DNA of 64,000 nucleotides from Aeromicrobium ginsengisoli (GTDB lineage: Bacteria; Actinomycetota; Actinomycetes; Propionibacteriales; Nocardioidaceae). The translations under genes and the position numbers were made by a program. The stretch is from the NCBI RefSeq assembly GCF_004134905.2, contig NZ_SDPQ02000003.1, positions 124,001-188,000 on the forward strand. The letters run 5' to 3'. Below the pieces are notes generated by a model. That model was not told the origin of the DNA. It did no database searches and saw only the letters and a list, made by a program, of their open reading frames with translations. Shown in pieces: positions 1 to 64,000 of this stretch (within the stretch, counting starts at the first letter, position 1; every line of letters begins with the position of its first letter).

Positions 1-903
1 CGCGACCGGCTTGCCGTCATCCTTGGTCCGGACGTTCACGGTGCCCTCGCCGGCCGCCTCCGCGGTCAGCCGCAGGCTCGCCGTGGGCGGCGTGGCGGTC
101 AGCTTCAGGTCCGTGCCGTCACTGACGAGATACGGCTTGTCGCCGGTGCTCTTGAGCGCGAACGTCGTGCCCGGCACGATGTCGTCGCCCTGCGCGGCGT
201 CGACGGAGAAGTAGTCGAACGTGGTCGGCAGCGGCGTGCCGTCCTGGGCGCCCAGCGCGTAGAGCCCGACCTGCGTCGTGTCGAACGCGACGTCGACGGA
301 TCCGGCAGCGACCCACGCGTTGGTCTCGTCGTTCCAGTAGCTCGTCGTGATCGTGTCGCCGACGCGCTGCAGCCGCAGCGTCGCCGAGCTCGCGCCGGGC
401 AGGTCCGCGAACGAGGCGGCCCGGAACGAGGCTCCGGTCTCGACGTCGTTCTCGACCGCGATGCCGGACGGCGAGAGGCTGCCGACGAACGTCAGCCCCG
501 AACGTACGTAGTTGTCGATGTCCTTCCAGGCGATCAGACCGGCACCCTGGTAGACCTTGCCGACCGGCGCGGAGAGCTTGGTGACTGCCGTGAAGTCACC
601 GGCCGGGACGTCGACCATGAAGATGTTCTTGGCCGTGTTGGTGCCTTGGTAGGTGTCGCCGACCTGGCCCGTGACCGCGAGCTTGCCGTCGGTCACCGAG
701 TAGTTGTCGGAGTCCTCGTTCGTGATGTTCCAGTCGGCCGAGAGGCTGCTGCCGCTGAAGTCGTCGCGCCACCCCGTCGTCGTGGGGTCCGCGGCGCTCG
801 CAACCTGCGGCGACAGCGTTGTGAGCGTTAACAATCCTGCGATGGCAAACAGCGTGCTGCGTCGCAGCGAGCGCCGTCCGGTGGTCGGGGTGGAGATTCT
901 CAC
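1..903 (-). CDS. Secreted DUF1349-type beta-sandwich protein, 3' end cut by window edge
   Basis: The reading frame is open from a GTG at 901-903 to the window edge (301 codons visible), so the C-terminus is missing. Residues 1 to about 42 form a signal peptide: basic start (RRSLRRS), hydrophobic core, Ala-rich cleavage region (VASAA). Then comes a concanavalin-A-like sandwich (DFSGSSLSADW, GLIAWKDIDNYVRSGL, VGLYALGAQDG) of the kind found as DUF1349 or beta-xylosidase C-terminal domains, followed by an Ig-like stretch. It lies 99 bp after the GH43 gene on the same strand, so a role in arabinan or other hemicellulose breakdown is inferred. A GAGAGCAGG element precedes the GTG. A LacI-type operator lies inside the signal-peptide codons (819-834). 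A catalytic domain may lie beyond the edge, so its enzyme class cannot be given. Confidence 0.7.
   Translation of the reverse strand, partial: MRISTPTTGRRSLRRSTLFAIAGLLTLTTLSPQVASAADPTTTGWRDDFSGSSLSADWNITNEDSDNYSVTDGKLAVTGQVGDTYQGTNTAKNIFMVDVPAGDFTAVTKLSAPVGKVYQGAGLIAWKDIDNYVRSGLTFVGSLSPSGIAVENDVETGASFRAASFADLPGASSATLRLQRVGDTITTSYWNDETNAWVAAGSVDVAFDTTQVGLYALGAQDGTPLPTTFDYFSVDAAQGDDIVPGTTFALKSTGDKPYLVSDGTDLKLTATPPTASLRLTAEAAGEGTVNVRTKDDGKPVA
819..834. promoter_or_regulatory. LacI-type operator inside the secreted-protein coding start
   Basis: TTGTGAGCGTTAACAA matches 15 of 16 positions of the perfect site at 16020-16035. It lies about 70 bp inside the gene that starts at 903, so a bound repressor would act as a transcription roadblock. 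AT-rich words of this kind are rare in the surrounding GC-rich coding DNA. Binding by the local LacI protein (10073-11101) is inferred. Confidence 0.6.
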
Positions 904-922
904 GATGTGCCTGCTCTCGGAG

Positions 923-999
923 GGTGGTGCCGACAACTGAAGATGGATGGAAACCGGCCGGCACCACCTCACTGGAGGAGAGGAGGTGGTGCCGCCCGG
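923..999 (-). terminator. Terminator hairpin after GH43 gene, with a competing third arm
   Basis: Read on the minus strand just after the GH43 stop (1003), positions 983-994 pair perfectly with 959-970 (12 bp, 12-base loop). The stem is extended by CCGG/CCGG beyond one C-C mismatch (954-957 with 996-999) and followed by TTT, so it looks like an intrinsic terminator. A third segment at 923-932 repeats the upstream arm (CGGCACCACC) and can pair with 959-968 instead, which would open the terminator. It lies just before the next gene's ribosome-binding region. Confidence 0.6.
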
Positions 1000-1002
1000 G
1001 TC

Positions 1003-4000
1003 TTAGCGGACGCGGATCCTGACCGTGTCCGAGCTGGAGAGCACACCCGCAGATCCCCGATAGGAGAACGTGAAGGTGTGCAGGCCTCGCTTGACGACGC
1101 GATAGCTCGACGAGACCTTGCCGCCACGCACCGTCAGTGTCTTGATGTGCCGGCCGCGATACGAGATGTCGACCTTGCCGTCCGGCGTGACGCCGCTGGC
1201 GGTGATCGTCGCGCGCAGCTTGACGGTCGTGCCGCTGCGCACCGAGGTGTCGTTGAGCGAGGCGTTCGTACGGCTGACCGCCTTGACGACCTTGGCGGTC
1301 GGCTGCGACACCGCCGTGCCGGGCGTGACGCCGGCCTTCGTGACGGTGACCTGTACCGCGATGCGGTGCCCGGCGTCCTTGCCGGTCAACCGGTACGTAC
1401 GTCCCGTCGCGCCGGTGATCGGCGTGCCGTCACGCAGCCAGCGCCGGGTGAACGTCAGTCCGGCCTGGTCCCACTCGCCGTCGAACGCCGTCAGGAGCGA
1501 ACCGACCCGCGGGATGCCGAGCACGACCGGCGCGGTCGTTGCGACCGGAGCCGGGCCGGGACCGGGGTCAACCGCCTTGGCGATCTCGAGCGATCCCGTC
1601 GCACCCTGGTTGCCGGCGTTGTCGGTGGCCCGGTACGTCAGCGTGTGCGCCGCCCCGTCGACCACGACCGGTGCCGTGTAGGCCAGCCAGTCGCCGCCGT
1701 CGAGCTGGTACTGCACCGACGCGACGCCCGAGTCCTCGTCCGTCGCGGTCAGCGTCACGGTGCGGTCGTCGAGCTTCGCCGACGTCGCCGGATCCGTGAG
1801 GTCGACCTTGACGGCGAGCGAGGAGACGCCGCTCCACATCAGGTTGTCGCCCTGGGCGCGGTAGTCGATGCCGTACGTACCGGCGTCGAGCGCGACCGGT
1901 GCGTCGTACGTCGTCCACTCACCTTCAGCGATGCGGTACTGGAGCTTCTTGACCCCGCTGCCGCCCGTGAGGGTCAGCGCGGCACCCGTGCCGTACCAGC
2001 CACCCGTGCCGGGGTGCGAGACCTCGGCCTGCGGCGCGGGTCCTTCGTACGCCAGAGGGTCGACGCTCTCGAGGGTCGGGACGACCTTCTTGATCGTGCC
2101 GTCGGCGTTGAAGTAGAGCCGGTCGATCGTGGTCTCCCGGTGCGTGCCGTCGCCGCCGGGGATCGCGAACCGGTGGTAGGCGATGTACCAGTCGTCGGTC
2201 CCGGGCACCTGGATGATCGAGTGGTGCCCCGTGCCGAGGATGCCGAGGCTCGAGTCCTTGGTGAGGATCTCGCCCTTGTTGGTGAACGGCCCGGTGGGGC
2301 TGTCGCCGATGGCATAGCCGACCCGGTAGTTCTCGCTGCCGGTGTCGTCGATCGACCACGAGGCGTAGTACTTGCCGCCGCGCTTGTTCATGAACATGCC
2401 CTCGCGGAAGCCCGTGAGCCCCGTGAGCTCGACCCGCTTGGAGACGTCGTACGACGTCATGTCCGGGTTGAGCGGCACGACGTACGACTTGCCGTTGCCC
2501 CAGTAGAGGTAGGACGTGCCGTCGTCGTCCGTGAACACCGCCGGGTCGATCTGCTGGGCGTTGTTGTAGTCGGCCTTGCTGACCAGCGGCTTGCCGATCG
2601 GATCCGTGAACGGTCCCAGCGGCGAGTCGGAGACCGCGACGCCGATGTTCTGCTGCGCCGAGAAGTAGAAGTAGTACTTGCCGTCCTTCTCCGTCGCGGT
2701 CGGCGCCCAGGCGTTGCTGTCGGCCCAGGAGATGTCCGGGCCCAGGTCGAGGATCGTGCCGTGCTCGGTCCAGTCGACGAGGTTCTTGGACGACCACACC
2801 TTGAACTTCGAGCTGCCCCAGCCGGCGATGCCGTCGGTGGTCGCATAGATGTAGTAGGTGTCGCCGAATCGCACGATGTTGGGGTCGGCGTTGTAGCCCG
2901 GCAGGATCGGCGACTTCATCTCGACCGCCCGGACCTTCCAGTCCCGGGTGTCCCCGTTGGCGGCCGTGACGGTGAACGTCTTCGCGGCGCTCAGGTCGAT
3001 CGGCCCGGTGACCTCGGGCGTGATGGTCGACGTCGACGCGATGTCGAACGCCGGCTGCAGCGCCGTGAGGTCGGTGCCCTTGGCGACGGGCAGCGTGACG
3101 GTGCTCGTCGCCCCGTCGATGATCGGGTCGACCTTGAGGCTGTCGAGCTCGACGCCTGTGATCGCGGTCGGATCGGAGCCGAGATCCCTGACCTCGGTCG
3201 CCGACAGCGCACGGTTGTAGATGCGGAAGTCCGCGACCTTGCCCTTGAGGTACTTGTCGGCGTTGTAGACCGAGCGGCCGATGTAGTTGGCGGTCGTACG
3301 ACCGCCACCGATGTCGCCCGGCACGATCGTGACGCCGGTCTTCTCGCCGACCTTGACGCCGTCGAGATAGATCGTGGCGGTCCCGTCCTTGAGCGTGTAG
3401 GTCAGCGTCTTCCAGGCACCGCGCGGCGCGGCCGCGTCGTCCGTCGCGGTCTGCTCGGTCGTCCAGTTGCCGCTCGCGATCGAGGTCCGGTACTTGTCGT
3501 TGCCGCCCGTGAACAGGTAGCCGCTGCCGGCCCCACCGGAGTCGGTGTTGCCGAGACCCCAGATGAAGTAGGGCGTGGCCTGGTTCGGGTCGATCCAGAC
3601 CTTGGTCGAGACCGTGATCTGGTCGATCCCGGTCAGGATGTTGTCCGGGAGCTTGACGTGGCCGTTGGTGCCGCCGAGGGTCAGCGAGCCGTCCGCCCAG
3701 CTGGCGTCCCCGCTCAACGTCCCGTCGTAGCCGTTGCCGGACGAGTCCTTGACGGTCGTGCCGGAGGTGTCGTCGAGCGCGTAGTGCACGACCTCGCCGT
3801 CGGCGTTCGCCTTGACCGGGTCGGGATCGTTGCGCAGGCGCTTGAGCTCGTCGGCCGTGACCGGGATGACCGTGCCGTGGCGCGGGCTGCCGGGGAGCTT
3901 GTAGCTGGCCGGGACCTTCCAGTCCGGGGCGTCGATCGTGTCGGTGCCGAGCGGGATGTAGCCGCGTCCGCCGTACTCGTCGGTGAAGAGGTAGTACTTC

Positions 4001-6087
4001 GAGCCGGACGTGTCGCCCGCATTGGCCTTGAACGCCGTCGGTCCCTCGACCGCGGACGTGCCGGCCTTCTTGCCGATGCAGGAGTCCTCGATCTTCCACG
4101 CGGGGTTGTTGATGTCCCAGCCGGGCTGGCTCGCGTCGTCGACCGCGAGGAGATCGTCGCTCTTCTCCTGGATGATGTCGGAGCAGCCGGTCACGCCGCC
4201 CTCGTCCTTGGTGAAGCGGTGGTACGTGCTGCCGTCCTTGAGGACCGTCGAGTCGATGCGCGAGGCGCCGAAGTCCTGCCAGACCTTGGGCTTGCTGAAC
4301 GTCCGGAAGTCGCGCGTCGTCGCGTACAGCATCTTCTGGTACGTCGAGCCGGAGTGCGTCGTGTCGCTCTCGGCGTACAGCTTCGAAGCCCAGAACACGA
4401 CGTACGAGCCGAGCTCGTCGGACCAGTAGGCCTCGGGGGCCCAGGTGTTGCCCGCGGTGTCGGGCGAGACCTTGACGTGGCGCTGCTCGGACCAGTTCAC
4501 GAGGTCGGTGGACTCCCAGACCTCGAGGTACTTGCTGCCCGTGCGCTGCGACGCGTCCCAGTTGGTCGCGTCGATGTCGAGGTCGGTCGCGATGAGGTAG
4601 AACTTGTCGCCCTCGGGAGAGCGGATCAGGAACGGATCGCGGAGGCCGGTCGTGCCCATCGTGGACTTGAGCGTGGCCTTGCCGCCGTTGAGCTCGTCCC
4701 ACTGCAGGGCGTTGTTGCCACGGCTGGCGGCGAAGAAGATGCTCTCCTCGGCGCCCGTGAAGTAGCTGAACGCGTAGCCGGCGTAGGGGCCGAGGTCGGG
4801 CTTCGGCGTCACGGTCGCGGTGATCTGGCGGGTGGCCGTGGCCGAGCCGACCGTGACCGTCGCGGTCAGGTGGACCGTCGCCGGGTCGGCGCCGTGGGCC
4901 GGGCGGTGCACGATGCCGTCGGTGTCGATGACGGAGGTGTCGTCGGACGCCCAGGCGATCGTCGAGCCGTGGCTGCCGCTGGTGGGCAGCGTGATGTTGC
5001 CTCGCACGTCGTCGACGTCGGGGATGCTGATGGCTGCCGCGTCGGCGTCGGCCCGCTGCTGGTCACCCTCGGCCGGCAGCACCGTGGCCTGGAACGTCTT
5101 GGTGTCGCTCGCCGTGCCGCGGGTCAGCGTCGCGGTCAGCGTGACCGTCGCGGGATCGTCCGTCGGTCCCGGGCGGGTCACGGTGCCGTCGTTGGCGATG
5201 ATCGCGGGGTTGCTGGAGGACCACGTCACCGCCGAGCCGCGCTGGCCGGTGGCCGGCAGGTTCAGGTCGTCGGTGACGGCCGAGAGATCGCCGAGAGACA
5301 GGACGGCCTTGTCGGACGCCACGATGTCGGCGTCGCTCGGGGCGAGCGAGGTGACCTCGGCCGCGGTGAGCGCGCGGTTGTAGATGCGGAAGTTGCGGAC
5401 CTTGCCCTTGAGGAACTTGTCCGCGGCGTAGTTGGACTTGCCGATGTTGTTGTTGACCGTCGTGCCGCCGCCGATGTCGCTCGGCTTGACCGTCACCGCG
5501 GTGTTCTGCGCGACCTGGACACCGTCCTCGTACAGCGTGCCGGTCGTGCCGGTCTGCGTGTAGGTGACGGTCTTCCAGACGCCGCGGGCCAGGGCGGCGT
5601 TCTTGCTCGTGACCTTCTCGCCGGACCAGTTGGTGAGGGTCAGGCCGGTACGGAACGCGTCGCCGCTCGCGAAGAAGTAGCCCGTGCCGGACGACGAGGT
5701 GGCGGAGTTGCCGAACCCCCAGATGAAGTATGGCGTCGCTTGCGCCTGCTCGATGTACACCTCGGTCGAGACCGTGATCGACGAGAGCCCCGCCATGATG
5801 TTGTTGGGCAGCTTGACGTAGTCGTCGGTGCCGTCGAGCGTCAGCCCGCTCGCCCCACCCCACGTGGCGCCGCCGTTGAGCGTGCCGTCCCTGCCGTTGC
5901 CCGACGAGTCGGTGACCGTCGTGCCCGAGCTCTGCGTCAGGTCGTACTTGAGCACGAGCCCGTCCGTCACGTCGGCCGCGTGAGCCGTCATGGGCAGGCC
6001 CACGACCAGCCCCGCGAGGAGCGCGAACACCGCGACACAGGCCGATGTGACCTGGGTCACAGACCGAAAATGGGTAGGGCTGCTCAT
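1003..6087 (-). CDS. Secreted multidomain arabinan-degrading enzyme with two GH43 domains
   Basis: 1,694 residues. Signal peptide at 1-38 (hydrophobic core, cleavage near AHAAD). Order of domains: LamG-like lectin fold about 40-250; two atrophied bacterial Ig domains about 255-430 (TWSSSNPAII, AWASDDTSVI); GH43 five-blade propeller about 432-755; second LamG about 762-970; Ig-like linker; second GH43 about 1055-1345 with the Asp start motif NADPNIVRFGDTYYIY, a middle DPAVFTDDDG and the acid motif FREGMF; two OmpL47-like repeats to about 1500; two C-terminal Ig-like domains. The two LamG domains are clearly duplicates (both contain QATPYFIWG and FRIYNRAL). GH43 enzymes hydrolyse alpha-L-arabinofuranosyl or beta-xylosyl bonds; the ara genes 33 bp upstream favour arabinan. 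The start has GGGAGA before ATG. No sortase signal is seen, so it is probably released or lectin-bound. Confidence 0.88.
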   Translation of the reverse strand: MSSPTHFRSVTQVTSACVAVFALLAGLVVGLPMTAHAADVTDGLVLKYDLTQSSGTTVTDSSGNGRDGTLNGGATWGGASGLTLDGTDDYVKLPNNIMAGLSSITVSTEVYIEQAQATPYFIWGFGNSATSSSGTGYFFASGDAFRTGLTLTNWSGEKVTSKNAALARGVWKTVTYTQTGTTGTLYEDGVQVAQNTAVTVKPSDIGGGTTVNNNIGKSNYAADKFLKGKVRNFRIYNRALTAAEVTSLAPSDADIVASDKAVLSLGDLSAVTDDLNLPATGQRGSAVTWSSSNPAIIANDGTVTRPGPTDDPATVTLTATLTRGTASDTKTFQATVLPAEGDQQRADADAAAISIPDVDDVRGNITLPTSGSHGSTIAWASDDTSVIDTDGIVHRPAHGADPATVHLTATVTVGSATATRQITATVTPKPDLGPYAGYAFSYFTGAEESIFFAASRGNNALQWDELNGGKATLKSTMGTTGLRDPFLIRSPEGDKFYLIATDLDIDATNWDASQRTGSKYLEVWESTDLVNWSEQRHVKVSPDTAGNTWAPEAYWSDELGSYVVFWASKLYAESDTTHSGSTYQKMLYATTRDFRTFSKPKVWQDFGASRIDSTVLKDGSTYHRFTKDEGGVTGCSDIIQEKSDDLLAVDDASQPGWDINNPAWKIEDSCIGKKAGTSAVEGPTAFKANAGDTSGSKYYLFTDEYGGRGYIPLGTDTIDAPDWKVPASYKLPGSPRHGTVIPVTADELKRLRNDPDPVKANADGEVVHYALDDTSGTTVKDSSGNGYDGTLSGDASWADGSLTLGGTNGHVKLPDNILTGIDQITVSTKVWIDPNQATPYFIWGLGNTDSGGAGSGYLFTGGNDKYRTSIASGNWTTEQTATDDAAAPRGAWKTLTYTLKDGTATIYLDGVKVGEKTGVTIVPGDIGGGRTTANYIGRSVYNADKYLKGKVADFRIYNRALSATEVRDLGSDPTAITGVELDSLKVDPIIDGATSTVTLPVAKGTDLTALQPAFDIASTSTITPEVTGPIDLSAAKTFTVTAANGDTRDWKVRAVEMKSPILPGYNADPNIVRFGDTYYIYATTDGIAGWGSSKFKVWSSKNLVDWTEHGTILDLGPDISWADSNAWAPTATEKDGKYYFYFSAQQNIGVAVSDSPLGPFTDPIGKPLVSKADYNNAQQIDPAVFTDDDGTSYLYWGNGKSYVVPLNPDMTSYDVSKRVELTGLTGFREGMFMNKRGGKYYASWSIDDTGSENYRVGYAIGDSPTGPFTNKGEILTKDSSLGILGTGHHSIIQVPGTDDWYIAYHRFAIPGGDGTHRETTIDRLYFNADGTIKKVVPTLESVDPLAYEGPAPQAEVSHPGTGGWYGTGAALTLTGGSGVKKLQYRIAEGEWTTYDAPVALDAGTYGIDYRAQGDNLMWSGVSSLAVKVDLTDPATSAKLDDRTVTLTATDEDSGVASVQYQLDGGDWLAYTAPVVVDGAAHTLTYRATDNAGNQGATGSLEIAKAVDPGPGPAPVATTAPVVLGIPRVGSLLTAFDGEWDQAGLTFTRRWLRDGTPITGATGRTYRLTGKDAGHRIAVQVTVTKAGVTPGTAVSQPTAKVVKAVSRTNASLNDTSVRSGTTVKLRATITASGVTPDGKVDISYRGRHIKTLTVRGGKVSSSYRVVKRGLHTFTFSYRGSAGVLSSSDTVRIRVR

Positions 6088-6119
6088 GATGTCTCCCGAT
6101 GGGTTGGTGTGGGTGAAGG

Positions 6120-7622
6120 TCAGAGACCGGCGGCGAGCCGGTGATACGCCTGGTTCCAGCGCAGCTCTCTGAGGAAGTTCTTGGGCGTCGTGTCCGCGTT
6201 GATGTGCAACAGCTCGGTGCTGAGGATCTCGGCGAGGTCGTCGAACTCCTCGATCCCGACCGCCGTCGAGAGCACCGTGTGGTGCGGGCCGCCGGCCATG
6301 ATCCAGGCCTCAGCCGCCGTCGCGAGCGACGGATGCGCCTGCCAGACCGCGCACGCCACGGGCAGCTGGGGCAACGGCTCGTCGGGCTCGACCAGCGTGA
6401 TGTCGTTGGCGGTCAGGCGGAACCGGTCACCGAGGTCCGAGAGCCCCACGACGATGCCTTCGCCCTGGTCGGCGATGAACCGCATGCGTACGGGATCCTC
6501 GCGGCCACCGATGCCGAGCGGGTGCACCTCGATCGTCGGCTTGGTGGTCGAGATCGTGGGGCAGACCTCGAGCATGTGGGCGCCGAGGGACTTCTCGTTG
6601 CCCGGCTCCAGGTGGTACGTGTAGTCCTCCATGAACGACGTCCCGCCGGGACGGCCCGCCGCCATGGCCTTGGTCGTACGCACCAGGACCGACGTCTTCC
6701 AGTCACCCTCACCGCCGAAGCCGTAGCCGTCGGCCATCAGGCGCTGGACCGCGAGCCCGGGCAGCTGGCGCAGCCCGCCGAGGTCTTCGAAGTTCGTGGT
6801 GAACGCGCCGAAGCCGCCCTCCTCGAGGAACTGCCGCATGCCGGCCTCGACCCGCGCGCCGTAACGCAGTGAGTCGTGCCGCGACCCGCCGACGCGCAGC
6901 TCGGCCGCGACGTCGTAGAGGTCCTGGTACTCGCTGACGAGCTTGTCGATCACGGTCTCGTCGACCGCGTCGACGACCTCGACGAGATCGTTGACGCCGT
7001 AGGTGTTGACCGAGACGCCGAACCGCAGCTGAGCCTCGACCTTGTCGCCCTCGGTCACCGCGACGTCGCGCATGTTGTCGCCGAAGCGGGCGAGCTTGAG
7101 CGATCGCATCTCCGAGGCGCCCGCAGCAGCACGCACCCAGACGCCGACGCGCCGGCCGACGTCAGCGTTGCTGACGTGGCCGACGACGGTCTTGCGGGCG
7201 ACCCCGAGGCGGGTCTGGATGTAGCCGAACTCCCGGTCGCCATGGGCGGCCTGGTTGAGGTTCATGAAGTCCATGTCGATCGTGGACCACGGGATCTCCC
7301 GGTGCGCCTGCGTGTGCAGGTGCAGGAACGGCTTGCGCAGCGCGTCCAGCCCGTTGATCCACATCTTGGCCGGCGAGAACGTGTGCATCCAGCCGATCAG
7401 GCCGATGCAGGTGTCGTCGGCGTTCGCCTCGAGGATCGTCCGGCGGATCGCGTCGGACGAGGTCAGGACCGGCTTCCACACGATGCGGATCGTGAGGTCC
7501 GGGTGAGCGGCCAGCGTGTCGGCGACCTCGCGCGACTGGTCGGCGACCTGCTGGAGCGTCTCCTCGCCGTAGAGGCCCTGGCTTCCGGTCAGGAACCAGA
7601 TCTCGCGGTCGGCGGTGCTCAT
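6120..7622 (-). CDS. araA: L-arabinose isomerase
   Basis: 500 residues, the standard AraA length, starting [19 protein letters not shown]. It interconverts L-arabinose and L-ribulose in the cytoplasm with a divalent metal (usually Mn2+). The metal and catalytic signatures are present in order: [30 protein letters not shown] and GGPHHTV. The start at 7620-7622 is preceded by a strong AGAAGGAGA site seven bases away; a longer frame upstream lacks one and would run into araD. It is 29 bp downstream of araD and 32 bp upstream of the GH43 gene, so it belongs to the same transcript and the same LacI control. Confidence 0.97.
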
Positions 7623-7651
7623 GGACGTCTCCTTCTGATGGGTCGCGGGGC

Positions 7652-8326
7652 TCACTGGCCGTACGCGTTCTGGTAGCGGTCGAAGAGGCTGGCGATCTGG
7701 TCCGGCGGGATGGGCACCGGTTCGCCGAGCTGTCGGGCGATGTGGGTCGTACGCGCGACTTCCTCGCACATCACGGCGGCCTTGACTGCCGAGCGCGCGT
7801 CCTTGCCGATCGCGAAGACGCCGTGGTTCTGCATCAGGACGGCCGGCGAGTTGCTGTCGCGCAGCGTGTCGACGATGCCGCGGCCGATCGAGTCGTCACC
7901 GATCAGGGCGAACGGCCCGACGGGGATCTCCCCGCCGAACTCGTCGGCCATCATGGTCAGGACGCAGGGGATGGGCTCGGCGCGGGCCGCCCACGCCGTC
8001 GCGTAGGTCGAGTGGGTGTGCACGACGCCGCCGACCTCGGGCAGGTGCCGGTAGACGTACGCCTGGGCGGCGGTGTCCGACGACGGGGCGAGGTCTCCCT
8101 CCAGCACCGCGCCGTCGAGGTCCGTGACGACCATGTTCTCCGGCGTGAGGTCGTCGTAGCTGACCCCACTGGGCTTGATGACCATCATGTCGGCGCCGGG
8201 CACCCGCGCCGAGACGTTGCCCGCTGTCCAGACCACGAGCTCGTAGCGGGTCAGCTCCGCGTGCAGGGCGGAGACCTCTCGGCGAAGCCGGAGGATCGTG
8301 GCCTGGACGTCCTGGGTGAGCGTCAT
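7652..8326 (-). CDS. araD: L-ribulose-5-phosphate 4-epimerase
   Basis: 224 residues, a class II aldolase-fold enzyme that converts L-ribulose 5-phosphate to D-xylulose 5-phosphate, which then enters the pentose phosphate pathway. Visible family features: the phosphate-binding [12 protein letters not shown] and [10 protein letters not shown] segments, the zinc ligands in [13 protein letters not shown], and the third His in [10 protein letters not shown]. Its ATG overlaps the araB stop (ATGA at 8323-8326), so translation is coupled to araB. Length and motifs match AraD more closely than fuculose aldolase, and the flanking araA and araB settle the call. Confidence 0.96.
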
Positions 8327-9993
8327 GCCGCGCCCCCCGCCAGCGCTTCGCGGCGCAGGGCGTGGAGCCGGTGCATGACGTCGTTGCCGCCCCGACCGAA
8401 GTGGTCGTGCAACGCGGTGTACTCGGCGAACAGCCGGTCGTAGACCTTGGAGCGTCCCTCATCGGGCAGTACGACTGCCCGATTGAGGGAGCCCATAGCC
8501 TTCGCGGCGGCGCGTATGTCCGCGTACGCGCCAGCCGCGACGGCAGCATGGAGGGCAGAGCCCAGAGCCGGGCCCTGCTCGGACCCGATCACCGAGAGCG
8601 GCAAGCGGGTCACGTCGGAGTAGATCTGCATGAGGAGCGGGTTCTTGGAGAGACCACCGGCGATGATGAGCTCCTCGACGGGCACCCCGCTGGCGTTGAA
8701 CGTCTCGATGATCGTGCGGGTGCCGAACGCCGTCGCCTCGATCAGCGCGCGGTAGACGTCCTCGGGCCGGGTCGCCAGCGTCTGGCCGACGATCAGCCCG
8801 GTCAGCTCGTGGTCGACCAGCACCGAGCGGTTGCCGCTGTGCCAGTCGAGCGCGACCAGACCGTGCGCCCCGACAGGCTGCTTGGACGCGAGCTCCGTGA
8901 GGTGCTCGTGAACGCCGATGCCCGCGGCGTCAGCCGCCTCGCGGACGTAGGCAGGAACGCCGTGGTCGACGAACCAGCCGAAGATGTCCCCGACGCCGCT
9001 CTGGCCGGCCTCGTAGCCCCATGTGCCGGACACGATGCCGCCGTCCACGACGCCACACATGCCGGGCACCTCGCGCAGGACGCTGCCGCTCATGACATGG
9101 CACGTCGAGGTGCCCATGATCGCGACCATCTGGCCGGCGTCGACGGCCTGCGCGGCTGGCGCGGTGACGTGCGCGTCGACGTTGCCGACTGCCACGGCGA
9201 TGCCCTCGGGCAGTCCGGTCCAGCCTGCGGCCTCGGCGGTCAGCGTGCCGGCGGGACGGCCGAGCTGGCCGATCGGCTGGTCGAGTTTAGCGTTAACAAA
9301 ATCGGCAAACGCAGGGTTGAGCCCGGCGAGGAAGTCATCCCCCGGATAGGCGCCGTCCTGCAGGATGCCCTTGTAGCCTGCGGCGCAGGCGTTGCGGACG
9401 TACGTCCCGCAGAGCTGCCAGACGATCCAGTCGGCGGCCTCGACCCACCGCTCCATCGCGGCGTAGACCTCGGGGTCCTCCTCGAGGACCTGCAGCCCCT
9501 TGGCGAACTCCCACTCCGACGAGATCAGCCCGCCGTAGCGCGGCAGCCAGGCCTCGCTCCGCTGCTCGGCGAGCTCGTTGATGCGGTCGGCCTGGCCCTG
9601 CGCGGCATGGTGCTTCCAGAGCTTGACGTAGGCGTGCGGCCGGTCGGCGAACTGCGGCAGCTCGTTGAGCGGCGTGCCGTCGGCGAGCGTCGGCACCATC
9701 GTGCAGGCGGTGAAGTCGGTCGCGATGCCGATGACGTCGGCCGGGTCGATGCCCGACGCGCGCACGGCCTCTGGCACTGCGGTGCGCAGCACGTCGACGT
9801 AGTCCGACGGCACCTGCAGCGCCCAGTCGGGCGGCAGGGGCGAGCCCGGTGTCGTGGGCAGCGCGTCGCTGATCACGGCGTGCGCGTACGGGTGCACGGC
9901 GCTCGCGAGCTCACGGCCATCCTTGACCGAGACGACCAGGGCGCGCCCCGAGAGGGTGCCGTAGTCGACTCCGACGACGTACTGTTCGCTCAT
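8323..9993 (-). CDS. araB: L-ribulokinase (FGGY family)
   Basis: 556 residues. It phosphorylates L-ribulose with ATP to L-ribulose 5-phosphate. The FGGY fold shows an N-terminal nucleotide-fold motif (VGVDYGTLSGRALVV), the DFTACTM substrate region and the C-terminal ATP-binding IIAGGLSKNPLLMQIYSD. Its start ATG at 9991-9993 overlaps the stop of the microgene 9990-10076, and its stop overlaps the araD start. The ribosome-binding signal (GGGG about six bases away) is weak, which fits translational coupling to the microgene. An AT-rich operator-like site (9284-9299) lies within the coding region and reads as codons for AKLDQ-region residues, about 700 bp from the start. Confidence 0.95.
   Translation of the reverse strand: MSEQYVVGVDYGTLSGRALVVSVKDGRELASAVHPYAHAVISDALPTTPGSPLPPDWALQVPSDYVDVLRTAVPEAVRASGIDPADVIGIATDFTACTMVPTLADGTPLNELPQFADRPHAYVKLWKHHAAQGQADRINELAEQRSEAWLPRYGGLISSEWEFAKGLQVLEEDPEVYAAMERWVEAADWIVWQLCGTYVRNACAAGYKGILQDGAYPGDDFLAGLNPAFADFVNAKLDQPIGQLGRPAGTLTAEAAGWTGLPEGIAVAVGNVDAHVTAPAAQAVDAGQMVAIMGTSTCHVMSGSVLREVPGMCGVVDGGIVSGTWGYEAGQSGVGDIFGWFVDHGVPAYVREAADAAGIGVHEHLTELASKQPVGAHGLVALDWHSGNRSVLVDHELTGLIVGQTLATRPEDVYRALIEATAFGTRTIIETFNASGVPVEELIIAGGLSKNPLLMQIYSDVTRLPLSVIGSEQGPALGSALHAAVAAGAYADIRAAAKAMGSLNRAVVLPDEGRSKVYDRLFAEYTALHDHFGRGGNDVMHRLHALRREALAGGAA
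9284..9299. promoter_or_regulatory. LacI-type operator-like site within araB
   Basis: AGTTTAGCGTTAACAA matches 13 of 16 positions of the perfect site at 16020-16035, including the GCGTTAACAA core with a central CG. It is well inside araB, so it could be an auxiliary site for looping or a roadblock. It may also be chance, although such AT-rich words are scarce here. Confidence 0.4.
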
Positions 9994-10076
9994 GCCGCGA
10001 TCCCCGTCAGAAAACCACGGTACGGAGACCGCGGCATGAACACAGTCTCAAGATGACCTCGCTGGCGCTCGCTCAC
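9990..10076 (-). CDS. 28-residue microgene between lacI and araB (paralogue of 12108-12194)
   Basis: A GTG-started frame of 28 codons plus stop. The GTG overlaps the stop of the LacI gene (GTGA at 10073-10076) and its TGA overlaps the araB start (ATGA at 9990-9993). The peptide begins VSERQR, has a central Glu, and ends with SPYRGFLTGIAA. The second microgene in this operon (12108-12194) has exactly the same length, the same double overlap and aligns without gaps with nine identical non-start residues (SERQR, E, YR, F). I do not recognise a family. It could be a translated linker that carries ribosomes to the next gene or a functional small protein. There is no membrane segment. Confidence 0.6.
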   Translation of the reverse strand: MSERQRGHLETVFMPRSPYRGFLTGIAA

Positions 10077-11101
10077 TTCTGGGCCTTTCGGGTGGTCGGA
10101 GCCGCCGTGCTCGAGCGGATGATCAGCTCGGGGGCGATGAGTCGTGGAAGGTCTTCGTTCTCGCCGCTGATCGCGGCGTGCAGCACGTCGATCGCGCGGC
10201 GGCCGACCTCCTGGAAGTTCTGCCGCACGGTCGTCAGCGGCGGGTTGAGGAACTCGGTCTCGGGGGTGTCGTCGAAGCCCACGACGCTGATGTCGTCCGG
10301 CACCGCGATGCCGGTCTCGTGCAGGGCGTGCATGAGGCCGATCGCCATCTGGTCGTTGGCGACGAAGACCGCGGACGGTCGGTCCTCGGCCGCGAGCTGG
10401 CGTCCCGTGATGTAGCCGCTGCGGGGGGTCCAGTCGCCGAGGTAGAGCGGGCCGAGCTCGAGCCCGGCGGCGCGCAGCGCGTCCTCCCAGCCCTGACGGC
10501 GGGCCTCGGCCTCGGTCCACTCGAGCGGTCCGCGCACGTGCGCGATCGTCGTGTGGCCCAGCTCGATCAGGTGGGTCGTCGCCTCGTACGCTCCACGGTG
10601 CTGGTCGACGCCCACGGCCGACCTGGCCTTGGACAGGTCGCCCTCGACGACGACGAGCGGCACGCCCGGGTCCTGGCGGCGGATCGCGTCGAGCGCCTCG
10701 TACTGCGCGGCGATCATGACGATGCCCTCGACCGACTGCCGGAGCAGGTGGTCGATCGCGTCGGTCAGCGACTGCGCCGTGACCGTCGGCAGGCTCACCG
10801 ATCCGGCGAAGTAGCCGGCCTGGCGGGCGGCGTCCTCGACCGTGCGATGAATGCTGTTGGGGCCGTAGAGGCCCGACTCGGTGCTGATGATGCCGATCGT
10901 CGACGACTTGCGGGTCACGAGCGCACGGGCGGCGGTGTTGGGCCGGTAGCCGAGCTCCTTGATCGCGGCCTCGACCCGCTTGCGCGTCGAGTCCTTGATG
11001 TTGGGCATGCCGTTGATGACCCGCGAGACCGTCTGGTGGGAGACGCCGGCGACCTTGGCGACGTCCGCCATGACCGGCGCGTGCTGCTGGCTCGCCGTCA
11101 T
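10073..11101 (-). CDS. LacI-family repressor of the arabinose island
   Basis: 342 residues from the ATG at 11099-11101, which overlaps the yjfF stop; the frame extends further upstream but that part lies inside yjfF. The N-terminal helix-turn-helix reads DVAKVAGVSHQTVSRVING, followed by the hinge (RPNTAARAL) that inserts at a central CG. The rest is a periplasmic-binding-like sensor domain with the C-terminal VVGFDDTPETEFLNPPLTTV typical of the family. It lies in the operon it should control, between the importer and araBAD. The five sites with a GCG core (819, 9284, 15963, 16020, 16097) are its likely targets, and arabinose or a related furanose is the likely inducer. It is not the GntR-type AraR of Bacillus. 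Confidence 0.88.
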   Translation of the reverse strand: MTASQQHAPVMADVAKVAGVSHQTVSRVINGMPNIKDSTRKRVEAAIKELGYRPNTAARALVTRKSSTIGIISTESGLYGPNSIHRTVEDAARQAGYFAGSVSLPTVTAQSLTDAIDHLLRQSVEGIVMIAAQYEALDAIRRQDPGVPLVVVEGDLSKARSAVGVDQHRGAYEATTHLIELGHTTIAHVRGPLEWTEAEARRQGWEDALRAAGLELGPLYLGDWTPRSGYITGRQLAAEDRPSAVFVANDQMAIGLMHALHETGIAVPDDISVVGFDDTPETEFLNPPLTTVRQNFQEVGRRAIDVLHAAISGENEDLPRLIAPELIIRSSTAAPTTRKAQK

Positions 11102-12111
11102 GTGGTCCGCCGCGTGAAGAGCCGCTGGATCAGGACGAAGGCCAGCAGCAGCACGCCGATCGTGATCTTGGTCCACCACGAGCTCAACGTGCCGTCGAAC
11201 GAGATGAACGACTGGATCAGGCCGAGCACCAGGACGCCGACCGCCGATCCGAGCACGAGGCCCGAGCCGCCGGTCAGCAGCGTTCCGCCGATGACGACGG
11301 CCGCGATGGCGTCGAGCTCCATGCCGACCGCGCCGAGGTTGTAGCCCGACAGGGTGTAGATCGAGAACAGCAGCCCCGCGAGTGCGGAGCAGAAGCCGCT
11401 GATGACGTAGACGCCGACCTTGGTGCCGGCGACGGCCAGGCCCATCAGAAGGGCGGACTGCTCGCTGCCGCCCACGGCGTACACCGTGCGGCCGAAGCGG
11501 GTCATGTGCAGCACCACCGCGGCGATCACCAGCACGACGAGGGCGACGACGACCGACGGGGTGATGAAGTAGTCGCCGATCTCGATCGTGCCGCTCGCGA
11601 ACGACGTGAACGTCCCGTTCTTGATCGGGATCGACTCGAGGCTGATGACGTAGCAGAGGCCACGGGCCAGGAACATGCCCGCGAGCGTCACGATGAACGG
11701 CTGGATCTCGAAGTAGTGGATCACGAGTCCCATCAACAGACCGAGCACCGAGCCGGTCAGCAGGACCGTGACGATCACGAGCGGCGCCGACCAGCCGGAG
11801 CGCAGCGTCGAGGCCGCGATCATGGTCGACAGGGCGACGACCGAGCCCACCGACAGGTCGATCCCGCCCGTGAGGATCACGAACGTCATGCCGACCGCGA
11901 GGACGATGAGGAACGAGTTGTCGACCAGCACGCTGAGGATCGTCTGCGGCGACGAGAACCCTTCGTAGCGGATGCTGCCGGCGCCGAACATCCCGATGAA
12001 CAGCGCGATCGTCGCGAGCACGGGATAGAACCGCGGCGGCGGGGTGAACCGACGGATCGCGTCAGGCAGCGAGCTGCCGAGGTCCTTGATCGTGGGTGCC
12101 TGGGCGCTCAT
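11098..12111 (-). CDS. yjfF: Furanose ABC importer permease, YjfF-like
   Basis: 337 residues with eight to ten hydrophobic helices. The conserved permease segment VGMTFVILTGGIDLSVGSVVAL and the C-terminal GGSGLVLGSAVGV are characteristic of the ribose/galactofuranose (CUT2) class. The N-terminal half (DNSFLIVLAVGMTFVIL) resembles E. coli YjfF more than YtfT. It pairs with the second permease (12191-13228) as a heterodimer fed by the YtfR-like ATPase. The start overlaps the microgene stop (ATGA, 12108-12111) and has a strong GGAGGTAA site placed within the microgene; its stop overlaps the LacI start. Confidence 0.9.
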   Translation of the reverse strand: MSAQAPTIKDLGSSLPDAIRRFTPPPRFYPVLATIALFIGMFGAGSIRYEGFSSPQTILSVLVDNSFLIVLAVGMTFVILTGGIDLSVGSVVALSTMIAASTLRSGWSAPLVIVTVLLTGSVLGLLMGLVIHYFEIQPFIVTLAGMFLARGLCYVISLESIPIKNGTFTSFASGTIEIGDYFITPSVVVALVVLVIAAVVLHMTRFGRTVYAVGGSEQSALLMGLAVAGTKVGVYVISGFCSALAGLLFSIYTLSGYNLGAVGMELDAIAAVVIGGTLLTGGSGLVLGSAVGVLVLGLIQSFISFDGTLSSWWTKITIGVLLLAFVLIQRLFTRRTT

Positions 12112-12194
12112 CGCGTTACCTCCAGAGAAAAGGCACGGTATGAAGGCAACGCGAAGATTGCTGCCTCATGATTCGCTCGCTGGCGCTCGCTCAT
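12108..12194 (-). CDS. 28-residue microgene between the two permease genes (paralogue of 9990-10076)
   Basis: An ATG-started frame of 28 codons plus stop. Its ATG overlaps the upstream permease stop (ATGA, 12191-12194) and its TGA overlaps the yjfF start (ATGA, 12108-12111). The peptide begins MSERQRANHE, contains PSYRAF and ends SLEVTR. The codons for LEV supply the GGAGGTAA ribosome-binding site for yjfF. The first 18 bases after the start nucleotide (TGAGCGAGCGCCAGCGAG) are identical to the other microgene, and TACCGTG recurs near the end. No family recognised. Function may be translational relay, small protein, or both. Confidence 0.62.
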   Translation of the reverse strand: MSERQRANHEAAIFALPSYRAFSLEVTR

Positions 12195-13228
12195 GACGTG
12201 GCACCTTTCGCGAGCAGGGACGACGGTCGTCGTACGGAGAGGGCTGCGCGCGCCTTGGGCGACTGCAGCAGGCAGACCACGATGACGACGACGGCCTTGA
12301 AGAGGTAGTTGGTCTCGGCCGGGATGCCCATCGTGGGGATCGTCGTCGCGAGCGTCTGGATGAACATCGCACCGATCAGCGTGCCGGTCAGCGAGAACCG
12401 CCCGCCGGCCAGCGACGTGCCGCCGATGACGACCGCGAGGATCGCGTCGAGCTCGATGAACAGGCCCGCTGCGTTGGCGTCGGCCGCACTGGTGTTGGAG
12501 GCGATCATCAGGCCCGCGATGCCGGAGCAGAACGCCACGAAGACGTAGACGGTCCAGGTGATCGTGCGCGCCCGCACGCCGGCCAGCCGGCTGGCCTCGG
12601 GGTTGATGCCGACGGCCTCGATCAGCATGCCGAGCGCGGTGCGCCGGGTCAGCACCGCGGTGATCGCGAAGACGGCCAGGGCGATCAGGATCGCGATCGG
12701 CAGCCCGACCACGAACCCCGTGCTGACCTTCCCGAACAGCGAGTTGTTGACCGTGGTGATCTGACCGTCGGTGATCAGCATCGCCAGGCCGCGGCCCGCG
12801 GTCATGAGCACGAGTGTCGCGATGATGGGTTGGATCCCCAGGACCGAGACCAGGAAGCCGTTCCAGACGCCCAGCAGGACTGCGACTCCGACGGCCATGG
12901 TCATCGCGATGATCGCGCGACCGGCGGTCGACTCGTCGGGCGAGCCGGCCATGTACGTGCACGCGACCGCACCGGAGATCGCGGCGACCGCGCCGACCGA
13001 GAGGTCGATGCCGCGCGTCGCGATCACGAGCGTCATGCCGAGGGCGATCAGCAGCGTCGGGGCGCTGTTGCGGAGGATGTCGATCAGGCTGCCGTAGAGG
13101 TGGCCGTCCTGGACACGGAGCGAGAAGAAGTCTGGCGTCTTCGTGAGGTTGAGCAGCAGCAGGAGCACCAGCGCCAGGGTGGGCCAGAACAGGTTGTGGC
13201 GGACGAACCGCAGACCGAGGTCACGCAT
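12191..13228 (-). CDS. ytfT: Furanose ABC importer permease, YtfT-like
   Basis: 345 residues from the ATG at 13226-13228, which has a GGGGGAGGTG site and overlaps the ATPase stop by eight bases; an upstream in-frame start at 13264 lies deep in the ATPase gene and is less likely. The segment DGHLYGSLIDIL followed by ALGMTLVIATRGIDLSVGAV closely recalls YtfT. It is an inner-membrane CUT2 permease with about nine hydrophobic helices. It works with the YjfF-like subunit, and the two-permease arrangement is itself typical of the YtfQRT-YjfF importer. Confidence 0.92.
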   Translation of the reverse strand: MRDLGLRFVRHNLFWPTLALVLLLLLNLTKTPDFFSLRVQDGHLYGSLIDILRNSAPTLLIALGMTLVIATRGIDLSVGAVAAISGAVACTYMAGSPDESTAGRAIIAMTMAVGVAVLLGVWNGFLVSVLGIQPIIATLVLMTAGRGLAMLITDGQITTVNNSLFGKVSTGFVVGLPIAILIALAVFAITAVLTRRTALGMLIEAVGINPEASRLAGVRARTITWTVYVFVAFCSGIAGLMIASNTSAADANAAGLFIELDAILAVVIGGTSLAGGRFSLTGTLIGAMFIQTLATTIPTMGIPAETNYLFKAVVVIVVCLLQSPKARAALSVRRPSSLLAKGATS

Positions 13229-14777
13229 CGTTGCGCACCTCCCCCGCAATGATCTCGAGGACATCCGAGACGGTCACGTCCTCGTTGGCGCGCTCGTCGA
13301 TCTTGCGCCGATCGCGCATCACGACGAGGCGGTCGCTGAGGCGCAGCACCTCTTCGAGCTCGGCGGAGATGAACACGACCGACATGCCGTCCTTGGCGAG
13401 GTCGGCGACGAGCTGCTGGATCTGCGCCTTGGCGCCGATGTCGATGCCACGCGTCGGCTCGTCGAGGATCAGGAGCTCGGGCTCGGTGATGAGCCAGCGG
13501 GCGAGCAGGACCTTCTGCTGGTTGCCGCCACTGAGGTTGCGCATCAGCGCGTTGGGGTCCGTCGGGCGGATGTCGAGGGCCTCGATGTACTTCTTGACGA
13601 GGCGGTCCTTGGTCCTGGCGGGGATCGGCCGCAGCCAGCCGCGCGACGCCTGCATCGCGAGGACCATGTTGTCGGCGATCGACAGGTCGGCGATCACGCC
13701 CTCGGACCGGCGGTTCTCGCTCGAGAACGCGATCTTGTGGTCGATCGCCTGACGAGGCGTGCGGAGCTTGGTGCCCTTGGAGCGCATCCGCATGTCGCCG
13801 CGGTCGGGGGTGTCGGCGCCGAACAGCAGGCGGGCCAGCTCGGTGCGACCCGAGCCGAGGAGGCCCGCAATCCCGATGACCTCTCCCTCGAACACCTGCA
13901 GGTCGACCGACTCGACACTGCCCTTGCGCCCGAGGTCGAGCACCTCCAGGAGCGGCGCGCCCTGGGTCTTGACGGTGTGCTCCTCGGCGGCCTGCTCGAT
14001 CTTGTCGAGCGTCTCGAGCTCGCGGCCGATCATGGCCTGGACGAGCTGGAGCTGTGTCGTCTCGGCGGTCAGGTACTCGCCGACGAACTGGCCGTTGCGC
14101 AGGACCGTCATGCGGTCGGAGATCGCGAAGACCTGCTCGAGGAAGTGCGACACGAAGACGATCGCCACGCCCTCGGCGCGGAGCGTGCGCATGACCTCGA
14201 ACAGCTTGGCGACCTCGTCGGCGTCCAGGCTGGAGGTGGGCTCGTCGAGGATCAGGAGCTCGGCGTCGATGTCGACGGCGCGGGCGATCGCGACGAGCTG
14301 CTGGATCGCGATGGGGTGGGTGCCGAGCTGCGACTTCGGGTCGATGTCGAGGCCCAGGCGCGTCAGGGTCTCCCCGGCGCGGCGGTTCATGGCGCGGGTG
14401 TCGATGCGGCCGAACGAACGGGGCTCGCGGCCCAGCAGCATGTTCTCGGCGACCGTGAGGTTGGTGCAGAGGTTGACCTCTTGATAGACCGTGCTGATGC
14501 CGGCGGCCTGCGACTCGGCCGGGCTGTGGAACGTACGCGGCTCGCCGCCGACGATGATCGTGCCCTCGTCGATCGAGTAGACGCCGGTCAGCGCCTTGAT
14601 CAGCGTGGACTTGCCGGCGCCGTTCTCGCCCATGAGAGCGTGCACCTCGCCGGCCCGCAGCGTGAGGCCGACCGACTGGAGTGCCTTGACACCGGGGAAG
14701 CTCACCGAGACGCCGCTCATCTGCACGACCGGCTCGGTGCGTGTGGCCTCGGCGGCTTCGGCTGTCATCTGGATCAT
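13221..14777 (-). CDS. ytfR: Furanose ABC importer ATPase, YtfR-like, two nucleotide-binding domains
   Basis: 518 residues with two fused ABC domains. The first has Walker A GENGAGKST, a degenerate signature region (THPIAIQQLVAIA) and Walker B LLILDEPTSSL. The second, about 270-510, has a degenerate Walker A (LLGSGRTELARLLFG), a signature LSGGNQQKV and Walker B LLILDEPTRGID. This pattern is standard for monosaccharide importers of the RbsA/YtfR class. Start at 14777 or the in-frame ATG at 14768; both follow AGGAA/GAAGAG. A strong hairpin separates it from the binding-protein gene. Confidence 0.95.
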   Translation of the reverse strand: MIQMTAEAAEATRTEPVVQMSGVSVSFPGVKALQSVGLTLRAGEVHALMGENGAGKSTLIKALTGVYSIDEGTIIVGGEPRTFHSPAESQAAGISTVYQEVNLCTNLTVAENMLLGREPRSFGRIDTRAMNRRAGETLTRLGLDIDPKSQLGTHPIAIQQLVAIARAVDIDAELLILDEPTSSLDADEVAKLFEVMRTLRAEGVAIVFVSHFLEQVFAISDRMTVLRNGQFVGEYLTAETTQLQLVQAMIGRELETLDKIEQAAEEHTVKTQGAPLLEVLDLGRKGSVESVDLQVFEGEVIGIAGLLGSGRTELARLLFGADTPDRGDMRMRSKGTKLRTPRQAIDHKIAFSSENRRSEGVIADLSIADNMVLAMQASRGWLRPIPARTKDRLVKKYIEALDIRPTDPNALMRNLSGGNQQKVLLARWLITEPELLILDEPTRGIDIGAKAQIQQLVADLAKDGMSVVFISAELEEVLRLSDRLVVMRDRRKIDERANEDVTVSDVLEIIAGEVRNDA

Positions 14778-14802
14778 CTCTTCATTCCTGGAAGGTTGGG
14801 GT

Positions 14803-14832
14803 GGGGCCCTGCGCCCTGCGGCGCAGGGCCCC
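14803..14832 (-). terminator. Intercistronic hairpin between binding-protein and ATPase genes
   Basis: Perfect 13-bp GC-rich stem (14803-14815 with 14820-14832) with a CTGC loop, in the 69-bp gap between ytfQ and ytfR, with no T tract. Such stems after a binding-protein gene usually stop part of the transcripts or protect the 3' end, so that binding protein is made in excess over the membrane subunits. Confidence 0.75.
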
Positions 14833-14846
14833 GATTCCTGCTGTGC

Positions 14847-15842
14847 TCAGTACTGACGGTCTGCCAGGACGGCCTTGGCCTGCTCCTGGTCGAACTCGCC
14901 TTCCTTCGTCTCGACGCGCGCCGGCACGTCCTCGCCTGCGACGACCTTCTTGGCGAGGTCCATCAGCTGCGGGCCGAGGAGCGGGTTGCACTCGACGATG
15001 TAGTTGATCTTGCCTTCGGACAGGGCAGTCATGCCGTCCTTGACCGCGTCGATCGTGACGATCTTGATGTCGGTGCCCGGCTTCAGGCCGGCCGCCTCGA
15101 TGGCCTCAATCGCGCCGAGTCCCTCGTCATCGTTGTGGGCGAAGACGACGTCGATGTCCTTCTGCGACTTCAGGAACGCCTCCATGACCTTCTTGCCGCC
15201 GTCACGGGTGAAGTCACCCGTCTGCGACGCGACGACCTTGATCTTCGGGTCGGCCGAGATCTTGTCCTCGAAGCCCTTCTTGCGGTCGATCGCCGGGGCG
15301 GCGCCGGTCGTGCCCTGGATCTCGACGACGTTGATCTTGCCGTCCTTGTTGACGTCGTTGGTCGCGGCGTTGTCGACGACCCACTGGCCGGCCTTGTTGC
15401 CCTCGAGCACGAAGTCGGAGCCGAGGAACGTCTTGTAGAGCGACTTGTCGCTGGAGTCGACGGCGCGGTCGGTCAGGATCACGGGGATCTTGGCGCGCTT
15501 GGCCTCCTGCAGGACCGTGTCCCAGCCGGTCTCGACGACGGGGCTGAACGCGATGACGTCGACCTTCTGCTGGATGTACGAACGGATCGCCTTGATCTGG
15601 TTCTCCTGCTTCTGCTGCGCATCGGAGAACTTGAGCTTGATGCCGGCATCCTTGGCCGAAGCCTGGATCGACTTGGTGTTTGCTGTCCGCCAACCGCTCT
15701 CGGCGCCGACCTGGGCGAAGCCCATGGTGATGTCGCCGGAGCCTCCCGAGCCGCCGGAACCGCTGTCACTGCTGCTGCCACAGGCAGCCAGTCCGCTGGC
15801 CAGGACTACGCCCGCGCTCACGGTGATGAGTTTCTTGAACAC
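14847..15842 (-). CDS. ytfQ: Furanose-binding lipoprotein of the ABC importer, YtfQ-like
   Basis: 331 residues from the GTG at 15840-15842 with GGAGGAAACA in front. Lipoprotein signal with lipobox LASGLAAC, then a Ser/Gly linker. The mature part (MGFAQVGAESGWRTA, QQKQENQIKAIRSYIQQ, FSPVVETGWD, ILTDRAVDSSDKSLY) closely recalls YtfQ, which binds galactofuranose. Here, next to arabinan hydrolysis and araBAD, the ligand is probably L-arabinofuranose or a short arabinoside (inference). An in-frame ATG at 15854-15856 gives four extra residues but would put the ribosome site inside the gene. Confidence 0.92.
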   Translation of the reverse strand: MFKKLITVSAGVVLASGLAACGSSSDSGSGGSGGSGDITMGFAQVGAESGWRTANTKSIQASAKDAGIKLKFSDAQQKQENQIKAIRSYIQQKVDVIAFSPVVETGWDTVLQEAKRAKIPVILTDRAVDSSDKSLYKTFLGSDFVLEGNKAGQWVVDNAATNDVNKDGKINVVEIQGTTGAAPAIDRKKGFEDKISADPKIKVVASQTGDFTRDGGKKVMEAFLKSQKDIDVVFAHNDDEGLGAIEAIEAAGLKPGTDIKIVTIDAVKDGMTALSEGKINYIVECNPLLGPQLMDLAKKVVAGEDVPARVETKEGEFDQEQAKAVLADRQY

Positions 15843-15962
15843 TGTTTCCTCCATCTGGGATGCGACACCCCAAGTCACTCGACTTCGGGAGAGCCAGGAC
15901 ACTCGCGGGCGGACATCCGCTTGGGTCCTTGAAGCCTTGCCTCGGATTGAGGTGCGGCCCCG

Positions 15963-15978
15963 TTGTTAGCGTTCACCT
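15963..15978. promoter_or_regulatory. LacI-type operator, downstream site of the ytfQ promoter
   Basis: TTGTTAGCGTTCACCT matches 13 of 16 consensus positions. It lies in the leader, about 40 bp after the predicted -10 box. Confidence 0.6.
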
Positions 15979-16019
15979 GAACCACTCTGTGACGTGGACC
16001 ACGCGAACCCTGCGTTGAA

Positions 16020-16035
16020 TTGTTAACGCTAACAA
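16020..16035. promoter_or_regulatory. LacI-type operator, perfect site over the ytfQ promoter
   Basis: TTGTTAACGCTAACAA, whose reverse complement TTGTTAGCGTTAACAA is the consensus used for the other sites. It has a central CG and nearly perfect dyad symmetry, typical of LacI-family operators, and overlaps the predicted -10 and spacer. Confidence 0.8.
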
Positions 16036-16096
16036 CTCGGCCGTCAAGTAAATCTCTCAACAAATTTTCATGTCGGTTGGTGACAGCCCCAGCACA

Positions 16097-16112
16097 ATGT
16101 GAGCGTGAACAA
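16097..16112. promoter_or_regulatory. LacI-type operator, upstream site of the ytfQ promoter
   Basis: ATGTGAGCGTGAACAA matches 13 of 16 consensus positions, with the same GCG centre, 50 bp upstream of the predicted -35 box. Confidence 0.55.
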
Positions 16113-16164
16113 TTTGTCGTCTCACCTAGCAAAATTCACTGATTTACCGGCATTTCAGCGAGAA

Positions 16165-16180
16165 TTGTGACGTGTCACAA
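16165..16180. repeat. Perfect dyad overlapping the amidohydrolase stop
   Basis: TTGTGACGTGTCACAA: 7-base arms with a 2-base spacer. It resembles a CRP half-site pair (TGTGA/TCACA) but with four rather than six bases between the half-sites. It spans the amidohydrolase stop, about 120 bp upstream of the arabinose promoter. Confidence 0.45.
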
Positions 16181-17803
16181 CGTGTGGACCGGTCGGCCGG
16201 CCGCGTAGGTGCGGGTGACCCGGACCGCGCCGATCTCGTGAGAATCGATCGAGACGATGTCGGCGTCGAGGACGGCGAGGTCCGCCGCCATGCCAACCGC
16301 GAGGATTCCGGTCGACTCGTCACGCCGGCTGACGAAGGCGCTGCCCCGGGTGTAGGCCTCGATCGCCTCGACCACCGTCAGGTTCTGCCCGGCCAGCAAC
16401 GGCTCGGCGTCGGACCCGGCCGCCACACGGTTGACCGCGACATGCATGCCGAGCAACGGGTCGGCTGACGAGACGGGCCAGTCGCTGCCGAACGCGACGC
16501 GGGTCCCGGCGTCGGCCAAGGACCTGAAGACGTACTGCTGCTCGCGCGCGGCGGCGCTGAGGAACGGCAGCGTCAGGTCGGCCATCTGGTCGTCGAGGCA
16601 GGCCCACAGGGGTTGGGCGTTGGCCGTGACGTCGAGCTCGGCGAAGCGGGGCACGTCCTCGGGCCGGACGATCTGGACGTGCGCGAGATGATGCCGGTTG
16701 CCCCGGCGGCCGTTGACCGACACCGCGTGCTCGATCGCGTCGAGGCTGTCGGCGACGGCCCGGTCGCCGAGGGCATGGATGTGGACCTGGAAGTCCGCGG
16801 CGTCGAGCAGCTGGACGTAGCGCGCGAGGTCCGCGGCCTCGATGAACGACAGGCCGTGGTTGTCGGTCGGCTGCCCGTGTCGGTCGAGATAGGGCTCGAC
16901 CACCGCGGCCGTGAACGTCTCGCACACGCCGTCCTGCATGATCTTGACGGTGCTCGCGTCGAATCCCGCCGCAGCCGCCCGCTCGCGGCGCTCGATGAGG
17001 TCCGCGATCTGGTCGTCACCGCGCTCGCGGTCCCACCACAGCGCGCCCACCACCGCGGCGGTCAGCGTGCCGGCGCGCTGCGCTGCGAGATAGGCGTCGA
17101 GCACGTCCGGCATGCCGAGTCCCTCGCCGACCAGCGCGTCCTGCCACCCCGTGATGCCGAGGGAGTGCAGATGGGCTTGCGCGGTCTGCAGCGCCCGGGC
17201 GATGTCGTCGTCGGACGGTCGCGGGACGTGCCGGCGTACGAGCTCCATCGCACCCTCGTGGAGGGCGCCGGTCGGCTCGCCGCGATCGTTGCGCTCGATG
17301 CGGCCGTCGGTGGGATCCGGCGTGCCGGCCGTGATGCCGGCCAGCTCGAGCGCCGCGGTGTTGACCCAGGCGCTGTGGTGGTCGCGGTTGGGCAGGAAGA
17401 CCGGCCGGTCCGGCACGATCCGGTCGAGCACCTCCGCTGTGGGAACACCGCCGGGGAACGCGTCCATCGACCAGCCGCCACCGACGATCCACCCGGGCTC
17501 GGGATGAGCCAGGGCGTACGCCGCGACGGTGTCGACGTAGTCGTCGAGGTTCTGTCCGTCGGCGAGGTTGCAGGCGTTCATCTCGAGGCCGGCCTGAACA
17601 GGATGCACGTGCGCGTCCTGGAATCCCGGGAGCACCCAGCCGCCATCGAGGTCGACCACCTCCGCGGCCGGCACGAGCCCGGCGAGCTCGGCGGACGAGC
17701 CGAGGCCCACGATGACGCCATCACGTATGGCGATCGCGTCGACGCCGGTCTGCCACGCCCCGTCGCCGTAAACGTGGGCGTTGGTCAGCAGCAGCTCCGC
17801 CAT
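16175..17803 (-). CDS. YtcJ-like metal-dependent amidohydrolase
   Basis: 542 residues from the ATG at 17801-17803 (MAELLLTNAHVYGDG). Amidohydro_3 fold: the metal motif DAHVHPV near residue 65, the central HIHALGDRAV and the C-terminal FGSDWPVSSADPL that carries the catalytic Asp. These enzymes hydrolyse amides or similar bonds on small molecules in the cytoplasm; substrates of YtcJ homologues are mostly unknown and I cannot assign one. The start overlaps the stop of the upstream VOC gene by one base (TGATG). The longer frame reaching 18151 is antisense-free but covers the VOC gene and is not used. Confidence 0.9.
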   Translation of the reverse strand: MAELLLTNAHVYGDGAWQTGVDAIAIRDGVIVGLGSSAELAGLVPAAEVVDLDGGWVLPGFQDAHVHPVQAGLEMNACNLADGQNLDDYVDTVAAYALAHPEPGWIVGGGWSMDAFPGGVPTAEVLDRIVPDRPVFLPNRDHHSAWVNTAALELAGITAGTPDPTDGRIERNDRGEPTGALHEGAMELVRRHVPRPSDDDIARALQTAQAHLHSLGITGWQDALVGEGLGMPDVLDAYLAAQRAGTLTAAVVGALWWDRERGDDQIADLIERRERAAAAGFDASTVKIMQDGVCETFTAAVVEPYLDRHGQPTDNHGLSFIEAADLARYVQLLDAADFQVHIHALGDRAVADSLDAIEHAVSVNGRRGNRHHLAHVQIVRPEDVPRFAELDVTANAQPLWACLDDQMADLTLPFLSAAAREQQYVFRSLADAGTRVAFGSDWPVSSADPLLGMHVAVNRVAAGSDAEPLLAGQNLTVVEAIEAYTRGSAFVSRRDESTGILAVGMAADLAVLDADIVSIDSHEIGAVRVTRTYAAGRPVHTL

Positions 17804-18210
17804 CAGGTGATGAGGTGCGAGTGGTAGTCGGGGATCTCGAGGTCGCTCCGCAGGATGCAGAACTCGTTGCCTTCGGGGTCGGCGAGCACCATCCAGCCGA
17901 GGCCCTGCGGCGTGCGGAGGTCGGACACGACGGCCGCGCCGAGCGCCAGCACGCGCTCGATCTCGTCCTTCTGGGTGACGTCGGTCGGTCGCAGGTCGAG
18001 GTGGATGCGGTTCTTGACCTGCTTGTCGTCGGGCACCTCGACGAACAGCAGCCGGGTCCGGCCGTCGCGCGAGAAGATCATGCACTCCTCGTGGCCGGGC
18101 TCGTTGGGGTCGCGCGGGTCCTGCTGCATGTCGAGCACCTGGGCCCACCACACGGACTGCGCGTGAGCGTCACGGCAGTCGATCGTCGTGTGCGAGATCC
18201 GGCTCGTCAT
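17803..18210 (-). CDS. VOC-superfamily protein (glyoxalase-like)
   Basis: About 135 residues (MTSRISHTTIDCRDAHAQ...). A single glyoxalase/bleomycin-resistance fold: paired beta-alpha-beta repeats with RIHLDLRPTD and the C-terminal VLADPEGNEFCIL, the usual position of a metal-ligand Glu. The role in the cell cannot be told from sequence; candidates are a lyase, an isomerase or a binding protein. An alternative ATG at 18217-18219 adds three residues. It overlaps the amidohydrolase start and follows the methyltransferase gene by 40 bp, so the three genes are probably co-transcribed. Confidence 0.82.
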   Translation of the reverse strand: MTSRISHTTIDCRDAHAQSVWWAQVLDMQQDPRDPNEPGHEECMIFSRDGRTRLLFVEVPDDKQVKNRIHLDLRPTDVTQKDEIERVLALGAAVVSDLRTPQGLGWMVLADPEGNEFCILRSDLEIPDYHSHLIT

Positions 18211-18250
18211 GGTTTCCATCTGACCACACGCCGGGGACCACGGCGATCCG

Positions 18251-19102
18251 TCATGTGAGGCTCTCGGCGAGCGCGGCGATGTCGGCCGGGCCGATGCGGC
18301 AGCACCCTCCGACGTACGCGACACCCGCGTCGAGCCAGCCCGGCACGAGCGCCAGGTCGTAGGACGAGTCACCGTGCCACGTGTGGGCGGCGCTGTCCCA
18401 GGTCTGGCCGCTGTTGGGGTAGGCGACGCCGGGCTTGCCGGTGACGGCGCCGGCGATCCGGACGGCGGCGAGGACGTCTGCCGGCGCGCAGCAGTTGACG
18501 CCGGTGGCGATCACCGAGTCCGTGTCCGCCACGACGGCGAAGGCGTCGGCCAGCGGCTGGCCCGCGCGGGTGGCCTCGCCGTCGATCGTGAACGACAGCC
18601 ACGTGGGTATGCCGATCTGGTCGAGCAGGCCCGCGAGCACGGTCGCCTCCTCGAGGTCGGGGATCGTCTCGACCGCGAACAGGTCGGGCTCGGCCGTCGC
18701 GAGCAGCTCGAGCCGCGGTCCGTGGAAGTCGTAGAGCTCAATGGGGCTGAGACCGTAGCGCCCGGTGTACTCCGACCCGTCCGCGAGCACGGCGCCGTAG
18801 GGCCCCACGGAGGCCGCGACCAGACGGCCGGGACCCTCATCGCGTACGTCACGGGCAATCGCAACGCTGAGGCAGATCAGTGCCTCGGCCTCGGGGATCG
18901 TCATGCCGGCGCGGACGAATCCGGGCACGCTCGCCTGGTAGCTCGCGGTCGTGGCGACCCCGGCACCGGCCTCGAAGTAGGCGCGATGGACGGCGGCGAT
19001 CTCGTGCGGCGCGTCGCGCAGGAGCTCGGCGGTCCAGAGGTCCGACGACAGGTCGTGCCCGCGTTGCTCGAGCGCGTTGGACAGCCCGCCGTCGATGATC
19101 AT
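18251..19102 (-). CDS. mmuM: Homocysteine S-methyltransferase
   Basis: 283 residues from the ATG at 19100-19102 (MIIDGGLSNALEQRGHDL). It transfers a methyl group, usually from S-methylmethionine, to homocysteine to make methionine. The zinc-binding Cys residues are visible in GVNCCAP and GGCCRIGP, with the barrel start DGGLSN and the ETIPDLEEA segment. Length fits the short MmuM class rather than the MetH domain. It is 14 bp downstream of the response regulator; this proximity may be read-through rather than shared function. S-methylmethionine use is inferred. Confidence 0.9.
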   Translation of the reverse strand: MIIDGGLSNALEQRGHDLSSDLWTAELLRDAPHEIAAVHRAYFEAGAGVATTASYQASVPGFVRAGMTIPEAEALICLSVAIARDVRDEGPGRLVAASVGPYGAVLADGSEYTGRYGLSPIELYDFHGPRLELLATAEPDLFAVETIPDLEEATVLAGLLDQIGIPTWLSFTIDGEATRAGQPLADAFAVVADTDSVIATGVNCCAPADVLAAVRIAGAVTGKPGVAYPNSGQTWDSAAHTWHGDSSYDLALVPGWLDAGVAYVGGCCRIGPADIAALAESLT

Positions 19103-19116
19103 GCGTCCAGTCTGGC

Positions 19117-19791
19117 TCAGCCCGGCGGATCCGCACTGACCAGGCCGGACTGGTAGGCCACCACGACGAGCTGGGCCCGGTCGCGGGCGTCGAGCTTGAT
19201 CATGGCCCGGTTGACGTGCGTCTTGGCGGTCAGCGGGCTGACGAACAGCTGCTCGGCGATCTCGTCGTTGGACAGCCCCTGGGCGACGAGCCCGACGACC
19301 TCGCGCTCGCGCCGCGTCAGCACCTCGAGCTCCGCCGGCGTCGCCGCCGGGCGGCCGGAGGGCTGGGCCAGAAACGTGGTGATGAGGCTCCGGGTCGCAC
19401 GCGCGGACAGCAGGGCGTCGCCGACGGCGACCGTACGGATCGCGGCGAGGAGCTCCTCGGTCTCGACGCCCTTGCCGACGAACCCGCTCGCGCCGGCCCG
19501 CAACGCCTCGATCAGGTAGTCGTCGGTCTCGAACGTCGTCACCACGAGCACCTTGACGCCGGCGAGGTCGTCGTCGGCGCAGATCGCGCGGGTCGCCTCC
19601 AGGCCGTCCATCTCCGGCATGCGTACGTCCATCACGATGACGTCGGCCCGGGTGCTGCGCGCCAGCTCGACGGCCTCCTTGCCGGTGGCCGCCTCGCCCA
19701 CCACCTCGAGCTCGGGGTCGGACTCGATGAGGACACGGAAGCCGCTGCGGATCAGCGCCTGGTCGTCGGCGAGCAGCACGCGGATCGTCAT
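19117..19791 (-). CDS. NarL/LuxR-family response regulator
   Basis: 224 residues. Receiver domain at 1-120 with the acidic pocket LLADDQ and the phospho-acceptor Asp near residue 55 (VIVMDVRMPEMDG), then a LuxR helix-turn-helix at about 155-215 (LTRREREVVGLVAQGLSNDEIAEQL). Its ATG overlaps the sensor kinase stop (19788-19791), so the two are translated together. The target is probably the MMPL exporter operon at its 5' side. Confidence 0.94.
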   Translation of the reverse strand: MTIRVLLADDQALIRSGFRVLIESDPELEVVGEAATGKEAVELARSTRADVIVMDVRMPEMDGLEATRAICADDDLAGVKVLVVTTFETDDYLIEALRAGASGFVGKGVETEELLAAIRTVAVGDALLSARATRSLITTFLAQPSGRPAATPAELEVLTRREREVVGLVAQGLSNDEIAEQLFVSPLTAKTHVNRAMIKLDARDRAQLVVVAYQSGLVSADPPG

Positions 19792-20948
19792 ACGGCGGGC
19801 TCGAAGGGCAGCCGGGCGGCGACGAGCCAGGCGTCGCCGTCGATCGAGGTGGAGACCGTGCCGCCGACCGCCTTGGCTCGCTCATGCATGCCCTCGAGAC
19901 CGTGGCCCGAGCGGCCGGGCGAGGCGCCTTCAGGGCACGGGTTGGCGATGTCGATCGCCAGGGCGCCCGGCTCGAACGTGAAGTCGAGTGTTGCGGTGCC
20001 GAGTCCGTGCTTGTGGGCGTTGGTGAGCCCTTCCTGCACGAGCCTGTAGGCGACGAGCTCGACCGCCGGCGGCATCGCCTCGGGCACGCCGTCCGCCCGT
20101 ACGTCGACCGAGAGGCCGGACGCGGAGAACGAGTCGATCAGCGAGGTGAGCCCACCGAGGCCCGGCGCGGGCGCCGTGGGGGTGATGGGCTCGTCGGGCT
20201 GGCGGAGCACGTCGAGCAGGCCACCCAGCTCGTCGAGCACCGAGCCGCTGGCCCGGCGGATGTGCGCGATGGCTTCGTGCGCCTCGGCCGGCTTGGTGTC
20301 GAGGAGGTGGTCGGCGACGCCGGCCTGCACGTGCACGACGGCGATGTGGTGTGCCACGACGTCGTGCAGCTCGCGGGCGATGCGCAGGCGCTCGGCGACG
20401 ACCCGGCGGCGGGCCTCCTCCTCGCGGGTCTCCTCGGCGTCGATCGCCCGCTGCTCGACCTCCGCGAACCACTCCTGGCGCGAGCGGATGGCGGCACCCA
20501 TCGCTGCCGCGAACCCGCTCCACGCGAACGCCGAGACGTTCTCGAACCTCACCACGGAGCCGATGCCGATGGCCGATCCGGCGCCGAGGGCGAAGCCGCT
20601 GACCAACCACGCCATGATCGACATCCTGCGGTCGGCGGCGTAGTAGGACACCGTGCTGATCGCGATGAACGCCGCGGTGAGCACCAGCGACTTGCCTTCT
20701 TGCATCGAGATCACGACGGCTGATCCGACGACCACGATCGCGAACACGGGGATCGGCCGCCGTCGCCTGAACACGAGGGCGCCGAACACGATCGCCTCGA
20801 AGGCGTAGACGATCCCCGGACCGCTCGACGGCTGCACGTGATCATTGGGGACGAACACCGCGAGCAGGAAGAGCGCGAGAGCCAGCACGGCGTCAGCCGC
20901 GAGGGGATGACACCGTGCCTGCTCGACGAGCTCTTCCTTCAGCTTCAC
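19788..20948 (-). CDS. NarL-type sensor histidine kinase
   Basis: 386 residues. About five N-terminal membrane helices (residues 20-155) with very short external loops, suggesting intramembrane sensing. Then a HisKA_3 dimerisation region with the phospho-acceptor His in RIARELHDVVAHHIAVV, and an HATPase domain with AYRLVQEGLTNAHKH and GHGLEGMHERA. It lies 12 bp downstream of the MMPL gene and overlaps the regulator gene. Confidence 0.93.
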   Translation of the reverse strand: MKLKEELVEQARCHPLAADAVLALALFLLAVFVPNDHVQPSSGPGIVYAFEAIVFGALVFRRRRPIPVFAIVVVGSAVVISMQEGKSLVLTAAFIAISTVSYYAADRRMSIMAWLVSGFALGAGSAIGIGSVVRFENVSAFAWSGFAAAMGAAIRSRQEWFAEVEQRAIDAEETREEEARRRVVAERLRIARELHDVVAHHIAVVHVQAGVADHLLDTKPAEAHEAIAHIRRASGSVLDELGGLLDVLRQPDEPITPTAPAPGLGGLTSLIDSFSASGLSVDVRADGVPEAMPPAVELVAYRLVQEGLTNAHKHGLGTATLDFTFEPGALAIDIANPCPEGASPGRSGHGLEGMHERAKAVGGTVSTSIDGDAWLVAARLPFEPAV

Positions 20949-20960
20949 GTGCTCAGCCTG

Positions 20961-23159
20961 TCACGCCCTCGCAGGTTGGTCGACGGTGTCGAGCTCCGCG
21001 ATCTCAGCAACGGGGGCGTCCTCCATCGGCTCGACCGACAGGTGCGGCATGCGGCGGTCGATCCACGCCGGCAGCCACCAGTTGGCGGCACCGAACCAGT
21101 GCATCAACGCCGGCACCAGCAGCATGCGGAGGATGAACGCGTCGACCGCGACCGCTGCCGCCAGGCCTATGCCGAACTCGGCGATCACGCGTTGACCCTC
21201 GAACACGAACGCGATGAACACACTGATCATGATCAGCGCCGCAGCGGTGATGACCCGGCCGGTCTCGCTCTGGCCGACGACCACGGCCCGCCGGTTGTCC
21301 TTGGTGTGGGTCCACTCCTCGTGCATACGGCTGACGAGGAAGACCTGGTAGTCCATCGACAGGCCGAACAGGATCGCCAACATGATGACCGGCAGGAACG
21401 CCTCGACCGGGCCCTCCTTGCCGATGCTCACGAGGTCGCCCAGCCAGCCCCACTGGAACACCGCCACGAGCACACCGAATGCCGCGCCGGCCGCCAACAG
21501 GTTCATCAGCGCCGCGGTCAACGGCACGACGATGCTGCGGAACGCGACCATCAGCAGGACACAGCCGAGGGCCACGATGACGCCGAGGAACAGTGGCAGC
21601 TTGCCGGTCAGCACATCGGCGAAGTCGCCGAACGTCGCGGTGCTGCCGCCGACGTACACCTGAAGGGTGCTGCCCTTCTCGGCCGCCGGTATGACGTCGT
21701 CGCGCAAGGTGTCGATCAGCTTGGTCGTCGCCTCGTCCTGCGGCGCGCTCGTGGGCACGACCTGGACGATGCCGACCGTGGCGTCGGCCTTCATGGGCAG
21801 CGCCGTGGCGGCCGCGACGCCCGGGGTCGCCTTGACGTCGGACACCAGGGTCGTCAGCGCCTGCTGGTCACCGGGCGACTTGAGCTCGGCGACGAGCTGC
21901 AGCGGTCCGTTGAAGCCCGGGCCGAAACCGTCAGCCAGCAGGTCGTACGCCTTGCGGGTCGTCGTGTCGGCCGGGTTGTTGCCGGCGTCGGCCGACCCGA
22001 GTCGCAGCGAGAAGAACGGGATGGCCAGGACCGCGATGAGGCCGAGTGCAACGACCGAGACGAACGCCTTGCGCCGCGCGACGAAGCGCGCCCACCGGGC
22101 CCAGATGCCAACCGCCTCGAGCTGCGGGCCCTCGGTGGCGAGGGTCCGGCGCTCGCGGCGGGACAGCAGCCGCATGCCGAACAGGCCGAGGAAGGCCGGG
22201 GTCAGCGTCAACGCCGCCGCGACCGTCCAGAGCACGGTGACCGCGGCCCCGATGCCCATGCCGGCCAGGAAGTCGACGTTGAGCACGAGCAGGCCGAGCA
22301 GGGCGATCACGACGGTGCCACCGGCGAACAGCACCGAGCGACCCGAGGTGTTGAGCGCCTTGATCGCGGATTCCTCCGGTTGCAGCCCCATCTTGAGGCC
22401 GGATCGGTAGCGCGTGACGATGAACAGCGCGTAGTCGATGCCGACGCCCAGGCCGATGAGAGCCGCCAGGGTCGGGGTCACGTCGCTGAGGCTCAGGGTG
22501 TGCGACAGCAGGGCGATCGACATCATCCCGCCGCCGACTCCGGCGATCGCGACGATCAACGGCAGGACCATGCCCAGGAGCGAGCCGAACGCGACGAACA
22601 GGATCACGGCCGCCGCGGCGATGCCGAACAGCTCGGTGCTGCCCGGACCGGCCTGCGTCGCGGAGTCGATCGCCTGGCCGCTCAGCTCGACCTGCAGGCC
22701 GTCGCCGCGCGCGTCCTGCGCCGTGTCGATGACCGCTTCGATGTCCTTGACCGCGAGCTCCTCGGCCTGCTTGTCGAACTGCACCGTCGCGTACGCCGTC
22801 CGGCCGTCCTGGCTGACCTGGCTCGCTCCGGCCTCGTCGTACGGGCTGGTGATGCCGACGACGGAGTTGACCGAGCCGACCTGCTTGAGCATCGCGTCGA
22901 CCCGCGTCTGCACCGCCGGGTCGGTGATCTTGCCCTCGTCGACGTGCAGCACGATCTGGTCGGCGTCGCCGGCGGACTCCGGCAGCGACTTCTGCAACAG
23001 GTCGAGCGCCTTGGTCGACTCCGTGCCCGGCAGGTCGAACGCGTCGGAATAGCTCGTGCCGGCGGCCATCGACGCGCCGCTGACCGCGATCAGCAGGGCG
23101 ACCCAGAAGCCGATGACGGAGAGGCGATGGTTGAAGCACCATCGAGCGAATGCAGCCAT
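20961..23159 (-). CDS. MMPL-family RND-type exporter
   Basis: 732 residues with the duplicated RND layout: helix 1, an external domain (about 40-160), helices 2-6 (about 165-360), a second external domain and helices 8-12. Family motifs include GLGVGIDYALFIVTRYR and LFGLSMDYQVFLVSRMHEEW, which hold the proton-relay Asp-Tyr pairs. MMPL proteins export lipids or hydrophobic drugs. GGAGGATCCCC precedes the ATG. It heads a probable operon with the kinase and regulator, so its expression may respond to membrane stress or a drug. Confidence 0.93.
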   Translation of the reverse strand: MAAFARWCFNHRLSVIGFWVALLIAVSGASMAAGTSYSDAFDLPGTESTKALDLLQKSLPESAGDADQIVLHVDEGKITDPAVQTRVDAMLKQVGSVNSVVGITSPYDEAGASQVSQDGRTAYATVQFDKQAEELAVKDIEAVIDTAQDARGDGLQVELSGQAIDSATQAGPGSTELFGIAAAAVILFVAFGSLLGMVLPLIVAIAGVGGGMMSIALLSHTLSLSDVTPTLAALIGLGVGIDYALFIVTRYRSGLKMGLQPEESAIKALNTSGRSVLFAGGTVVIALLGLLVLNVDFLAGMGIGAAVTVLWTVAAALTLTPAFLGLFGMRLLSRRERRTLATEGPQLEAVGIWARWARFVARRKAFVSVVALGLIAVLAIPFFSLRLGSADAGNNPADTTTRKAYDLLADGFGPGFNGPLQLVAELKSPGDQQALTTLVSDVKATPGVAAATALPMKADATVGIVQVVPTSAPQDEATTKLIDTLRDDVIPAAEKGSTLQVYVGGSTATFGDFADVLTGKLPLFLGVIVALGCVLLMVAFRSIVVPLTAALMNLLAAGAAFGVLVAVFQWGWLGDLVSIGKEGPVEAFLPVIMLAILFGLSMDYQVFLVSRMHEEWTHTKDNRRAVVVGQSETGRVITAAALIMISVFIAFVFEGQRVIAEFGIGLAAAVAVDAFILRMLLVPALMHWFGAANWWLPAWIDRRMPHLSVEPMEDAPVAEIAELDTVDQPARA

Positions 23160-23387
23160 GGGGATCCTCCGAGAGTGGGGCCGCGGAAGAGGGTCGCGGC
23201 AGTGTCATCACCCTCCCGAATCCGACGGGTGGAGCGCGTCCTCCGTACGCCGTGACTCTCGACTACCACGGGGGCAGTACGTGGGAGCGGCACTACACCT
23301 TCGGCAGCAGCACAGGTGACCATGAACCGGGTCCCGGGAGGACCTTCGCCCTTTGCGCTGTCTAACTGCCCGCCCCAGCATGTACTC

Positions 23388-24260
23388 ATGCCGACCCGCA
23401 TCCACCTCAGCCGCATGACGAAGCTCGCCGTCGTCTCGGCGGACCAGCGACCGCTGGGGAGAGTGGTCGACGTCAGCGCGATCCTGTCGGCCGAGACGCC
23501 GCGCTTGCACCACCTGGCGATCGGCACCCGACGTCGGCTCACCCACCTCGTGCCGTGGTCGCTCGTCGCTTCGCGTGACGACCTGCGCATCCGCCTCGCT
23601 GTCGACTCGGATGAACTCGAGCAGTTCCACGTCGCCCGCGGATCGGGGCCTGGCGACATCGCGCTGGACGCCGAGGAGGTCCTGCTCGGCCGGGACGTCC
23701 TCGACTCACAGGTGGTCGACCTGTCGGGTCGCCGCCTCTCGAGGGTTGCGGACGTGCTCCTGGCCGACGACGGGGATGCCCTCGTGGTGGTGGGTGTCGA
23801 CGTGGGGCTCGGCGCGTTGCTGCGTCGACTGGGACTGTCGCGACTGGGCGATCGGATGCAGCCCGCGCTCGTCGACTGGAAGGATCTGCACCTGGCGTCC
23901 GCGCGCGGCCACAGCGTGCAGCTCGCCACTTCGACCGACGGGATGCGCCGTCTCGACCCCGACGCCCTTGCCGAGGTGCTGGCGCGGCTCGCCACCGAGC
24001 CGGCCACCGAGGTCATGCGTGTCGTGGGCCCGACCCGTTCGGCAGCCGCACTCCAAGCCAGCCACGGCGTGCACCGGCGCCGATTGCTGCGCGCACTGCC
24101 TCCGGAGGAGGCGCACCGACTCATCGAGGCCGCACCGCCGGCCGTGGCTCCCGTACTCGCGCAGGCCAGCGAGCAACCACCCGCGAACGGGCGGCGATTC
24201 CGCCGCACGGCCGGCTGGCGGGTCCATCGCCCGCCCACCCCCAAGGCATCCGGTCCGTGA
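23388..24260 (+). CDS. PRC-barrel / MgtE-N domain protein paired with NRAMP gene
   Basis: 290 residues. The N-terminal half resembles PRC-barrel folds (two repeats: LAVVSADQRPLGRVVDV and DLSGRRLSRVADVLL). The C-terminal half (about 190-275) is like the MgtE intracellular N domain, which is the magnesium-sensing part of MgtE channels. There is no membrane segment. The stop overlaps the GTG of the NRAMP gene (24257-24260), so the product is probably the cytosolic partner of that transporter. The ATG at 23388 lacks a good ribosome site and may be leaderless; a start at 23415 is possible. Confidence 0.75.
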   Translation: MPTRIHLSRMTKLAVVSADQRPLGRVVDVSAILSAETPRLHHLAIGTRRRLTHLVPWSLVASRDDLRIRLAVDSDELEQFHVARGSGPGDIALDAEEVLLGRDVLDSQVVDLSGRRLSRVADVLLADDGDALVVVGVDVGLGALLRRLGLSRLGDRMQPALVDWKDLHLASARGHSVQLATSTDGMRRLDPDALAEVLARLATEPATEVMRVVGPTRSAAALQASHGVHRRRLLRALPPEEAHRLIEAAPPAVAPVLAQASEQPPANGRRFRRTAGWRVHRPPTPKASGP

Positions 24261-25543
24261 GGTCCGGGCAGATGTCCCCAGGGATCGCTGGGCGGGCCGA
24301 GGCCACGACCATGACGCGGCGGAAGACACGACTCCTGGCGATCGCCGCGGTCGTCGGGCCGGGGCTGCTCGCGGGGCTCTCCGACGACGATCCTCCCGGC
24401 ATCACGACCTACTCGACGCTCGGTGCCGAGTACGGGTACGAGTTGTTGTGGGTCCTGCTCCTGTCGACGTTCGCCCTGATCGCCTTCCACACGCTCGCCG
24501 TGCGGTTGGGCGTCGTCACGAGTCAGGGACTCATCGGCCTGGTTCGCGACCGGTACGGTCCGCGCGTGGGCGGGGCCGCCCTGCTGCTGCTCCTCGTCGC
24601 GAACCTGGGGACGACCTGCGCCGAGCTGGCCGGGGTGGCGGCCGGATCCGAGCTCTTCGGAGTGAGCCGCTACGTGTCAGTCCCGGTGGTCGCGCTCGGC
24701 GTCACCGTGCTCGTGCTCAGGGGCGCGTTCCACCGCGTCGAACATGTCCTGATGGTGCTCGCCGCGGTCTTCGTGTCGTACGTCGTCGCCGGTTGCGTCG
24801 TCCATCCCCATTGGGCAGAGGCCGCCCAGGGGCTCGTGACCCCGTCGATGCCCATGACCAAGGATGCCGTCGTGATCGTCACGGCGACGGTCGGCACCAC
24901 GCTGGCGCCGTGGGGGCTCAGCTTCATCCAGTCGTACGCCGTCGACAAGAAGCTCCGGGTCGCCGACCTGCGCTACGAGAGGATCGATGTCGTCGTGGGG
25001 TCGGTCCTCACCGGCATCATCGGCTTCTTCGTCGTCGTGGTCTGCGCGGCGACGCTGCACGTCCAACACATCTCGGTGGAATCGGCCGCTGACGCCGCAT
25101 CAGCCCTGGAGCCGCTGGCCGGGACCTCCGCACGACTGCTGTTCGGCGTGGGCATCCTCGGTGCAGCAGTGCTCGCGGCCGCGATCCTCCCGCTGTCCAC
25201 GGCCTACTCCGTCTGCGAGTTCGCCGGGCACGAGGGCGCCCTCGACGACGGGTTCCGGCGAGCGCCCTTCTTCTACGGGACGTACGTGGTCGTGATCGGC
25301 CTCGCGGCTGTCGTCGTCCTGCTGCCGGGCGTCTCGCTCGTCCCGGTCCTCGTGCTCACGCAAGTGCTCAACGCCATCCTGCTGCTGCCCCTGATGGTGC
25401 TCATGCACCGCCTCGCGCGCGACAGGCGGCTGATGGGAGATCACGTCGTCAGCGCGGCGTCATCGATCGTCTACGGCGGCACCATCGTCCTGGTCGGCTC
25501 GTGCGTCGCCGCCCTGCTCGTGGTCTCGCTCCGAGCCGGCTGA
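24257..25543 (+). CDS. NRAMP-superfamily divalent metal transporter, non-canonical
   Basis: 428 residues with about eleven membrane helices. The start is the GTG of the GTGA overlap; MTRRKT (24311) is an alternative. Helix 1 reads GPGLLAGLSDDDPPGITTYS in place of the DPGN of manganese/iron NRAMPs, and helix 6 reads GTTLAPWGLSF with no Met of the MPH motif. This places it in the DDPxGI branch of COG1914, whose metal may be magnesium. Coupling to a MgtE-like protein supports that, but selectivity is inferred. Confidence 0.85.
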   Translation: MRSGQMSPGIAGRAEATTMTRRKTRLLAIAAVVGPGLLAGLSDDDPPGITTYSTLGAEYGYELLWVLLLSTFALIAFHTLAVRLGVVTSQGLIGLVRDRYGPRVGGAALLLLLVANLGTTCAELAGVAAGSELFGVSRYVSVPVVALGVTVLVLRGAFHRVEHVLMVLAAVFVSYVVAGCVVHPHWAEAAQGLVTPSMPMTKDAVVIVTATVGTTLAPWGLSFIQSYAVDKKLRVADLRYERIDVVVGSVLTGIIGFFVVVVCAATLHVQHISVESAADAASALEPLAGTSARLLFGVGILGAAVLAAAILPLSTAYSVCEFAGHEGALDDGFRRAPFFYGTYVVVIGLAAVVVLLPGVSLVPVLVLTQVLNAILLLPLMVLMHRLARDRRLMGDHVVSAASSIVYGGTIVLVGSCVAALLVVSLRAG

Positions 25544-25615
25544 CCCGCCGCAGGAGCCGCCCGCGTCCGGCCGTCGGCCTTCACGGCCGCGCAGTCCCGG
25601 CATACCGTGAGCCGT

Positions 25616-25996
25616 ATGCATGTGATCCACACCACTGGAACCACCCGGCCCGACGGGCGCCTCCTCGACAACATCGAGGGCGCGGCCTACGGCGCCGGGG
25701 TCTCGTTGATCTTCGAGGACAGCGATATCGACGGCGATGGGCCCGACCTGCACCAGCACCCGTACGCCGAGACGTTCGTGATCCGCGGCGGCCGGGCGCT
25801 GTTCACGGTGGCCGGCGAGCAGCTCATGGGCGTCGCCGGACAGGTCCTCGTCGTGCCGAAGCTCACGCCGCACAAGTTCGAGGTCGTGGGACCCGAGCGC
25901 TACATCGCGACCCACATCCACGCGAGCGAGACCTTCATCACCGAATGGCTCGAAGGGCCTCGGGCCCAAGGGGCGGGCACCGGCTCGTCACCGTAG
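25616..25996 (+). CDS. Small single-domain cupin protein
   Basis: 126 residues. One beta-barrel with the cupin signature HQHPYAETFVIRGG (His, His, Glu) and the second motif PHKFEVVG, plus a further HIHASETF near the end. The metal centre looks complete. Substrate unknown. A TACCGT -10-like box ends six bases before the ATG, so translation is probably leaderless; the GTG at 25607 overlaps that box and is less likely. Confidence 0.78.
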   Translation: MHVIHTTGTTRPDGRLLDNIEGAAYGAGVSLIFEDSDIDGDGPDLHQHPYAETFVIRGGRALFTVAGEQLMGVAGQVLVVPKLTPHKFEVVGPERYIATHIHASETFITEWLEGPRAQGAGTGSSP

Positions 25997-26008
25997 CCTC
26001 GAGGGGTC

Positions 26009-27310
26009 ATGGCGACCCATCTGGTCTACCTCCTCGGCGGCGCGGCCCTCCTGCTGGCCGTCGTCCTGCCGAACGCGCTGCGGACCGCTGCGCTGTCGCC
26101 GCCGGTCGTGCTGCTCGGCCTCGGAGCGCTGATCGGGCTGCTGCCCGGCACCGGCGCCTCCGCGTTCTCGCCGATCGCGCATCGCGGGTTCGTCGAGCAC
26201 CTGGCCGAGTTCACGGTGCTCATCGCGCTGATGGGCGTCGGCCTCGCGCTGGACCGGCCACTGAGCCTGCGATCGTTCGAGTCGTGGCGGCGGTGGAGCG
26301 CGACGTGGCGGCTGCTGGCGATCGCGATGCCGCTGTCGATCGCCGGCATCGCCCTGCTGGGCTGGTGGGTCATGGGCCTCGCGCCGTCGGCGGCCCTGCT
26401 GCTGGGCGCCGCGCTGGCGCCGACGGATCCCGTGCTGGCCTCGGACGTGCAGGTCGAGGGACCGACCACGACCGAGGCCGACCAGGACGAGATCGACGAG
26501 GACGACGAGGTGCGGTTCGCCCTCACCTCGGAGGCCGGCCTCAACGACGGGCTGGCGTTCCCGTTCGTGCAGGCGGCGATCCTCCTCGCGGCGAGCGGAT
26601 CATTCGCCGACTGGGGAGCACGGTGGGTGGCCTGGGACCTGGCCGGCAAGGTCGTCGTCGGCGCTGTGATCGGGATCGTGGTCGGCTGGGCGCTGACCAA
26701 GGTCGCGTTCCGATCGAGCCAGCGCTCGCTTCGCACGGCCGACTCCGGCGAGCCGCTGCTGGCGCTGGCCGCCGTGCTGCTCGCGTACGGGCTGACCGAG
26801 GTGGCCGGCGGCTACGGCTTCCTCGCGGTGTTCGCGTGCGCCATGACGCTGCGATCGGCGGAGCGAGGCCACGACTATCACGCACTGATGCATGACGTCA
26901 TCGAGCGGCTCGAGCGGTTGCTGACGCTGATCATCCTGCTGCTGCTCGGTGTCGCGCTCACGAATGGCTTGCTGTCGGCGCTGACCTGGCCGGCGGTGCT
27001 CGTCGCAGTGCTGCTGCTCCTGGTCGTACGCCCGGCGAGCGGGATGCTCGCGCTGTTCGCGGGCCGCTCCGACCTACGGGTCGGCGACAGGAGGATGGGT
27101 CCGCGGGAACGCGCCGCGACGGCGTTCTTCGGGGTGCGCGGAGTCGGCTCGATCTACTACCTGGCGTACGCCACCGGGCACGCCGACTTCCGGGACGTAC
27201 CGCTGCTGTGGTCGACCGTTGCGCTGGCAATCACGCTCTCGGTGATCCTCCACGGCGTCACGGCGACGCCGGCCATGCGCTGGCTGGACGCCAGGCGAGA
27301 CGGGGCTTAA
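26009..27310 (+). CDS. CPA1-type sodium/proton antiporter
   Basis: 433 residues, about twelve membrane helices. The ion-binding segment ALAPTDPVLASDVQV and the later TSEAGLNDGLAFPFVQAAIL are family signatures of NhaP-like exchangers. An acidic cytosolic insert (EADQDEIDEDDE, about residues 158-170) sits between them and could be a pH or ion sensor. No RCK or regulatory tail follows. The start ATG is 12 bp after the cupin stop with GAGGGG in front. It converges with chaA 10 bp away. Confidence 0.9.
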   Translation: MATHLVYLLGGAALLLAVVLPNALRTAALSPPVVLLGLGALIGLLPGTGASAFSPIAHRGFVEHLAEFTVLIALMGVGLALDRPLSLRSFESWRRWSATWRLLAIAMPLSIAGIALLGWWVMGLAPSAALLLGAALAPTDPVLASDVQVEGPTTTEADQDEIDEDDEVRFALTSEAGLNDGLAFPFVQAAILLAASGSFADWGARWVAWDLAGKVVVGAVIGIVVGWALTKVAFRSSQRSLRTADSGEPLLALAAVLLAYGLTEVAGGYGFLAVFACAMTLRSAERGHDYHALMHDVIERLERLLTLIILLLLGVALTNGLLSALTWPAVLVAVLLLLVVRPASGMLALFAGRSDLRVGDRRMGPRERAATAFFGVRGVGSIYYLAYATGHADFRDVPLLWSTVALAITLSVILHGVTATPAMRWLDARRDGA

Positions 27311-27320
27311 GGGACGGCGC

Positions 27321-28421
27321 TCAGGGGCTGGCGGCGAGGAACAGGAACGAGCCGAGGATCGCGATGTGGATGCCGCCCTGCAGCAGCGTCGCCCGGCCCG
27401 GCACGACGGTGAGCACGCTCGTGACCATCGTCAACGAGAGCAGCACGAGCTCGGTCGAGCCCAGACCCAGGACGAGCGGGCCGTCGAGCCAGATCTGCGA
27501 GATCGCGATGACCGGGATCGTGAGACCGATGCTGGCCATCGCCGATCCGTACGCGAGGTTGAGGCTGATCTGCACGCGCTTGCGCCGAGCCGCGCGGACG
27601 GCGGCGATCGTCTCGGGCAGCAGGATCAGCAGCGCGATGATGACGCCGACCACGGCCTGCGGCATACCGGCGGCGTCGACGGCGTCCTCGATCGACGGCG
27701 ACACGTTCTTGGCGTTGCCGACGACCGCGACGAGGGCGACGAGCAGGAAGCCGAGGCTCAGCCACGCAGCGCGGGCCGACGGCGGCGAGGCGTGATCGTC
27801 GTCTGAGGCGACGGAGCCGTCGCTGCGGGTCGGCAGGAAGTAGTCGCGGTGGCGCACGGTCTGCATGCCGACGAACAGCAGGTAGAGGCCCAGCGATGCG
27901 ACGGCGGCGAAGCCGAGCTGGCCGGGCGTGAACTCCGGCCCGGTGCGGCCGGTCGTGAAGGTCGGGAGCACGAGGCACAGCGTCGCGACGGTGCCGACCG
28001 TGGCCAGGGCTGCCCCGGTGCCCTCGGCGTTGAAGTGCGCGACCTGGCCCTTGCGCGTCGCGGCGAGCAGCGAGACGCCGACGATGCCGTTGCAGGTGAT
28101 CATGATCGCGGCGAAGACCGTGTCGCGGGCGAGGCTCTCGCTGCCCTTGGAGCCGGTCGTCACCAACGTGACGATCAGGGCGACCTCGATGACGGTGACA
28201 GCGACCGCCAGGACCAGCGAGCCGTACGGTTCGCCGACCCGGTGGGCGATGACCTCCGCGTGGTGGACCGCGGCAAGCACGGCACCGCCCAGAAACACTG
28301 AAACGACGGCCACAGCGATCCACGGCAGGTCGCGGTGCCACGCGAGGCCGAACACGATCAGGGCGGCGACCGGGACGATCCCGGTCCATCGGCTGGTCAG
28401 GACGGCGAGCCGGGAAGTCAT
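27321..28421 (-). CDS. chaA: Calcium (sodium)/proton antiporter
   Basis: 366 residues, the same length as E. coli ChaA. The CaCA repeats are seen as VAHRVGEPYGSLVLAVAVTVIEVALI and a second half beginning around LPETIAAVRAA, each with acidic residues in helices. About eleven membrane segments. It extrudes Ca2+ or Na+ in exchange for protons. Upstream, 82 bp separate it from the divergent lysoplasmalogenase gene. Confidence 0.92.
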   Translation of the reverse strand: MTSRLAVLTSRWTGIVPVAALIVFGLAWHRDLPWIAVAVVSVFLGGAVLAAVHHAEVIAHRVGEPYGSLVLAVAVTVIEVALIVTLVTTGSKGSESLARDTVFAAIMITCNGIVGVSLLAATRKGQVAHFNAEGTGAALATVGTVATLCLVLPTFTTGRTGPEFTPGQLGFAAVASLGLYLLFVGMQTVRHRDYFLPTRSDGSVASDDDHASPPSARAAWLSLGFLLVALVAVVGNAKNVSPSIEDAVDAAGMPQAVVGVIIALLILLPETIAAVRAARRKRVQISLNLAYGSAMASIGLTIPVIAISQIWLDGPLVLGLGSTELVLLSLTMVTSVLTVVPGRATLLQGGIHIAILGSFLFLAASP

Positions 28422-28503
28422 ACGTCCACCCTTTCAGGTTCGTGGTTGCCGTGCCTGGGCCGGTCAGCCCTTGACAGGCCCGGAAACCGGTACGGTGACG
28501 GGC

Positions 28504-29211
28504 ATGGTGGCCGTCAAGAGCCCGTGGCTCATCGCCTTCGGTGTCGTGTCCGTCGTGCACCTCGCGCTCAACGCCGCCGACGCGACCCCCTGGGACAGCA
28601 TCACGAAGTGCTTCATCGCTCCCCTGCTCGCAGCCTGGGTGCTGGAGCAGCACGGACCGAGGTTGCTCGTCGCGGCGCTCGGCTTCTGCTTCCTCGGCGA
28701 CCTGTTCCTCGAGCTCGGCGACGACCTGTTCGTCGTCGGCATGGCGGCGTTCGCTGCAGCGCATGTCTGCTTCATCCGGTTCTTCGTCCTCCGCGGCGCC
28801 CTCGCTCAACTGCGAGCCAAGCCCTGGATCCTCGTGGTCTACGTCGCCGCCGCGATCGGCCTCGTGGTCTGGGCCTGGAGCGGCCTCGAGGTCGGGCTCC
28901 GGCCGATCGTCCCGGTGTATGCCGCGCTGCTCCTCGGCACCGCGTCGACGTCGCTCGCCACCGACCTGCGGGCCGGGATCGGCGGGGCGTGCTTCCTGGT
29001 CTCCGACGGCATCATCGCGCTCGGCGAGGCAGACCGGATCGACAAGGACGCCACCGGCACGGGACTCGCGATCATGGGGCTCTACATCGTCGCGATCCTG
29101 CTGCTGACCACCGGCATCCTGAGCCGGGAGAAGCGGACGATCGCCGCAGGAGCCGGGTTCGACCCCACGATCCGTACCGACTGCTGGCCCCGGCTGCCGC
29201 AACAGATGTAA
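28504..29211 (+). CDS. Lysoplasmalogenase (YhhN family) membrane protein
   Basis: 235 residues, eight membrane helices. YhhN/TMEM86 features: KCFIAPLLAAW, LGFCFLGDLFLEL and the C-terminal YIVAILLLTTGIL. Members cleave the vinyl-ether bond of lysoplasmalogens or act on related lipids. A TTGACA at 28471 is too close (14 bases) to the TACGGT at 28491 to be an ideal promoter, but TACGGT ends seven bases before the ATG, which fits a leaderless start. Confidence 0.85.
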   Translation: MVAVKSPWLIAFGVVSVVHLALNAADATPWDSITKCFIAPLLAAWVLEQHGPRLLVAALGFCFLGDLFLELGDDLFVVGMAAFAAAHVCFIRFFVLRGALAQLRAKPWILVVYVAAAIGLVVWAWSGLEVGLRPIVPVYAALLLGTASTSLATDLRAGIGGACFLVSDGIIALGEADRIDKDATGTGLAIMGLYIVAILLLTTGILSREKRTIAAGAGFDPTIRTDCWPRLPQQM

Positions 29212-29241
29212 TGCGTGGCGGCGACGTGGACATAAACGGTC

Positions 29242-29796
29242 ATGACTGCCGATGAGGACGAGCGCCGCCGCGCTTTCGAGACGCTCTACCGGATCACCCT
29301 CCCCTCGATCCGTTCGTACGCCCGACGACGGGCGCCCGACGACCTGGCCGAGGACGTCGTCGCCCAGACCTACCTGACGGCCTGGCGGCGCTGCGACGAC
29401 GCCGTCGCCGGCGGGTTGCCGTGGCTCTATCGCACGGCCCGCTTCACCCTCGCCAACCACCAGCGCACCGAACGGCGCCAGCTCCGCGTGGCCCAACGCG
29501 TCACCGACACCACGGAGCTCGTCGAGGCCGACGGCACAGCAGCAGCCGACGACCGGTCGCTCGTGCTCGAGGCGATCGAGCGTCTCAGTGACGACGAGCG
29601 GGAGATCCTGCTGCTCGTCTACTGGGAGCACCTGACCGTCAAGGCGGTCGCGGTCGTCCTCGACTGCCGGCCCGGGACCGCGGCAGTACGCCTGCACCGC
29701 GCCCGCCGCAAGCTCCGCGACGCGCTCTCGGACCCACCCGGTCCCCAGCGCTCACCCGCCCGTCCCACGACCCACACCGCAGAGGTGCCCTCATGA
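29242..29796 (+). CDS. RNA polymerase sigma factor, ECF type
   Basis: 184 residues. Region 2 at about 10-75 (FETLYRITLPSIRSYARRR, DDLAEDVVAQTYLTAWRR) and region 4 at about 110-165 (LSDDEREILLLVYWEHLTVKAVA). Its stop overlaps the start of the next gene (ATGA 29793-29796), which encodes a membrane-anchored partner. The pair resembles the sigma/CU044_5270 modules of actinobacteria. Signal and regulon unknown. Confidence 0.9.
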   Translation: MTADEDERRRAFETLYRITLPSIRSYARRRAPDDLAEDVVAQTYLTAWRRCDDAVAGGLPWLYRTARFTLANHQRTERRQLRVAQRVTDTTELVEADGTAAADDRSLVLEAIERLSDDEREILLLVYWEHLTVKAVAVVLDCRPGTAAVRLHRARRKLRDALSDPPGPQRSPARPTTHTAEVPS

Positions 29797-30854
29797 ACGC
29801 CATCACCCGTACGCTCGCCGAGCTCGACCCCGAAGCCGGGACGACCACCGAGATCAGTGCCCAGGACGAGGACCTGCTCCGCGCCATCATGGCCACACCG
29901 TCGGTCGCTGAACCGACCCCGGCGCGCAAGCAGCGAACCCACGTCCGCCGCACCCTCATCGTCGCGGGTGCCGTCGCCGCCACGATCGCGCTCGGCCTGA
30001 CGCGCATCGACCTCGGCGGGCACGAGGTGGGCGGCTCCCCCGCCGCCGCGGTGCTGGAGCGCGCCGCCGACGTCACGATCACGACGTCGGACCCGGTCGT
30101 CGGGCCGGGCCAGTACCTCCGCATCACGACGATCGAGAAGGGCTGGGGCAGCCCCGAGATCGTCACCTCCGATCCCGACGCCCCGCCGCCGGAGCACATC
30201 GACGAGGGCCCGCCGATCGGCAGCGACGGCAAGCCGATCGTGTTCCAAACGCTCCGCGCGCAGCACATGTGGGTCCCCTACGACCGGGCCGGCACGTGGG
30301 TGTTCGACGAGGAGTCGCACCAGCTGCGCAGCATCAGCGTCGACGGCGAGAAGTACGGCCGGGGCGAGGACCACCACGTCTGGACCTCCAAGGGCGGCGC
30401 CTCGACGAACTGGCACTCGTACTCCAAGTACCAGGACGCCAGCTGGTACGCCTCTCTGCCGCGCGATCCCGAGCGGCTGCTCGAGACGCTGCTGAAGGAC
30501 GCACACTCGTACGACCCGGTCGAGCACTATGCCGCGCTGGACGAGGCCGTCACACCCGTGCTGACCAGCGGATTGGCGCCGGCGGACATCCGGGCGGCCC
30601 TGTTCCGGGCGCTCGCCAAGGAACCGCAGGTGCGCATCGTCGGAGGAGTCACCCACGTCGACGGCAAGGCTGCGATCGCGCTCCGCATGGGCTACGCGCA
30701 GGAGCTGCTGTTCGACCAGGAGACCGGTCAGTACATCGGCCACCAGTCGCGCAACCCCGGGTTCCCGGTCATCCCCGGCGTCGCTGCCGACGACCCGACG
30801 TCGATCACGACGGTGACCATCGACGTCGTGGACTCCGCGCCGGGACAGGACTGA
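29793..30854 (+). CDS. CU044_5270-family membrane-anchored protein, probable sigma partner
   Basis: 353 residues. An N-terminal cytosolic part (1-48) with LDPEAGTTTEISAQDEDLLRAIM is followed by one membrane helix (about 50-68) and a large external domain (VLERAADVTITTSDPV, QYLRITTIEKGW, AALFRALAKEPQV) typical of the family. Translationally coupled to the sigma gene. The cytosolic tail may bind the sigma factor in place of a classical ZAS domain (inference). Confidence 0.82.
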   Translation: MNAITRTLAELDPEAGTTTEISAQDEDLLRAIMATPSVAEPTPARKQRTHVRRTLIVAGAVAATIALGLTRIDLGGHEVGGSPAAAVLERAADVTITTSDPVVGPGQYLRITTIEKGWGSPEIVTSDPDAPPPEHIDEGPPIGSDGKPIVFQTLRAQHMWVPYDRAGTWVFDEESHQLRSISVDGEKYGRGEDHHVWTSKGGASTNWHSYSKYQDASWYASLPRDPERLLETLLKDAHSYDPVEHYAALDEAVTPVLTSGLAPADIRAALFRALAKEPQVRIVGGVTHVDGKAAIALRMGYAQELLFDQETGQYIGHQSRNPGFPVIPGVAADDPTSITTVTIDVVDSAPGQD

Positions 30855-30882
30855 CGCCGCCGTTCGGCGTAGCCTGAGCAGC

Positions 30883-31644
30883 GTGCCTGGATCCGACCTC
30901 ACCTACCGGGTGGTGGTCCGGATCTTCGGCACGCTGTTCCGGTTGATGGGCTACCGGTTCGACGTCCGCGGTGTCGAGCACCTCCCGACCTCCGGTGCCG
31001 GCGTGGTGGCCGGCAACCACATCGGCTTCCTCGACTTCACGTTCATCGGGTACGCCGCACGGCCCCGCAAGCGTCGCATCCGGTTCATGGCCAAGCGCTC
31101 GGTGTTCGAGCTGCCGGTCGTGGGGCGGCTGATGCGGGCGATGCACCACATCCCGGTCGACCGGAAGTCCGGCGCCCGGGCCTACCGGCAGGCGCTGCGG
31201 CTGCTCGACGACGGCCAGCTCGTCGGCGTCTTCCCTGAGGCGACGATCAGCCGATCGTGGCTGCTCAAGCCGTTCAAGCGCGGCGCCGCCGGCCTCGCGG
31301 TCAACCGGCAGGTGCCGCTGGTCCCGGTCGTCGTGTGGGGCGGCCACCGCATCTACACCGTCGACGGGCACCGCTCGCTGCGCCGGCGCATGCCGGTCAC
31401 GATCATGGTCGGCTCGCCGCTGCGACCGGCCGAGGGCGAGTCGGTCGACGAGCTCTCGCTGCGGCTCCACGTGGCGATGGACGCACTGCTCGCCGAGGCG
31501 ATCGACACCTACCCCGCGATGCCGCGCAACGACGAGGACCGCTGGTGGCTCCCCTACGATCGCGGTGGCAGCGCACCCGACCCCGAGACGGCGGCGGTGC
31601 TCGACCGCGAGGCCGTCGCCCGCATCGGCGACACGTTCGACTGA
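30883..31644 (+). CDS. Lysophospholipid acyltransferase (PlsC family)
   Basis: 253 residues from a GTG. The HX4D catalytic motif is present as NHIGFLD (about residue 45), with the later blocks FMAKRSVFELPVVG, IPVDRKSG and GVFPEATIS. It acylates lysophosphatidate or a similar acceptor at the inner membrane. TAGCCT ends seven bases before the GTG, a leaderless arrangement. It is followed by a hydrolase gene after 12 bp. Confidence 0.9.
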   Translation: MPGSDLTYRVVVRIFGTLFRLMGYRFDVRGVEHLPTSGAGVVAGNHIGFLDFTFIGYAARPRKRRIRFMAKRSVFELPVVGRLMRAMHHIPVDRKSGARAYRQALRLLDDGQLVGVFPEATISRSWLLKPFKRGAAGLAVNRQVPLVPVVVWGGHRIYTVDGHRSLRRRMPVTIMVGSPLRPAEGESVDELSLRLHVAMDALLAEAIDTYPAMPRNDEDRWWLPYDRGGSAPDPETAAVLDREAVARIGDTFD

Positions 31645-31656
31645 CCGAGGAGCCCC

Positions 31657-32493
31657 ATGACGTACGACGAGACCACACCTGTGCAGGTCGGCGACCTGAC
31701 CTTCGACGTCCGGATGACGGGTCCTGCGGACGGCGAGCCGGTGATCCTGCTGCACGGGTTCCCGGAGAGCTCGCTGTCGTGGTCCGGGGTCGCTCCGCTG
31801 CTCGCGGGTGCGGGCTTGCGGGTCATCGCTCCCGACCAGCGCGGCTACTCCCCCGGAGCGCGGCCGTCGGGCGTCGAGTCGTACACGACGGATCTGCTCG
31901 CCGATGACGTCGTCGGGATCGCGGATGCGCTCGGCATCGGGTCGTTCCACCTCGTCGGGCACGACTGGGGCGCCGCGGTCGCGTGGGTCACCGCCGTGCG
32001 GCACCGGGACCGGCTGCGCACGCTGACCGCGGTGTCGGTGCCGCACCTCGCGGCGTACGGGGCGGCGTTGCAGGGCGACCCCGACCAGCAGCAGCGCGCG
32101 TCCTACATCGGCCTGCTGCGCCAGCCCGGCAAGGCCGAGCACGTGCTGCTCGAGGACGAGGCGCAGCGGTTGCGCGCGATGTACGGCGGTCCCGTGCGGC
32201 CGGCACAGGTCGACAGCTATGTCGCGCTGCTGTCGGAGCCGGATGCGCTGACGGCGGCGCTCAACTGGTACCGCGCGATGCGGGCCGACCTCGGCTCACT
32301 GCCTGCGGTGACGGTGCCCACGACGTACGTGTGGAGCGACGAGGACCAGGCGATCGGCCGGGCGGGCGCGGAGCGGTGTGGCGAGTTCGTCGACGCCGAC
32401 TTCCGGTTCGTCGAGCTCGCCGCCACGAGCCACTGGATCCCGGAGCAGGATCCCGAGGCGCTGGCCGAGGCGATCCTGGCGCGGGTGGGCTGA
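31657..32493 (+). CDS. Alpha/beta hydrolase, epoxide hydrolase-like
   Basis: 278 residues. Oxyanion motif LLHGFPESSLSW, nucleophile elbow LVGHDWGAA with Asp (the epoxide-hydrolase/dehalogenase type), a cap domain, then an acid in YVWSDEDQ and a final His in TSHWIPEQD. Epoxide hydrolase or haloalkane dehalogenase activity is possible; the WGA context and lack of a second Trp favour epoxide hydrolysis. Probably co-transcribed with the acyltransferase. Its stop is one base from the convergent GT61 gene. Confidence 0.85.
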   Translation: MTYDETTPVQVGDLTFDVRMTGPADGEPVILLHGFPESSLSWSGVAPLLAGAGLRVIAPDQRGYSPGARPSGVESYTTDLLADDVVGIADALGIGSFHLVGHDWGAAVAWVTAVRHRDRLRTLTAVSVPHLAAYGAALQGDPDQQQRASYIGLLRQPGKAEHVLLEDEAQRLRAMYGGPVRPAQVDSYVALLSEPDALTAALNWYRAMRADLGSLPAVTVPTTYVWSDEDQAIGRAGAERCGEFVDADFRFVELAATSHWIPEQDPEALAEAILARVG

Positions 32494-32494
32494 G

Positions 32495-34138
32495 CTAGGC
32501 CAGAGCCTGGATGAGCTCGGCGCGGTGCTCGTCGAGGTTGAACGTGAAGTCGGAGCGATAGGCGTCGACGGTGAACCCGTCAGCGGGCTGGTCGACGAGC
32601 GGCGGCGCCCAGAAGTAGTGGATCTCGTGGCCCGCGGCCGAGGCGAAGAGGTACTCGTTGGCGGCGACGTAGCCGCGACTCGAGAGCACGACGACCCGCG
32701 CCTCGGGGTTGAGCATCATGTTGAACAGGGCGCTGCCGGCGAACCCCGCGATGACCTTTGCGGCTCGGAAGATGTGGGCCTGTTCGGCGTACGAGGTGTC
32801 CTCCGCGTGGATCACGGTGAAGCCCTGCTCGGCCATGAACGCCTCGACCTCAGGCGTGTTGGTGCACCAGCGCTGGGTGCGGGTGCGCCGCGACAGGAAG
32901 ATCTTGGCGGCCCGGTTGTGCGGCGCCGGATCCGGGCCGAGACCGGCGTAGAGCGCCTCCCACGTGTCGACGAGGTCGCGGTCGGCGTAGTGCGGGTTCT
33001 CGAGCTGTGGCATCGCGGCCACCAGCGAGTCGACCCTGACGGATTCGTCCTGCGTCACCCAGAGGATGTCGTCGAGGGGTACGCCGAGGGCGCCGAGGAT
33101 GTCGGCCTTCCACGACGGGAGGCGCTCCTGGTTGGGCTGGTGGGTCATGACGACGCGGAGGTCGGGGTTGCGCTCGTGGGCGATCCGCCAGCCCCAGTGC
33201 TTCGACAGCGTCTCGGTCGTCAGGTGTCCGTAGTGGGTCGGGAACGCCGAGTCGAACGAGAAGAATTCGCCGGCCTCATGGCGTACGTTCGCCTGCTGCA
33301 TCCGGTCCTCCAACCGGCCGAACCACGCCGTCGCCGGAATGATGCGCTTGTGGAAGAGCCGGCCGCCCTGCCAGTGGCGGAACGTGTCGGGCAGCACGAG
33401 GTTGCCTTTGGTGGTGACTTCGCGGAGGTGACAGGTGACGTCGCGATAGCGGCGCAACGACAGCGCGGGGACGGATATCGTCGCCGGCTTGTCGCGGTGC
33501 GGCGGTTCGCCGTGCATGTGGAGCGTCGCGCGCGACTCGTACTCGTACGCCTCGCGCTGCGCGATGACCTCGCCCCAGTCGGCGCCGAACTGGTCGGTGA
33601 GGACTTCCTCGACGGCATGGTGGCGGAGGGTGAAGTGATGGGTGCCGCGCTTGCGCACGACGCCGAGGCTCTGGGTGCTGGTTTGGACGTCGATCGAGTC
33701 GGCGAGCTCCTGCCTGCGTCGGGCGGCTGCCGCGCCTTCGCCCTCGCGGGGTTGTGCTGAGGCGCGTACGTCTGATGTCCACTGCGGCGTGACTCCGGCG
33801 GCCACGTACGCGGCTCCGGCGGGCAGGGCGAAGACCGTCTGCCGGAGCAGATTGACCCGGTTGCCGGTGGAGGTCGCGTCGAGGATTGCGGCGGGCCGGG
33901 GCATGGAGCGTAGTGCGGTGAGGGCGGCCTCGACCGAGCCGTCGACCCGGATCATGCGGACCTCGACGGCGAGGCGTCTGGCGAGGTCGTCGACCAGATG
34001 CTGCTTGGGCTCGTCGAGGTAGACCACGAGGAAGCCCTCGGCGGGGGTGAGGGCCTCCGCGATGGCGTCGAGGTCCTTCAGCGCGCGGGCGAGGCGGCGT
34101 CGTCGGACAGCGCGAGCAAGCCTGCTCCTCAAGGTCAC
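32495..34138 (-). CDS. GT61-type glycosyltransferase
   Basis: 547 residues from a GTG. The C-terminal half (about 250-540) has the DUF563/GT61 pattern: HYGHLTTETLSKHWGW, a KIFLSRRTRTQRWCTN segment, EAFMAEQGFTVIHAED and AGFAGSALFNMMLNP. The N-terminal 230 residues have no family I recognise. It probably modifies a surface polysaccharide. A TAGACT box (34145-34150) six bases upstream suggests a leaderless transcript. Confidence 0.82.
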   Translation of the reverse strand: MTLRSRLARAVRRRRLARALKDLDAIAEALTPAEGFLVVYLDEPKQHLVDDLARRLAVEVRMIRVDGSVEAALTALRSMPRPAAILDATSTGNRVNLLRQTVFALPAGAAYVAAGVTPQWTSDVRASAQPREGEGAAAARRRQELADSIDVQTSTQSLGVVRKRGTHHFTLRHHAVEEVLTDQFGADWGEVIAQREAYEYESRATLHMHGEPPHRDKPATISVPALSLRRYRDVTCHLREVTTKGNLVLPDTFRHWQGGRLFHKRIIPATAWFGRLEDRMQQANVRHEAGEFFSFDSAFPTHYGHLTTETLSKHWGWRIAHERNPDLRVVMTHQPNQERLPSWKADILGALGVPLDDILWVTQDESVRVDSLVAAMPQLENPHYADRDLVDTWEALYAGLGPDPAPHNRAAKIFLSRRTRTQRWCTNTPEVEAFMAEQGFTVIHAEDTSYAEQAHIFRAAKVIAGFAGSALFNMMLNPEARVVVLSSRGYVAANEYLFASAAGHEIHYFWAPPLVDQPADGFTVDAYRSDFTFNLDEHRAELIQALA

Positions 34139-34201
34139 GCAGGAAGTCTAGGGTGGCTGCCTTGCAGGAGAAGCAGTGTGGACTCGAGTCGGCGGTGACC
34201 T

Positions 34202-34232
34202 AGTCGCCTTTCAGCGTGCCTGAAAGGCGACT
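34202..34232 (-). terminator. Terminator hairpin of the exonuclease gene
   Basis: Perfect 13-bp stem (34202-34214 with 34220-34232) with loop CGTGC and no T tract. It lies after the exonuclease stop (34278) and before the GT61 promoter, in a 139-bp gap on the same strand, and would insulate the two genes. Confidence 0.72.
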
Positions 34233-34277
34233 GACCCACCGCCAACCAGCAAGACCCGGCGATGTCGGACGTACGCG

Positions 34278-35120
34278 TCAGGCGATGCGTACGTCAGTGA
34301 GGTCCTGCGCGGCCAGCGGCCAGCCGGCCGGATCGTCGAGGGGACGGCCGACTCTGCGGGCGTAGTGGTTCCAGTCCTCGGCCCGGCCGGCGAACCAGAT
34401 GACCTGTCGGAGCATGAGGCTCTCGAGGTCGCCCGCAGCGACAGTCGGATGACGGCGGCCGATCTCATAGGCGATCTCGCGGGCCGCTCGCGCGTCTGCC
34501 GTCGCATCGTGGGCGTTGTCGAGCGCGACACCGTAGTAGGCAGCGACGTCGGTGAGCCGCCGAGGTCCGAGGCCGCCGCGCTCGATGCCCCAGTCGATGA
34601 CGTAGGGATCGACGACGAACAGCCGATCCCAGTCGGGCTGCGCCAGGCCCCAGCGTGTCGCCTCAGCGCGCAGCATCGTGAGGTCGTAGGCGGCGTTGAA
34701 GACGACGAGTCCGACCCCGCGCTCGATCAGGTCCTGCACCCAGGCGATGACCTCGGCCAGTGCATCGACGGGCGCCGGGGCTCCGGCCAGCGCCTCTGCG
34801 GTGAGACCGTGGACCGCGGCCGACGCCGGCGGAATCGGGACGCCGGGGTTGACGAGCCCGGAGAAGTCGTGACCCCGATCGTCGAGCAGGGCATAGCTGA
34901 GCACCCGGTCGATCAATGGGTCGACGCCCGTCGTCTCGAAGTCGAGCGAGGCCAACGGCGTCAGGTGCCAGCCCGGATGATCGCCCCGTGGCGGTGGCGT
35001 CGGCGAGCACGCCACGCAGATCGTGCGCCAGCTGCCGGGGAGACCGATGAGCTGCCCGGCCGCGATCTCGACGGTCACGTCGCACTCGGCACACCGTCCG
35101 GCGTACTTGTTGGCTCTCAT
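34278..35120 (-). CDS. DnaQ-like 3'-5' exonuclease with an N-terminal Cys4 motif
   Basis: 280 residues from the ATG at 35118-35120. Exonuclease motifs: ASLDFETTGVD (ExoI), VFNAAYDLTML (ExoII) and NAHDATADARAARE (ExoIII, DEDDh). A pair of CxxC knuckles at the N-terminus (CAEC, CVAC) may form a zinc ribbon. Such proteins trim DNA ends in repair. TACCGT (35128-35133) ends seven bases upstream, a leaderless arrangement; the GTG at 35129 overlaps this box. Confidence 0.88.
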   Translation of the reverse strand: MRANKYAGRCAECDVTVEIAAGQLIGLPGSWRTICVACSPTPPPRGDHPGWHLTPLASLDFETTGVDPLIDRVLSYALLDDRGHDFSGLVNPGVPIPPASAAVHGLTAEALAGAPAPVDALAEVIAWVQDLIERGVGLVVFNAAYDLTMLRAEATRWGLAQPDWDRLFVVDPYVIDWGIERGGLGPRRLTDVAAYYGVALDNAHDATADARAAREIAYEIGRRHPTVAAGDLESLMLRQVIWFAGRAEDWNHYARRVGRPLDDPAGWPLAAQDLTDVRIA

Positions 35121-35208
35121 GAGGATCACGGTAGGTGTCGGGGCGGACAACGGGACTTCACGACACGAAAGCAGTACGATCGTCCCACTTGTTGCGGGAG
35201 GGGTTCCG

Positions 35209-36075
35209 ATGCCGAAGACGTCCTTCGACGGCAAGACCGTCGTCATCACCGGCGCCGGCAGCGGCATCGGCCGCGCCGCCGCCCTCAAGGCCGCCGACAA
35301 GAGCGCCCGCCTGCTGCTCACCGACGTCAACGCCGGAGGGCTCGGCGAGACGGTCGCCCTCGTCACGAGAGCCGGCGGCACTGTCGTGCACCACGAGGCA
35401 CTCGACATCGCCGATGTGGACGCCGTCGCCGCGTTCGCCCACCGTTCGCTCAGCGCAGCCGGAGCGATCGACATCGTCATGAACGTCGCCGGCATCTCGA
35501 CGTGGGGCCGCATCCAGGATCTCGACACCCTGCACTGGCGCGACTGCGTCGAGGTCGACCTGATGGGACCGATCCACGTCATGTCGGCGTTCGTGCCGGC
35601 CATGATCGAGGCCGGCAACGGCGGCCACGTCGTCAACGTGTCGTCCGCCGCCGGCCTCTTCGGGCTGCCCGTGCACGCGCCCTACAGCGCCGCGAAGTTC
35701 GGCCTGCGCGGCGTCAGCGAGGTGCTGCGGTTCGACCTCGAGCAGTACGGCATCGGGGTCACCCTCGTCTGTCCCGGCGCCGTCGACACGCCCCTCGTCG
35801 CCACGGTCGACATCGTCGGCGTCGACCGGGACAATCCGGTCCTCCGGACGAACATCGGCCGCTTCCAGAAGCGCGCCGTCAGCCCCGGGAGCGCTGCCGC
35901 CTCGATGATTCGCGGCGTGGAGAAGGGCAAGTACCTCGTCTTCACCTCGAGCGACATCCGCGCCGGCTGGTACGCCCAGAGGTACGCGCCGTGGATCTAC
36001 AACACGATCATGCGCCGGCTCAACCGCCGGTTCTCCGCAATCCTCACGAAGGCGCAGGCGACGCAGGACGCCTAG
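35209..36075 (+). CDS. Short-chain dehydrogenase/reductase
   Basis: 288 residues from the ATG at 35209, preceded by GGGAGGGG. Rossmann NAD(P) site TGAGSGIGRAAA, NVAG motif, catalytic Ser in VNVSSAAG and YSAAK. The extended C-terminus (WYAQRYAPWIYNTIMRRLNRRF) is amphipathic and may contact the membrane. Substrate unknown. Its last 32 bases overlap the convergent PuuD-like gene. Confidence 0.88.
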   Translation: MPKTSFDGKTVVITGAGSGIGRAAALKAADKSARLLLTDVNAGGLGETVALVTRAGGTVVHHEALDIADVDAVAAFAHRSLSAAGAIDIVMNVAGISTWGRIQDLDTLHWRDCVEVDLMGPIHVMSAFVPAMIEAGNGGHVVNVSSAAGLFGLPVHAPYSAAKFGLRGVSEVLRFDLEQYGIGVTLVCPGAVDTPLVATVDIVGVDRDNPVLRTNIGRFQKRAVSPGSAAASMIRGVEKGKYLVFTSSDIRAGWYAQRYAPWIYNTIMRRLNRRFSAILTKAQATQDA

Positions 36076-36763
36076 CCGCCTCCACCAACGCCCGGAACAG
36101 TCCGGCGTCCTCGATGCGTTCGGGGTGCCACTGCACCGCAAGCCAGAACGGCCGCGACGGGTCCTCCATGGCCTCGAGCACGCCGTCGGCCGCGTGCGCC
36201 GACGCGACGAAGCCGGGGTGCTCGCGTACGGCCTGGTGGTGGTGGCAGTGCACCGAGCCCTTGTCGCCCACCGCACGACCCAGCAACGTGCCGGGCACGA
36301 CGTCGACGTCGATCACGCCGAACTCGTCACCGCCGGGCGAGTGGTCCTCGTGGCCGGCGATCTCCGGGACGTGCTGGTCGAGCGTCCCGCCCCCGTGCAC
36401 CGCCATGACCTGCATGCCACGACAGATGCCGAGCACCGGAAGACGGGCCGCGGCCGCCGCGTCGAGCATCGCAAGCTCCCAGTCGTCGCGGTCCTCGCGC
36501 CAGCCGACCGTACGCTCGTGGGGCTCCGCGTCGTAGCGGGACGGATCGACATCGGCGCCACCGGCGATGATCAGCCCGTCGATCCGCGCCGCCACCGACG
36601 AGGCACCCTCGGGGTCGCCCGGCGGCAGCAGCACCGCGACACCCCCGGCGGCCTCGATCGACCGCGAGTAGACCGCGTGCAGCACGTCGGCCTGCTCGTG
36701 CCAGATGCCCCACCGCGCCTGCTCGCGGTAGGTCGTGACTCCGATCAGCGGTCGCATGGTCAC
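36044..36763 (-). CDS. Gamma-glutamyl-gamma-aminobutyrate hydrolase-like class I amidotransferase (PuuD-like)
   Basis: 239 residues. Peptidase C26 features: GLIIAGGADVDPSRY, the nucleophile Cys in VLGICRGMQV and the His-Glu pair in QWHPE. It would release glutamate from a gamma-glutamylated amine after oxidation. The GTG start overlaps the SDR stop (GTGA); ATG at 36757 is an alternative. Part of a Puu-like cluster with the genes to 40393. Confidence 0.88.
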   Translation of the reverse strand: MTMRPLIGVTTYREQARWGIWHEQADVLHAVYSRSIEAAGGVAVLLPPGDPEGASSVAARIDGLIIAGGADVDPSRYDAEPHERTVGWREDRDDWELAMLDAAAAARLPVLGICRGMQVMAVHGGGTLDQHVPEIAGHEDHSPGGDEFGVIDVDVVPGTLLGRAVGDKGSVHCHHHQAVREHPGFVASAHAADGVLEAMEDPSRPFWLAVQWHPERIEDAGLFRALVEAARRPASPAPS

Positions 36764-37527
36764 ACCGGGGTGACGTACGCCCCGGAGATGCCGCCGTCCA
36801 CGAGGAACGTCGACGCCGTCATGAAGCTCGACTCGTCCGAGGCCAGGAACAGCACGGCGTTGGCCATCTCCTCGGGCTCGGCGAACCGGCCCAGCGGCAC
36901 GTGCACCAGCCGGCGCTCAGCCCGCTCCGGATCGCTGGCGAACAGCTCCCGCAGCAGCGGCGTGTTGACCGGGCCGGGGCACAAGGCGTTGACGCGTACG
37001 CCCTCGCGCGCGAACTGCACGCCGAGCTCGCGCGACATCGACAGCACACCGCCCTTGGACGCCGAGTACGAGATCTGCGACGTCGCGGCACCCATCACCG
37101 CGACGAACGACGCGGTGTTGATGATCGAGCCCTTGCCCTGCTCGAGCATGTAGGGCAGCGCGGCCTTGCAGCACAGGTAGACGCTCGTGAGGTTGACGTC
37201 CTGCACGCGCTTCCACGCCTCGAGGTCGGTGTCGAGGATCGAGTCGTCGTCCGGAGGCGAGATGCCGGCGTTGTTGAACGCGATGTCGACCGAGCCATAC
37301 GTGTCCTTCGCGGTCTTGAACAGCGCGTCGACCTGCTCCTTGTCGGTGACGTCGACGTGCACATACGTCCCGCCGACCTCCTCGGCGATGCCGGGCCCCT
37401 TGGCGTCATCGACGTCGCCGATGACGACGTTGGCGCCCTCCTCGGCGAAGCGGCGTACGGTCGCCAGGCCGATGCCTGAGCAGCCGCCCGTCACGACGGC
37501 GGTCCGGCCTGCGATGCGTCCTGTCAT
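36760..37527 (-). CDS. SDR-family oxidoreductase (FabG-like)
   Basis: 255 residues. Classical SDR motifs: TGGCSGIGLAT, NNAGISPP, catalytic Ser in NTASFVA and YSASKGG, with PGPVNTPLL at the substrate side and a final GGISGAYVTPV. NAD-type from the Asp in GDVDD after strand 2. In this cluster it may oxidise a hydroxyl on the amine-derived chain, for example an alcohol intermediate. Overlaps the PuuD-like gene. Confidence 0.85.
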   Translation of the reverse strand: MTGRIAGRTAVVTGGCSGIGLATVRRFAEEGANVVIGDVDDAKGPGIAEEVGGTYVHVDVTDKEQVDALFKTAKDTYGSVDIAFNNAGISPPDDDSILDTDLEAWKRVQDVNLTSVYLCCKAALPYMLEQGKGSIINTASFVAVMGAATSQISYSASKGGVLSMSRELGVQFAREGVRVNALCPGPVNTPLLRELFASDPERAERRLVHVPLGRFAEPEEMANAVLFLASDESSFMTASTFLVDGGISGAYVTPV

Positions 37528-37546
37528 GTCTGTGTTCCTTTCGGTG

Positions 37547-37583
37547 CTTGAGCCTGTCGAAAGGATCGTTCGACAGGCTCAAG
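37547..37583. repeat. Hairpin repeat, copy 1 (TTGAGCCTGTCGA type)
   Basis: A 14-bp perfect stem (37547-37560 with 37570-37583) and 9-base loop in the 62-bp gap between the aldehyde dehydrogenase and SDR genes. Shares the TGTCGAAAG / CTTTCGACA core family with the repeat at 38978-39012. Such repeats are widespread in actinobacterial intergenic DNA and can act as terminators or mRNA-end stabilisers. Confidence 0.75.
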
Positions 37584-37589
37584 GTGCGG

Positions 37590-38951
37590 TCAGTCGTTGG
37601 AGATGAAGACGTTCTTGACGTCGGTGAAGGAGTGCGGGGCGTCGGGGCCGAGCTCGCGGCCGATGCCGGACTGCTTGAAGCCGCCGAACGGCGTCCAGTA
37701 GCGGACCGACGAGTGCGAGTTGACGCTCAGCGCACCGGACTCGACGGCGCGAGAGACGCGCAGCGCCCGCCCGACGTCGCGGGTGAAGATCGACCCCGAC
37801 AGCCCGAACTCGGTGTCGTTGGCGAGCTGCACGGCCTGCGCCTCGTCGTCGAACGGCATCACCGCGACGACCGGGCCGAAGACCTCCTCGCGCCAGATCC
37901 GCTGCTGCGGGTCGTCCGCCAGCACGACGGTCGGCGCGAACCAGTAGCCGGCCCCCTCCGGTGCCGACCCGGCGAACGCCACGTCGACCTCGTCGACGAA
38001 GCCCTTGACCGTCGCCTGTTGGCCCGCCGAGATCAGCGGCCCCATCTCGCTCGTACGGTCCGACGGGTCGAGCACCTTGATGCCCCGGACGGCCGGCTCC
38101 AGCAGCGAGACGAACTCGTCGTACGCCGACCGCTCCACGAGGATCCGCGAGCGCGCACAGCAGTCCTGCCCGGCGTTGTCGAACACCGCCGACGGCGCCG
38201 ACGCCGCAGCCTTGGCGAGGTCGGCGTCCGCGAACACGATGTTGGCGCTCTTGCCGCCCAGCTCCAGGGTCACCCGCTTCACCTGATCGGCGCAGCCGGC
38301 CATGATCTTCTTGCCGACCTGCGTCGATCCCGTGAAGCACACCTTGCGTACGGCCGGGTGGGTCACGAACCGCTCACCGACGACCGACCCCTTGCCGGGG
38401 ATCACCGTGAAGACACCCTCCGGGAGCCCGGCCTCGAGGCCCAGCTCGCCGAGCCGGATCGCGGTCAGCGGAGTCAGCTCCGCGGGCTTGAGCACGACGG
38501 TGTTGCCCGCAGCGAGCGCCGGCGCGAAGCCCCAGCCGGCGATCGGCATCGGGAAGTTCCACGGCACGATGATCCCGACGACGCCGAGCGGCTCATGGAA
38601 CGTCACGTCGATACCGCCGGCGACCGGGATCTGGTGCCCGGTCAGGCGTTCGGGCGCGGCGGAGTAGTAGTTGAGGACGTCGCGGACGTTGCCGGCCTCC
38701 CAGGTCGCGTTGCCCCAGGTGTGCCCGGAGTTGCGGACCTCGAGCTCGGCCAGCTCCTCGACGTGCTCGTCGACGAGCTGCGCGAAGCGGCGCAGGAGCC
38801 GGGCCTTCTCGCCGGGCGCGACGTCACGCCAGCCCGGGAACGCCTCGGCGGCCCGCTCGATCGCGGCATCGGTCGCCGCGAGGTCAGCCATCTCGACCTC
38901 GACGACCGCTTGCTCCGTGGCCGGGTTGACCACGGTGTACGTGTTGCTCAA
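37590..38951 (-). CDS. Aldehyde dehydrogenase (PuuC-like)
   Basis: 453 residues. ALDH motifs: IIVPWNFPMPIAGWGFAPAL, the general base Glu in LELGGKSANIVF, the catalytic Cys in NAGQDCCARSRILV (two adjacent Cys) and EEVFGPVVAVMPF. NAD(P)-dependent. In this cluster it should oxidise gamma-glutamyl-gamma-aminobutyraldehyde or a close analogue. About 30 residues shorter than the usual 480-500, mainly at the N-terminus. Confidence 0.9.
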   Translation of the reverse strand: MSNTYTVVNPATEQAVVEVEMADLAATDAAIERAAEAFPGWRDVAPGEKARLLRRFAQLVDEHVEELAELEVRNSGHTWGNATWEAGNVRDVLNYYSAAPERLTGHQIPVAGGIDVTFHEPLGVVGIIVPWNFPMPIAGWGFAPALAAGNTVVLKPAELTPLTAIRLGELGLEAGLPEGVFTVIPGKGSVVGERFVTHPAVRKVCFTGSTQVGKKIMAGCADQVKRVTLELGGKSANIVFADADLAKAAASAPSAVFDNAGQDCCARSRILVERSAYDEFVSLLEPAVRGIKVLDPSDRTSEMGPLISAGQQATVKGFVDEVDVAFAGSAPEGAGYWFAPTVVLADDPQQRIWREEVFGPVVAVMPFDDEAQAVQLANDTEFGLSGSIFTRDVGRALRVSRAVESGALSVNSHSSVRYWTPFGGFKQSGIGRELGPDAPHSFTDVKNVFISND

Positions 38952-38977
38952 TGCAGTTCCTTAGTCTCGGTCCTTGG

Positions 38978-39012
38978 GCTTGTCGAAAGGGCGTTGGTTG
39001 CTTTCGACAAGC
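38978..39012. repeat. Hairpin repeat, copy 2 (GCTTGTCGAAAG type)
   Basis: A 12-bp perfect stem (38978-38989 with 39001-39012) and 11-base loop between the ALDH and glutamine-synthetase-like genes. The same TGTCGAAAG core as the copy at 37547-37583. Confidence 0.7.
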
Positions 39013-39031
39013 TCGAGGAGCGGTTGGTGCG

Positions 39032-40393
39032 TCACATACGTTCAAACGTGCGGCGCAGCTCCCAGTCGGTCACGGCGGCGTCGAATGCGGCGAGCTCGAC
39101 GTCGGCCATGTTGGTGTAGTGGTCCACGACCTCGTCGCCGAACACCTCGCGGGCGATCGCCGAGCCGTGCCAGGCGTCCCGCGCCTCGCGCAACGTCGTC
39201 GGCACCTTGGGCTTGTCAGATGCGTACGCGTTGCCGGTCTGCTCGGGCTCGAGCTCCAGCTCGTGGTCGATGCCGTACAGGCCACCGGCCATCATCGCCG
39301 CCAGGGCGAGGTAGGGGTTGGTGTCGCCGCCGGGCACCCGGTTCTCCAGCCGCGCCGACGGCCCCTTGCCCACGAGGCGTACGGCGCAGGTGCGGTTGTC
39401 CAGGCCCCACGCGACCGTCGTCGGCGCGAACGAGCCGCCGGCGAAGCGCTTGTAGGAGTTGATGTTCGGCGCGTAGAGCAGCGTGAAGTCGCGCATCGTC
39501 GCGAGGATGCCCGCGATGAACCGGTCGTACGTCGGGGTGCGTGCGTCGCCGTCCCAGAACGCGATGCCGCCGTCCGTGTTCCGCAGCGACAGGTGGATGT
39601 GGCAGGAGTTGCCCTCGCGCTCGTTGTACTTCGCCATGAACGTCAGCGCCTTGCCGTGCGCCGAGGCGATCTCCTTGGCGGCGGTCTTGTAGACCGCGTG
39701 GTTGTCGGCGGTCACGAGCGCCTCGTCGTAGAGGAAGCCGATCTCGTGCTGGCCGAAGTTGCACTCACCCTTGGCGCCCTCGACGTTCATCCCCGCGGCG
39801 TACATCGTGTTGCGGATGTCGCGCAGCAGCGGCTCGACCCGCGTCGTGCCGACGATCGAGTAGTCGATGTTGTACTGGTTGGCCGGCGTCAGGTCCTGGT
39901 AGCCGCTCGACCACGCCGCCTCGTACGTCGTGTCGAACAGGATGAACTCGAGCTCAGTGCCGGCCAGCGCCGTGAACCCGGCATCGGCAGCCTTGGCGAG
40001 CTGCGCCTTGAGGATCGTGCGCGGCGACTGGACGACCGGCTGGTGGTCTAGCCACACGAGGTCACACTGGATCATCGCGGTCGCCGGCAGGTGCGTCAGC
40101 AGCCGGATCGTGTCGAAGTCGAGGGCGAACTCCATGTCGCCGTAGCCCTTGTCCCACGACGACATCTCGTAGCCGTCGACCGTGTTCATGTCGACGTCGA
40201 CGCTCAGCAGGTAGTTGCAGCCCTCGGTGCCCTGCTCGACGACGAAGTCGAGGAAGTACTGACCGTGCAGCCGCTTGCCCTGCAGCCGGCCCTGCATGTC
40301 GGTGAAGGCGACGATGATCGTGTCGATCTCGCCCTCCTCGATTCGCACGCGCAGCTGCTCGAGGCTCAGCAGGTGGGGGTGTCGCTGGGTCAT
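39032..40393 (-). CDS. Glutamine synthetase-like gamma-glutamylamine ligase (PuuA/GlnA3-like)
   Basis: 453 residues. The GS core is visible: metal/ATP sites ALAGTELEFILF, EGAKGECNFGQHEIGF, NSCHIHLSL, and NRTCAVRLVG with RLENRVPGGDTNPYLALAAM. Two features argue against a true GlnA: no adenylylation-site Tyr region and the neighbouring PuuC- and PuuD-like genes. It would ligate glutamate to a polyamine or ethanolamine with ATP; Streptomyces GlnA3 and GlnA4 are the nearest models. Which amine cannot be told here. Confidence 0.88.
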   Translation of the reverse strand: MTQRHPHLLSLEQLRVRIEEGEIDTIIVAFTDMQGRLQGKRLHGQYFLDFVVEQGTEGCNYLLSVDVDMNTVDGYEMSSWDKGYGDMEFALDFDTIRLLTHLPATAMIQCDLVWLDHQPVVQSPRTILKAQLAKAADAGFTALAGTELEFILFDTTYEAAWSSGYQDLTPANQYNIDYSIVGTTRVEPLLRDIRNTMYAAGMNVEGAKGECNFGQHEIGFLYDEALVTADNHAVYKTAAKEIASAHGKALTFMAKYNEREGNSCHIHLSLRNTDGGIAFWDGDARTPTYDRFIAGILATMRDFTLLYAPNINSYKRFAGGSFAPTTVAWGLDNRTCAVRLVGKGPSARLENRVPGGDTNPYLALAAMMAGGLYGIDHELELEPEQTGNAYASDKPKVPTTLREARDAWHGSAIAREVFGDEVVDHYTNMADVELAAFDAAVTDWELRRTFERM

Positions 40394-40421
40394 CGACTCG
40401 TACCTCTCATCTTGGGCAGGT

Positions 40422-41162
40422 TCACATGAGCCCCCGGAGCAGGGCTGCGGTGTCGTCGCAGTGACTCTCCATGACTCGCCGCGCCTTGGTGGCGTCGCCG
40501 GCGAGGATGGCTTCCACGATCGCGGCGTGCTGCTGGCGCGAGTGGTCGATGTTGCGGTCCAGCACCGGGATCGCGCCGAGCATCTCGTGCAGCCTGACCT
40601 GGACGTTCGTCACGGCGTCGATCAGCAGCGGCGACTCGCTCAAGGACGCGATCGCAAGGTGGAACTGGGCGTCGGCCTGGCGGTGCACGGCCTTGCCGGC
40701 CGCGGAGCTGACCCGCTCGAGGGACGCCTGCAGCAGCTCGATCTGCGAGGCGCTCAACGTACGCGTGGCAGCCGCGTGCGCGGCCCCCGGCTCGACGATG
40801 CGGCGAAACTCGAGCGCGTCGAGCAGCTCCTCGCGCGGCCGCTCGAGCGTGGTCGAGGCGCCGGGCTCCACGGGGTGGAACTCGACGACGCTGCCGCCGC
40901 CGCGACCACGCCGGGTCGTCAGCAGGCCGGCGTCACGCAAGGCGCCGATCGCCTCGCGGAGCGTCGAGCGGGACACGCCCATGCGCTCGGCGAGCTCGCG
41001 CTCGGGTGGCAACGTGCTGCCGTCGGGATAGATGCCGAGACGGATGGAGGTGGCGAGCATCTCGACGCACGACTCGAACGCGTGATGCGCCCGGAGGGGC
41101 CGGAGCACGGCAGCCGCGAGGTCGTCCTGCGCGTCAACGACGGCATCGTCGGTCTCCGCCAT
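40422..41162 (-). CDS. FadR-type GntR regulator
   Basis: 246 residues. Winged helix at about 40-95 (PPERELAERMGVSRSTLREAI, LLTTRRGRGGGS) and an FCD all-alpha sensor domain (LEFRRIVEPGAAHAAATR; metal-ligand His in DAQFHLAIA and HAAIVEAIL). It is 28 bp upstream of the glutamine-synthetase-like gene on the same strand and so probably controls that operon. Confidence 0.9.
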   Translation of the reverse strand: MAETDDAVVDAQDDLAAAVLRPLRAHHAFESCVEMLATSIRLGIYPDGSTLPPERELAERMGVSRSTLREAIGALRDAGLLTTRRGRGGGSVVEFHPVEPGASTTLERPREELLDALEFRRIVEPGAAHAAATRTLSASQIELLQASLERVSSAAGKAVHRQADAQFHLAIASLSESPLLIDAVTNVQVRLHEMLGAIPVLDRNIDHSRQQHAAIVEAILAGDATKARRVMESHCDDTAALLRGLM

Positions 41163-41234
41163 GCCGCCTCCCGTCGCCGCCTTAAGGTCTGGTATCGAAC
41201 CTTATCGGCACGGCCAAGCGTATGTCTACGGGCG

Positions 41235-41669
41235 TCAGTGGCGTGCCAGCTCTTCGTCGGCCCTCGAGAGCGCCGTGCTGAGGACGCGGACGGTGGCGTC
41301 GAGGTCCTCGGCCGGCAGGTCGCCCCAGAGCCGTTCGGCAATCTCACCGGTCGTGACGCCGATCGAGCTGCGGAAGGCACGCCCCTCTTCGGTCACGACG
41401 ACTTCCTCGCCCTCGCTGGCCAGGAACCCGTGCCCGACCAATGCGGCGATGTGTGCGTACGCCTCGTCGTCGGCAACCTTGAGCGCCCCGGCCACCAGGC
41501 CCGTGAGCTGGTCGCGTCCGAACGACTCGCCTCCGGCGACCGCGATACTGAGCGCGACCCACTGGGGTTCCGTGACACCGGAGTCGGCCAGGAGCCGATC
41601 CAGGATCGCGTTGAGCGCCTTCTCGGTCCGGCCGAGGAGCTGTGGGGTGAAGGAAACCATGTCGGGCAT
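41235..41669 (-). CDS. MarR-like winged-helix protein
   Basis: 144 residues from the ATG at 41667-41669 with GGAGTTCCCG in front. A helical fold with a wing-like VVVTEEGRAF and DRLLADSGVTEPQWVAL; family membership is weaker than for its neighbour. A good -10 (TATACT, reverse of 41691-41696) lies upstream, inside a CGTTAGT/ACTAACG inverted repeat, so it may repress itself. Confidence 0.7.
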   Translation of the reverse strand: MPDMVSFTPQLLGRTEKALNAILDRLLADSGVTEPQWVALSIAVAGGESFGRDQLTGLVAGALKVADDEAYAHIAALVGHGFLASEGEEVVVTEEGRAFRSSIGVTTGEIAERLWGDLPAEDLDATVRVLSTALSRADEELARH

Positions 41670-41683
41670 CGGGAACTCCAACT

Positions 41684-41715
41684 CGTTAGTAGTATAAACG
41701 TTTGTGTCACTAACG
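41684..41715. promoter_or_regulatory. Inverted-repeat operator over the MarR-like promoter
   Basis: CGTTAGT (41684-41690) and ACTAACG (41709-41715) are 7-base arms around AAACGTTT (41696-41703), itself a palindrome. The -10 box of the 41669 gene lies within. Arms share CGTTAG with the element at 42218-42234. Confidence 0.6.
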
Positions 41716-41737
41716 ATAGACCAAGCCGCAGCCTTGC

Positions 41738-42196
41738 TCAAGGAGGCGGTTCCACGAGCAAGCGCAACAACCGGACGAGCTCCTTGCGCTCGGCGGCCGA
41801 GAGCGGGTTGAGGATCTCGTCCTGGGTCCGCTGGACCAGCCCGTCCAGCCGGCCCAATTGGGTCCGGCCCTTCCGGGTGATGGTGATGACGTTGCGGCGC
41901 CGGTCATCGGGGTCGGACGCGCGCTGAACCTGCGCGGCTTCCTCGAGCTCGTTGAGCACTGCGACCAGGTCACTGCGGTAGAGCCCGGCCCGATCGCTGA
42001 GCGTCGCCTGGCTCGCCGGTCCGTGCTCGTCCAGCGACGCGAGCACTGCGTAGTGCCATTTGCGTGCGCCACGAGTCGCCAGCCCCTCGCTGACGATCCG
42101 GTCGGCGCGAGTCGCTGCCTGGGAGAGCAACCGGCTCGGCAGTCCCTGCAACCGAGTCGCGCCTACCGGGGCAACGGGCATGTCGCGTTCATCCAT
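41738..42196 (-). CDS. MarR-family transcriptional regulator
   Basis: 152 residues. Winged helix with HGPASQATLSDRAGLYRSDLVAVLNELEEA and the wing DPDDRRRNVITITRKG. ATG at 42194-42196. The promoter side contains a CGTTAG inverted repeat (42218-42234). It follows the GH13 gene by 40 bp and may be co-transcribed or independently controlled. Confidence 0.88.
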   Translation of the reverse strand: MDERDMPVAPVGATRLQGLPSRLLSQAATRADRIVSEGLATRGARKWHYAVLASLDEHGPASQATLSDRAGLYRSDLVAVLNELEEAAQVQRASDPDDRRRNVITITRKGRTQLGRLDGLVQRTQDEILNPLSAAERKELVRLLRLLVEPPP

Positions 42197-42217
42197 GGCG
42201 CCACCCTACGCGCCAGC

Positions 42218-42234
42218 GTTAGCCGCTCTAACGA
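42218..42234. promoter_or_regulatory. Candidate MarR operator (CGTTAG inverted repeat)
   Basis: CGTTAG-CCGCT-CTAACG in the 40-bp gap before the MarR gene. Uses the same CGTTAG half-site as 41684-41715, with a shorter spacer. Confidence 0.5.
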
Positions 42235-42236
42235 GC

Positions 42237-43853
42237 TCAGGCGGGGCGGGCCCAGACCGTCGTGTCGGCCGGCACGAGCCCGTCGACGAGCGGGTCGCTG
42301 GCGAGGAAGACGGACCACGCCGGGTCCAGCTCGACGGGCTCCGCGCCGAAGTTGGTCAGCGACACGACCGGGCCCCGTCGGAACGCGAGCACCGACGGGC
42401 CACGGTCCAGCCACGACATCGCGGCGGTGTGCAGGTCCGGCTCGTTCCGGCGGATGCCGAGGCACGCGCGATAGAGGTTGAGCGTCGAGTCGGGGTCGGC
42501 TTCCTGGGCCTCGACCGAGAGCGCGCGCCAGCCGTCGGGCTGCGTCAGCCAGGTCTTCGTGCCGGACGGCGAGAACCCGAACGGCTGCTCGTCTCCGCTC
42601 CACGGCAACGGCACCCGGCAGCCGTCCCGCCCCGGACTTGCGCCGCCCGTACGGAAGTACATCGGGTCCTGCAGCTCGCTGCGGTCAAGGTCCTCGACCT
42701 CCGGCAGCCCCAGCTCGTCGCCCTGATAGACGTACAACGACCCCGGCAGCGCCGCGATCAGCAGCGCCGCCGCGCGGGCCCGGCGCAGGCCCAGCACCTC
42801 GTCGGTCGGCACGCCCCACGCCTTGGTGTCGAAGTCGAACGAGGTGTCCACACGGCCATAGCGGGTCACCGGCCGGGTCACGTCGTGGTTGGACAGCACC
42901 CACGTGCACGGCGCACCGACCGGCTCGTGCGCCGCGATCATCAGGTCGATCGACGCCCGCAGCTCCGCGGCATCCCACGCCCGCGTCATGAGGTCGAAGT
43001 TGAATGCCGTGTGCATCTCGTCGGCGGCGAGGTAGCGAGCGAACCGCTCGGCATCGGGCAGCCACACCTCGCCGACCAGGATTCGCGGTTCGTCGTACGA
43101 GTCGGCGACCGCCCTCCACCGGCGGTAGATGTCGTGCACCTCGTCGCGGTCGAGGTTGGGGTGCGCTCCCGGCGCGTGTGTGCCGTCGTCCTCCGGCAGC
43201 GCGGGGTCCTTCATGATGTGCGCCGCGGAGTCGATGCGTATGCCGGCAACCCCGCGGTCGAACCAGAACCTCAGGATGTCCTCGTGCTCCCGTACGACAT
43301 CGGGGTGCGTCCAGTTGAGATCGGGCTGCTCGGCGGCGAACAGGTGCAGGTACCACTCCCCCGGCGAACCGTCCGCGTTCGTGGTGCGGGTCCACACGTC
43401 ACCGCCAAAGTTGTTCTTCCAGTGCGTCGGCGGCTCGGCGCCGCCGGGCCCCTTGCCGGGGTGGAACCAGAACCGCTGGCGCGCCTCCGAGCCCGGCGGT
43501 GACGCCAACGCCTCGACGAACCACGGGTGCCGGTCCGACACGTGGTTGGGCACGACGTCGATGATCGTGCGGATCCCGCGCTCGCGCGCCTCGGCGATCA
43601 ACGCCTCGGCCTGCTCCAACGTCCCGAAGACCGGGTCGATCCGTCGATAGTCCTGCACGTCGTAGCCGCCATCAGCCAACGGCGACACGTACCAGGGCGT
43701 GAACCAGATCGCGTCGACGCCGAGGCTCTCCAGGTAGGGCAGGCCGGCGCGTACGCCTTCGAGGTCACCCGCCCCGTCGCCGTCGGCGTCACGGAAGCTG
43801 CGCGGATAGACCTCGTAGACCACCGCCGTGCGCCACCAGTCCGGCGGCGTCAT
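42237..43853 (-). CDS. GH13 alpha-glucosidase
   Basis: 538 residues from the ATG overlapping the permease stop (ATGA). GH13 blocks in order: DVVPNHVSD (about 102), GIRIDSAAH with the nucleophile Asp, RILVGEVWLP with the acid Glu, and VLSNHDVTR. Domain B begins with YVSPLADGGYDVQDY. No signal peptide, so it acts in the cytoplasm on imported alpha-glucosides (maltose-, isomaltose- or trehalose-like). It ends a sugar operon. Confidence 0.93.
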   Translation of the reverse strand: MTPPDWWRTAVVYEVYPRSFRDADGDGAGDLEGVRAGLPYLESLGVDAIWFTPWYVSPLADGGYDVQDYRRIDPVFGTLEQAEALIAEARERGIRTIIDVVPNHVSDRHPWFVEALASPPGSEARQRFWFHPGKGPGGAEPPTHWKNNFGGDVWTRTTNADGSPGEWYLHLFAAEQPDLNWTHPDVVREHEDILRFWFDRGVAGIRIDSAAHIMKDPALPEDDGTHAPGAHPNLDRDEVHDIYRRWRAVADSYDEPRILVGEVWLPDAERFARYLAADEMHTAFNFDLMTRAWDAAELRASIDLMIAAHEPVGAPCTWVLSNHDVTRPVTRYGRVDTSFDFDTKAWGVPTDEVLGLRRARAAALLIAALPGSLYVYQGDELGLPEVEDLDRSELQDPMYFRTGGASPGRDGCRVPLPWSGDEQPFGFSPSGTKTWLTQPDGWRALSVEAQEADPDSTLNLYRACLGIRRNEPDLHTAAMSWLDRGPSVLAFRRGPVVSLTNFGAEPVELDPAWSVFLASDPLVDGLVPADTTVWARPA

Positions 43854-44752
43854 CCCTTGAGCCCAGAGTGCGCCAACCCTTCGACGAACTGCTTCTGCGC
43901 GATGAGGAAGACCGCCAGCACCGGGGCCACCGTCATCGTCGCCGCGGCGAGCTGGGTGTTCCACATCTCGCCACCGTACGCATCGGTGTAGCGGGTCAGC
44001 GCCTGCGGCAGCGTGAACAGGTCGGGCGACGTGATGTAGACCGTCGGCTCGAGGTAGAGGTTCCACGACGCGAGGAACGTCAGGATCGCGACGGCCGACA
44101 GCGCGGGCTTGGCCAGCGGCAGGAAGATCTGCCACCAGATGCCGACCTGGCCGAGGCCGTCGAGCCGAGCCGCCTCCTCGAGCTCACCGGGGAGCGCGAT
44201 GAAGAACTGCCGCATGATGAACGTCGCCAGGACGCACGGCGCCGCGAGCGAGGTGACCAGGATCAGCGGCCAGTGCGTGTTGATCATGCCGAGGTTCTTG
44301 AACATCTGGAACAGCGGCACGATCGTGACCTCGCTCGGCACCAGCAGCCCGATCAGGACGACGAGGAACAGCAGGTTCTGGCCGGGGAACTTGATCCGCG
44401 CGAACGCGTAGCCGGCGAGGCTCGAGACGAACATCGTGATCATCGTGACGAGCACCGCGATGTAGACGCTGTTGAAGTACTGCCGGGCGAACGGCTGGAA
44501 GTCGAACGCCTCGCGGTAGCCGGCGAGCGTCGGCGAGTCGGTGAAGATCGTCGGCGGCGACGCGAAGATCTCGCTGAGCGGCTTGAACGACGACGCGATC
44601 ATCCAGATCGTCGGCACCGCGAACGGCAGGGCCATGACGATCAGGGCGACGTAGAGCGCGATCCGCCGGCCGATCGCGGCGCGGTCCCGCGGGCGTACGC
44701 GGGGCTCGATGACGCGGGGCAGGTCGACCCGCAACGCGGTCTCAGTCCTCAT
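43850..44752 (-). CDS. Sugar ABC permease, MalG type
   Basis: 300 residues, six membrane helices, with the CUT1 EAA loop (ELEEAARLDGLGQVGIWWQIFLPL). It partners the MalF-type gene upstream, overlapping it by eleven bases, and the GH13 gene downstream (ATGA). Confidence 0.92.
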   Translation of the reverse strand: MRTETALRVDLPRVIEPRVRPRDRAAIGRRIALYVALIVMALPFAVPTIWMIASSFKPLSEIFASPPTIFTDSPTLAGYREAFDFQPFARQYFNSVYIAVLVTMITMFVSSLAGYAFARIKFPGQNLLFLVVLIGLLVPSEVTIVPLFQMFKNLGMINTHWPLILVTSLAAPCVLATFIMRQFFIALPGELEEAARLDGLGQVGIWWQIFLPLAKPALSAVAILTFLASWNLYLEPTVYITSPDLFTLPQALTRYTDAYGGEMWNTQLAAATMTVAPVLAVFLIAQKQFVEGLAHSGLKG

Positions 44753-45704
44753 AGAAGACCCACTTTCTGCGGAGCTGCCACTGCAGCACCGTCAGGATCA
44801 TGACGAACGTCAGCAGCATCAGCGCCAGCGTCGAGCCGTAGCCGATGTCATTGAACGAGAACGCCTGCTGGAAGACGTAGTAGACGAGCACCGTCGTCGA
44901 CAGCTCCGGTCCGCCCTTGGTCAGCACCGCGATCTGGGCGAACGCCTGGAGCGCTCCGACGATCGTGATGATCGCCGTCAGCAACAGGGTCGGCGAGATC
45001 AGCGGGAGGGTGATGCTCGTGAAGATCTTGCGGTTGCTCGCCCCGTCGATGCGGGCGGCTTCGTGGAGCTCGCTGGGCACGCCCTGCAGCGCTGACAGGA
45101 ACAGCACCATGTTGACGCCGACGCTGCGCACCACCTGGGTCACGACGACCGCGATCATCGCGGTGTCGCCGCTCTGCAGCCAGTTGGGCCCCGAGATGCC
45201 CACCTGCTCGAGCACGCCGTTGATGCCGCCGTTGTCCTGCAGGAGGAAGCCCCACACCAGCGTCCACGCGACGACCGAGACCACGACGGGGGAGAAGAAC
45301 AACGTGCGGAAGAACGTCACGCCGCGGAACCTCCGGTTGAGCATCACCGCCAGGCCGAGGCCGAGGGCGATGTTGAGCACCACGACGCCGATCGAGAAGA
45401 TCGCCGTCGCGCCGAGGACCTTGGGCAGCTGCGGGTCGTCGAGCAGCTGCGCGTAGTTCTTGCCGCCGACGAAGTCGAGGTCGCCGGTGAAGACGTTCCA
45501 GTCGTTGAGGCTGTAGTAGATCGCCAGCCCGACCGGGAAGATCACGAAGACCAGCACGCCGAGGAGCTGTGGCGCGACGAAGAGGTAGCCCGTCAGCGCG
45601 TCGCGGCGCGACAGCGTCCAGAACCGCTTCCTGCGCGCCGGCGCCCCCAGGGGGGCATCGACCGATGCCCCCCTGGCCCCCGAGCGCGTGGTCAACGTCG
45701 TCAC
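44742..45704 (-). CDS. Sugar ABC permease, MalF type
   Basis: 320 residues from the GTG at 45702-45704, which overlaps the binding-protein stop (GTGA). Six or seven helices and the EAA loop ELHEAARIDGASNRKIFTSI. The first 30 residues are a variable tail whose codons form a strong hairpin (45647-45676). No ATPase gene lies in the operon, so it probably shares a housekeeping MsiK-type ATPase, as in other actinobacteria. Confidence 0.9.
   Translation of the reverse strand: MTTLTTRSGARGASVDAPLGAPARRKRFWTLSRRDALTGYLFVAPQLLGVLVFVIFPVGLAIYYSLNDWNVFTGDLDFVGGKNYAQLLDDPQLPKVLGATAIFSIGVVVLNIALGLGLAVMLNRRFRGVTFFRTLFFSPVVVSVVAWTLVWGFLLQDNGGINGVLEQVGISGPNWLQSGDTAMIAVVVTQVVRSVGVNMVLFLSALQGVPSELHEAARIDGASNRKIFTSITLPLISPTLLLTAIITIVGALQAFAQIAVLTKGGPELSTTVLVYYVFQQAFSFNDIGYGSTLALMLLTFVMILTVLQWQLRRKWVFYED
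45647..45676 (-). promoter_or_regulatory. GC-rich hairpin inside the MalF-type coding start
   Basis: Perfect 13-bp stem (45647-45659 with 45664-45676), loop GACC, starting 25 bases after the binding-protein stop. Embedded in codons for the permease N-terminal tail. Parallel to the hairpin at 14803-14832. Confidence 0.65.
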
Positions 45705-46975
45705 TTCGCGAGCAGCGGATCGATCGCGGAGCAGACCGAGGTCAGCACCTGCTTGACGTCGGCATCGGGCTTCCACATCGCGTCGAGCGCCGTCTTGCCC
45801 TTTTGGGCGATCTCGGCCGGGCTCGTGTGGTTCGGCAGGGTCACTGCGTCAGCCAGCTGGTCCACGACGACGCTCTGCAGCTGTGCGGCGTTGAGCTTCG
45901 GGTTGTTCGTGGCGAGCGCCTTGCCCGACAGCAGGGACTTGCGCGGCGGCGGGAAGAACTGCGCCAGCTTGGCGGCGTTCTCGGGGTTGGTCAGGTACGC
46001 GAGGAAGTCGGTCGCCTCGTCCACGTGCTTGCTGGACTTGAGCACACCGACGCCAGCCTGGCCGAGCACCGAGGCCTTGCCGGCCGGACCCGCAGGCAGC
46101 GGGAGGACGTCGTACTTGAACGAGCCGTCGAGCAGCGAGGCGCGCGACACCTGGGCGACCGTGAACGCCGAGTCACCGGCGAAGAAGTCGGCCGTCGTGC
46201 CGGGTCCGGGCATCGACTTGTCCACGTAGATCGCGTCGTGCAGGAACTGGAACGCATCGACCATCTTGTCGCTGTCGAACTCGCACGTCTTGCCGTCCTT
46301 GCTCCACGCCGAGGCGCCGAACCCGGTCCAGACCGTCGCCAGGGTCTGCCAGTTGGCATAGTCGAAGTCGCGGATCACGAAGCCACCCTTGCCGGTGGCC
46401 TTGTTGACCGCCGAGCCGATCTTGGAGACCTCGTCCCACGTGAGGTTCGCGGGGTCGACGGTCTGCTTGGCCTTGGCGAGCAGGTCCTTGTTGACGTAGA
46501 GGCCGAACGGCGAGTTGGAGAACGGGTAGGCGTAGAGCTTGCCGTCCTCGGTGTACTCCGACGTGACGCTGCCGAGCAGGTCGTCGTAGTTCCAGCCGGC
46601 CGTGTCCTTCAGCTTGTCGGTCAGCGGCACGAGGGCGTCCGACGCGATGAGGTCCTTCGACAGGTCGCCCATCCACGCCAGGTCGGGCGAGTTGCCACCG
46701 GCGATCTGCGTCGTCAGCGTCGTGTTGTACTCCGGGAACGGGAGGCTGTCGAACGTGATCGACGTGATCTCCTTGTGGTCGGCCTTGTAGGCGTCGGCGA
46801 TCTTGTTGAACAGCGCGAGCTGCGCCTCGTCGGCGGTCCAGACCGTCATGCGGAGCTTCACGCTGCCCGGTCCGGACTCGCCGCCACCGGAGTCGGAGCC
46901 GCTGCACGCGGACACCACCATCGCGACGGCAGCAGCCAGGGCAGCGACCCTGACCAGCTTCTTCGTTGTCTTCAT
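45701..46975 (-). CDS. Sugar-binding lipoprotein (family 1 extracellular binding protein)
   Basis: 424 residues from the ATG at 46973-46975 with GGAAGAACCC. Lipobox VVSAC followed by a Ser/Gly linker. Mature features of SBP_bac_1: LAWMGDLSKDLIA, YAYPFSNSPFGLYVNKDLLAKA and a C-terminal helical lobe. It presents an unknown sugar to the MalF/MalG permease. Confidence 0.9.
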   Translation of the reverse strand: MKTTKKLVRVAALAAAVAMVVSACSGSDSGGGESGPGSVKLRMTVWTADEAQLALFNKIADAYKADHKEITSITFDSLPFPEYNTTLTTQIAGGNSPDLAWMGDLSKDLIASDALVPLTDKLKDTAGWNYDDLLGSVTSEYTEDGKLYAYPFSNSPFGLYVNKDLLAKAKQTVDPANLTWDEVSKIGSAVNKATGKGGFVIRDFDYANWQTLATVWTGFGASAWSKDGKTCEFDSDKMVDAFQFLHDAIYVDKSMPGPGTTADFFAGDSAFTVAQVSRASLLDGSFKYDVLPLPAGPAGKASVLGQAGVGVLKSSKHVDEATDFLAYLTNPENAAKLAQFFPPPRKSLLSGKALATNNPKLNAAQLQSVVVDQLADAVTLPNHTSPAEIAQKGKTALDAMWKPDADVKQVLTSVCSAIDPLLAK

Positions 46976-46986
46976 GGGTTCTTCCT

Positions 46987-48591
46987 TCAGTAGCCGAGGA
47001 TCTCGGGCCAATGGATTTCAACCCCCGCCTCGACGAGGCGGGTTTGGAACTGGCGGACCAGCTCGGGTACCGAGACGACATCTCTCGGAAGAATCGATCG
47101 CTCCAGGCAGAACGTCGCGAGCTCACCGGCGGACTCGCCGATGTTCCACTCGACGGGGTGCAGCCGGTAGGCGCCGTTCGTGATGTGCGTCGTGCCGATG
47201 TTCTTGGCGGCCGGCAGCAGGTTCTTGGTCGCGACCGGCACGAGAGCGCCCAGCGGGATCTCGAACGGCGCGCACTCGACGTCGATGTAGTTGTCGCCGC
47301 CGGTCGAGGGGTGCAGGTCGATGCGATACATCCCGATCCCGACCGAGTCGTCGAACGTCGCCGGGCCGGCGTGACCGCGGACGCGGACCGAGACGTCCTG
47401 CTCCACGACGGTCTTCATCGCCCGGATGCGGCGCGACTCCCGGATGTAGGGGGCCTGGGCGAAGCCGTCGGCGCTGCCGAGCACGTCGCCGCGCAGCCGC
47501 AGGCCGGGCCAGCCGGTGCCACCGTCGGGGCGCGGCGCCTCGGTCTGCAGCCAGTAGAAGAACGACCTCGACTGCTCCTTGGCCGCGGCCAGGTGCGTCT
47601 CACGGTCGGCGTTGTCGACGATCGAGCCGCCGAGGTAGTCCAACTGTGGCCAGTTGGCGAGCACGATGTCGCTCTCGTACGCTCCGCGCTGGAACGTCGC
47701 GCGGGCGGCGATCCGCCGGAACTCCCACAGGTCGCTGTCACCCGCGTCGTAGCGCGGATCCTCCGGCGCACCCGCGGTCAGCTTGGGGTTGACGTGGAGC
47801 GTACGCACCTCGGGCGTCAGGGTGCGCGGGTGCGGCGCCGTGAACGACAGCATCGTGTCGCCCCAGAACGAAGGCTGGTAGGTCCGCCAGTAGTCGTACG
47901 TCGCGGGACGCTCGATCGTGTGGTCGGCGCCCTCCTCGTGGTCGAACGCGAAGCACCAGGCGATCGACTGCACGTTGCCGGGATCCGCGGTCTCGGGTGC
48001 GCTCGGCTCGCCGGTCTCGGCGCGCGACTCGGTGCCGATGACGTACGCCGTGCCGGTCAGCGGGAGCAGGTCGCCGGTCTCGGTCGCGTCGAGCACCATC
48101 GCGGCCTCGACCACGACCTCGTCACCGGTGTGGAGGTGCGCCAGCGTCACCGAGCCGACCACGTCGTCGGCGACCTCGACGGCCACCGGGACGTACGGCT
48201 GCAGGATCGTGAGCCGGCCGCTCGAGAGGTGCGGCGCCAGGAGCTGCGTGATCACCGCGAGCGCGACCCGCGGCTCGTGACAGAGCCTGCTGACGCGACC
48301 CCGCCCGGGGTTGAGCTGGAGGTCTCGCCGGGCGAGGTCGGTCAGCGGATAGTGGTCGCGGTAGTAGCGACGGATGCCCTCGCGCAGCGCGCGATAGCCG
48401 GCGGTGACGCCGAACTGCTCGACCCAGATGTGCTCGTCGGGCGGCACGCCCTGGGAGGTGAGCTGGCCGCCGAGCCAGGCGTACTGCTCGGTCAGCACGA
48501 CGCGCTGGCCGCGACGCAGGACGGCGAGGGCGGCCGCGACGCCGCCGAGCCCGCCGCCGATGACGGCGACGTCGGTGTTGAGGTGAGTCAT
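46987..48591 (-). CDS. FAD-dependent oxidoreductase (PF12831 type)
   Basis: 534 residues from the ATG at 48589-48591, which overlaps the LacI stop. FAD-binding DVAVIGGGLGGVAAALAVLR, a conserved VLTEQYAWLGGQLTSQGVPP and the C-terminal FAD block LLPAAKNIGTTHITNGAYRLHPVEWNIG. Members are frequent in polysaccharide operons, but the reaction is unknown. No signal peptide. Confidence 0.87.
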   Translation of the reverse strand: MTHLNTDVAVIGGGLGGVAAALAVLRRGQRVVLTEQYAWLGGQLTSQGVPPDEHIWVEQFGVTAGYRALREGIRRYYRDHYPLTDLARRDLQLNPGRGRVSRLCHEPRVALAVITQLLAPHLSSGRLTILQPYVPVAVEVADDVVGSVTLAHLHTGDEVVVEAAMVLDATETGDLLPLTGTAYVIGTESRAETGEPSAPETADPGNVQSIAWCFAFDHEEGADHTIERPATYDYWRTYQPSFWGDTMLSFTAPHPRTLTPEVRTLHVNPKLTAGAPEDPRYDAGDSDLWEFRRIAARATFQRGAYESDIVLANWPQLDYLGGSIVDNADRETHLAAAKEQSRSFFYWLQTEAPRPDGGTGWPGLRLRGDVLGSADGFAQAPYIRESRRIRAMKTVVEQDVSVRVRGHAGPATFDDSVGIGMYRIDLHPSTGGDNYIDVECAPFEIPLGALVPVATKNLLPAAKNIGTTHITNGAYRLHPVEWNIGESAGELATFCLERSILPRDVVSVPELVRQFQTRLVEAGVEIHWPEILGY

Positions 48592-49619
48592 GCCCGTCCG
48601 ACCAACGTCTCGCCGAGCTCGAGCTGCCCTGCGAGCAGGAGCTGGGTGTCGAGCCCGGCCCACTCGTCCGACGGCGTCGTGATGAGCTGCTGCAGCAGGT
48701 TGAGCGCCTCGGCGGCGACCTGCTGGCGCGGCACCTGGAAGCCCGACAGCGGGTGACCGTTGACGCGATGACCCCTGACCTCGCCGAGAGCCGTCAGAGA
48801 GACCTGCTCGGGCACGACCGTGCCGGCCTTGCCGAGTGCGAGGGCCACGTCCTCGGCGAGGAACGCGTCCTCGGCGAACACCAAGGTGGCGCCGGTCCGG
48901 GCGAGGTCCTCGACGATCGTGTCGACGCCGTCCACCAGCGTGAAGCGCGGGCCGCCCGACGCATTCGACGTGTGGATCTCCTGGAGCCGGTCACGAGCCG
49001 TGGGGCTGTTGCGGCCGCGGTGGACGTAGAGCGCCTCGCGGTGGCCGAGTTCAGCAGCCCGGGCGATCAGCTCCGCGGTGAGGCTGACGTAGTCGATGCC
49101 GACGTACGGCACCTTGGCGGTCGTCTCGTCGCGACGGCCGACGGCGACGAACGGGAACTCCTCGTCGACGAGCCGCTTGAGGTCGTCGCCGTCCATCTGC
49201 TGGCCCAACAGGATGCAGCCGTCAGCGAGGCGGAGCCGGGTCTTGCGGTGGAAGAGACTGCGCGTGCCGTCCTCGACCGGTGAGCTGGTGAAGAACAACA
49301 GGTCGCAGCCGACCTGTTCGGCAGCCCGCTCGAGGCCGTTGAGCAGGGGGCCGTAGAAGTCCATGCTCTCGGGGGACAGCGCCGCCTCGTACGTGAAGAC
49401 GCCCATGATCTGGTTGTCGAGGCCGGCCAGGCGGCGCGCGGCCGGATCGGCGACGTAGGTCGACTGCTCGATCGCCCGCTTGACCCGCTCGCGGGTGGCT
49501 TCGGGGATGCGCACGTTGGAGCCGTCGCGGTCGTTGAGGACCATCGAGACGGTCGTCTGACTGACCCCCGCGATGCGGGCGATCTCACGCTGCGTCACAT
49601 TGCGCGCCTTGGGTGCCAT
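48588..49619 (-). CDS. LacI-family regulator of the second sugar operon
   Basis: 343 residues. HTH TQREIARIAGVSQTTVSMVL, hinge DPAARRLAG and sensor domain (GILLGQQMDGDD-like region, QVSLTALGEV, FQVPRQQVAAEAL). First gene of its operon and divergent from the Tat-exported hydrolase. Two 20-base sites between (49657, 49735) are its likely operators. Confidence 0.9.
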   Translation of the reverse strand: MAPKARNVTQREIARIAGVSQTTVSMVLNDRDGSNVRIPEATRERVKRAIEQSTYVADPAARRLAGLDNQIMGVFTYEAALSPESMDFYGPLLNGLERAAEQVGCDLLFFTSSPVEDGTRSLFHRKTRLRLADGCILLGQQMDGDDLKRLVDEEFPFVAVGRRDETTAKVPYVGIDYVSLTAELIARAAELGHREALYVHRGRNSPTARDRLQEIHTSNASGGPRFTLVDGVDTIVEDLARTGATLVFAEDAFLAEDVALALGKAGTVVPEQVSLTALGEVRGHRVNGHPLSGFQVPRQQVAAEALNLLQQLITTPSDEWAGLDTQLLLAGQLELGETLVGRA

Positions 49620-49656
49620 GCCGATCCCGTCCCTCGTCCGTACGAATAGGGCGAGA

Positions 49657-49676
49657 CGCTAATACGTATTTTCAGA
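49657..49676. promoter_or_regulatory. Candidate LacI operator, lacI-proximal
   Basis: Begins CGCTAATACGTATT, with an AATACGTATT palindrome (49661-49670). It matches 16 of 20 bases of the site at 49735-49754. Confidence 0.65.
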
Positions 49677-49734
49677 TCACGCAACCCCCTTGACACATTC
49701 CCGTAACCCCGCGCAGCATGACACCCACGCTCAT

Positions 49735-49754
49735 CGCTAATAGGGATTATCAAA
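49735..49754. promoter_or_regulatory. Candidate LacI operator, hydrolase-proximal
   Basis: Begins CGCTAATAGGGATTATC. Matches 16 of 20 bases of the site 78 bp away, suitable for looping across the divergent promoters. It is 44 bp before the hydrolase ATG, and a 6-bp hairpin (49767-49782) lies between it and the ribosome site. Confidence 0.6.
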
Positions 49755-49797
49755 TGGGCGTGGAACGGCAGGCCTTCCTGCCTCTCAGGAGATGATC

Positions 49798-52158
49798 ATG
49801 ACGTCCGAGCCCCAACGATCCCCCTTGTCCCGACGCGGTTTCCTCGGCGCGACGTTCGCCGCCGGGGTGCTCCTCGTCGCCGAGCCGAGTCGGGTCGTCG
49901 CGGCCACCGCGGCGGCCGGCGACGTGACACTGAGCGCGAGCGGCGTCAGCATCCTCGCGAGCCCCGGAGGCCGCCTCGCGATCCGCGACGCCGCCGGCGT
50001 GATCCGCTCGCAGGGGTCCAAGTTCCAGGTCAAGGACAGCGTCGCGGGCATCCAGATCTCGACCGGCGGCACACCGAGCCTCGTCACGCTGCCGGACGGC
50101 ACCCAGGCGATCCGCATGGACTACGTCATGCCGGCCGCCGCAGGAGCCACGACGGTGTACGGCCTGTTCTGGGTGTCGACCAACCACGTGCACCTCGAGT
50201 GGCACACCACGGGTCCTTCGACGCTGGTCCCCGACGGGTTCCTGTTCAGCCGGGCCATCGTCGGCTCGACCGAGCCCGACCGATTCGTCCCGATCACCGA
50301 GTGGGTCCGCGACGCAGGGGGTGGCATCCCGTACGAGGAGACCGCCGGCATCGCGCACGCATCGACGTGGGGCGCACTGCACGGCATGTTCCTGCTCGAG
50401 CGGTCCAAGCAGGACTGGACCAACACGACGTGGATCCACTGCTCGGCGACGCCGCAGGCCGACGGCAGCCTCCTCAGCCAGGCGGACTTCTTCTTCAGCG
50501 AGACGAGGCCGTCGGCCACCGCCGTCATCGGCACGAGCCGCGAGCTCGGCATCGAGCTGTGGACCGACCGCGACTTCAACATCTGGGACGCCGCCGGCCA
50601 GACGATGTCGGTCACGGCCCTCGTCGCCAACGGCAGCTCGAGCGCCCGCAACGTCGAGCTCTCGTGGTGGGTCAAGGACTTCAACGGCGAGACGCTGACG
50701 ACCGAGTCGGTGACGGCACCGGTCTCCGCCGCCTCGACCTGGGAGCACACGTTCACCCTGCCCGCGCCGGCGTACGGCATCTCGCTGGCCGAGGTCACCG
50801 CCACCAGCGGCGACGACGAGGCGTTCGCGCGCACGACGCTGACGGTGCTCCCGCCGGCCGACTACGCCGCCGGCGAGCAGAGCATGTTCGGCATCGCCAA
50901 CTACCCGTGGCTGCAGGTGCCGTCGGCGACCGCGCTGCTCGACCTGTGGCAGAAGGTCGGCATCAACTGGGTGCGCATCTCGTACGCCGGAGGACCCGGC
51001 CTGCCGCCCTCGGCGTTCGACCAACGCGGCATGTTCCACAACGTCGAGCTGCAGCCGAGCCTCGACGTCACCGACACCGTCGCGACCCAGTGGGCGGCGG
51101 ACAAGCTCGCGGTCGCGGTCGCCGCCGGTGCGACCTACTTCGAGGTCGGCAACGAGCTCAACCGGCCCTTCAACACCGGCGTGGCCGCGCAGGCCTACAT
51201 CGACAAGGCCCTGCGGCCGGTCGTCGACCGGCGCGCCGCGATCGGGGCCGACATCAAGATCCTCAACAACGGGCTGGCCGGCATGGACAAGCCGTGGCTC
51301 GAGAACTTCCACGCCGCCGGTGGTTGGGACCTCATCGACGGCTTCGCCTATCACCCGGGCCGCGGCAACTTCACGCCCGACTACGACCCGCCCGAGCCCT
51401 ACGAGGCCACGAGCGAGGGCCGCTACTGGAACTTCGCCGGCGGCCTGCGCCAGCTCAAGGCGCTCATGGCCGACTACGGCGACAAGGAGATCTGGCTGAC
51501 CGAGGCGTACGCCTGCACGCGGCCCAACGGCTGGTGGAACGACACCTACCGGCACGCCGCCGAGAACGTCTTCCTGACCCTCGCCATGGCCAAGGCCGAG
51601 GGCATCCGCACCGTGTGCTGGTACCAGTTCCACGACAGCGTGCTGGGCAATGCGCAGGCCGCCGATCCCGACAACGTCGAGTACCACTTCGGCCTGATGA
51701 ACCGCGATGTCAGCGCCAAGCCCTCGCTGCTGGCGTACGCCACGGCCGCACGGACGTTCGACCAGGCGACCTACCTCGGGCCGCTGGCGTTCGACGACCC
51801 GAAGACCAAGGGCCTGCTGTTCGACACCCCCGACGGGCACGCTGCCGTGCTGTGGAACCGGGCGGACGGCTACATCCTCAACCAGGACCACGCGCCCTCG
51901 CCCGAGCGCAACTTCCCGGCCCCGGAGGTCTGGGTCGATCCGTGGCCCACCAAGACCAGCCTGACGGTCGCGACGTCGGGCACGAGTGCGAGCCAGGTCG
52001 ACGCGATCGGCCAGCGCACCTCGCTTGCGGTGACCAACCGACGCACGACGCTCACGCTCGACGGCGCACCGCGGGTCTTCTACGGCCTGGCGTTGGCGGG
52101 CAACGGCGCGGTCACGAAGGGCGGAGCTTTTCGCCTGAAGGATCGAAGAGGGGCTTGA
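49798..52158 (+). CDS. Tat-exported glycoside hydrolase, clan GH-A-like, family unclear
   Basis: 786 residues from the ATG at 49798 (AGGAG seven bases away). Tat signal SRRGFLGATFAAGVLLVAEP at about 12-32. Residues about 40-350 are beta-rich. A TIM-barrel-like part follows (about 360-640) with YFEVGNELNRP, likely acid/base Glu after Asn, and EIWLTEAYA, likely nucleophile Glu, as in GH5/GH39/GH79-type enzymes. A C-terminal beta domain ends it. I cannot place it in a numbered family. Divergent from the LacI operon, so probably the secreted enzyme of that system. Confidence 0.7.
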   Translation: MTSEPQRSPLSRRGFLGATFAAGVLLVAEPSRVVAATAAAGDVTLSASGVSILASPGGRLAIRDAAGVIRSQGSKFQVKDSVAGIQISTGGTPSLVTLPDGTQAIRMDYVMPAAAGATTVYGLFWVSTNHVHLEWHTTGPSTLVPDGFLFSRAIVGSTEPDRFVPITEWVRDAGGGIPYEETAGIAHASTWGALHGMFLLERSKQDWTNTTWIHCSATPQADGSLLSQADFFFSETRPSATAVIGTSRELGIELWTDRDFNIWDAAGQTMSVTALVANGSSSARNVELSWWVKDFNGETLTTESVTAPVSAASTWEHTFTLPAPAYGISLAEVTATSGDDEAFARTTLTVLPPADYAAGEQSMFGIANYPWLQVPSATALLDLWQKVGINWVRISYAGGPGLPPSAFDQRGMFHNVELQPSLDVTDTVATQWAADKLAVAVAAGATYFEVGNELNRPFNTGVAAQAYIDKALRPVVDRRAAIGADIKILNNGLAGMDKPWLENFHAAGGWDLIDGFAYHPGRGNFTPDYDPPEPYEATSEGRYWNFAGGLRQLKALMADYGDKEIWLTEAYACTRPNGWWNDTYRHAAENVFLTLAMAKAEGIRTVCWYQFHDSVLGNAQAADPDNVEYHFGLMNRDVSAKPSLLAYATAARTFDQATYLGPLAFDDPKTKGLLFDTPDGHAAVLWNRADGYILNQDHAPSPERNFPAPEVWVDPWPTKTSLTVATSGTSASQVDAIGQRTSLAVTNRRTTLTLDGAPRVFYGLALAGNGAVTKGGAFRLKDRRGA

Positions 52159-54562
52159 GGCTGACGGTGACGGGGACGCGGCGACCGCCGACGTCGAGCT
52201 GGTAGTCGCCGGCTCGTACGTAGGCCGCGTCGACGGTGGCTCCGTCGGGCGCGTGGAGCCAGGCGAGGCCCACGCCGGTGCGGAGGGTTGCGCCCCACGC
52301 GCCGGAGGTGGCCTGACCTGCGGCGACGCCCTCGCGTACGAGCAGCTCGCCACCCCAGACCATGACCTCTGGATCCTCGAGAGCGAACGAGACGAGGCGG
52401 CGCGACGGCCCGGCGGCCTTGGCCTTCTCGACGGCGGCGCGGCCGAGGAAGTCGATGTCGGTGCCGAGCTTGCAGGTGAAGCTCAGCCCGGCCTCGACGG
52501 GATCGACCTCGGGCGTGAGCTCTCGGCCGTACGCTCGATAGCCCTTCTCGAGGCGCATCGACTCGATCGCGTAGTAGCCGGCGTCGACCAGCCCGAGGTC
52601 GGCGCCGGCCTCCTTGAGCGCGTCGTAGAGCTGCAGCGCGTCGGGTGTGCGGACGTACAGCTCCCAGCCGAGCTCTCCGACGTACGTGATCCGGGTGGCC
52701 CGCACCGTGAGCCCGGCGAGCTGGATCTCGCGGCTGGCGCCGAACGGGAACGCGTCTTCGGCCAGGTCGGCCTCGGTGAGCCCGGTCAGCAGCTCGCGTG
52801 ATCGCGGGCCCATGAGGCCGAACACGGCGAGCTTGTCGGTCACGTCGTGGACCTGCGCGTCGAGCCCGGCCGGGATGTTGCGCCGGATCCAGTCCTGGTC
52901 GCGCTCGGTCGTCGCTGAGCTCGCGACGAGGAAGAACTCGTCGTCGAGCACGCGGGTCACGGTGAGGTCGGACTCGTAGCCGCCGCGCTCGTTGAGCAGC
53001 GCGGTGTAGACGGTCTGGTCAGTGGCGACCGCGACGTCGTTGCTGCAGATCCACTGCAAGGCTGCTTCGGCGTCGGCGCCGTGCACGACGTACTTGGAGA
53101 ACGACGACTGGTCGAAGATCGCGACGTCCTCACGGCACGCCTGCTGCTCGGCCGCCGACCAGGGCAACCAGTTCTGCTTGCCCCAGGCGTAGTGGATCGC
53201 GGGGTCGACCGCGGGCGGCGCGAAGAAGTTGGCGCGCTCCCAGCCCATCTTGCTGCCGAAGCCGGCGTTGGCGGCGGCGAGGCGCTCGTAGACCGGCGAG
53301 GTCCGCAGCGGGCGAGCGGTGTCGTACTCGCGGTTGGGCCACGGCACGGCGTAGTGCAGGCCCAGCACCTCGGTGACCCGGGCACGGAGGTAGGCCTTGT
53401 CGTTCTGGAACGGAGCGAACCGGCGGATGTCGACCGCCAGCAGGTCGACCGTCGGCTCACCCTCGAGGATCCACTCGGCGAGGGCGCGCCCGGCACCACC
53501 GGCCGACGCGATGCCGACGGAGTTGAAGCCCGCACCGACGAAGAACCCGCGGACCGACGGAGCCTCGCCGAGGATGAACTGGTTGTCGGGCGTGAAGCTC
53601 TCGGGCCCGTTGTAGAACTTGCGGATGCCGGTGTCGTGCAGCACGGGTATGCGTTCCAGCGCGCTGTCCATGAGGATCTGGAAGTGGTCCCAGTCCTCGT
53701 CGAGCAGCTGGAACTCGAACGGATAGGGGATCTGGTCGGGCGCGACCCACGGCTTGGCCTCGGGCTCGAAGCCGCCGACGACGAGCCCGCCGACCTCCTC
53801 CTTGAAGTACGTGTAGCCGTCGGGGTCGCGCAGGATCGGCAGGTCGGGACGGACACCCTCGATCTGGTCCGTCACGACGTAGAAGTGCTCAGCGGAGTGC
53901 AGCGGCACCGTGACGCCGATCTGCGCCGCGAGGTGGTGCGCCCACTGGCCTGCGCAGTTGACGACGATGTCGGCCTCGATGTCGCCCTGATCCGTACGCA
54001 CGCCGGTGACCGCGCCGCCGTCGACCAGGATCTCGGTCACACGGACGTGCTCGACGACCGTGGCGCCTCGCTGTCGAGCACCTCTGGCGAGCGCCTGGGT
54101 GAGATCGGTCGGGTTGGCGGTGCCGTCACCGGGCAGCCAGATGCCGCCGACGAGGTCGCCGGTCTCGAGCAACGGGTAGCGCTCGCCGGCCTGCTCGGGC
54201 GTGAGCAGCTCGCACTCCAGGTCGTACGCCGCGGCCGTCGCGACCGTACGGCGCAGTTGCTCCATGCGGTCCTCGGTGCGGGCGACGGTGACCCCGCCGC
54301 ACCGCTTGAACCCCGAGCTCAGGCCCACCTCGGCCTCGAGCTGCTCGTAGAGCGAGGCGCTGTACTGCACCAGTGTCGTGCCGGCTTGAGTCGCGCGAAG
54401 CTGGCCGACGAGCCCGGCCGCATGCCACGTCGTGCCCGAGGACAGCTCGCCCTGCTCGAGCAGCACGACGTCGCTCTCGCCGGACTTCGTCAGGTGGTAG
54501 GCGACGCTCGTACCGATGACACCACCGCCGATGATGACGATCCGAGCCCGGCTGGGGATCAT
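52112..54562 (-). CDS. Dimethylglycine/sarcosine dehydrogenase-like flavoprotein (DAO + GcvT domains)
   Basis: 816 residues. FAD domain about 5-370: RIVIIGGGVIGTSVAYHL and SGTTWHAAGL, whose His is the covalent FAD site in dimethylglycine dehydrogenase. Middle FAO_M region (GFGSKMGWERANFF), then GcvT-fold folate-binding domains about 430-700 and 710-800. It oxidatively demethylates an N-methylamine and passes formaldehyde to tetrahydrofolate. It overlaps the convergent hydrolase by 47 bp; the start overlaps the kinase stop (ATGA). Confidence 0.9.
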   Translation of the reverse strand: MIPSRARIVIIGGGVIGTSVAYHLTKSGESDVVLLEQGELSSGTTWHAAGLVGQLRATQAGTTLVQYSASLYEQLEAEVGLSSGFKRCGGVTVARTEDRMEQLRRTVATAAAYDLECELLTPEQAGERYPLLETGDLVGGIWLPGDGTANPTDLTQALARGARQRGATVVEHVRVTEILVDGGAVTGVRTDQGDIEADIVVNCAGQWAHHLAAQIGVTVPLHSAEHFYVVTDQIEGVRPDLPILRDPDGYTYFKEEVGGLVVGGFEPEAKPWVAPDQIPYPFEFQLLDEDWDHFQILMDSALERIPVLHDTGIRKFYNGPESFTPDNQFILGEAPSVRGFFVGAGFNSVGIASAGGAGRALAEWILEGEPTVDLLAVDIRRFAPFQNDKAYLRARVTEVLGLHYAVPWPNREYDTARPLRTSPVYERLAAANAGFGSKMGWERANFFAPPAVDPAIHYAWGKQNWLPWSAAEQQACREDVAIFDQSSFSKYVVHGADAEAALQWICSNDVAVATDQTVYTALLNERGGYESDLTVTRVLDDEFFLVASSATTERDQDWIRRNIPAGLDAQVHDVTDKLAVFGLMGPRSRELLTGLTEADLAEDAFPFGASREIQLAGLTVRATRITYVGELGWELYVRTPDALQLYDALKEAGADLGLVDAGYYAIESMRLEKGYRAYGRELTPEVDPVEAGLSFTCKLGTDIDFLGRAAVEKAKAAGPSRRLVSFALEDPEVMVWGGELLVREGVAAGQATSGAWGATLRTGVGLAWLHAPDGATVDAAYVRAGDYQLDVGGRRVPVTVSLKPLFDPSGEKLRPS

Positions 54563-55458
54563 GCGGTGACCGCTTCGAGCCAGGTGCCGAACTCCGGGCT
54601 GCGGAAGTCCGCGACCGCCTTGTCGAACCGCTCCTGGCCCCAGCCGTGGAAGTCGAAGTCGTCGTCGTTGGTCGCGGCCTGGATGAAGCCCCAGAGCGAC
54701 CAGCCGTAGCGCGACACCGTCGCCTGCAGCCGCGCCCGCGCGATCAGCGCCGGGTCCTCACGGCCGGCGTACGCCGTGACGAGCTCGGCGAGGTGCTCGT
54801 CGTCGAGGTCGCACTCGGTCCACGAGTTGCCGAGCTCGAAGTAGGCGTCGTTGTTGCCGGCGTAGTCGTAGTCGATCAGCCAGATGCGCTCGCCGTCGTC
54901 GACGATGTTGCCGGCGAGCAGGTCGTTGTTGCACGGCACCGTCGGCATCGGGCGTGCGCCGAGCGCGCCTTGGATGCTCAGGAAGTCCGCGCCGTACGAG
55001 ACGTAGTCGGCGGGGATCGGGAAGCCCTTGGTGACGCACGTGCGCAGGTAGGTCGGCTGGCGGATGAACATGTCGAAGTCGGTCGAGAACCGCGGCCCGG
55101 AGTGCAGCATCCTGACCGCGTCGGCGACGCGCTGGATCGTCCCGGGTGTGCGGAGGTCCGCGTTGACGTAGCTGCGGCCACCGACGTAGCCGATGACGAG
55201 CACTCCGAGGTCGGGGCGATAGTCGACGAACGGCGCTCCGGCACCCGACGCCTCGGCCGCCTTGGTGTTGTAGGACTCGGCGGCACGGTCGATCCCGAGC
55301 AGCGAGCTGTCGCTGCGGGCGAGGCGTACGACGTACTCACCCGTCGGCGTCGTGACCTTGAGGTTCTGGTTGGTCAGTCCACCCGAGAGCTCCTCGACGG
55401 TCCGCGGCGAGGCCGCGAGCACCGGCACCTGGTCCAGCACCCCCTCGATGTCGACCAT
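54559..55458 (-). CDS. Choline/ethanolamine kinase-like phosphotransferase
   Basis: 299 residues. APH/choline-kinase fold: GGLTNQNLKV glycine loop, VVRLARSDSSLLGIDR, the catalytic loop PCNNDLLAGNIV (HxD His replaced by Asn before Asp) and LIDYDYAGNNDAYFELGN. It would phosphorylate an amino-alcohol. Its link to a DMGDH-like enzyme is unusual. A GntR-type operator lies 28 bp before its start. Confidence 0.85.
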   Translation of the reverse strand: MVDIEGVLDQVPVLAASPRTVEELSGGLTNQNLKVTTPTGEYVVRLARSDSSLLGIDRAAESYNTKAAEASGAGAPFVDYRPDLGVLVIGYVGGRSYVNADLRTPGTIQRVADAVRMLHSGPRFSTDFDMFIRQPTYLRTCVTKGFPIPADYVSYGADFLSIQGALGARPMPTVPCNNDLLAGNIVDDGERIWLIDYDYAGNNDAYFELGNSWTECDLDDEHLAELVTAYAGREDPALIARARLQATVSRYGWSLWGFIQAATNDDDFDFHGWGQERFDKAVADFRSPEFGTWLEAVTA

Positions 55459-55485
55459 TCACGCACCCTACCCGCGCCCGAACCA

Positions 55486-55496
55486 AAAGGTCTAGA
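55486..55496. promoter_or_regulatory. GntR operator candidate before the kinase gene
   Basis: AAAGGTCTAGA, followed by CG, so that GGTCTAGAC is nearly the GGTCTAGACC core known for HutC-type GntR proteins such as DasR. Identical 11 bases recur inverted at 58047-58057. Confidence 0.65.
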
Positions 55497-55518
55497 CGAT
55501 GGCGCTCCTGCGGCGTGG

Positions 55519-55566
55519 CGGTGGATTCTCCACCGTCTGGCGGCTCATTTGGTGGAGAATCCACCG
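55519..55566. repeat. Large inverted repeat in the kinase leader region
   Basis: Perfect 16-bp arms (55519-55534 and 55551-55566; CGGTGGATTCTCCACC and its complement) with a 16-base loop. Each arm is itself almost palindromic (GGTGGA-TCCACC). Lies in the 129-bp gap between the gntR stop and the kinase start, where it could end gntR transcripts. Confidence 0.75.
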
Positions 55567-55587
55567 CTCGCAGTGAGGAGGTGAGGA

Positions 55588-56403
55588 CTAGGTCGGTTCG
55601 ACCGTGAGCTCGGGGGACGAGCCGGGGTCGATGCCGGTGTGGAGGCTGATCCGGGTGCGATCAGGGCGATAGCGGTCGCGGGCGAACTCGACCGGCACCC
55701 CCGCCACGGTCGACGCCTTGCGGGTCACGAGCATCAGGGCTGAGCCGGGCTCGACCTCGAGCAGCTGCGCGTGCTCCGGCGACGAGATCTCGGGCTCGAG
55801 CCACTCCTTGGCGCTGTGGGGCGCCAGGCCATAGTGCTCGCGCATCAGACCGTAGAGCGATCCGGTGAGGCTGCGATCGAGGAATCCGGGGAACAGGTGC
55901 GCCGGGAGGTACGTCTCCTCGAGCGCGAGCGGCACTCGTCGCGCAGAGCGCACGCGGACCACCTCGATGACGTCGCGCTGGCGACCCAGCTCAAGTGCCG
56001 TCGTGATCTCCGCGGATGCCGTGATGATCCCGGCCCGCACGATCCGGGCTCCTGCGCGTACGTTGGCCCGCCGCATCAGCTCGGTGAAACCGGGCAACCC
56101 GCTGAGGTCGACCTCGATGCGTGGCTCGCGGACGAAGTTGCCGCCGGAGCGACCCCGCCGGCGCTCGATGTAGCCACGGGCCTCGAGCGACCCGAGCGCC
56201 TGCCGCAGTGTCATCCGGCTCACGCCCAGGCCGGCAGCGAGCTCCTCCTCGGGCGGGAGCTTGTCGTCGGCGCGCACCTTGCCCGCCCCGATGCGGCCGA
56301 GGAGCCACGACGCGATGCGGGCGTGTGAGGGACCGTCGTCCGCCGTCGTCGAGAGATCGGGCTTGCCGCCCAGCGCCTCGTCATCGACATGCAACGTCCT
56401 CAC
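55588..56403 (-). CDS. GntR/HutC-type regulator with UTRA domain
   Basis: 271 residues from a GTG. Winged helix at about 30-95 (LPPEEELAAGLGVSRMTLRQAL, RGRSGGNFV) and a UTRA ligand domain (VVRVRSARRVPLALEETYLPAHLFPGFL). 24 bp downstream of the permease gene. Likely represses the permease and kinase promoters through the two GGTCTAGA sites. Confidence 0.9.
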   Translation of the reverse strand: MRTLHVDDEALGGKPDLSTTADDGPSHARIASWLLGRIGAGKVRADDKLPPEEELAAGLGVSRMTLRQALGSLEARGYIERRRGRSGGNFVREPRIEVDLSGLPGFTELMRRANVRAGARIVRAGIITASAEITTALELGRQRDVIEVVRVRSARRVPLALEETYLPAHLFPGFLDRSLTGSLYGLMREHYGLAPHSAKEWLEPEISSPEHAQLLEVEPGSALMLVTRKASTVAGVPVEFARDRYRPDRTRISLHTGIDPGSSPELTVEPT

Positions 56404-56427
56404 ACGCCCGACCGTATCGCCTCGCGG

Positions 56428-57996
56428 CTAGTCGTCGAACGCCTCCACGACCGCGGTGTCGATCGTGTGCTTCGGACCCGTGAACCACTTCTTGGCCGAG
56501 ACGTGCCACCAGATCGTCAGCGCGAGCAGCGTGCCGAACGTCAGGATCGGCGCGTAGTTGACGAACTTCCACGAGAAGTCGTCGTTCCACGGGACCGCAG
56601 CCGGGGTGAACGGCAGGATGAAGTAGACCGAGATGATCGCGATCTCCGCCACCGCAACGAGATTCATCCACTTGTACTTGCTCCCGTTGTTCCAGCTGCC
56701 GGGCACGAACGAGGCGCCCATCTTCCAGCGCAACCAGATCGGAATGAGGAACGCGAGGTAGAGCCCGATGACCGCGACCGAGACCACGGCATAGAACGCG
56801 ACCGGCACCGGGGCACCGTTGATGTCGACCTCGATGAGGGCCGGCAGCGTGATGATGGCGCCGATCACGGCGACGAACACGACAGCGTTGGCCGGAACCT
56901 TCGATGCCGACACCTTGGACCAGATCTTCGAGCCGGGGATCGCACCGTCACGGCTGAACGCGAAGGTCATCCGCGACGCGCTCGTGAGGCAGGCGATCGT
57001 GCAGAAGAACTGACCCGCGACGGATATCGCCAGCACGATGACGTGCCAGCCTTGGCCCAGCGCCTGGCCGAAGATCAAGTCGACGCCACCGCCACCCTTG
57101 GTGACCGCATCCTTGTCCTGGACCGCGAACAAGAAGGCGAGGAGCAGGATCCACCCGCCGATCGCCGAGTACGCGATGGAGCGCCAGATGCCCTTGGCCG
57201 CGGCCTCCGAAGCGCCCTGGGTCTCTTCCGAGAGGTGTGCAGAGGCATCGAATCCGGTGATCGTGTACTGCGTCAGCAAGAAGCCAAGCGGCAGGACCAG
57301 GAACCAGTACGTCCCACCGTGGGACGCCGCATCGGCGTACCCCGAGTTGTTGACCTTGCCGCCGAACACCTCGCTGATCGCCATGTGCGTCTTGGGCACG
57401 ATGGCGAGGATCAGGACGACGATAGCGACGCCAGCCACGTGCCACCAGACCGAGATGTTGTTGATCACTGCCAGCAGGTGACCGCTGAAGATGTTGAGCG
57501 TCGCGGCGACGGCCAGGATGACGACGAACAGGATGAACACCCGGGTCAGGCTGTATCCGTCGGCCCAGCTGCTGCTCAGTGTGTTGAGTGTCAGGTCGAG
57601 GAACGTTGCGCATCCGTAGGCGACCGACGCCGTCACGGCCAGCAGGCCGATCAGGTTGAGCCAGCCGGTGAAGAAGCCTGCGGCAGGCCCACCCATCTTG
57701 GACGCCCACCAGTAGATCCCGCCTGAGGTCGGGTAGGCCGAGACCAGCTCGGACATCGTGAAACCGATGATGAGGATGAAGATCGAGATGACCGGCCAGC
57801 CCCAGGAGATGGCGATCGGACCACCGTTGTTCCAGGCCTGGCCGAACGTCGTGAAGCAGCCAGCGAGGATCGAGATGATCGAGAACGAGATCGCGAAGTT
57901 CGAGAAGCTGGACCACGAGCGGTCGAGCTCCTGCTTGTAGCCCAGCTCCGCGAGACGTTTTTCGTCCGCGCTGAGTTGATCTGTCATGTGATGCAC
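56428..57996 (-). CDS. APC-superfamily permease, amino acid/choline transporter type
   Basis: 522 residues, twelve membrane helices. N-terminal LGYKQELDRSWSSFSNFAIS and SAYPTSGGIYWWASKMGGP are typical of the amino acid/choline transporter (ACT) branch. GTG at 57996 (GAGAG nearby) or ATG at 57987. It presumably imports the amine used by the kinase and flavoprotein. Confidence 0.9.
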   Translation of the reverse strand: MHHMTDQLSADEKRLAELGYKQELDRSWSSFSNFAISFSIISILAGCFTTFGQAWNNGGPIAISWGWPVISIFILIIGFTMSELVSAYPTSGGIYWWASKMGGPAAGFFTGWLNLIGLLAVTASVAYGCATFLDLTLNTLSSSWADGYSLTRVFILFVVILAVAATLNIFSGHLLAVINNISVWWHVAGVAIVVLILAIVPKTHMAISEVFGGKVNNSGYADAASHGGTYWFLVLPLGFLLTQYTITGFDASAHLSEETQGASEAAAKGIWRSIAYSAIGGWILLLAFLFAVQDKDAVTKGGGGVDLIFGQALGQGWHVIVLAISVAGQFFCTIACLTSASRMTFAFSRDGAIPGSKIWSKVSASKVPANAVVFVAVIGAIITLPALIEVDINGAPVPVAFYAVVSVAVIGLYLAFLIPIWLRWKMGASFVPGSWNNGSKYKWMNLVAVAEIAIISVYFILPFTPAAVPWNDDFSWKFVNYAPILTFGTLLALTIWWHVSAKKWFTGPKHTIDTAVVEAFDD

Positions 57997-58020
57997 CCAA
58001 CTCTCATAAGAAGTTGGTGC
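57993..58020 (-). promoter_or_regulatory. Hairpin covering the permease ribosome site and start
   Basis: GCACCCAACT (57993-58002) pairs with AGTTGGTGC (58012-58020) with one bulged C. It includes the GAGAG site and GTG start, so folding would hide them. Confidence 0.5.
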
Positions 58021-58046
58021 ATGCTAGCGCGGGTCAGAGGTATGAA

Positions 58047-58057
58047 TCTAGACCTTT
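58047..58057. promoter_or_regulatory. GntR operator candidate before the permease gene
   Basis: TCTAGACCTTT, the exact inverse of 55486-55496, about 50 bp upstream of the permease start. Confidence 0.65.
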
Positions 58058-58113
58058 GATGCATACGATCCAAGGAGTTCACACGACGGAAATCGAAGGC
58101 GACTCCGCCGACG

Positions 58114-58743
58114 TCAACTCGATTCGTCGTCGCGCGCCTGATCGGCTTGAGCGCGCTTGAGCTCGTCGCGCTCCCCGCGGAGGCGCTTGACCTCCTTCTT
58201 GCGGTGGCGCATCTGCATGCTCGTGCCGGTGATGATGAGCGCCAGCACCGCACCCGCGATGACGCCGCTCAGCGTCCCGGCGCGGAAGCCCGGCGCCTCG
58301 ACGTCGAAGATCCGCTCCCCCGCGTGTGCCGCCTTGCTGTTGCCGGCCACGACCGAGAGCGTCAGCCAGTTGGGCGCCGCCAGCAGCAGCGCGACGACCA
58401 CGACGACGATGCGCCAGGTCCAGTTGAAGAAGCGGCGGCGGATCTGGAAGAGCAGCAGGAGTGGGACGAACGTGAACACGAATCCGTAGAACAGCCCCCA
58501 GAGCGTGCCCTTGGTGAGGCTGTCGCCGACCTGGTCGCCGACCCGGTGCGCCCACCAGCGCGGGAAGAACGCCGCCGAGATGCGGAAGCCGACGTACGCG
58601 ACGGCGAGAAGCACGAGCGCCACGACGATCCGCGTGACCCACGCACCCGGAGCGATGCTGGGCTGGTCCCGGATCTTGCGCTCGAGCGCGTCGTCCTCGT
58701 GGGGCTCGTTGGTCGCGGCCGACTCGTCCTGGGTCATGGCCAC
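58114..58743 (-). CDS. Hypothetical membrane protein
   Basis: About 209 residues (GTG 58743; ATG 58737 also fits). An acidic N-terminal tail, four membrane helices (about 38-56, 84-100, 110-130, 155-175) and a charged coiled tail rich in Lys, Arg and Glu (MRHRKKEVKRLRGERDELKR). No family recognised. Flanked by unrelated genes on the same strand. Confidence 0.75.
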   Translation of the reverse strand: MAMTQDESAATNEPHEDDALERKIRDQPSIAPGAWVTRIVVALVLLAVAYVGFRISAAFFPRWWAHRVGDQVGDSLTKGTLWGLFYGFVFTFVPLLLLFQIRRRFFNWTWRIVVVVVALLLAAPNWLTLSVVAGNSKAAHAGERIFDVEAPGFRAGTLSGVIAGAVLALIITGTSMQMRHRKKEVKRLRGERDELKRAQADQARDDESS

Positions 58744-58773
58744 ATCATGGCAGGACGAGGGTCCCGACGCCCG

Positions 58774-59916
58774 TCATCCGAGGGCGTCCGCCATGGCCCG
58801 CCACTCCTCGGCGCGGACGATCCCGTCCTGCGTCAGCCCCGCCGATGCCTGCAGCCGCTTGACCGCGGCGAGCGTCACGGTGCTGAAGTAGCCGTTGCGG
58901 TCGGCGGCCGGCATGCCCAGCGCGGTCTGGAGGAACAGCGCCGCCCGGCCGACGTACCCGCGCGCGATCGTGCTGCCGGAGTACGTGGCGACGCCGTACT
59001 CGACGGCCTCGCGCTGCGTGTAGCCGGCGACGGCGTTGCTCGTGACGCTCGACGGGCTCAGCGACGCCCAGGTCGGCTGGTCCAGCGCAGCCGTGTAGGG
59101 GATGTCGTGAGCTCGCTGGTACGCGTTGACCGCCTTCCACGTGGCCATGTCGAACTTCCCGGTCCTGGCGACCCCGAGCAGACCCTGCGCCTTCGTGACG
59201 GTGGCGCCGGTGTGCCCGTAGGCCCGATCGGCCCGCGACGTCTTCTTGAGCAGCGACGCGGTGCGCGGGCACGCCCCGGCTCGCGGGGTGCTGGTCCGGG
59301 CGCCGTACGTGCCGGCGAACCGAACGCACGGACCCAGGTCGATCGTGCCGACCTCACCGGTCCAGAACGACGTGTTGCCGCGAGCCCCGTTCCAGCTGAA
59401 CGAGATGTGCACGTGGTCGGTGTGACCCGAGCTCGTCCGCCAGCCGTCGGCGGCGCGGTAGACCGCCCAGATCTTCTTGTTGTAGATGATGTACATGATG
59501 CCGAGGCGTCGGGCGTTGCGACCGCTGTTGGCCGTGGCCCAGCCGATGAAGTTGGCCGCCGCCGTGCGCTCGCTGGTGTCGCTGACATCGACCATCCAGT
59601 CCCACGCCCGGCCCTCGCTGTGCTCCGAGACGCCTTCGGTGCAGTCGTGGCTGATCGCACCGGCGCCGCCCTCGCCGTAGGTCTTGAGGACCAGTGCCCG
59701 CAGCTTGACGACGCCGGGCATGTCGACCGGGCTGCACGACACCTGAGGCAGGTAGGGCGATGCGGGATCGACGCCGGCCGGCAGGGTCACCGGTGCGGGC
59801 AGGCCCTTGGGGCTCGAGGGCAGGGTGATCGGCGGATCGCCGGCCGCAGCAGGCGATGCCAGCAGCGCAGCTCCCACCACGAGCGGGACGAGCACGAGCA
59901 TGAATCGGCGCCACAT
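58774..59916 (-). CDS. Secreted cell-wall protein with two peptidoglycan-binding domains
   Basis: 380 residues from the ATG at 59914-59916 (GAAGGGGGC in front). Signal peptide 1-25 (PAAAGD). A domain about 60-200 resembles the ARB-07466/VldE type, with EHSEGRAWDW and GHTDHVHISF, a His/Asp and HxH arrangement like M15 zinc peptidases. Then two PG_binding_1 repeats (VTKAQGLLGVARTGKFDMAT; FLQTALGMPAADRNGYFS). It probably binds and perhaps cuts peptidoglycan. Confidence 0.82.
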   Translation of the reverse strand: MWRRFMLVLVPLVVGAALLASPAAAGDPPITLPSSPKGLPAPVTLPAGVDPASPYLPQVSCSPVDMPGVVKLRALVLKTYGEGGAGAISHDCTEGVSEHSEGRAWDWMVDVSDTSERTAAANFIGWATANSGRNARRLGIMYIIYNKKIWAVYRAADGWRTSSGHTDHVHISFSWNGARGNTSFWTGEVGTIDLGPCVRFAGTYGARTSTPRAGACPRTASLLKKTSRADRAYGHTGATVTKAQGLLGVARTGKFDMATWKAVNAYQRAHDIPYTAALDQPTWASLSPSSVTSNAVAGYTQREAVEYGVATYSGSTIARGYVGRAALFLQTALGMPAADRNGYFSTVTLAAVKRLQASAGLTQDGIVRAEEWRAMADALG

Positions 59917-60070
59917 ACGCGCCCCCTTCCCCGAGACAACTCCTCCATCATGCGTCGCATCCGTCTCGTGTGTCACTCGAAAGCCGGAATCCTGTCCCGG
60001 CGGGCACGTGGAACGCGACGACCGCGATCGTCGTTTCGACCCGTGCCGGATGACCGAGTAGGTTCGTCGT

Positions 60071-60856
60071 GTGCGTATCGCGACCTGGAACGTCAACTCC
60101 ATCCGCAGCCGCATCGACCGGGTCACCGGTTGGCTCGAGCGCAACGACGTCGACGTGCTCGCCATCCAGGAGACCAAGTGCCGCGAGGACCAGTTCCCCG
60201 GCCTCGAGCTGTCGGCGATGGGCTACGACTACGCCCACTTCGGGCTCAACCAGTGGAACGGTGTCGCGCTGATCTCACGCGTCGGGCTCGACGACATCGC
60301 GACCTCGTTCGCCGACGACCAGCCGATGTTCGGCGACCCCGAGATCGTCGAGGCGCGCTCGATCGGCGCGACCTGTGGCGGCGTACGCGTGTGGAGCTTC
60401 TACGTGCCCAACGGCCGTACGCTCGAGGATCCGCACTACGTCTACAAGCTCGCGTGGCTCGAACGGCTGCGGCTCGCGTCGATCGAGTGGCTCGCCGAGA
60501 ACCCCCGGGGCGAGATCGCGCTGACCGGCGACTGGAACGTCGCACCCCAGGACGAAGACGTCTGGGACATGTCGGTCTTCGAGGGTCACACGCACGTCTC
60601 CAAGCCCGAGCGTGACGCGTTCCAGGCGATCCTCGACGCCGGCTACGCCGATGTCGTACGCCCGCACACCCCCGGCGAGTTCACCTACTGGGACTACCAG
60701 CAGCTGGCGTTCCCCAAGAAGCGCGGTCTGCGCATCGACTTCATCCTTGCCTCGGAGGCCCTGGCGTCCCGCGTCGACCGGGCCTGGATCGACCGCGAGG
60801 AGCGCAAGGGCAAGGGCGCCAGCGACCACGCACCCGTCGTCATCGAGATCACCTGA
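60071..60856 (+). CDS. xthA: Exodeoxyribonuclease III
   Basis: 261 residues from GTG at 60071. EEP nuclease motifs: ATWNVNSIRSR, AIQETKCRED, YVPNGRTLED, LTGDWNVAPQDEDVWD and the final SDHAPVVIEI. Cuts at abasic sites in base-excision repair. A TTCGAC/TAGGTT promoter (60035-60040, 60059-60064) places the transcript start at the GTG, so the mRNA is probably leaderless. Confidence 0.95.
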   Translation: MRIATWNVNSIRSRIDRVTGWLERNDVDVLAIQETKCREDQFPGLELSAMGYDYAHFGLNQWNGVALISRVGLDDIATSFADDQPMFGDPEIVEARSIGATCGGVRVWSFYVPNGRTLEDPHYVYKLAWLERLRLASIEWLAENPRGEIALTGDWNVAPQDEDVWDMSVFEGHTHVSKPERDAFQAILDAGYADVVRPHTPGEFTYWDYQQLAFPKKRGLRIDFILASEALASRVDRAWIDREERKGKGASDHAPVVIEIT

Positions 60857-60867
60857 GACCGCACGAC

Positions 60868-62979
60868 ATGACCGACCCCTCCAGCACCACCACCCAGCTG
60901 ACCGCGACCCCCGATGACCTCCGGCTGGTCCTCATCGCCGCGTCTCCCGACGCTGCGCGCGCTGCCTCGACATCGCGCAAACCCGCCAGCGAGCCGTGGC
61001 CCACTGTCGTCGACGTCGCCGCCCCGGACGAGGCGGCGGAGGTCGACGCGGTCCGTCGCAGCCTCGACGAGACCCACACCCGGCTGGTCGGCTTCTCCGG
61101 CCGCATCCTGAGCGTCACGGAGATGACGCCCCGGCTCAAGAACGGCACCAAGCTCGCGGAGCGCTGCGGCCTGGCGGATGCGTCGTTCCCGCTGCCGGTG
61201 CTGACCGGCTGGACCGACCTACGGGTCCTCGAGATCTACGCCGACTGGGTCCGCGAGCGGCATGCCGACGCGCTCATCGCGCTGCAGCCGGCGCTCGACG
61301 CCTACCTCCAGCTGCTGCCCTATCGCAGCTTCGCGGCGAGCCTCGACGGCATCGACATCACGGACGACAACACTCTCCTGCTCACCGGCACGTGCCGGCG
61401 CGGAGCCAGCGAGGGCCCGACGCCACCGCCTGAGGCCGTCACGCTGATCGTGTCCGACCTCGACAGCAACACCCTCCTCACCGTCCCCACGACGCCGCAG
61501 CTCCGGGTCGACTCCGGCGTACGCCGTTGGACCGGGTTCACCGCGACCATCCCCGCCGATCAGCTCCCGATCGGCCGCACCAAGCTCGAGGTCGAGGCCG
61601 AGGGGCCGGCCGGATTCGACCCTCCGCGCAAGCGGGTCACGGCCTCGATCGGCCTGTCGGCAGCCTCGCGCCCGCTGATCGTCGGCGGCCGGCGCCTGCA
61701 GCCGGTGCCGGTCGCCTCGGGCGCCGCCCATCTGCTGGAACTTGTCGTTCGCGAGGCCGGCGGCCTGGCAGCTCGGCTCGGCTGGTCGCGGACGATGGCG
61801 ATGCACGACCTCAAGGCCGCGGTGCGCCGTCAGCCGTTCGCCTGGGTACGCCTGGCGCGCCTCCTCACCCGTCCGTTCGTCCGCAAGCCGATCTGGCTCG
61901 TCGGTGAACGCGCCGACACCGCGCGCGACAACGGCTATCACCTGTTCAGCCACCTGCGACGCGAGCGCCACGACATCAGGTCCTACTACGTGATCGACCG
62001 TGACTGCGAGCAGCGGGAGCGGGTCGCCGGATTCGGCCACGTCGTCGCGCACTCGTCATGGCGCCACCGGCTGCTGATGCTGCACGCCGAGGTGCTCGCC
62101 AATGCGTACTCGATCAAGCACATGGTGCCCCGCCAGTGGGACGGCAACACCTACATGCGCCAGTTCGCCTGGCGGGTCGGTGCCTATCGCGCCTACCTCA
62201 ATCACGGCGTCGACGTCGACACCAACGCCCTGCGGCGCCGGGTCGGCGGCTACGACACCTACATCACGACGATGGCGCGCGAGGCCGCCGCCGCCCGCGC
62301 CACCTCGGGCTACGACCAGCAGGTCGTGCAGGCCGGACTGGCGCGTTACGACGCCCTGGTCCCGACGCCGGAGAGCCGCACGATCCTGTTCATGCCGACC
62401 TGGCGCCAGTACCTCGTCGCCAAGCTGTTCAGCACGAGCGACGACGGTGCCACGCTTTTCGAGGGCTCTGCCTACCAGCGGTTCATCCTGGGCTTCCTCA
62501 CGAGTGAGCGACTGGCCGCGGTGCTGGAGCGCCACGACTACCAGCTGCGGTTCATGCCGCACTACAACCTGCGCAACGAGCTCGCGGACGTACCGGTCGG
62601 CAGCGAGCGCATCACGGTGCTGAGTGGCGCGTCGGCCGACATCCAGGAGGTCATGTTGGAGGCCGACCTGTTCATCACCGACCACTCGTCGGTGCACTTC
62701 GACATCGCCTATCTCGGCACCCCGCTGATCTACTCGCACTTCGACAACGCCGAGTACCGCGCGTTCCACGCGACGCCGTCGTGGTTCGACCACGAGCGCG
62801 ACGGCTTCGGGCCCGTCGTCGACGACCTCGAGTCCACGATCGACGCGATCGAGGCCTATCTCGTGGGTGGCTGCCGACGAGAAGCCGTCTACGAGGGGCG
62901 GGCCGCCGAGGCGTTCACCTACCGCGACCGCGACAACGCCCGACGCAACGTCGCGGCGATCGAAGCGCTGCGCCCGTAG
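60868..62979 (+). CDS. CDP-glycerol glycerophosphotransferase-family enzyme
   Basis: 703 residues. The C-terminal part (about 315-700) is the TagF-type polyol-phosphate polymerase fold: KPIWLVGERADTARDNGYHLF, YLNHGVD, ILFMPTWRQYL and FITDHSSVHFDIAYLGTPL, which holds the conserved Asp/Ser/His residues. The first 300 residues are a separate region of unknown fold. It would polymerise a teichoic acid or link a polyol phosphate to another polymer. It follows xthA by 11 bp. Confidence 0.86.
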   Translation: MTDPSSTTTQLTATPDDLRLVLIAASPDAARAASTSRKPASEPWPTVVDVAAPDEAAEVDAVRRSLDETHTRLVGFSGRILSVTEMTPRLKNGTKLAERCGLADASFPLPVLTGWTDLRVLEIYADWVRERHADALIALQPALDAYLQLLPYRSFAASLDGIDITDDNTLLLTGTCRRGASEGPTPPPEAVTLIVSDLDSNTLLTVPTTPQLRVDSGVRRWTGFTATIPADQLPIGRTKLEVEAEGPAGFDPPRKRVTASIGLSAASRPLIVGGRRLQPVPVASGAAHLLELVVREAGGLAARLGWSRTMAMHDLKAAVRRQPFAWVRLARLLTRPFVRKPIWLVGERADTARDNGYHLFSHLRRERHDIRSYYVIDRDCEQRERVAGFGHVVAHSSWRHRLLMLHAEVLANAYSIKHMVPRQWDGNTYMRQFAWRVGAYRAYLNHGVDVDTNALRRRVGGYDTYITTMAREAAAARATSGYDQQVVQAGLARYDALVPTPESRTILFMPTWRQYLVAKLFSTSDDGATLFEGSAYQRFILGFLTSERLAAVLERHDYQLRFMPHYNLRNELADVPVGSERITVLSGASADIQEVMLEADLFITDHSSVHFDIAYLGTPLIYSHFDNAEYRAFHATPSWFDHERDGFGPVVDDLESTIDAIEAYLVGGCRREAVYEGRAAEAFTYRDRDNARRNVAAIEALRP

Positions 62980-62982
62980 GGC

Positions 62983-64000
62983 TCAGCCCTTGCCGAACCG
63001 GCCGTCGGTCGCCTTGGCCAGTGCGGCTGCGAGCTGCGGCTCGGCGCTGTCGACGAACGTCCGCGTGAGGTGTGTGCCCTGGCGATAGACCAGGACGTTG
63101 CCGATCACGGGCGCGCAGCGGTCGGCGTCGGGGCAGATGACGTTCGACATGTCGATGATCTTGACCGCCGGCACCTCGGCAGCGGCCTTGAGCTGTGCCG
63201 CCGCACCGGAGCGACGCTCCGCGTCGGACTTGTCGAACGCGCAGGCGCTGAGGTCCTTCTCGTGCTGCGCGACGCACTCGTAGACGCCTTCAGTCTTGGG
63301 CTCCGGGTTGTCGAGCAGGACCGCCATGGGGATGCCGGCGTCGGTGATGGTCCGCCAGTAGCTCGCCATGCCCTTGACCATCGCGGCCTGGTCGAGGTCG
63401 CCCTGTGCGGTCTTGCCCGCCGGCAGGGCCGTGCCCTTGCGGTGCGACGCGATGACCAGCTCGGGGTGCAGGTCGAGGATGTCCTTGAGCGCCTGCTGAC
63501 CCCACTGGCGGCAGTCGGTCCAGACCTTCTGACGGTTGCCCGTGCGCAGGCTCGCATCGGTGAACGGGCACGCCGACTTGGTGATCTGGACGAGCTTCCA
63601 GCCCTCGCGCTTGCCCAGGTCGGACAGCGCGGTCTCCCACTGCACGATCTTGGAGTCGCCCACGATCACGACGACGCGGTCCGACGAGGTGTCGCCGAAC
63701 TCGCAGAGCTTGGGCTTCGGGTCACCGGGGGCGACCTGGCACCCGGGCTGCTTGTCGTACAGCGGCGGCCGGTCCTTGGGCGCGTCCACGGGCAACGGGC
63801 GCATCGACTCGACCGACTTGATGTCGGACCACACGACGCCCTTGTTGGCCGGGTCGAGCAGGGCCGCAGCACCGGGGCTGCCCTTGACGGACGCCTCCTT
63901 GACGTCGCTGTTGAGCCCGACCGAGGCGTTGAGCAGCAGTCCCGTGCACACGCCGAGCGCCGTCAGGGTCGTGCCCATCGCCAGCGCCCGGCCCGTGGGC
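62983..64000 (-). CDS. SGNH-domain C-terminus of an OafA-type acyltransferase, cut by window edge
   Basis: The frame is open through the edge, so the start is outside; the ATG at 63978 would lie inside a membrane helix (RALAMGTTLTALGVCTGLLL). After this helix comes an external SGNH domain with VVVIVGDSKIVQWETAL (block I), a middle region with paired Cys, and GTHLTRTF (the DxxH-like end, here T-H). These fusions O-acetylate surface glycans. It is convergent with the teichoic-type gene, 3 bp apart. Confidence 0.78.
   Translation of the reverse strand, partial: PTGRALAMGTTLTALGVCTGLLLNASVGLNSDVKEASVKGSPGAAALLDPANKGVVWSDIKSVESMRPLPVDAPKDRPPLYDKQPGCQVAPGDPKPKLCEFGDTSSDRVVVIVGDSKIVQWETALSDLGKREGWKLVQITKSACPFTDASLRTGNRQKVWTDCRQWGQQALKDILDLHPELVIASHRKGTALPAGKTAQGDLDQAAMVKGMASYWRTITDAGIPMAVLLDNPEPKTEGVYECVAQHEKDLSACAFDKSDAERRSGAAAQLKAAAEVPAVKIIDMSNVICPDADRCAPVIGNVLVYRQGTHLTRTFVDSAEPQLAAALAKATDGRFGKG

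Follow-up and report, generated by a model that had tools for sequence, protein, structure and literature searches.

Twin microframes in an Aeromicrobium arabinose operon are probably copies of a MIRU-like mobile element fitted to stop/start overlaps

The window, a 64,000-nucleotide stretch of the Aeromicrobium ginsengisoli genome, contains an operon in which two short open reading frames, E1 and E2, each overlap both neighboring genes. The features are listed below in the direction of transcription.

12191..13228, minus strand: sugar ABC-transporter permease (BPD_transp_2), upstream neighbor of E2; its stop TGA lies within the first ATGA of E2
12108..12194, minus strand: E2, an 87-nt element copy (ATGA...ATGA) with a 28-codon frame, separating two sugar ABC-transporter permease genes; covariance-model score 93.6 bits
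12176..12193, minus strand: conserved 5' box TGAGCGAGCGCCAGCGAG of E2
12141..12157, minus strand: hairpin 5' arm of E2 (columns 39-55 of alignment A2)
12108..12124, minus strand: hairpin 3' arm of E2, containing GGAGG (12119-12123) and the downstream ATGA
11098..12111, minus strand: second permease (PRK11618/YjfF-type, 412.8 bits, cut-off 363), downstream neighbor of E2; its start ATG lies in the last ATGA of E2
10073..11101, minus strand: LacI-family regulator, upstream neighbor of E1; its stop TGA lies within E1's GTGA (the ORF as mechanically called runs from 11179; the scan began at 11101)
9990..10076, minus strand: E1, an 87-nt element copy (GTGA...ATGA) with a 28-codon frame, separating the LacI-type regulator gene from the L-ribulokinase gene; covariance-model score 90.4 bits
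10058..10075, minus strand: conserved 5' box TGAGCGAGCGCCAGCGAG of E1
10023..10039, minus strand: hairpin 5' arm of E1
9990..10006, minus strand: hairpin 3' arm of E1, containing GGGG (10002-10005) and the downstream ATGA
8323..9993, minus strand: L-ribulokinase (TIGR01234, 798 bits), downstream neighbor of E1; its start ATG lies in the last ATGA of E1

The frames run from 10076 to 9990 (E1) and from 12194 to 12108 (E2), comprise 28 codons plus stop each, and translate as MSERQRGHLETVFMPRSPYRGFLTGIAA and MSERQRANHEAAIFALPSYRAFSLEVTR, respectively. Their starts overlap the upstream stops (GTGA and ATGA), and both stops overlap the downstream ATG (ATGA). In a gap-free alignment, the peptides agree at nine residues besides the start, and the 18-base block TGAGCGAGCGCCAGCGAG is common to both. 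An earlier note on this DNA had described the twins in these terms, and we confirmed their coordinates, equal length, both overlaps, the alignment, and the shared block, all on the minus strand. Its assignment of the twins to an arabinose operon is supported by the L-ribulokinase, the LacI-family regulator, and the sugar ABC-transporter genes, which encode an ATPase and a binding protein as well as the permeases. The clear GGAGG in E2 likewise agrees with its proposal that one copy supplies the ribosome site for the next gene. An Rfam 15 search of window positions 9500-12700 returned two matches, both outside the elements and short of the gathering score.

Within the window, a 19-nt pattern searched with up to three mismatches occurred twice, against 0.21 expected, and 3 of 100 shuffles also reached two. 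The whole genome was decisive: RTGAGCGAGCGCCAGCGAG occurs there 25 times without a mismatch, and the covariance model gave 61 matches at E <= 0.001. With up to three mismatches, RTGAGCGAGCGCCAGCGAG matched 53 times compared with 38 times in a backward-read control, and thus only the close matches count. We typed 60 sense places, 58 of which had a locus (2 were without); 43 of these 58 copies were 84 or 87 nt long with RTGA at both ends, and the remaining 15 were nonstandard. The twins therefore belong to an interspersed repeat of 84 or 87 nt, and the earlier view of them as copies of a single gene-linking element, beyond coincidence, was right, including the reading frame that the copies have kept.

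Of the 43 full copies, 42 are open from end to end, a count that does not represent independent events because the copies are related by descent. Frame +2, the fair control, was open in 22 of the 43 copies; frame +1 (0/43 open; 7/84 in the named genomes described below) is an unfair control, because RTGA itself places a stop there. The frame starting at the last RTGA was open and coding-like in 42 of the 43 copies, the single exception being the first unit of a tandem pair. Upstream, the frame ending at the first RTGA was open over 80 codons and coding-like, judged by GC per codon position, in 34 of the 43. Wrong-frame controls were coding-like in only 2 and 2 copies upstream and in 0 and 1 downstream. 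Two of the nine copies that failed the upstream test are second units of tandem pairs, and overlap with an upstream gene may be absent in up to seven of the 43.

The 3' half of the element is a 17-bp hairpin that encloses the next start codon, and its 3' arm carries a Shine-Dalgarno-like core in 36 of the 43 copies, with none in the searched interval in the other 7. Alignment A2 comprised 29 of 36 copies (five hairpin-less copies, one identical tandem copy, and one shifted copy, L020, were left out), and 93.9% of its 491 cells were paired. Two-sided changes occurred at 13 of the 17 pairs, with 0 of 500 shuffles as high, the tested structure having been derived from the same 29 copies as the covariation counts. 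At C2:174918, an insertion common to the window genome (G000) and a related genome (G035), a C-G pair in the former is a U-A pair in the latter. Single-sequence folding gave z values of -0.73 for E2, -3.15 for E1, and -1.11 and -2.35 for two other copies, and the whole-element fold energy of E1 was -40.5 kcal/mol.

This covariation could stem from the DNA level, with the hairpin serving movement or being maintained by template-switch repair of a palindrome, and would then be silent on RNA and translation. In its favor, replication can correct an imperfect palindrome in a single step, and the 5' arm also tracks the GTGA or ATGA end of the element. A DNA-level origin leaves unexplained, however, both the open frame that ends in the downstream start and the Shine-Dalgarno-like core in the 3' arm. 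We regard it as an unlikely account by itself, and the DNA level and the RNA or translation level may act together.

We next turn to the insertion sites. Using 26 of 41 listed junctions, we searched G035, which is 92-94% identical to the window genome at the window operon, with joined flanks. Twenty-three queries matched in one piece across the junction, one site was occupied, one was interrupted by other sequence, and one had an uninformative tandem flank; a bare RTGA stood at all 23 empty sites. All 12 relatives read lack an element at both the E1 and the E2 site; in G035 and two further genomes (G026 and G023), the E1 site consists of a bare GTGA, and its flanks are near-identical. The left and right R of the copies agreed (A..A 33, G..G 6, G..A 4, A..G 0; Fisher p 3.4e-5), as a 4-bp target duplication predicts. 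Taken from sequence comparison, this presence/absence pattern suggests that the repeats are mobile, and movement is its probable cause.

The target flank resembled the element tail one to two bases past RTGA in 41 copies (2 and 0 of 1,000 permutations as high), and this similarity was absent against the G035 empty-site flanks of 23 copies (3 of 26 left out). The -1/-2 similarity is thus unsupported by the empty-site flanks, and a longer target duplication or guided targeting is possible at most. Mobilization by a Y1/REP system was rejected: none of 49 genus genomes had a Y1_Tnp (PF01797) match at E <= 0.001, in a search whose control was positive in 5 of 14 known genomes.

Among the other same-genus genomes examined, 33 of 36 gave model matches, with counts per genome running from 0 to at least 76, the number scored; counts were high in G009, G021, and G031, and G012 was the most complete genome with none. 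Of 36 relatives' loci, one (L094) was dropped, and in the other 35 the frame always ends in DTGA at a length of 84 or 87 nt. The conservation in relatives considered in the earlier note thus holds for the frame and length of the copies but not for the two window insertions, which are absent from the relatives read. Relatives that share the box occur in many actinobacterial genera, and a SERSER-type box lies in at least one contig titled as a Mycobacterium MAG (L181). Among named genomes, where 84 of 87 box copies were used (three had flanks that were too short or masked), 62 of the 84 have a frame that ends in DTGA and a downstream frame that stays open to the end of the 330 nt read; with frame +2 as the control, the count was 11 of the 84.

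A host might keep such copies as domesticated regulatory switches, the hairpin tying the downstream gene to upstream translation. The covarying arms that cover the start codon fit this reading, as do 66 copies of box-sharing elements in the named genomes, whose last 12 nt pair better with their own upstream arm than with tails swapped (mean 9.64 versus 8.42, sd 0.11). The quick turnover of sites, 23 of 26 of which are empty in so close a relative as G035, and the spread of same-genus match counts are, however, what one expects of a mobile element that the host tolerates. Host control as the general explanation is improbable, although individual copies could have been recruited as regulators.

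The frames might instead encode small functional SERQR/SERSER proteins spread by duplication, a small-protein family having been raised in the earlier note. Copies in the window genome do share a recurrent N terminus, MSERQR or MSERSER, and frequently a PxPPYRG-like middle. Differences at codon positions 1, 2, and 3 were nevertheless 0.443, 0.423, and 0.393 among 84-nt copies and 0.475, 0.427, and 0.373 among 87-nt copies, without an excess at position 3; the positions vary alike, and therefore the frame is kept and the peptide is not. Moreover, the two subtypes are separated by a -1 shift in the box that a later +1 offsets in in-frame copies, and other genera read the stretch GAGCGAAGCGAG as ERSE or AKR and its variant GAGCGCCAGCGAG as SASE. 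The closed frames in named genomes also mostly range from 72 to 90 nt (56/62). On the codon-position rates and the frame-shifted subtypes, we rejected a protein family, which we consider highly improbable. Chance can be dismissed: short frames are common in a tight GC-rich operon (77 ORFs of at least 25 aa overlap 10 kb of the window), but the genome has some 60 copies that are related to one another, the empty sites are precise, and most of the same-genus genomes examined have matches, which leaves coincidence a negligible prospect.

The explanation that we favor, with a probability of roughly 0.8, is that the twins represent a small mobile element, non-autonomous and similar in kind to the mycobacterial interspersed repetitive units (MIRUs, reportedly due to Supply et al. 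1997) and fitted to RTGA stop/start overlaps. The element would insert at an RTGA in which the first three bases are the start codon of a gene; for most copies, this RTGA also contains the preceding gene's stop. After insertion, the left RTGA would end the upstream gene and open the element's own frame of 27-28 codons, which would cross the 17-bp hairpin and stop in the right RTGA, the start of the downstream gene. Ribosomes finishing the upstream gene would restart on the microframe by termination-reinitiation, melt the hairpin while translating, and reach the downstream start codon, which, usually with its Shine-Dalgarno sequence, would otherwise be shut within the hairpin. Because ribosomes would be delivered through the microframe to the downstream start, the operon would tolerate the insertion and is probably still read through. 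Selection for harmless insertion may be the reason for the element's design.

Far more tentatively, and with some doubt, one may imagine a distinct and as yet undescribed actinomycete-wide superfamily of translation-gated mobile elements, with MIRUs as one branch, in which only microframe ribosomes open the hairpin and each insertion makes a gene pair dependent on ribosome traffic; at its boldest, this reading would have the 5' arm (TCAY...) also guide target choice through its complementarity to RTGA. MIRU repeats serve in tuberculosis strain typing (PMC2734929, as excerpted), and the accessible parts of the MIRU literature consulted offered no explanation of how MIRUs move. A second family in Aeromicrobium, present in tens of copies that turn over fast and leave cleanly readable empty sites in relatives, would be a tractable setting for testing coupling-tolerated entry into operons and a place to seek the mover. 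A small actinobacterial ORF that starts with MSERQR or MSERSER may be the frame of a repeat and not a protein gene.

REP/BIME sequences are short, palindromic, many-copy repeats moved by Y1 transposases, with a specific tetranucleotide at the edge. The E1/E2 family is likewise short, palindromic, and abundant with an edge tetranucleotide, but it occupies stop/start overlaps and carries a frame, and all 49 genus genomes searched were negative for Y1_Tnp. Short coupling ORFs, both natural and in bicistronic designs, deliver ribosomes to the next start and overcome repressive structure, according to the available text of PMC12548453. E1 and E2 similarly place a short frame ahead of the next start, whereas their leader belongs to a mobile repeat with tens of copies.

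The closest parallel is with MIRUs, which the same portion of PMC12548453 presents as apparently mobile units of mycobacteria that insert at start codons, with an internal ORF coupled to the gene at -4 nt spacing. The earlier note's remark that it knew of no such described family was thus incomplete, although homology of E1 and E2 to MIRUs was not shown. In the open-licence literature we recognised no description of MIRU-like elements outside mycobacteria, which does not establish their absence in print; the excerpt of PMC9189399 uses "MIRU-like" for a cyanobacterial species. Published MIRU units of 77 and 53 bp (PMC4213456, in part) become 81 and 57 nt with the 4-nt overlap, multiples of three. 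In 20 loci of presumed Mycobacterium, 28 of 30 MIRU cores were used (two had no DTGA within the searched distance), and in 20 of these 28 units an ATGA or GTGA closes the frame at 54 or 57 nt. Neither window copy matched the MIRU unit better than dinucleotide shuffles did, 323 of 500 shuffles scoring as high for E1 and 103 of 500 for E2; seven elements from other genera gave 9 to 204 of 500, and a distant link of some of them to MIRUs is possible on this sequence comparison. The long hairpin and the 22-nt box were not seen, by eye, in the MIRU units read. We therefore file the elements as a separate MIRU-like family that resembles MIRUs in being a dispersed short repeat, sometimes in tandem (61 matches in the window genome; tandem pairs at C1:569116/569199 and C2:1153905/1153985), in its small ORF overlapping both neighbors by DTGA (42/43 open; 34/43 upstream, 42/43 downstream), and in its insertion at DTGA or the start codon (23/26 G035 sites empty, 23/23 with RTGA).

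The two 87-nt elements of the arabinose operon each hold a 28-codon frame, and the counts that the earlier note gave for these twin frames (28 codons, nine residues in common and an 18-base block) were correct. The elements join the following genes:

E1, 10076 to 9990, minus strand: 28-codon frame, joins the LacI-type regulator gene to the L-ribulokinase gene
E2, 12194 to 12108, minus strand: 28-codon frame, joins two sugar ABC-transporter permease genes

The 19-mer at the 5' end of the element had 25 exact matches in the 4.0-Mb Aeromicrobium ginsengisoli genome, and E2 as a BLAST query gave 42 matches at E ≤ 10. We built a covariance model (R1) on 29 own-genome copies, which found 61 matches in this genome at E ≤ 0.001 and 84 at E ≤ 1, antisense matches to the same hairpins among the latter. 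From the matches at E ≤ 1, 60 sense places were taken, and loci were obtained for 58. Standard copies, 84 or 87 nt long with the stop/start overlap RTGA at both ends, accounted for 43 of these; the remaining 15 were non-standard.

Non-standard copies (box, the conserved 5' stretch of the element)
L005, L007, L009, L018, L028: box-only or hairpin-less (n = 5)
L261 (C3:406707), L263 (C3:706170), L264 (C1:962088), L266 (C2:428401): different 5' part (n = 4)
L004, L054, L265: 78 to 83 nt long (n = 3)
L248, L258: departing at one end (n = 2)
L013: first of a tandem, shortened by the R1 model (n = 1)

The five box-only or hairpin-less copies are internal deletions or fusions; in them, the box reaches the downstream frame directly or enters it. 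The four copies with a different 5' part (about CCCRCGAGYTCTRCGAGYAGG) have the same hairpin and terminal ATGA and a left end without RTGA, and are possibly a second subtype for sites lacking an upstream overlap. In tandem pairs, which have periods of 80 and 83, the 4-nt RTGA is common to both units.

The elements lie in stop/start overlaps and have empty RTGA counterparts. Using a coding-like test based on a frame open for 80 codons and GC per codon position, we found that the first RTGA ends a coding-like upstream frame in 34 of the 43 standard copies and that the last RTGA starts a coding-like downstream frame in 42, while wrong-frame controls gave 0 to 2 copies. Two of the nine copies that failed upstream are second units in tandem pairs. 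The element was absent from the E1 and E2 sites in the orthologous operons of all 12 relatives compared, and the box pattern RTGA[GA][CT]GAGCG did not occur on the strand read in these operon stretches. The E1 site is a bare GTGA in three relatives (G035, G026 and G023), with flanks matching at 90 to 94%. Joined-flank queries for 26 of 41 listed copies gave a one-piece match spanning the junction in G035 in 23 cases, and RTGA was present at all 23 empty sites; for the other three, one G035 site was occupied, one was interrupted by other sequence and one flank was tandem-internal.

The first letters of the left and right overlaps agreed (A..A 33, G..G 6, G..A 4, A..G 0; Fisher p = 3.4e-5), which fits duplication of a 4-bp target followed by G-to-A change of the right start codon. 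Flank and tail were similar at positions −1 and −2, and this similarity was absent when the comparison was made with the empty-site flanks of G035. In the oddly matched copy L020 (C3:846879-846965), 13 nt of upstream flank exactly repeat the element tail (GGTGCCGCGATGA), and the 5' arm is near-complementary to them. Y1_Tnp had no matches in 49 genomes of the genus.

Each element runs RTGA - GCGAGCGCCAGCGAGCGAAT - variable - TCATGCCGnCGCCTCCG - loop - CGGAGGCGnCGGCATGA, its final part being a 17-bp hairpin. Across aligned own copies, 93.9% of 491 cells were paired, against 32 to 54% in slid registers, a comparison biased in favor of the hairpin because its structure was derived from the same copies. 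Two-sided change occurred in 13 of the 17 pairs, and 52 cells carried a double change, where shuffles gave 13.8 and none of 500 reached the observed value. At C2:174918, the sole copy common to A. ginsengisoli and G035, a C-G pair in the former is U-A in the latter. Whole-element folds gave −40.5 kcal/mol for E1 (z −3.15) and −28.5 kcal/mol for E2 (z −0.73), and z values of −1.11 and −2.35 for L022 and L023. The loop is conserved (TAYCGTGG..., e.g., window 12125-12140 and 10007-10022); two T positions within it, invariant across 29 aligned copies, hint at a bound protein or a part in movement. The next gene's start codon sits in the 3' arm, which carries a Shine-Dalgarno (SD)-like core in 36 of 43 copies (GGAGG in 20), and the covarying hairpin covers this start.

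The frame is kept and the peptide is free. Open from end to end in 42 of 43 full copies (22 of 43 for the fair control frame, +2), the frame also ends in DTGA, with a length of 84 or 87 nt, in 35 of 35 loci read in relatives, with one further locus left out. Copies differed from one another at codon positions 1 and 2 no less often than at position 3. The SERSER subtype, named like SERQR for its N-terminal residues, has a box one base shorter; in three of five aligned copies an extra base soon after the box restores the frame and changes the intervening residues, in L059 the frame is restored in the loop, and L054 is out of frame.

We propose that ribosomes restart on the microframe, where they would melt the hairpin, and could then restart on the next gene. 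Such a sequence of events would render insertion harmless, which may be the frame's reason. The main doubt is whether it is RNA or DNA reasons that keep the hairpin.

R1 matches were present in 33 of the 36 further genomes examined in the genus, with counts per genome from 0 to at least 76, and in 44 of a set of 49 genus genomes that included our own. Of 294 genomes drawn from the family, 12 belonging to other genera also had matches; in other families, six genomes gave weak matches (best, 3.8e-6). Since the exact box occurred in only 7 of 396 genomes drawn evenly from the phylum, including our own and one of the same genus, its spread is patchy. The SERSER-type box was found in at least 120 stretches of named genomes, and the matches listed included Nocardia, Micromonospora, Catellatospora, Kitasatospora, Streptomyces, Nocardioides, Kribbella, Aeromicrobium and a Mycobacterium MAG, among others. 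Three of the 80 loci listed were from Aeromicrobium, and these had the top R1 scores (74.3, 58.6 and 53.6 bits; next, 39.9). Among named-genome copies, 62 of 84 end in DTGA and have the downstream frame open (fair control frame, 11 of 84), 56 of the 62 with frames of 72 to 90 nt; the last 12 nt paired better with the own upstream arm, at 9.64, than swapped tails did, at 8.42 (sd 0.11, n = 66). On three contigs from Nocardia that share one flank (L144, L150 and L154), the box seems to have turned into the N terminus (MSERSERIMDTAHG...) of a longer frame, a possible exaptation.

Among the closest known systems is the mycobacterial interspersed repetitive unit (MIRU). According to a passage in PMC12548453 that cites Supply et al. 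1997, MIRUs appear to be mobile units that insert at start codons and carry an ORF coupled at −4 nt spacing. The portion of PMC4213456 on the senX3-regX3 region gives unit lengths of 77 and 53 bp, which are multiples of three once the 4-nt overlap is added, and limits the MIRUs of that region to M. leprae and the M. tuberculosis complex. The 20-nt MIRU core (≤1 mismatch) was present in 138 of the 297 genomes searched in what we took to be the genus Mycobacterium, a wider range than that portion states for the senX3-regX3 MIRUs. DTGA lay near 28 of 30 cores (20 loci), and 20 of these 28 closed in either ATGA or GTGA 54 or 57 nt further on. MIRUs and the window elements have a common architecture, but their sequence similarity does not rise above that of shuffles; on present evidence, therefore, the window elements are the same kind of element as MIRUs and form a separate family.
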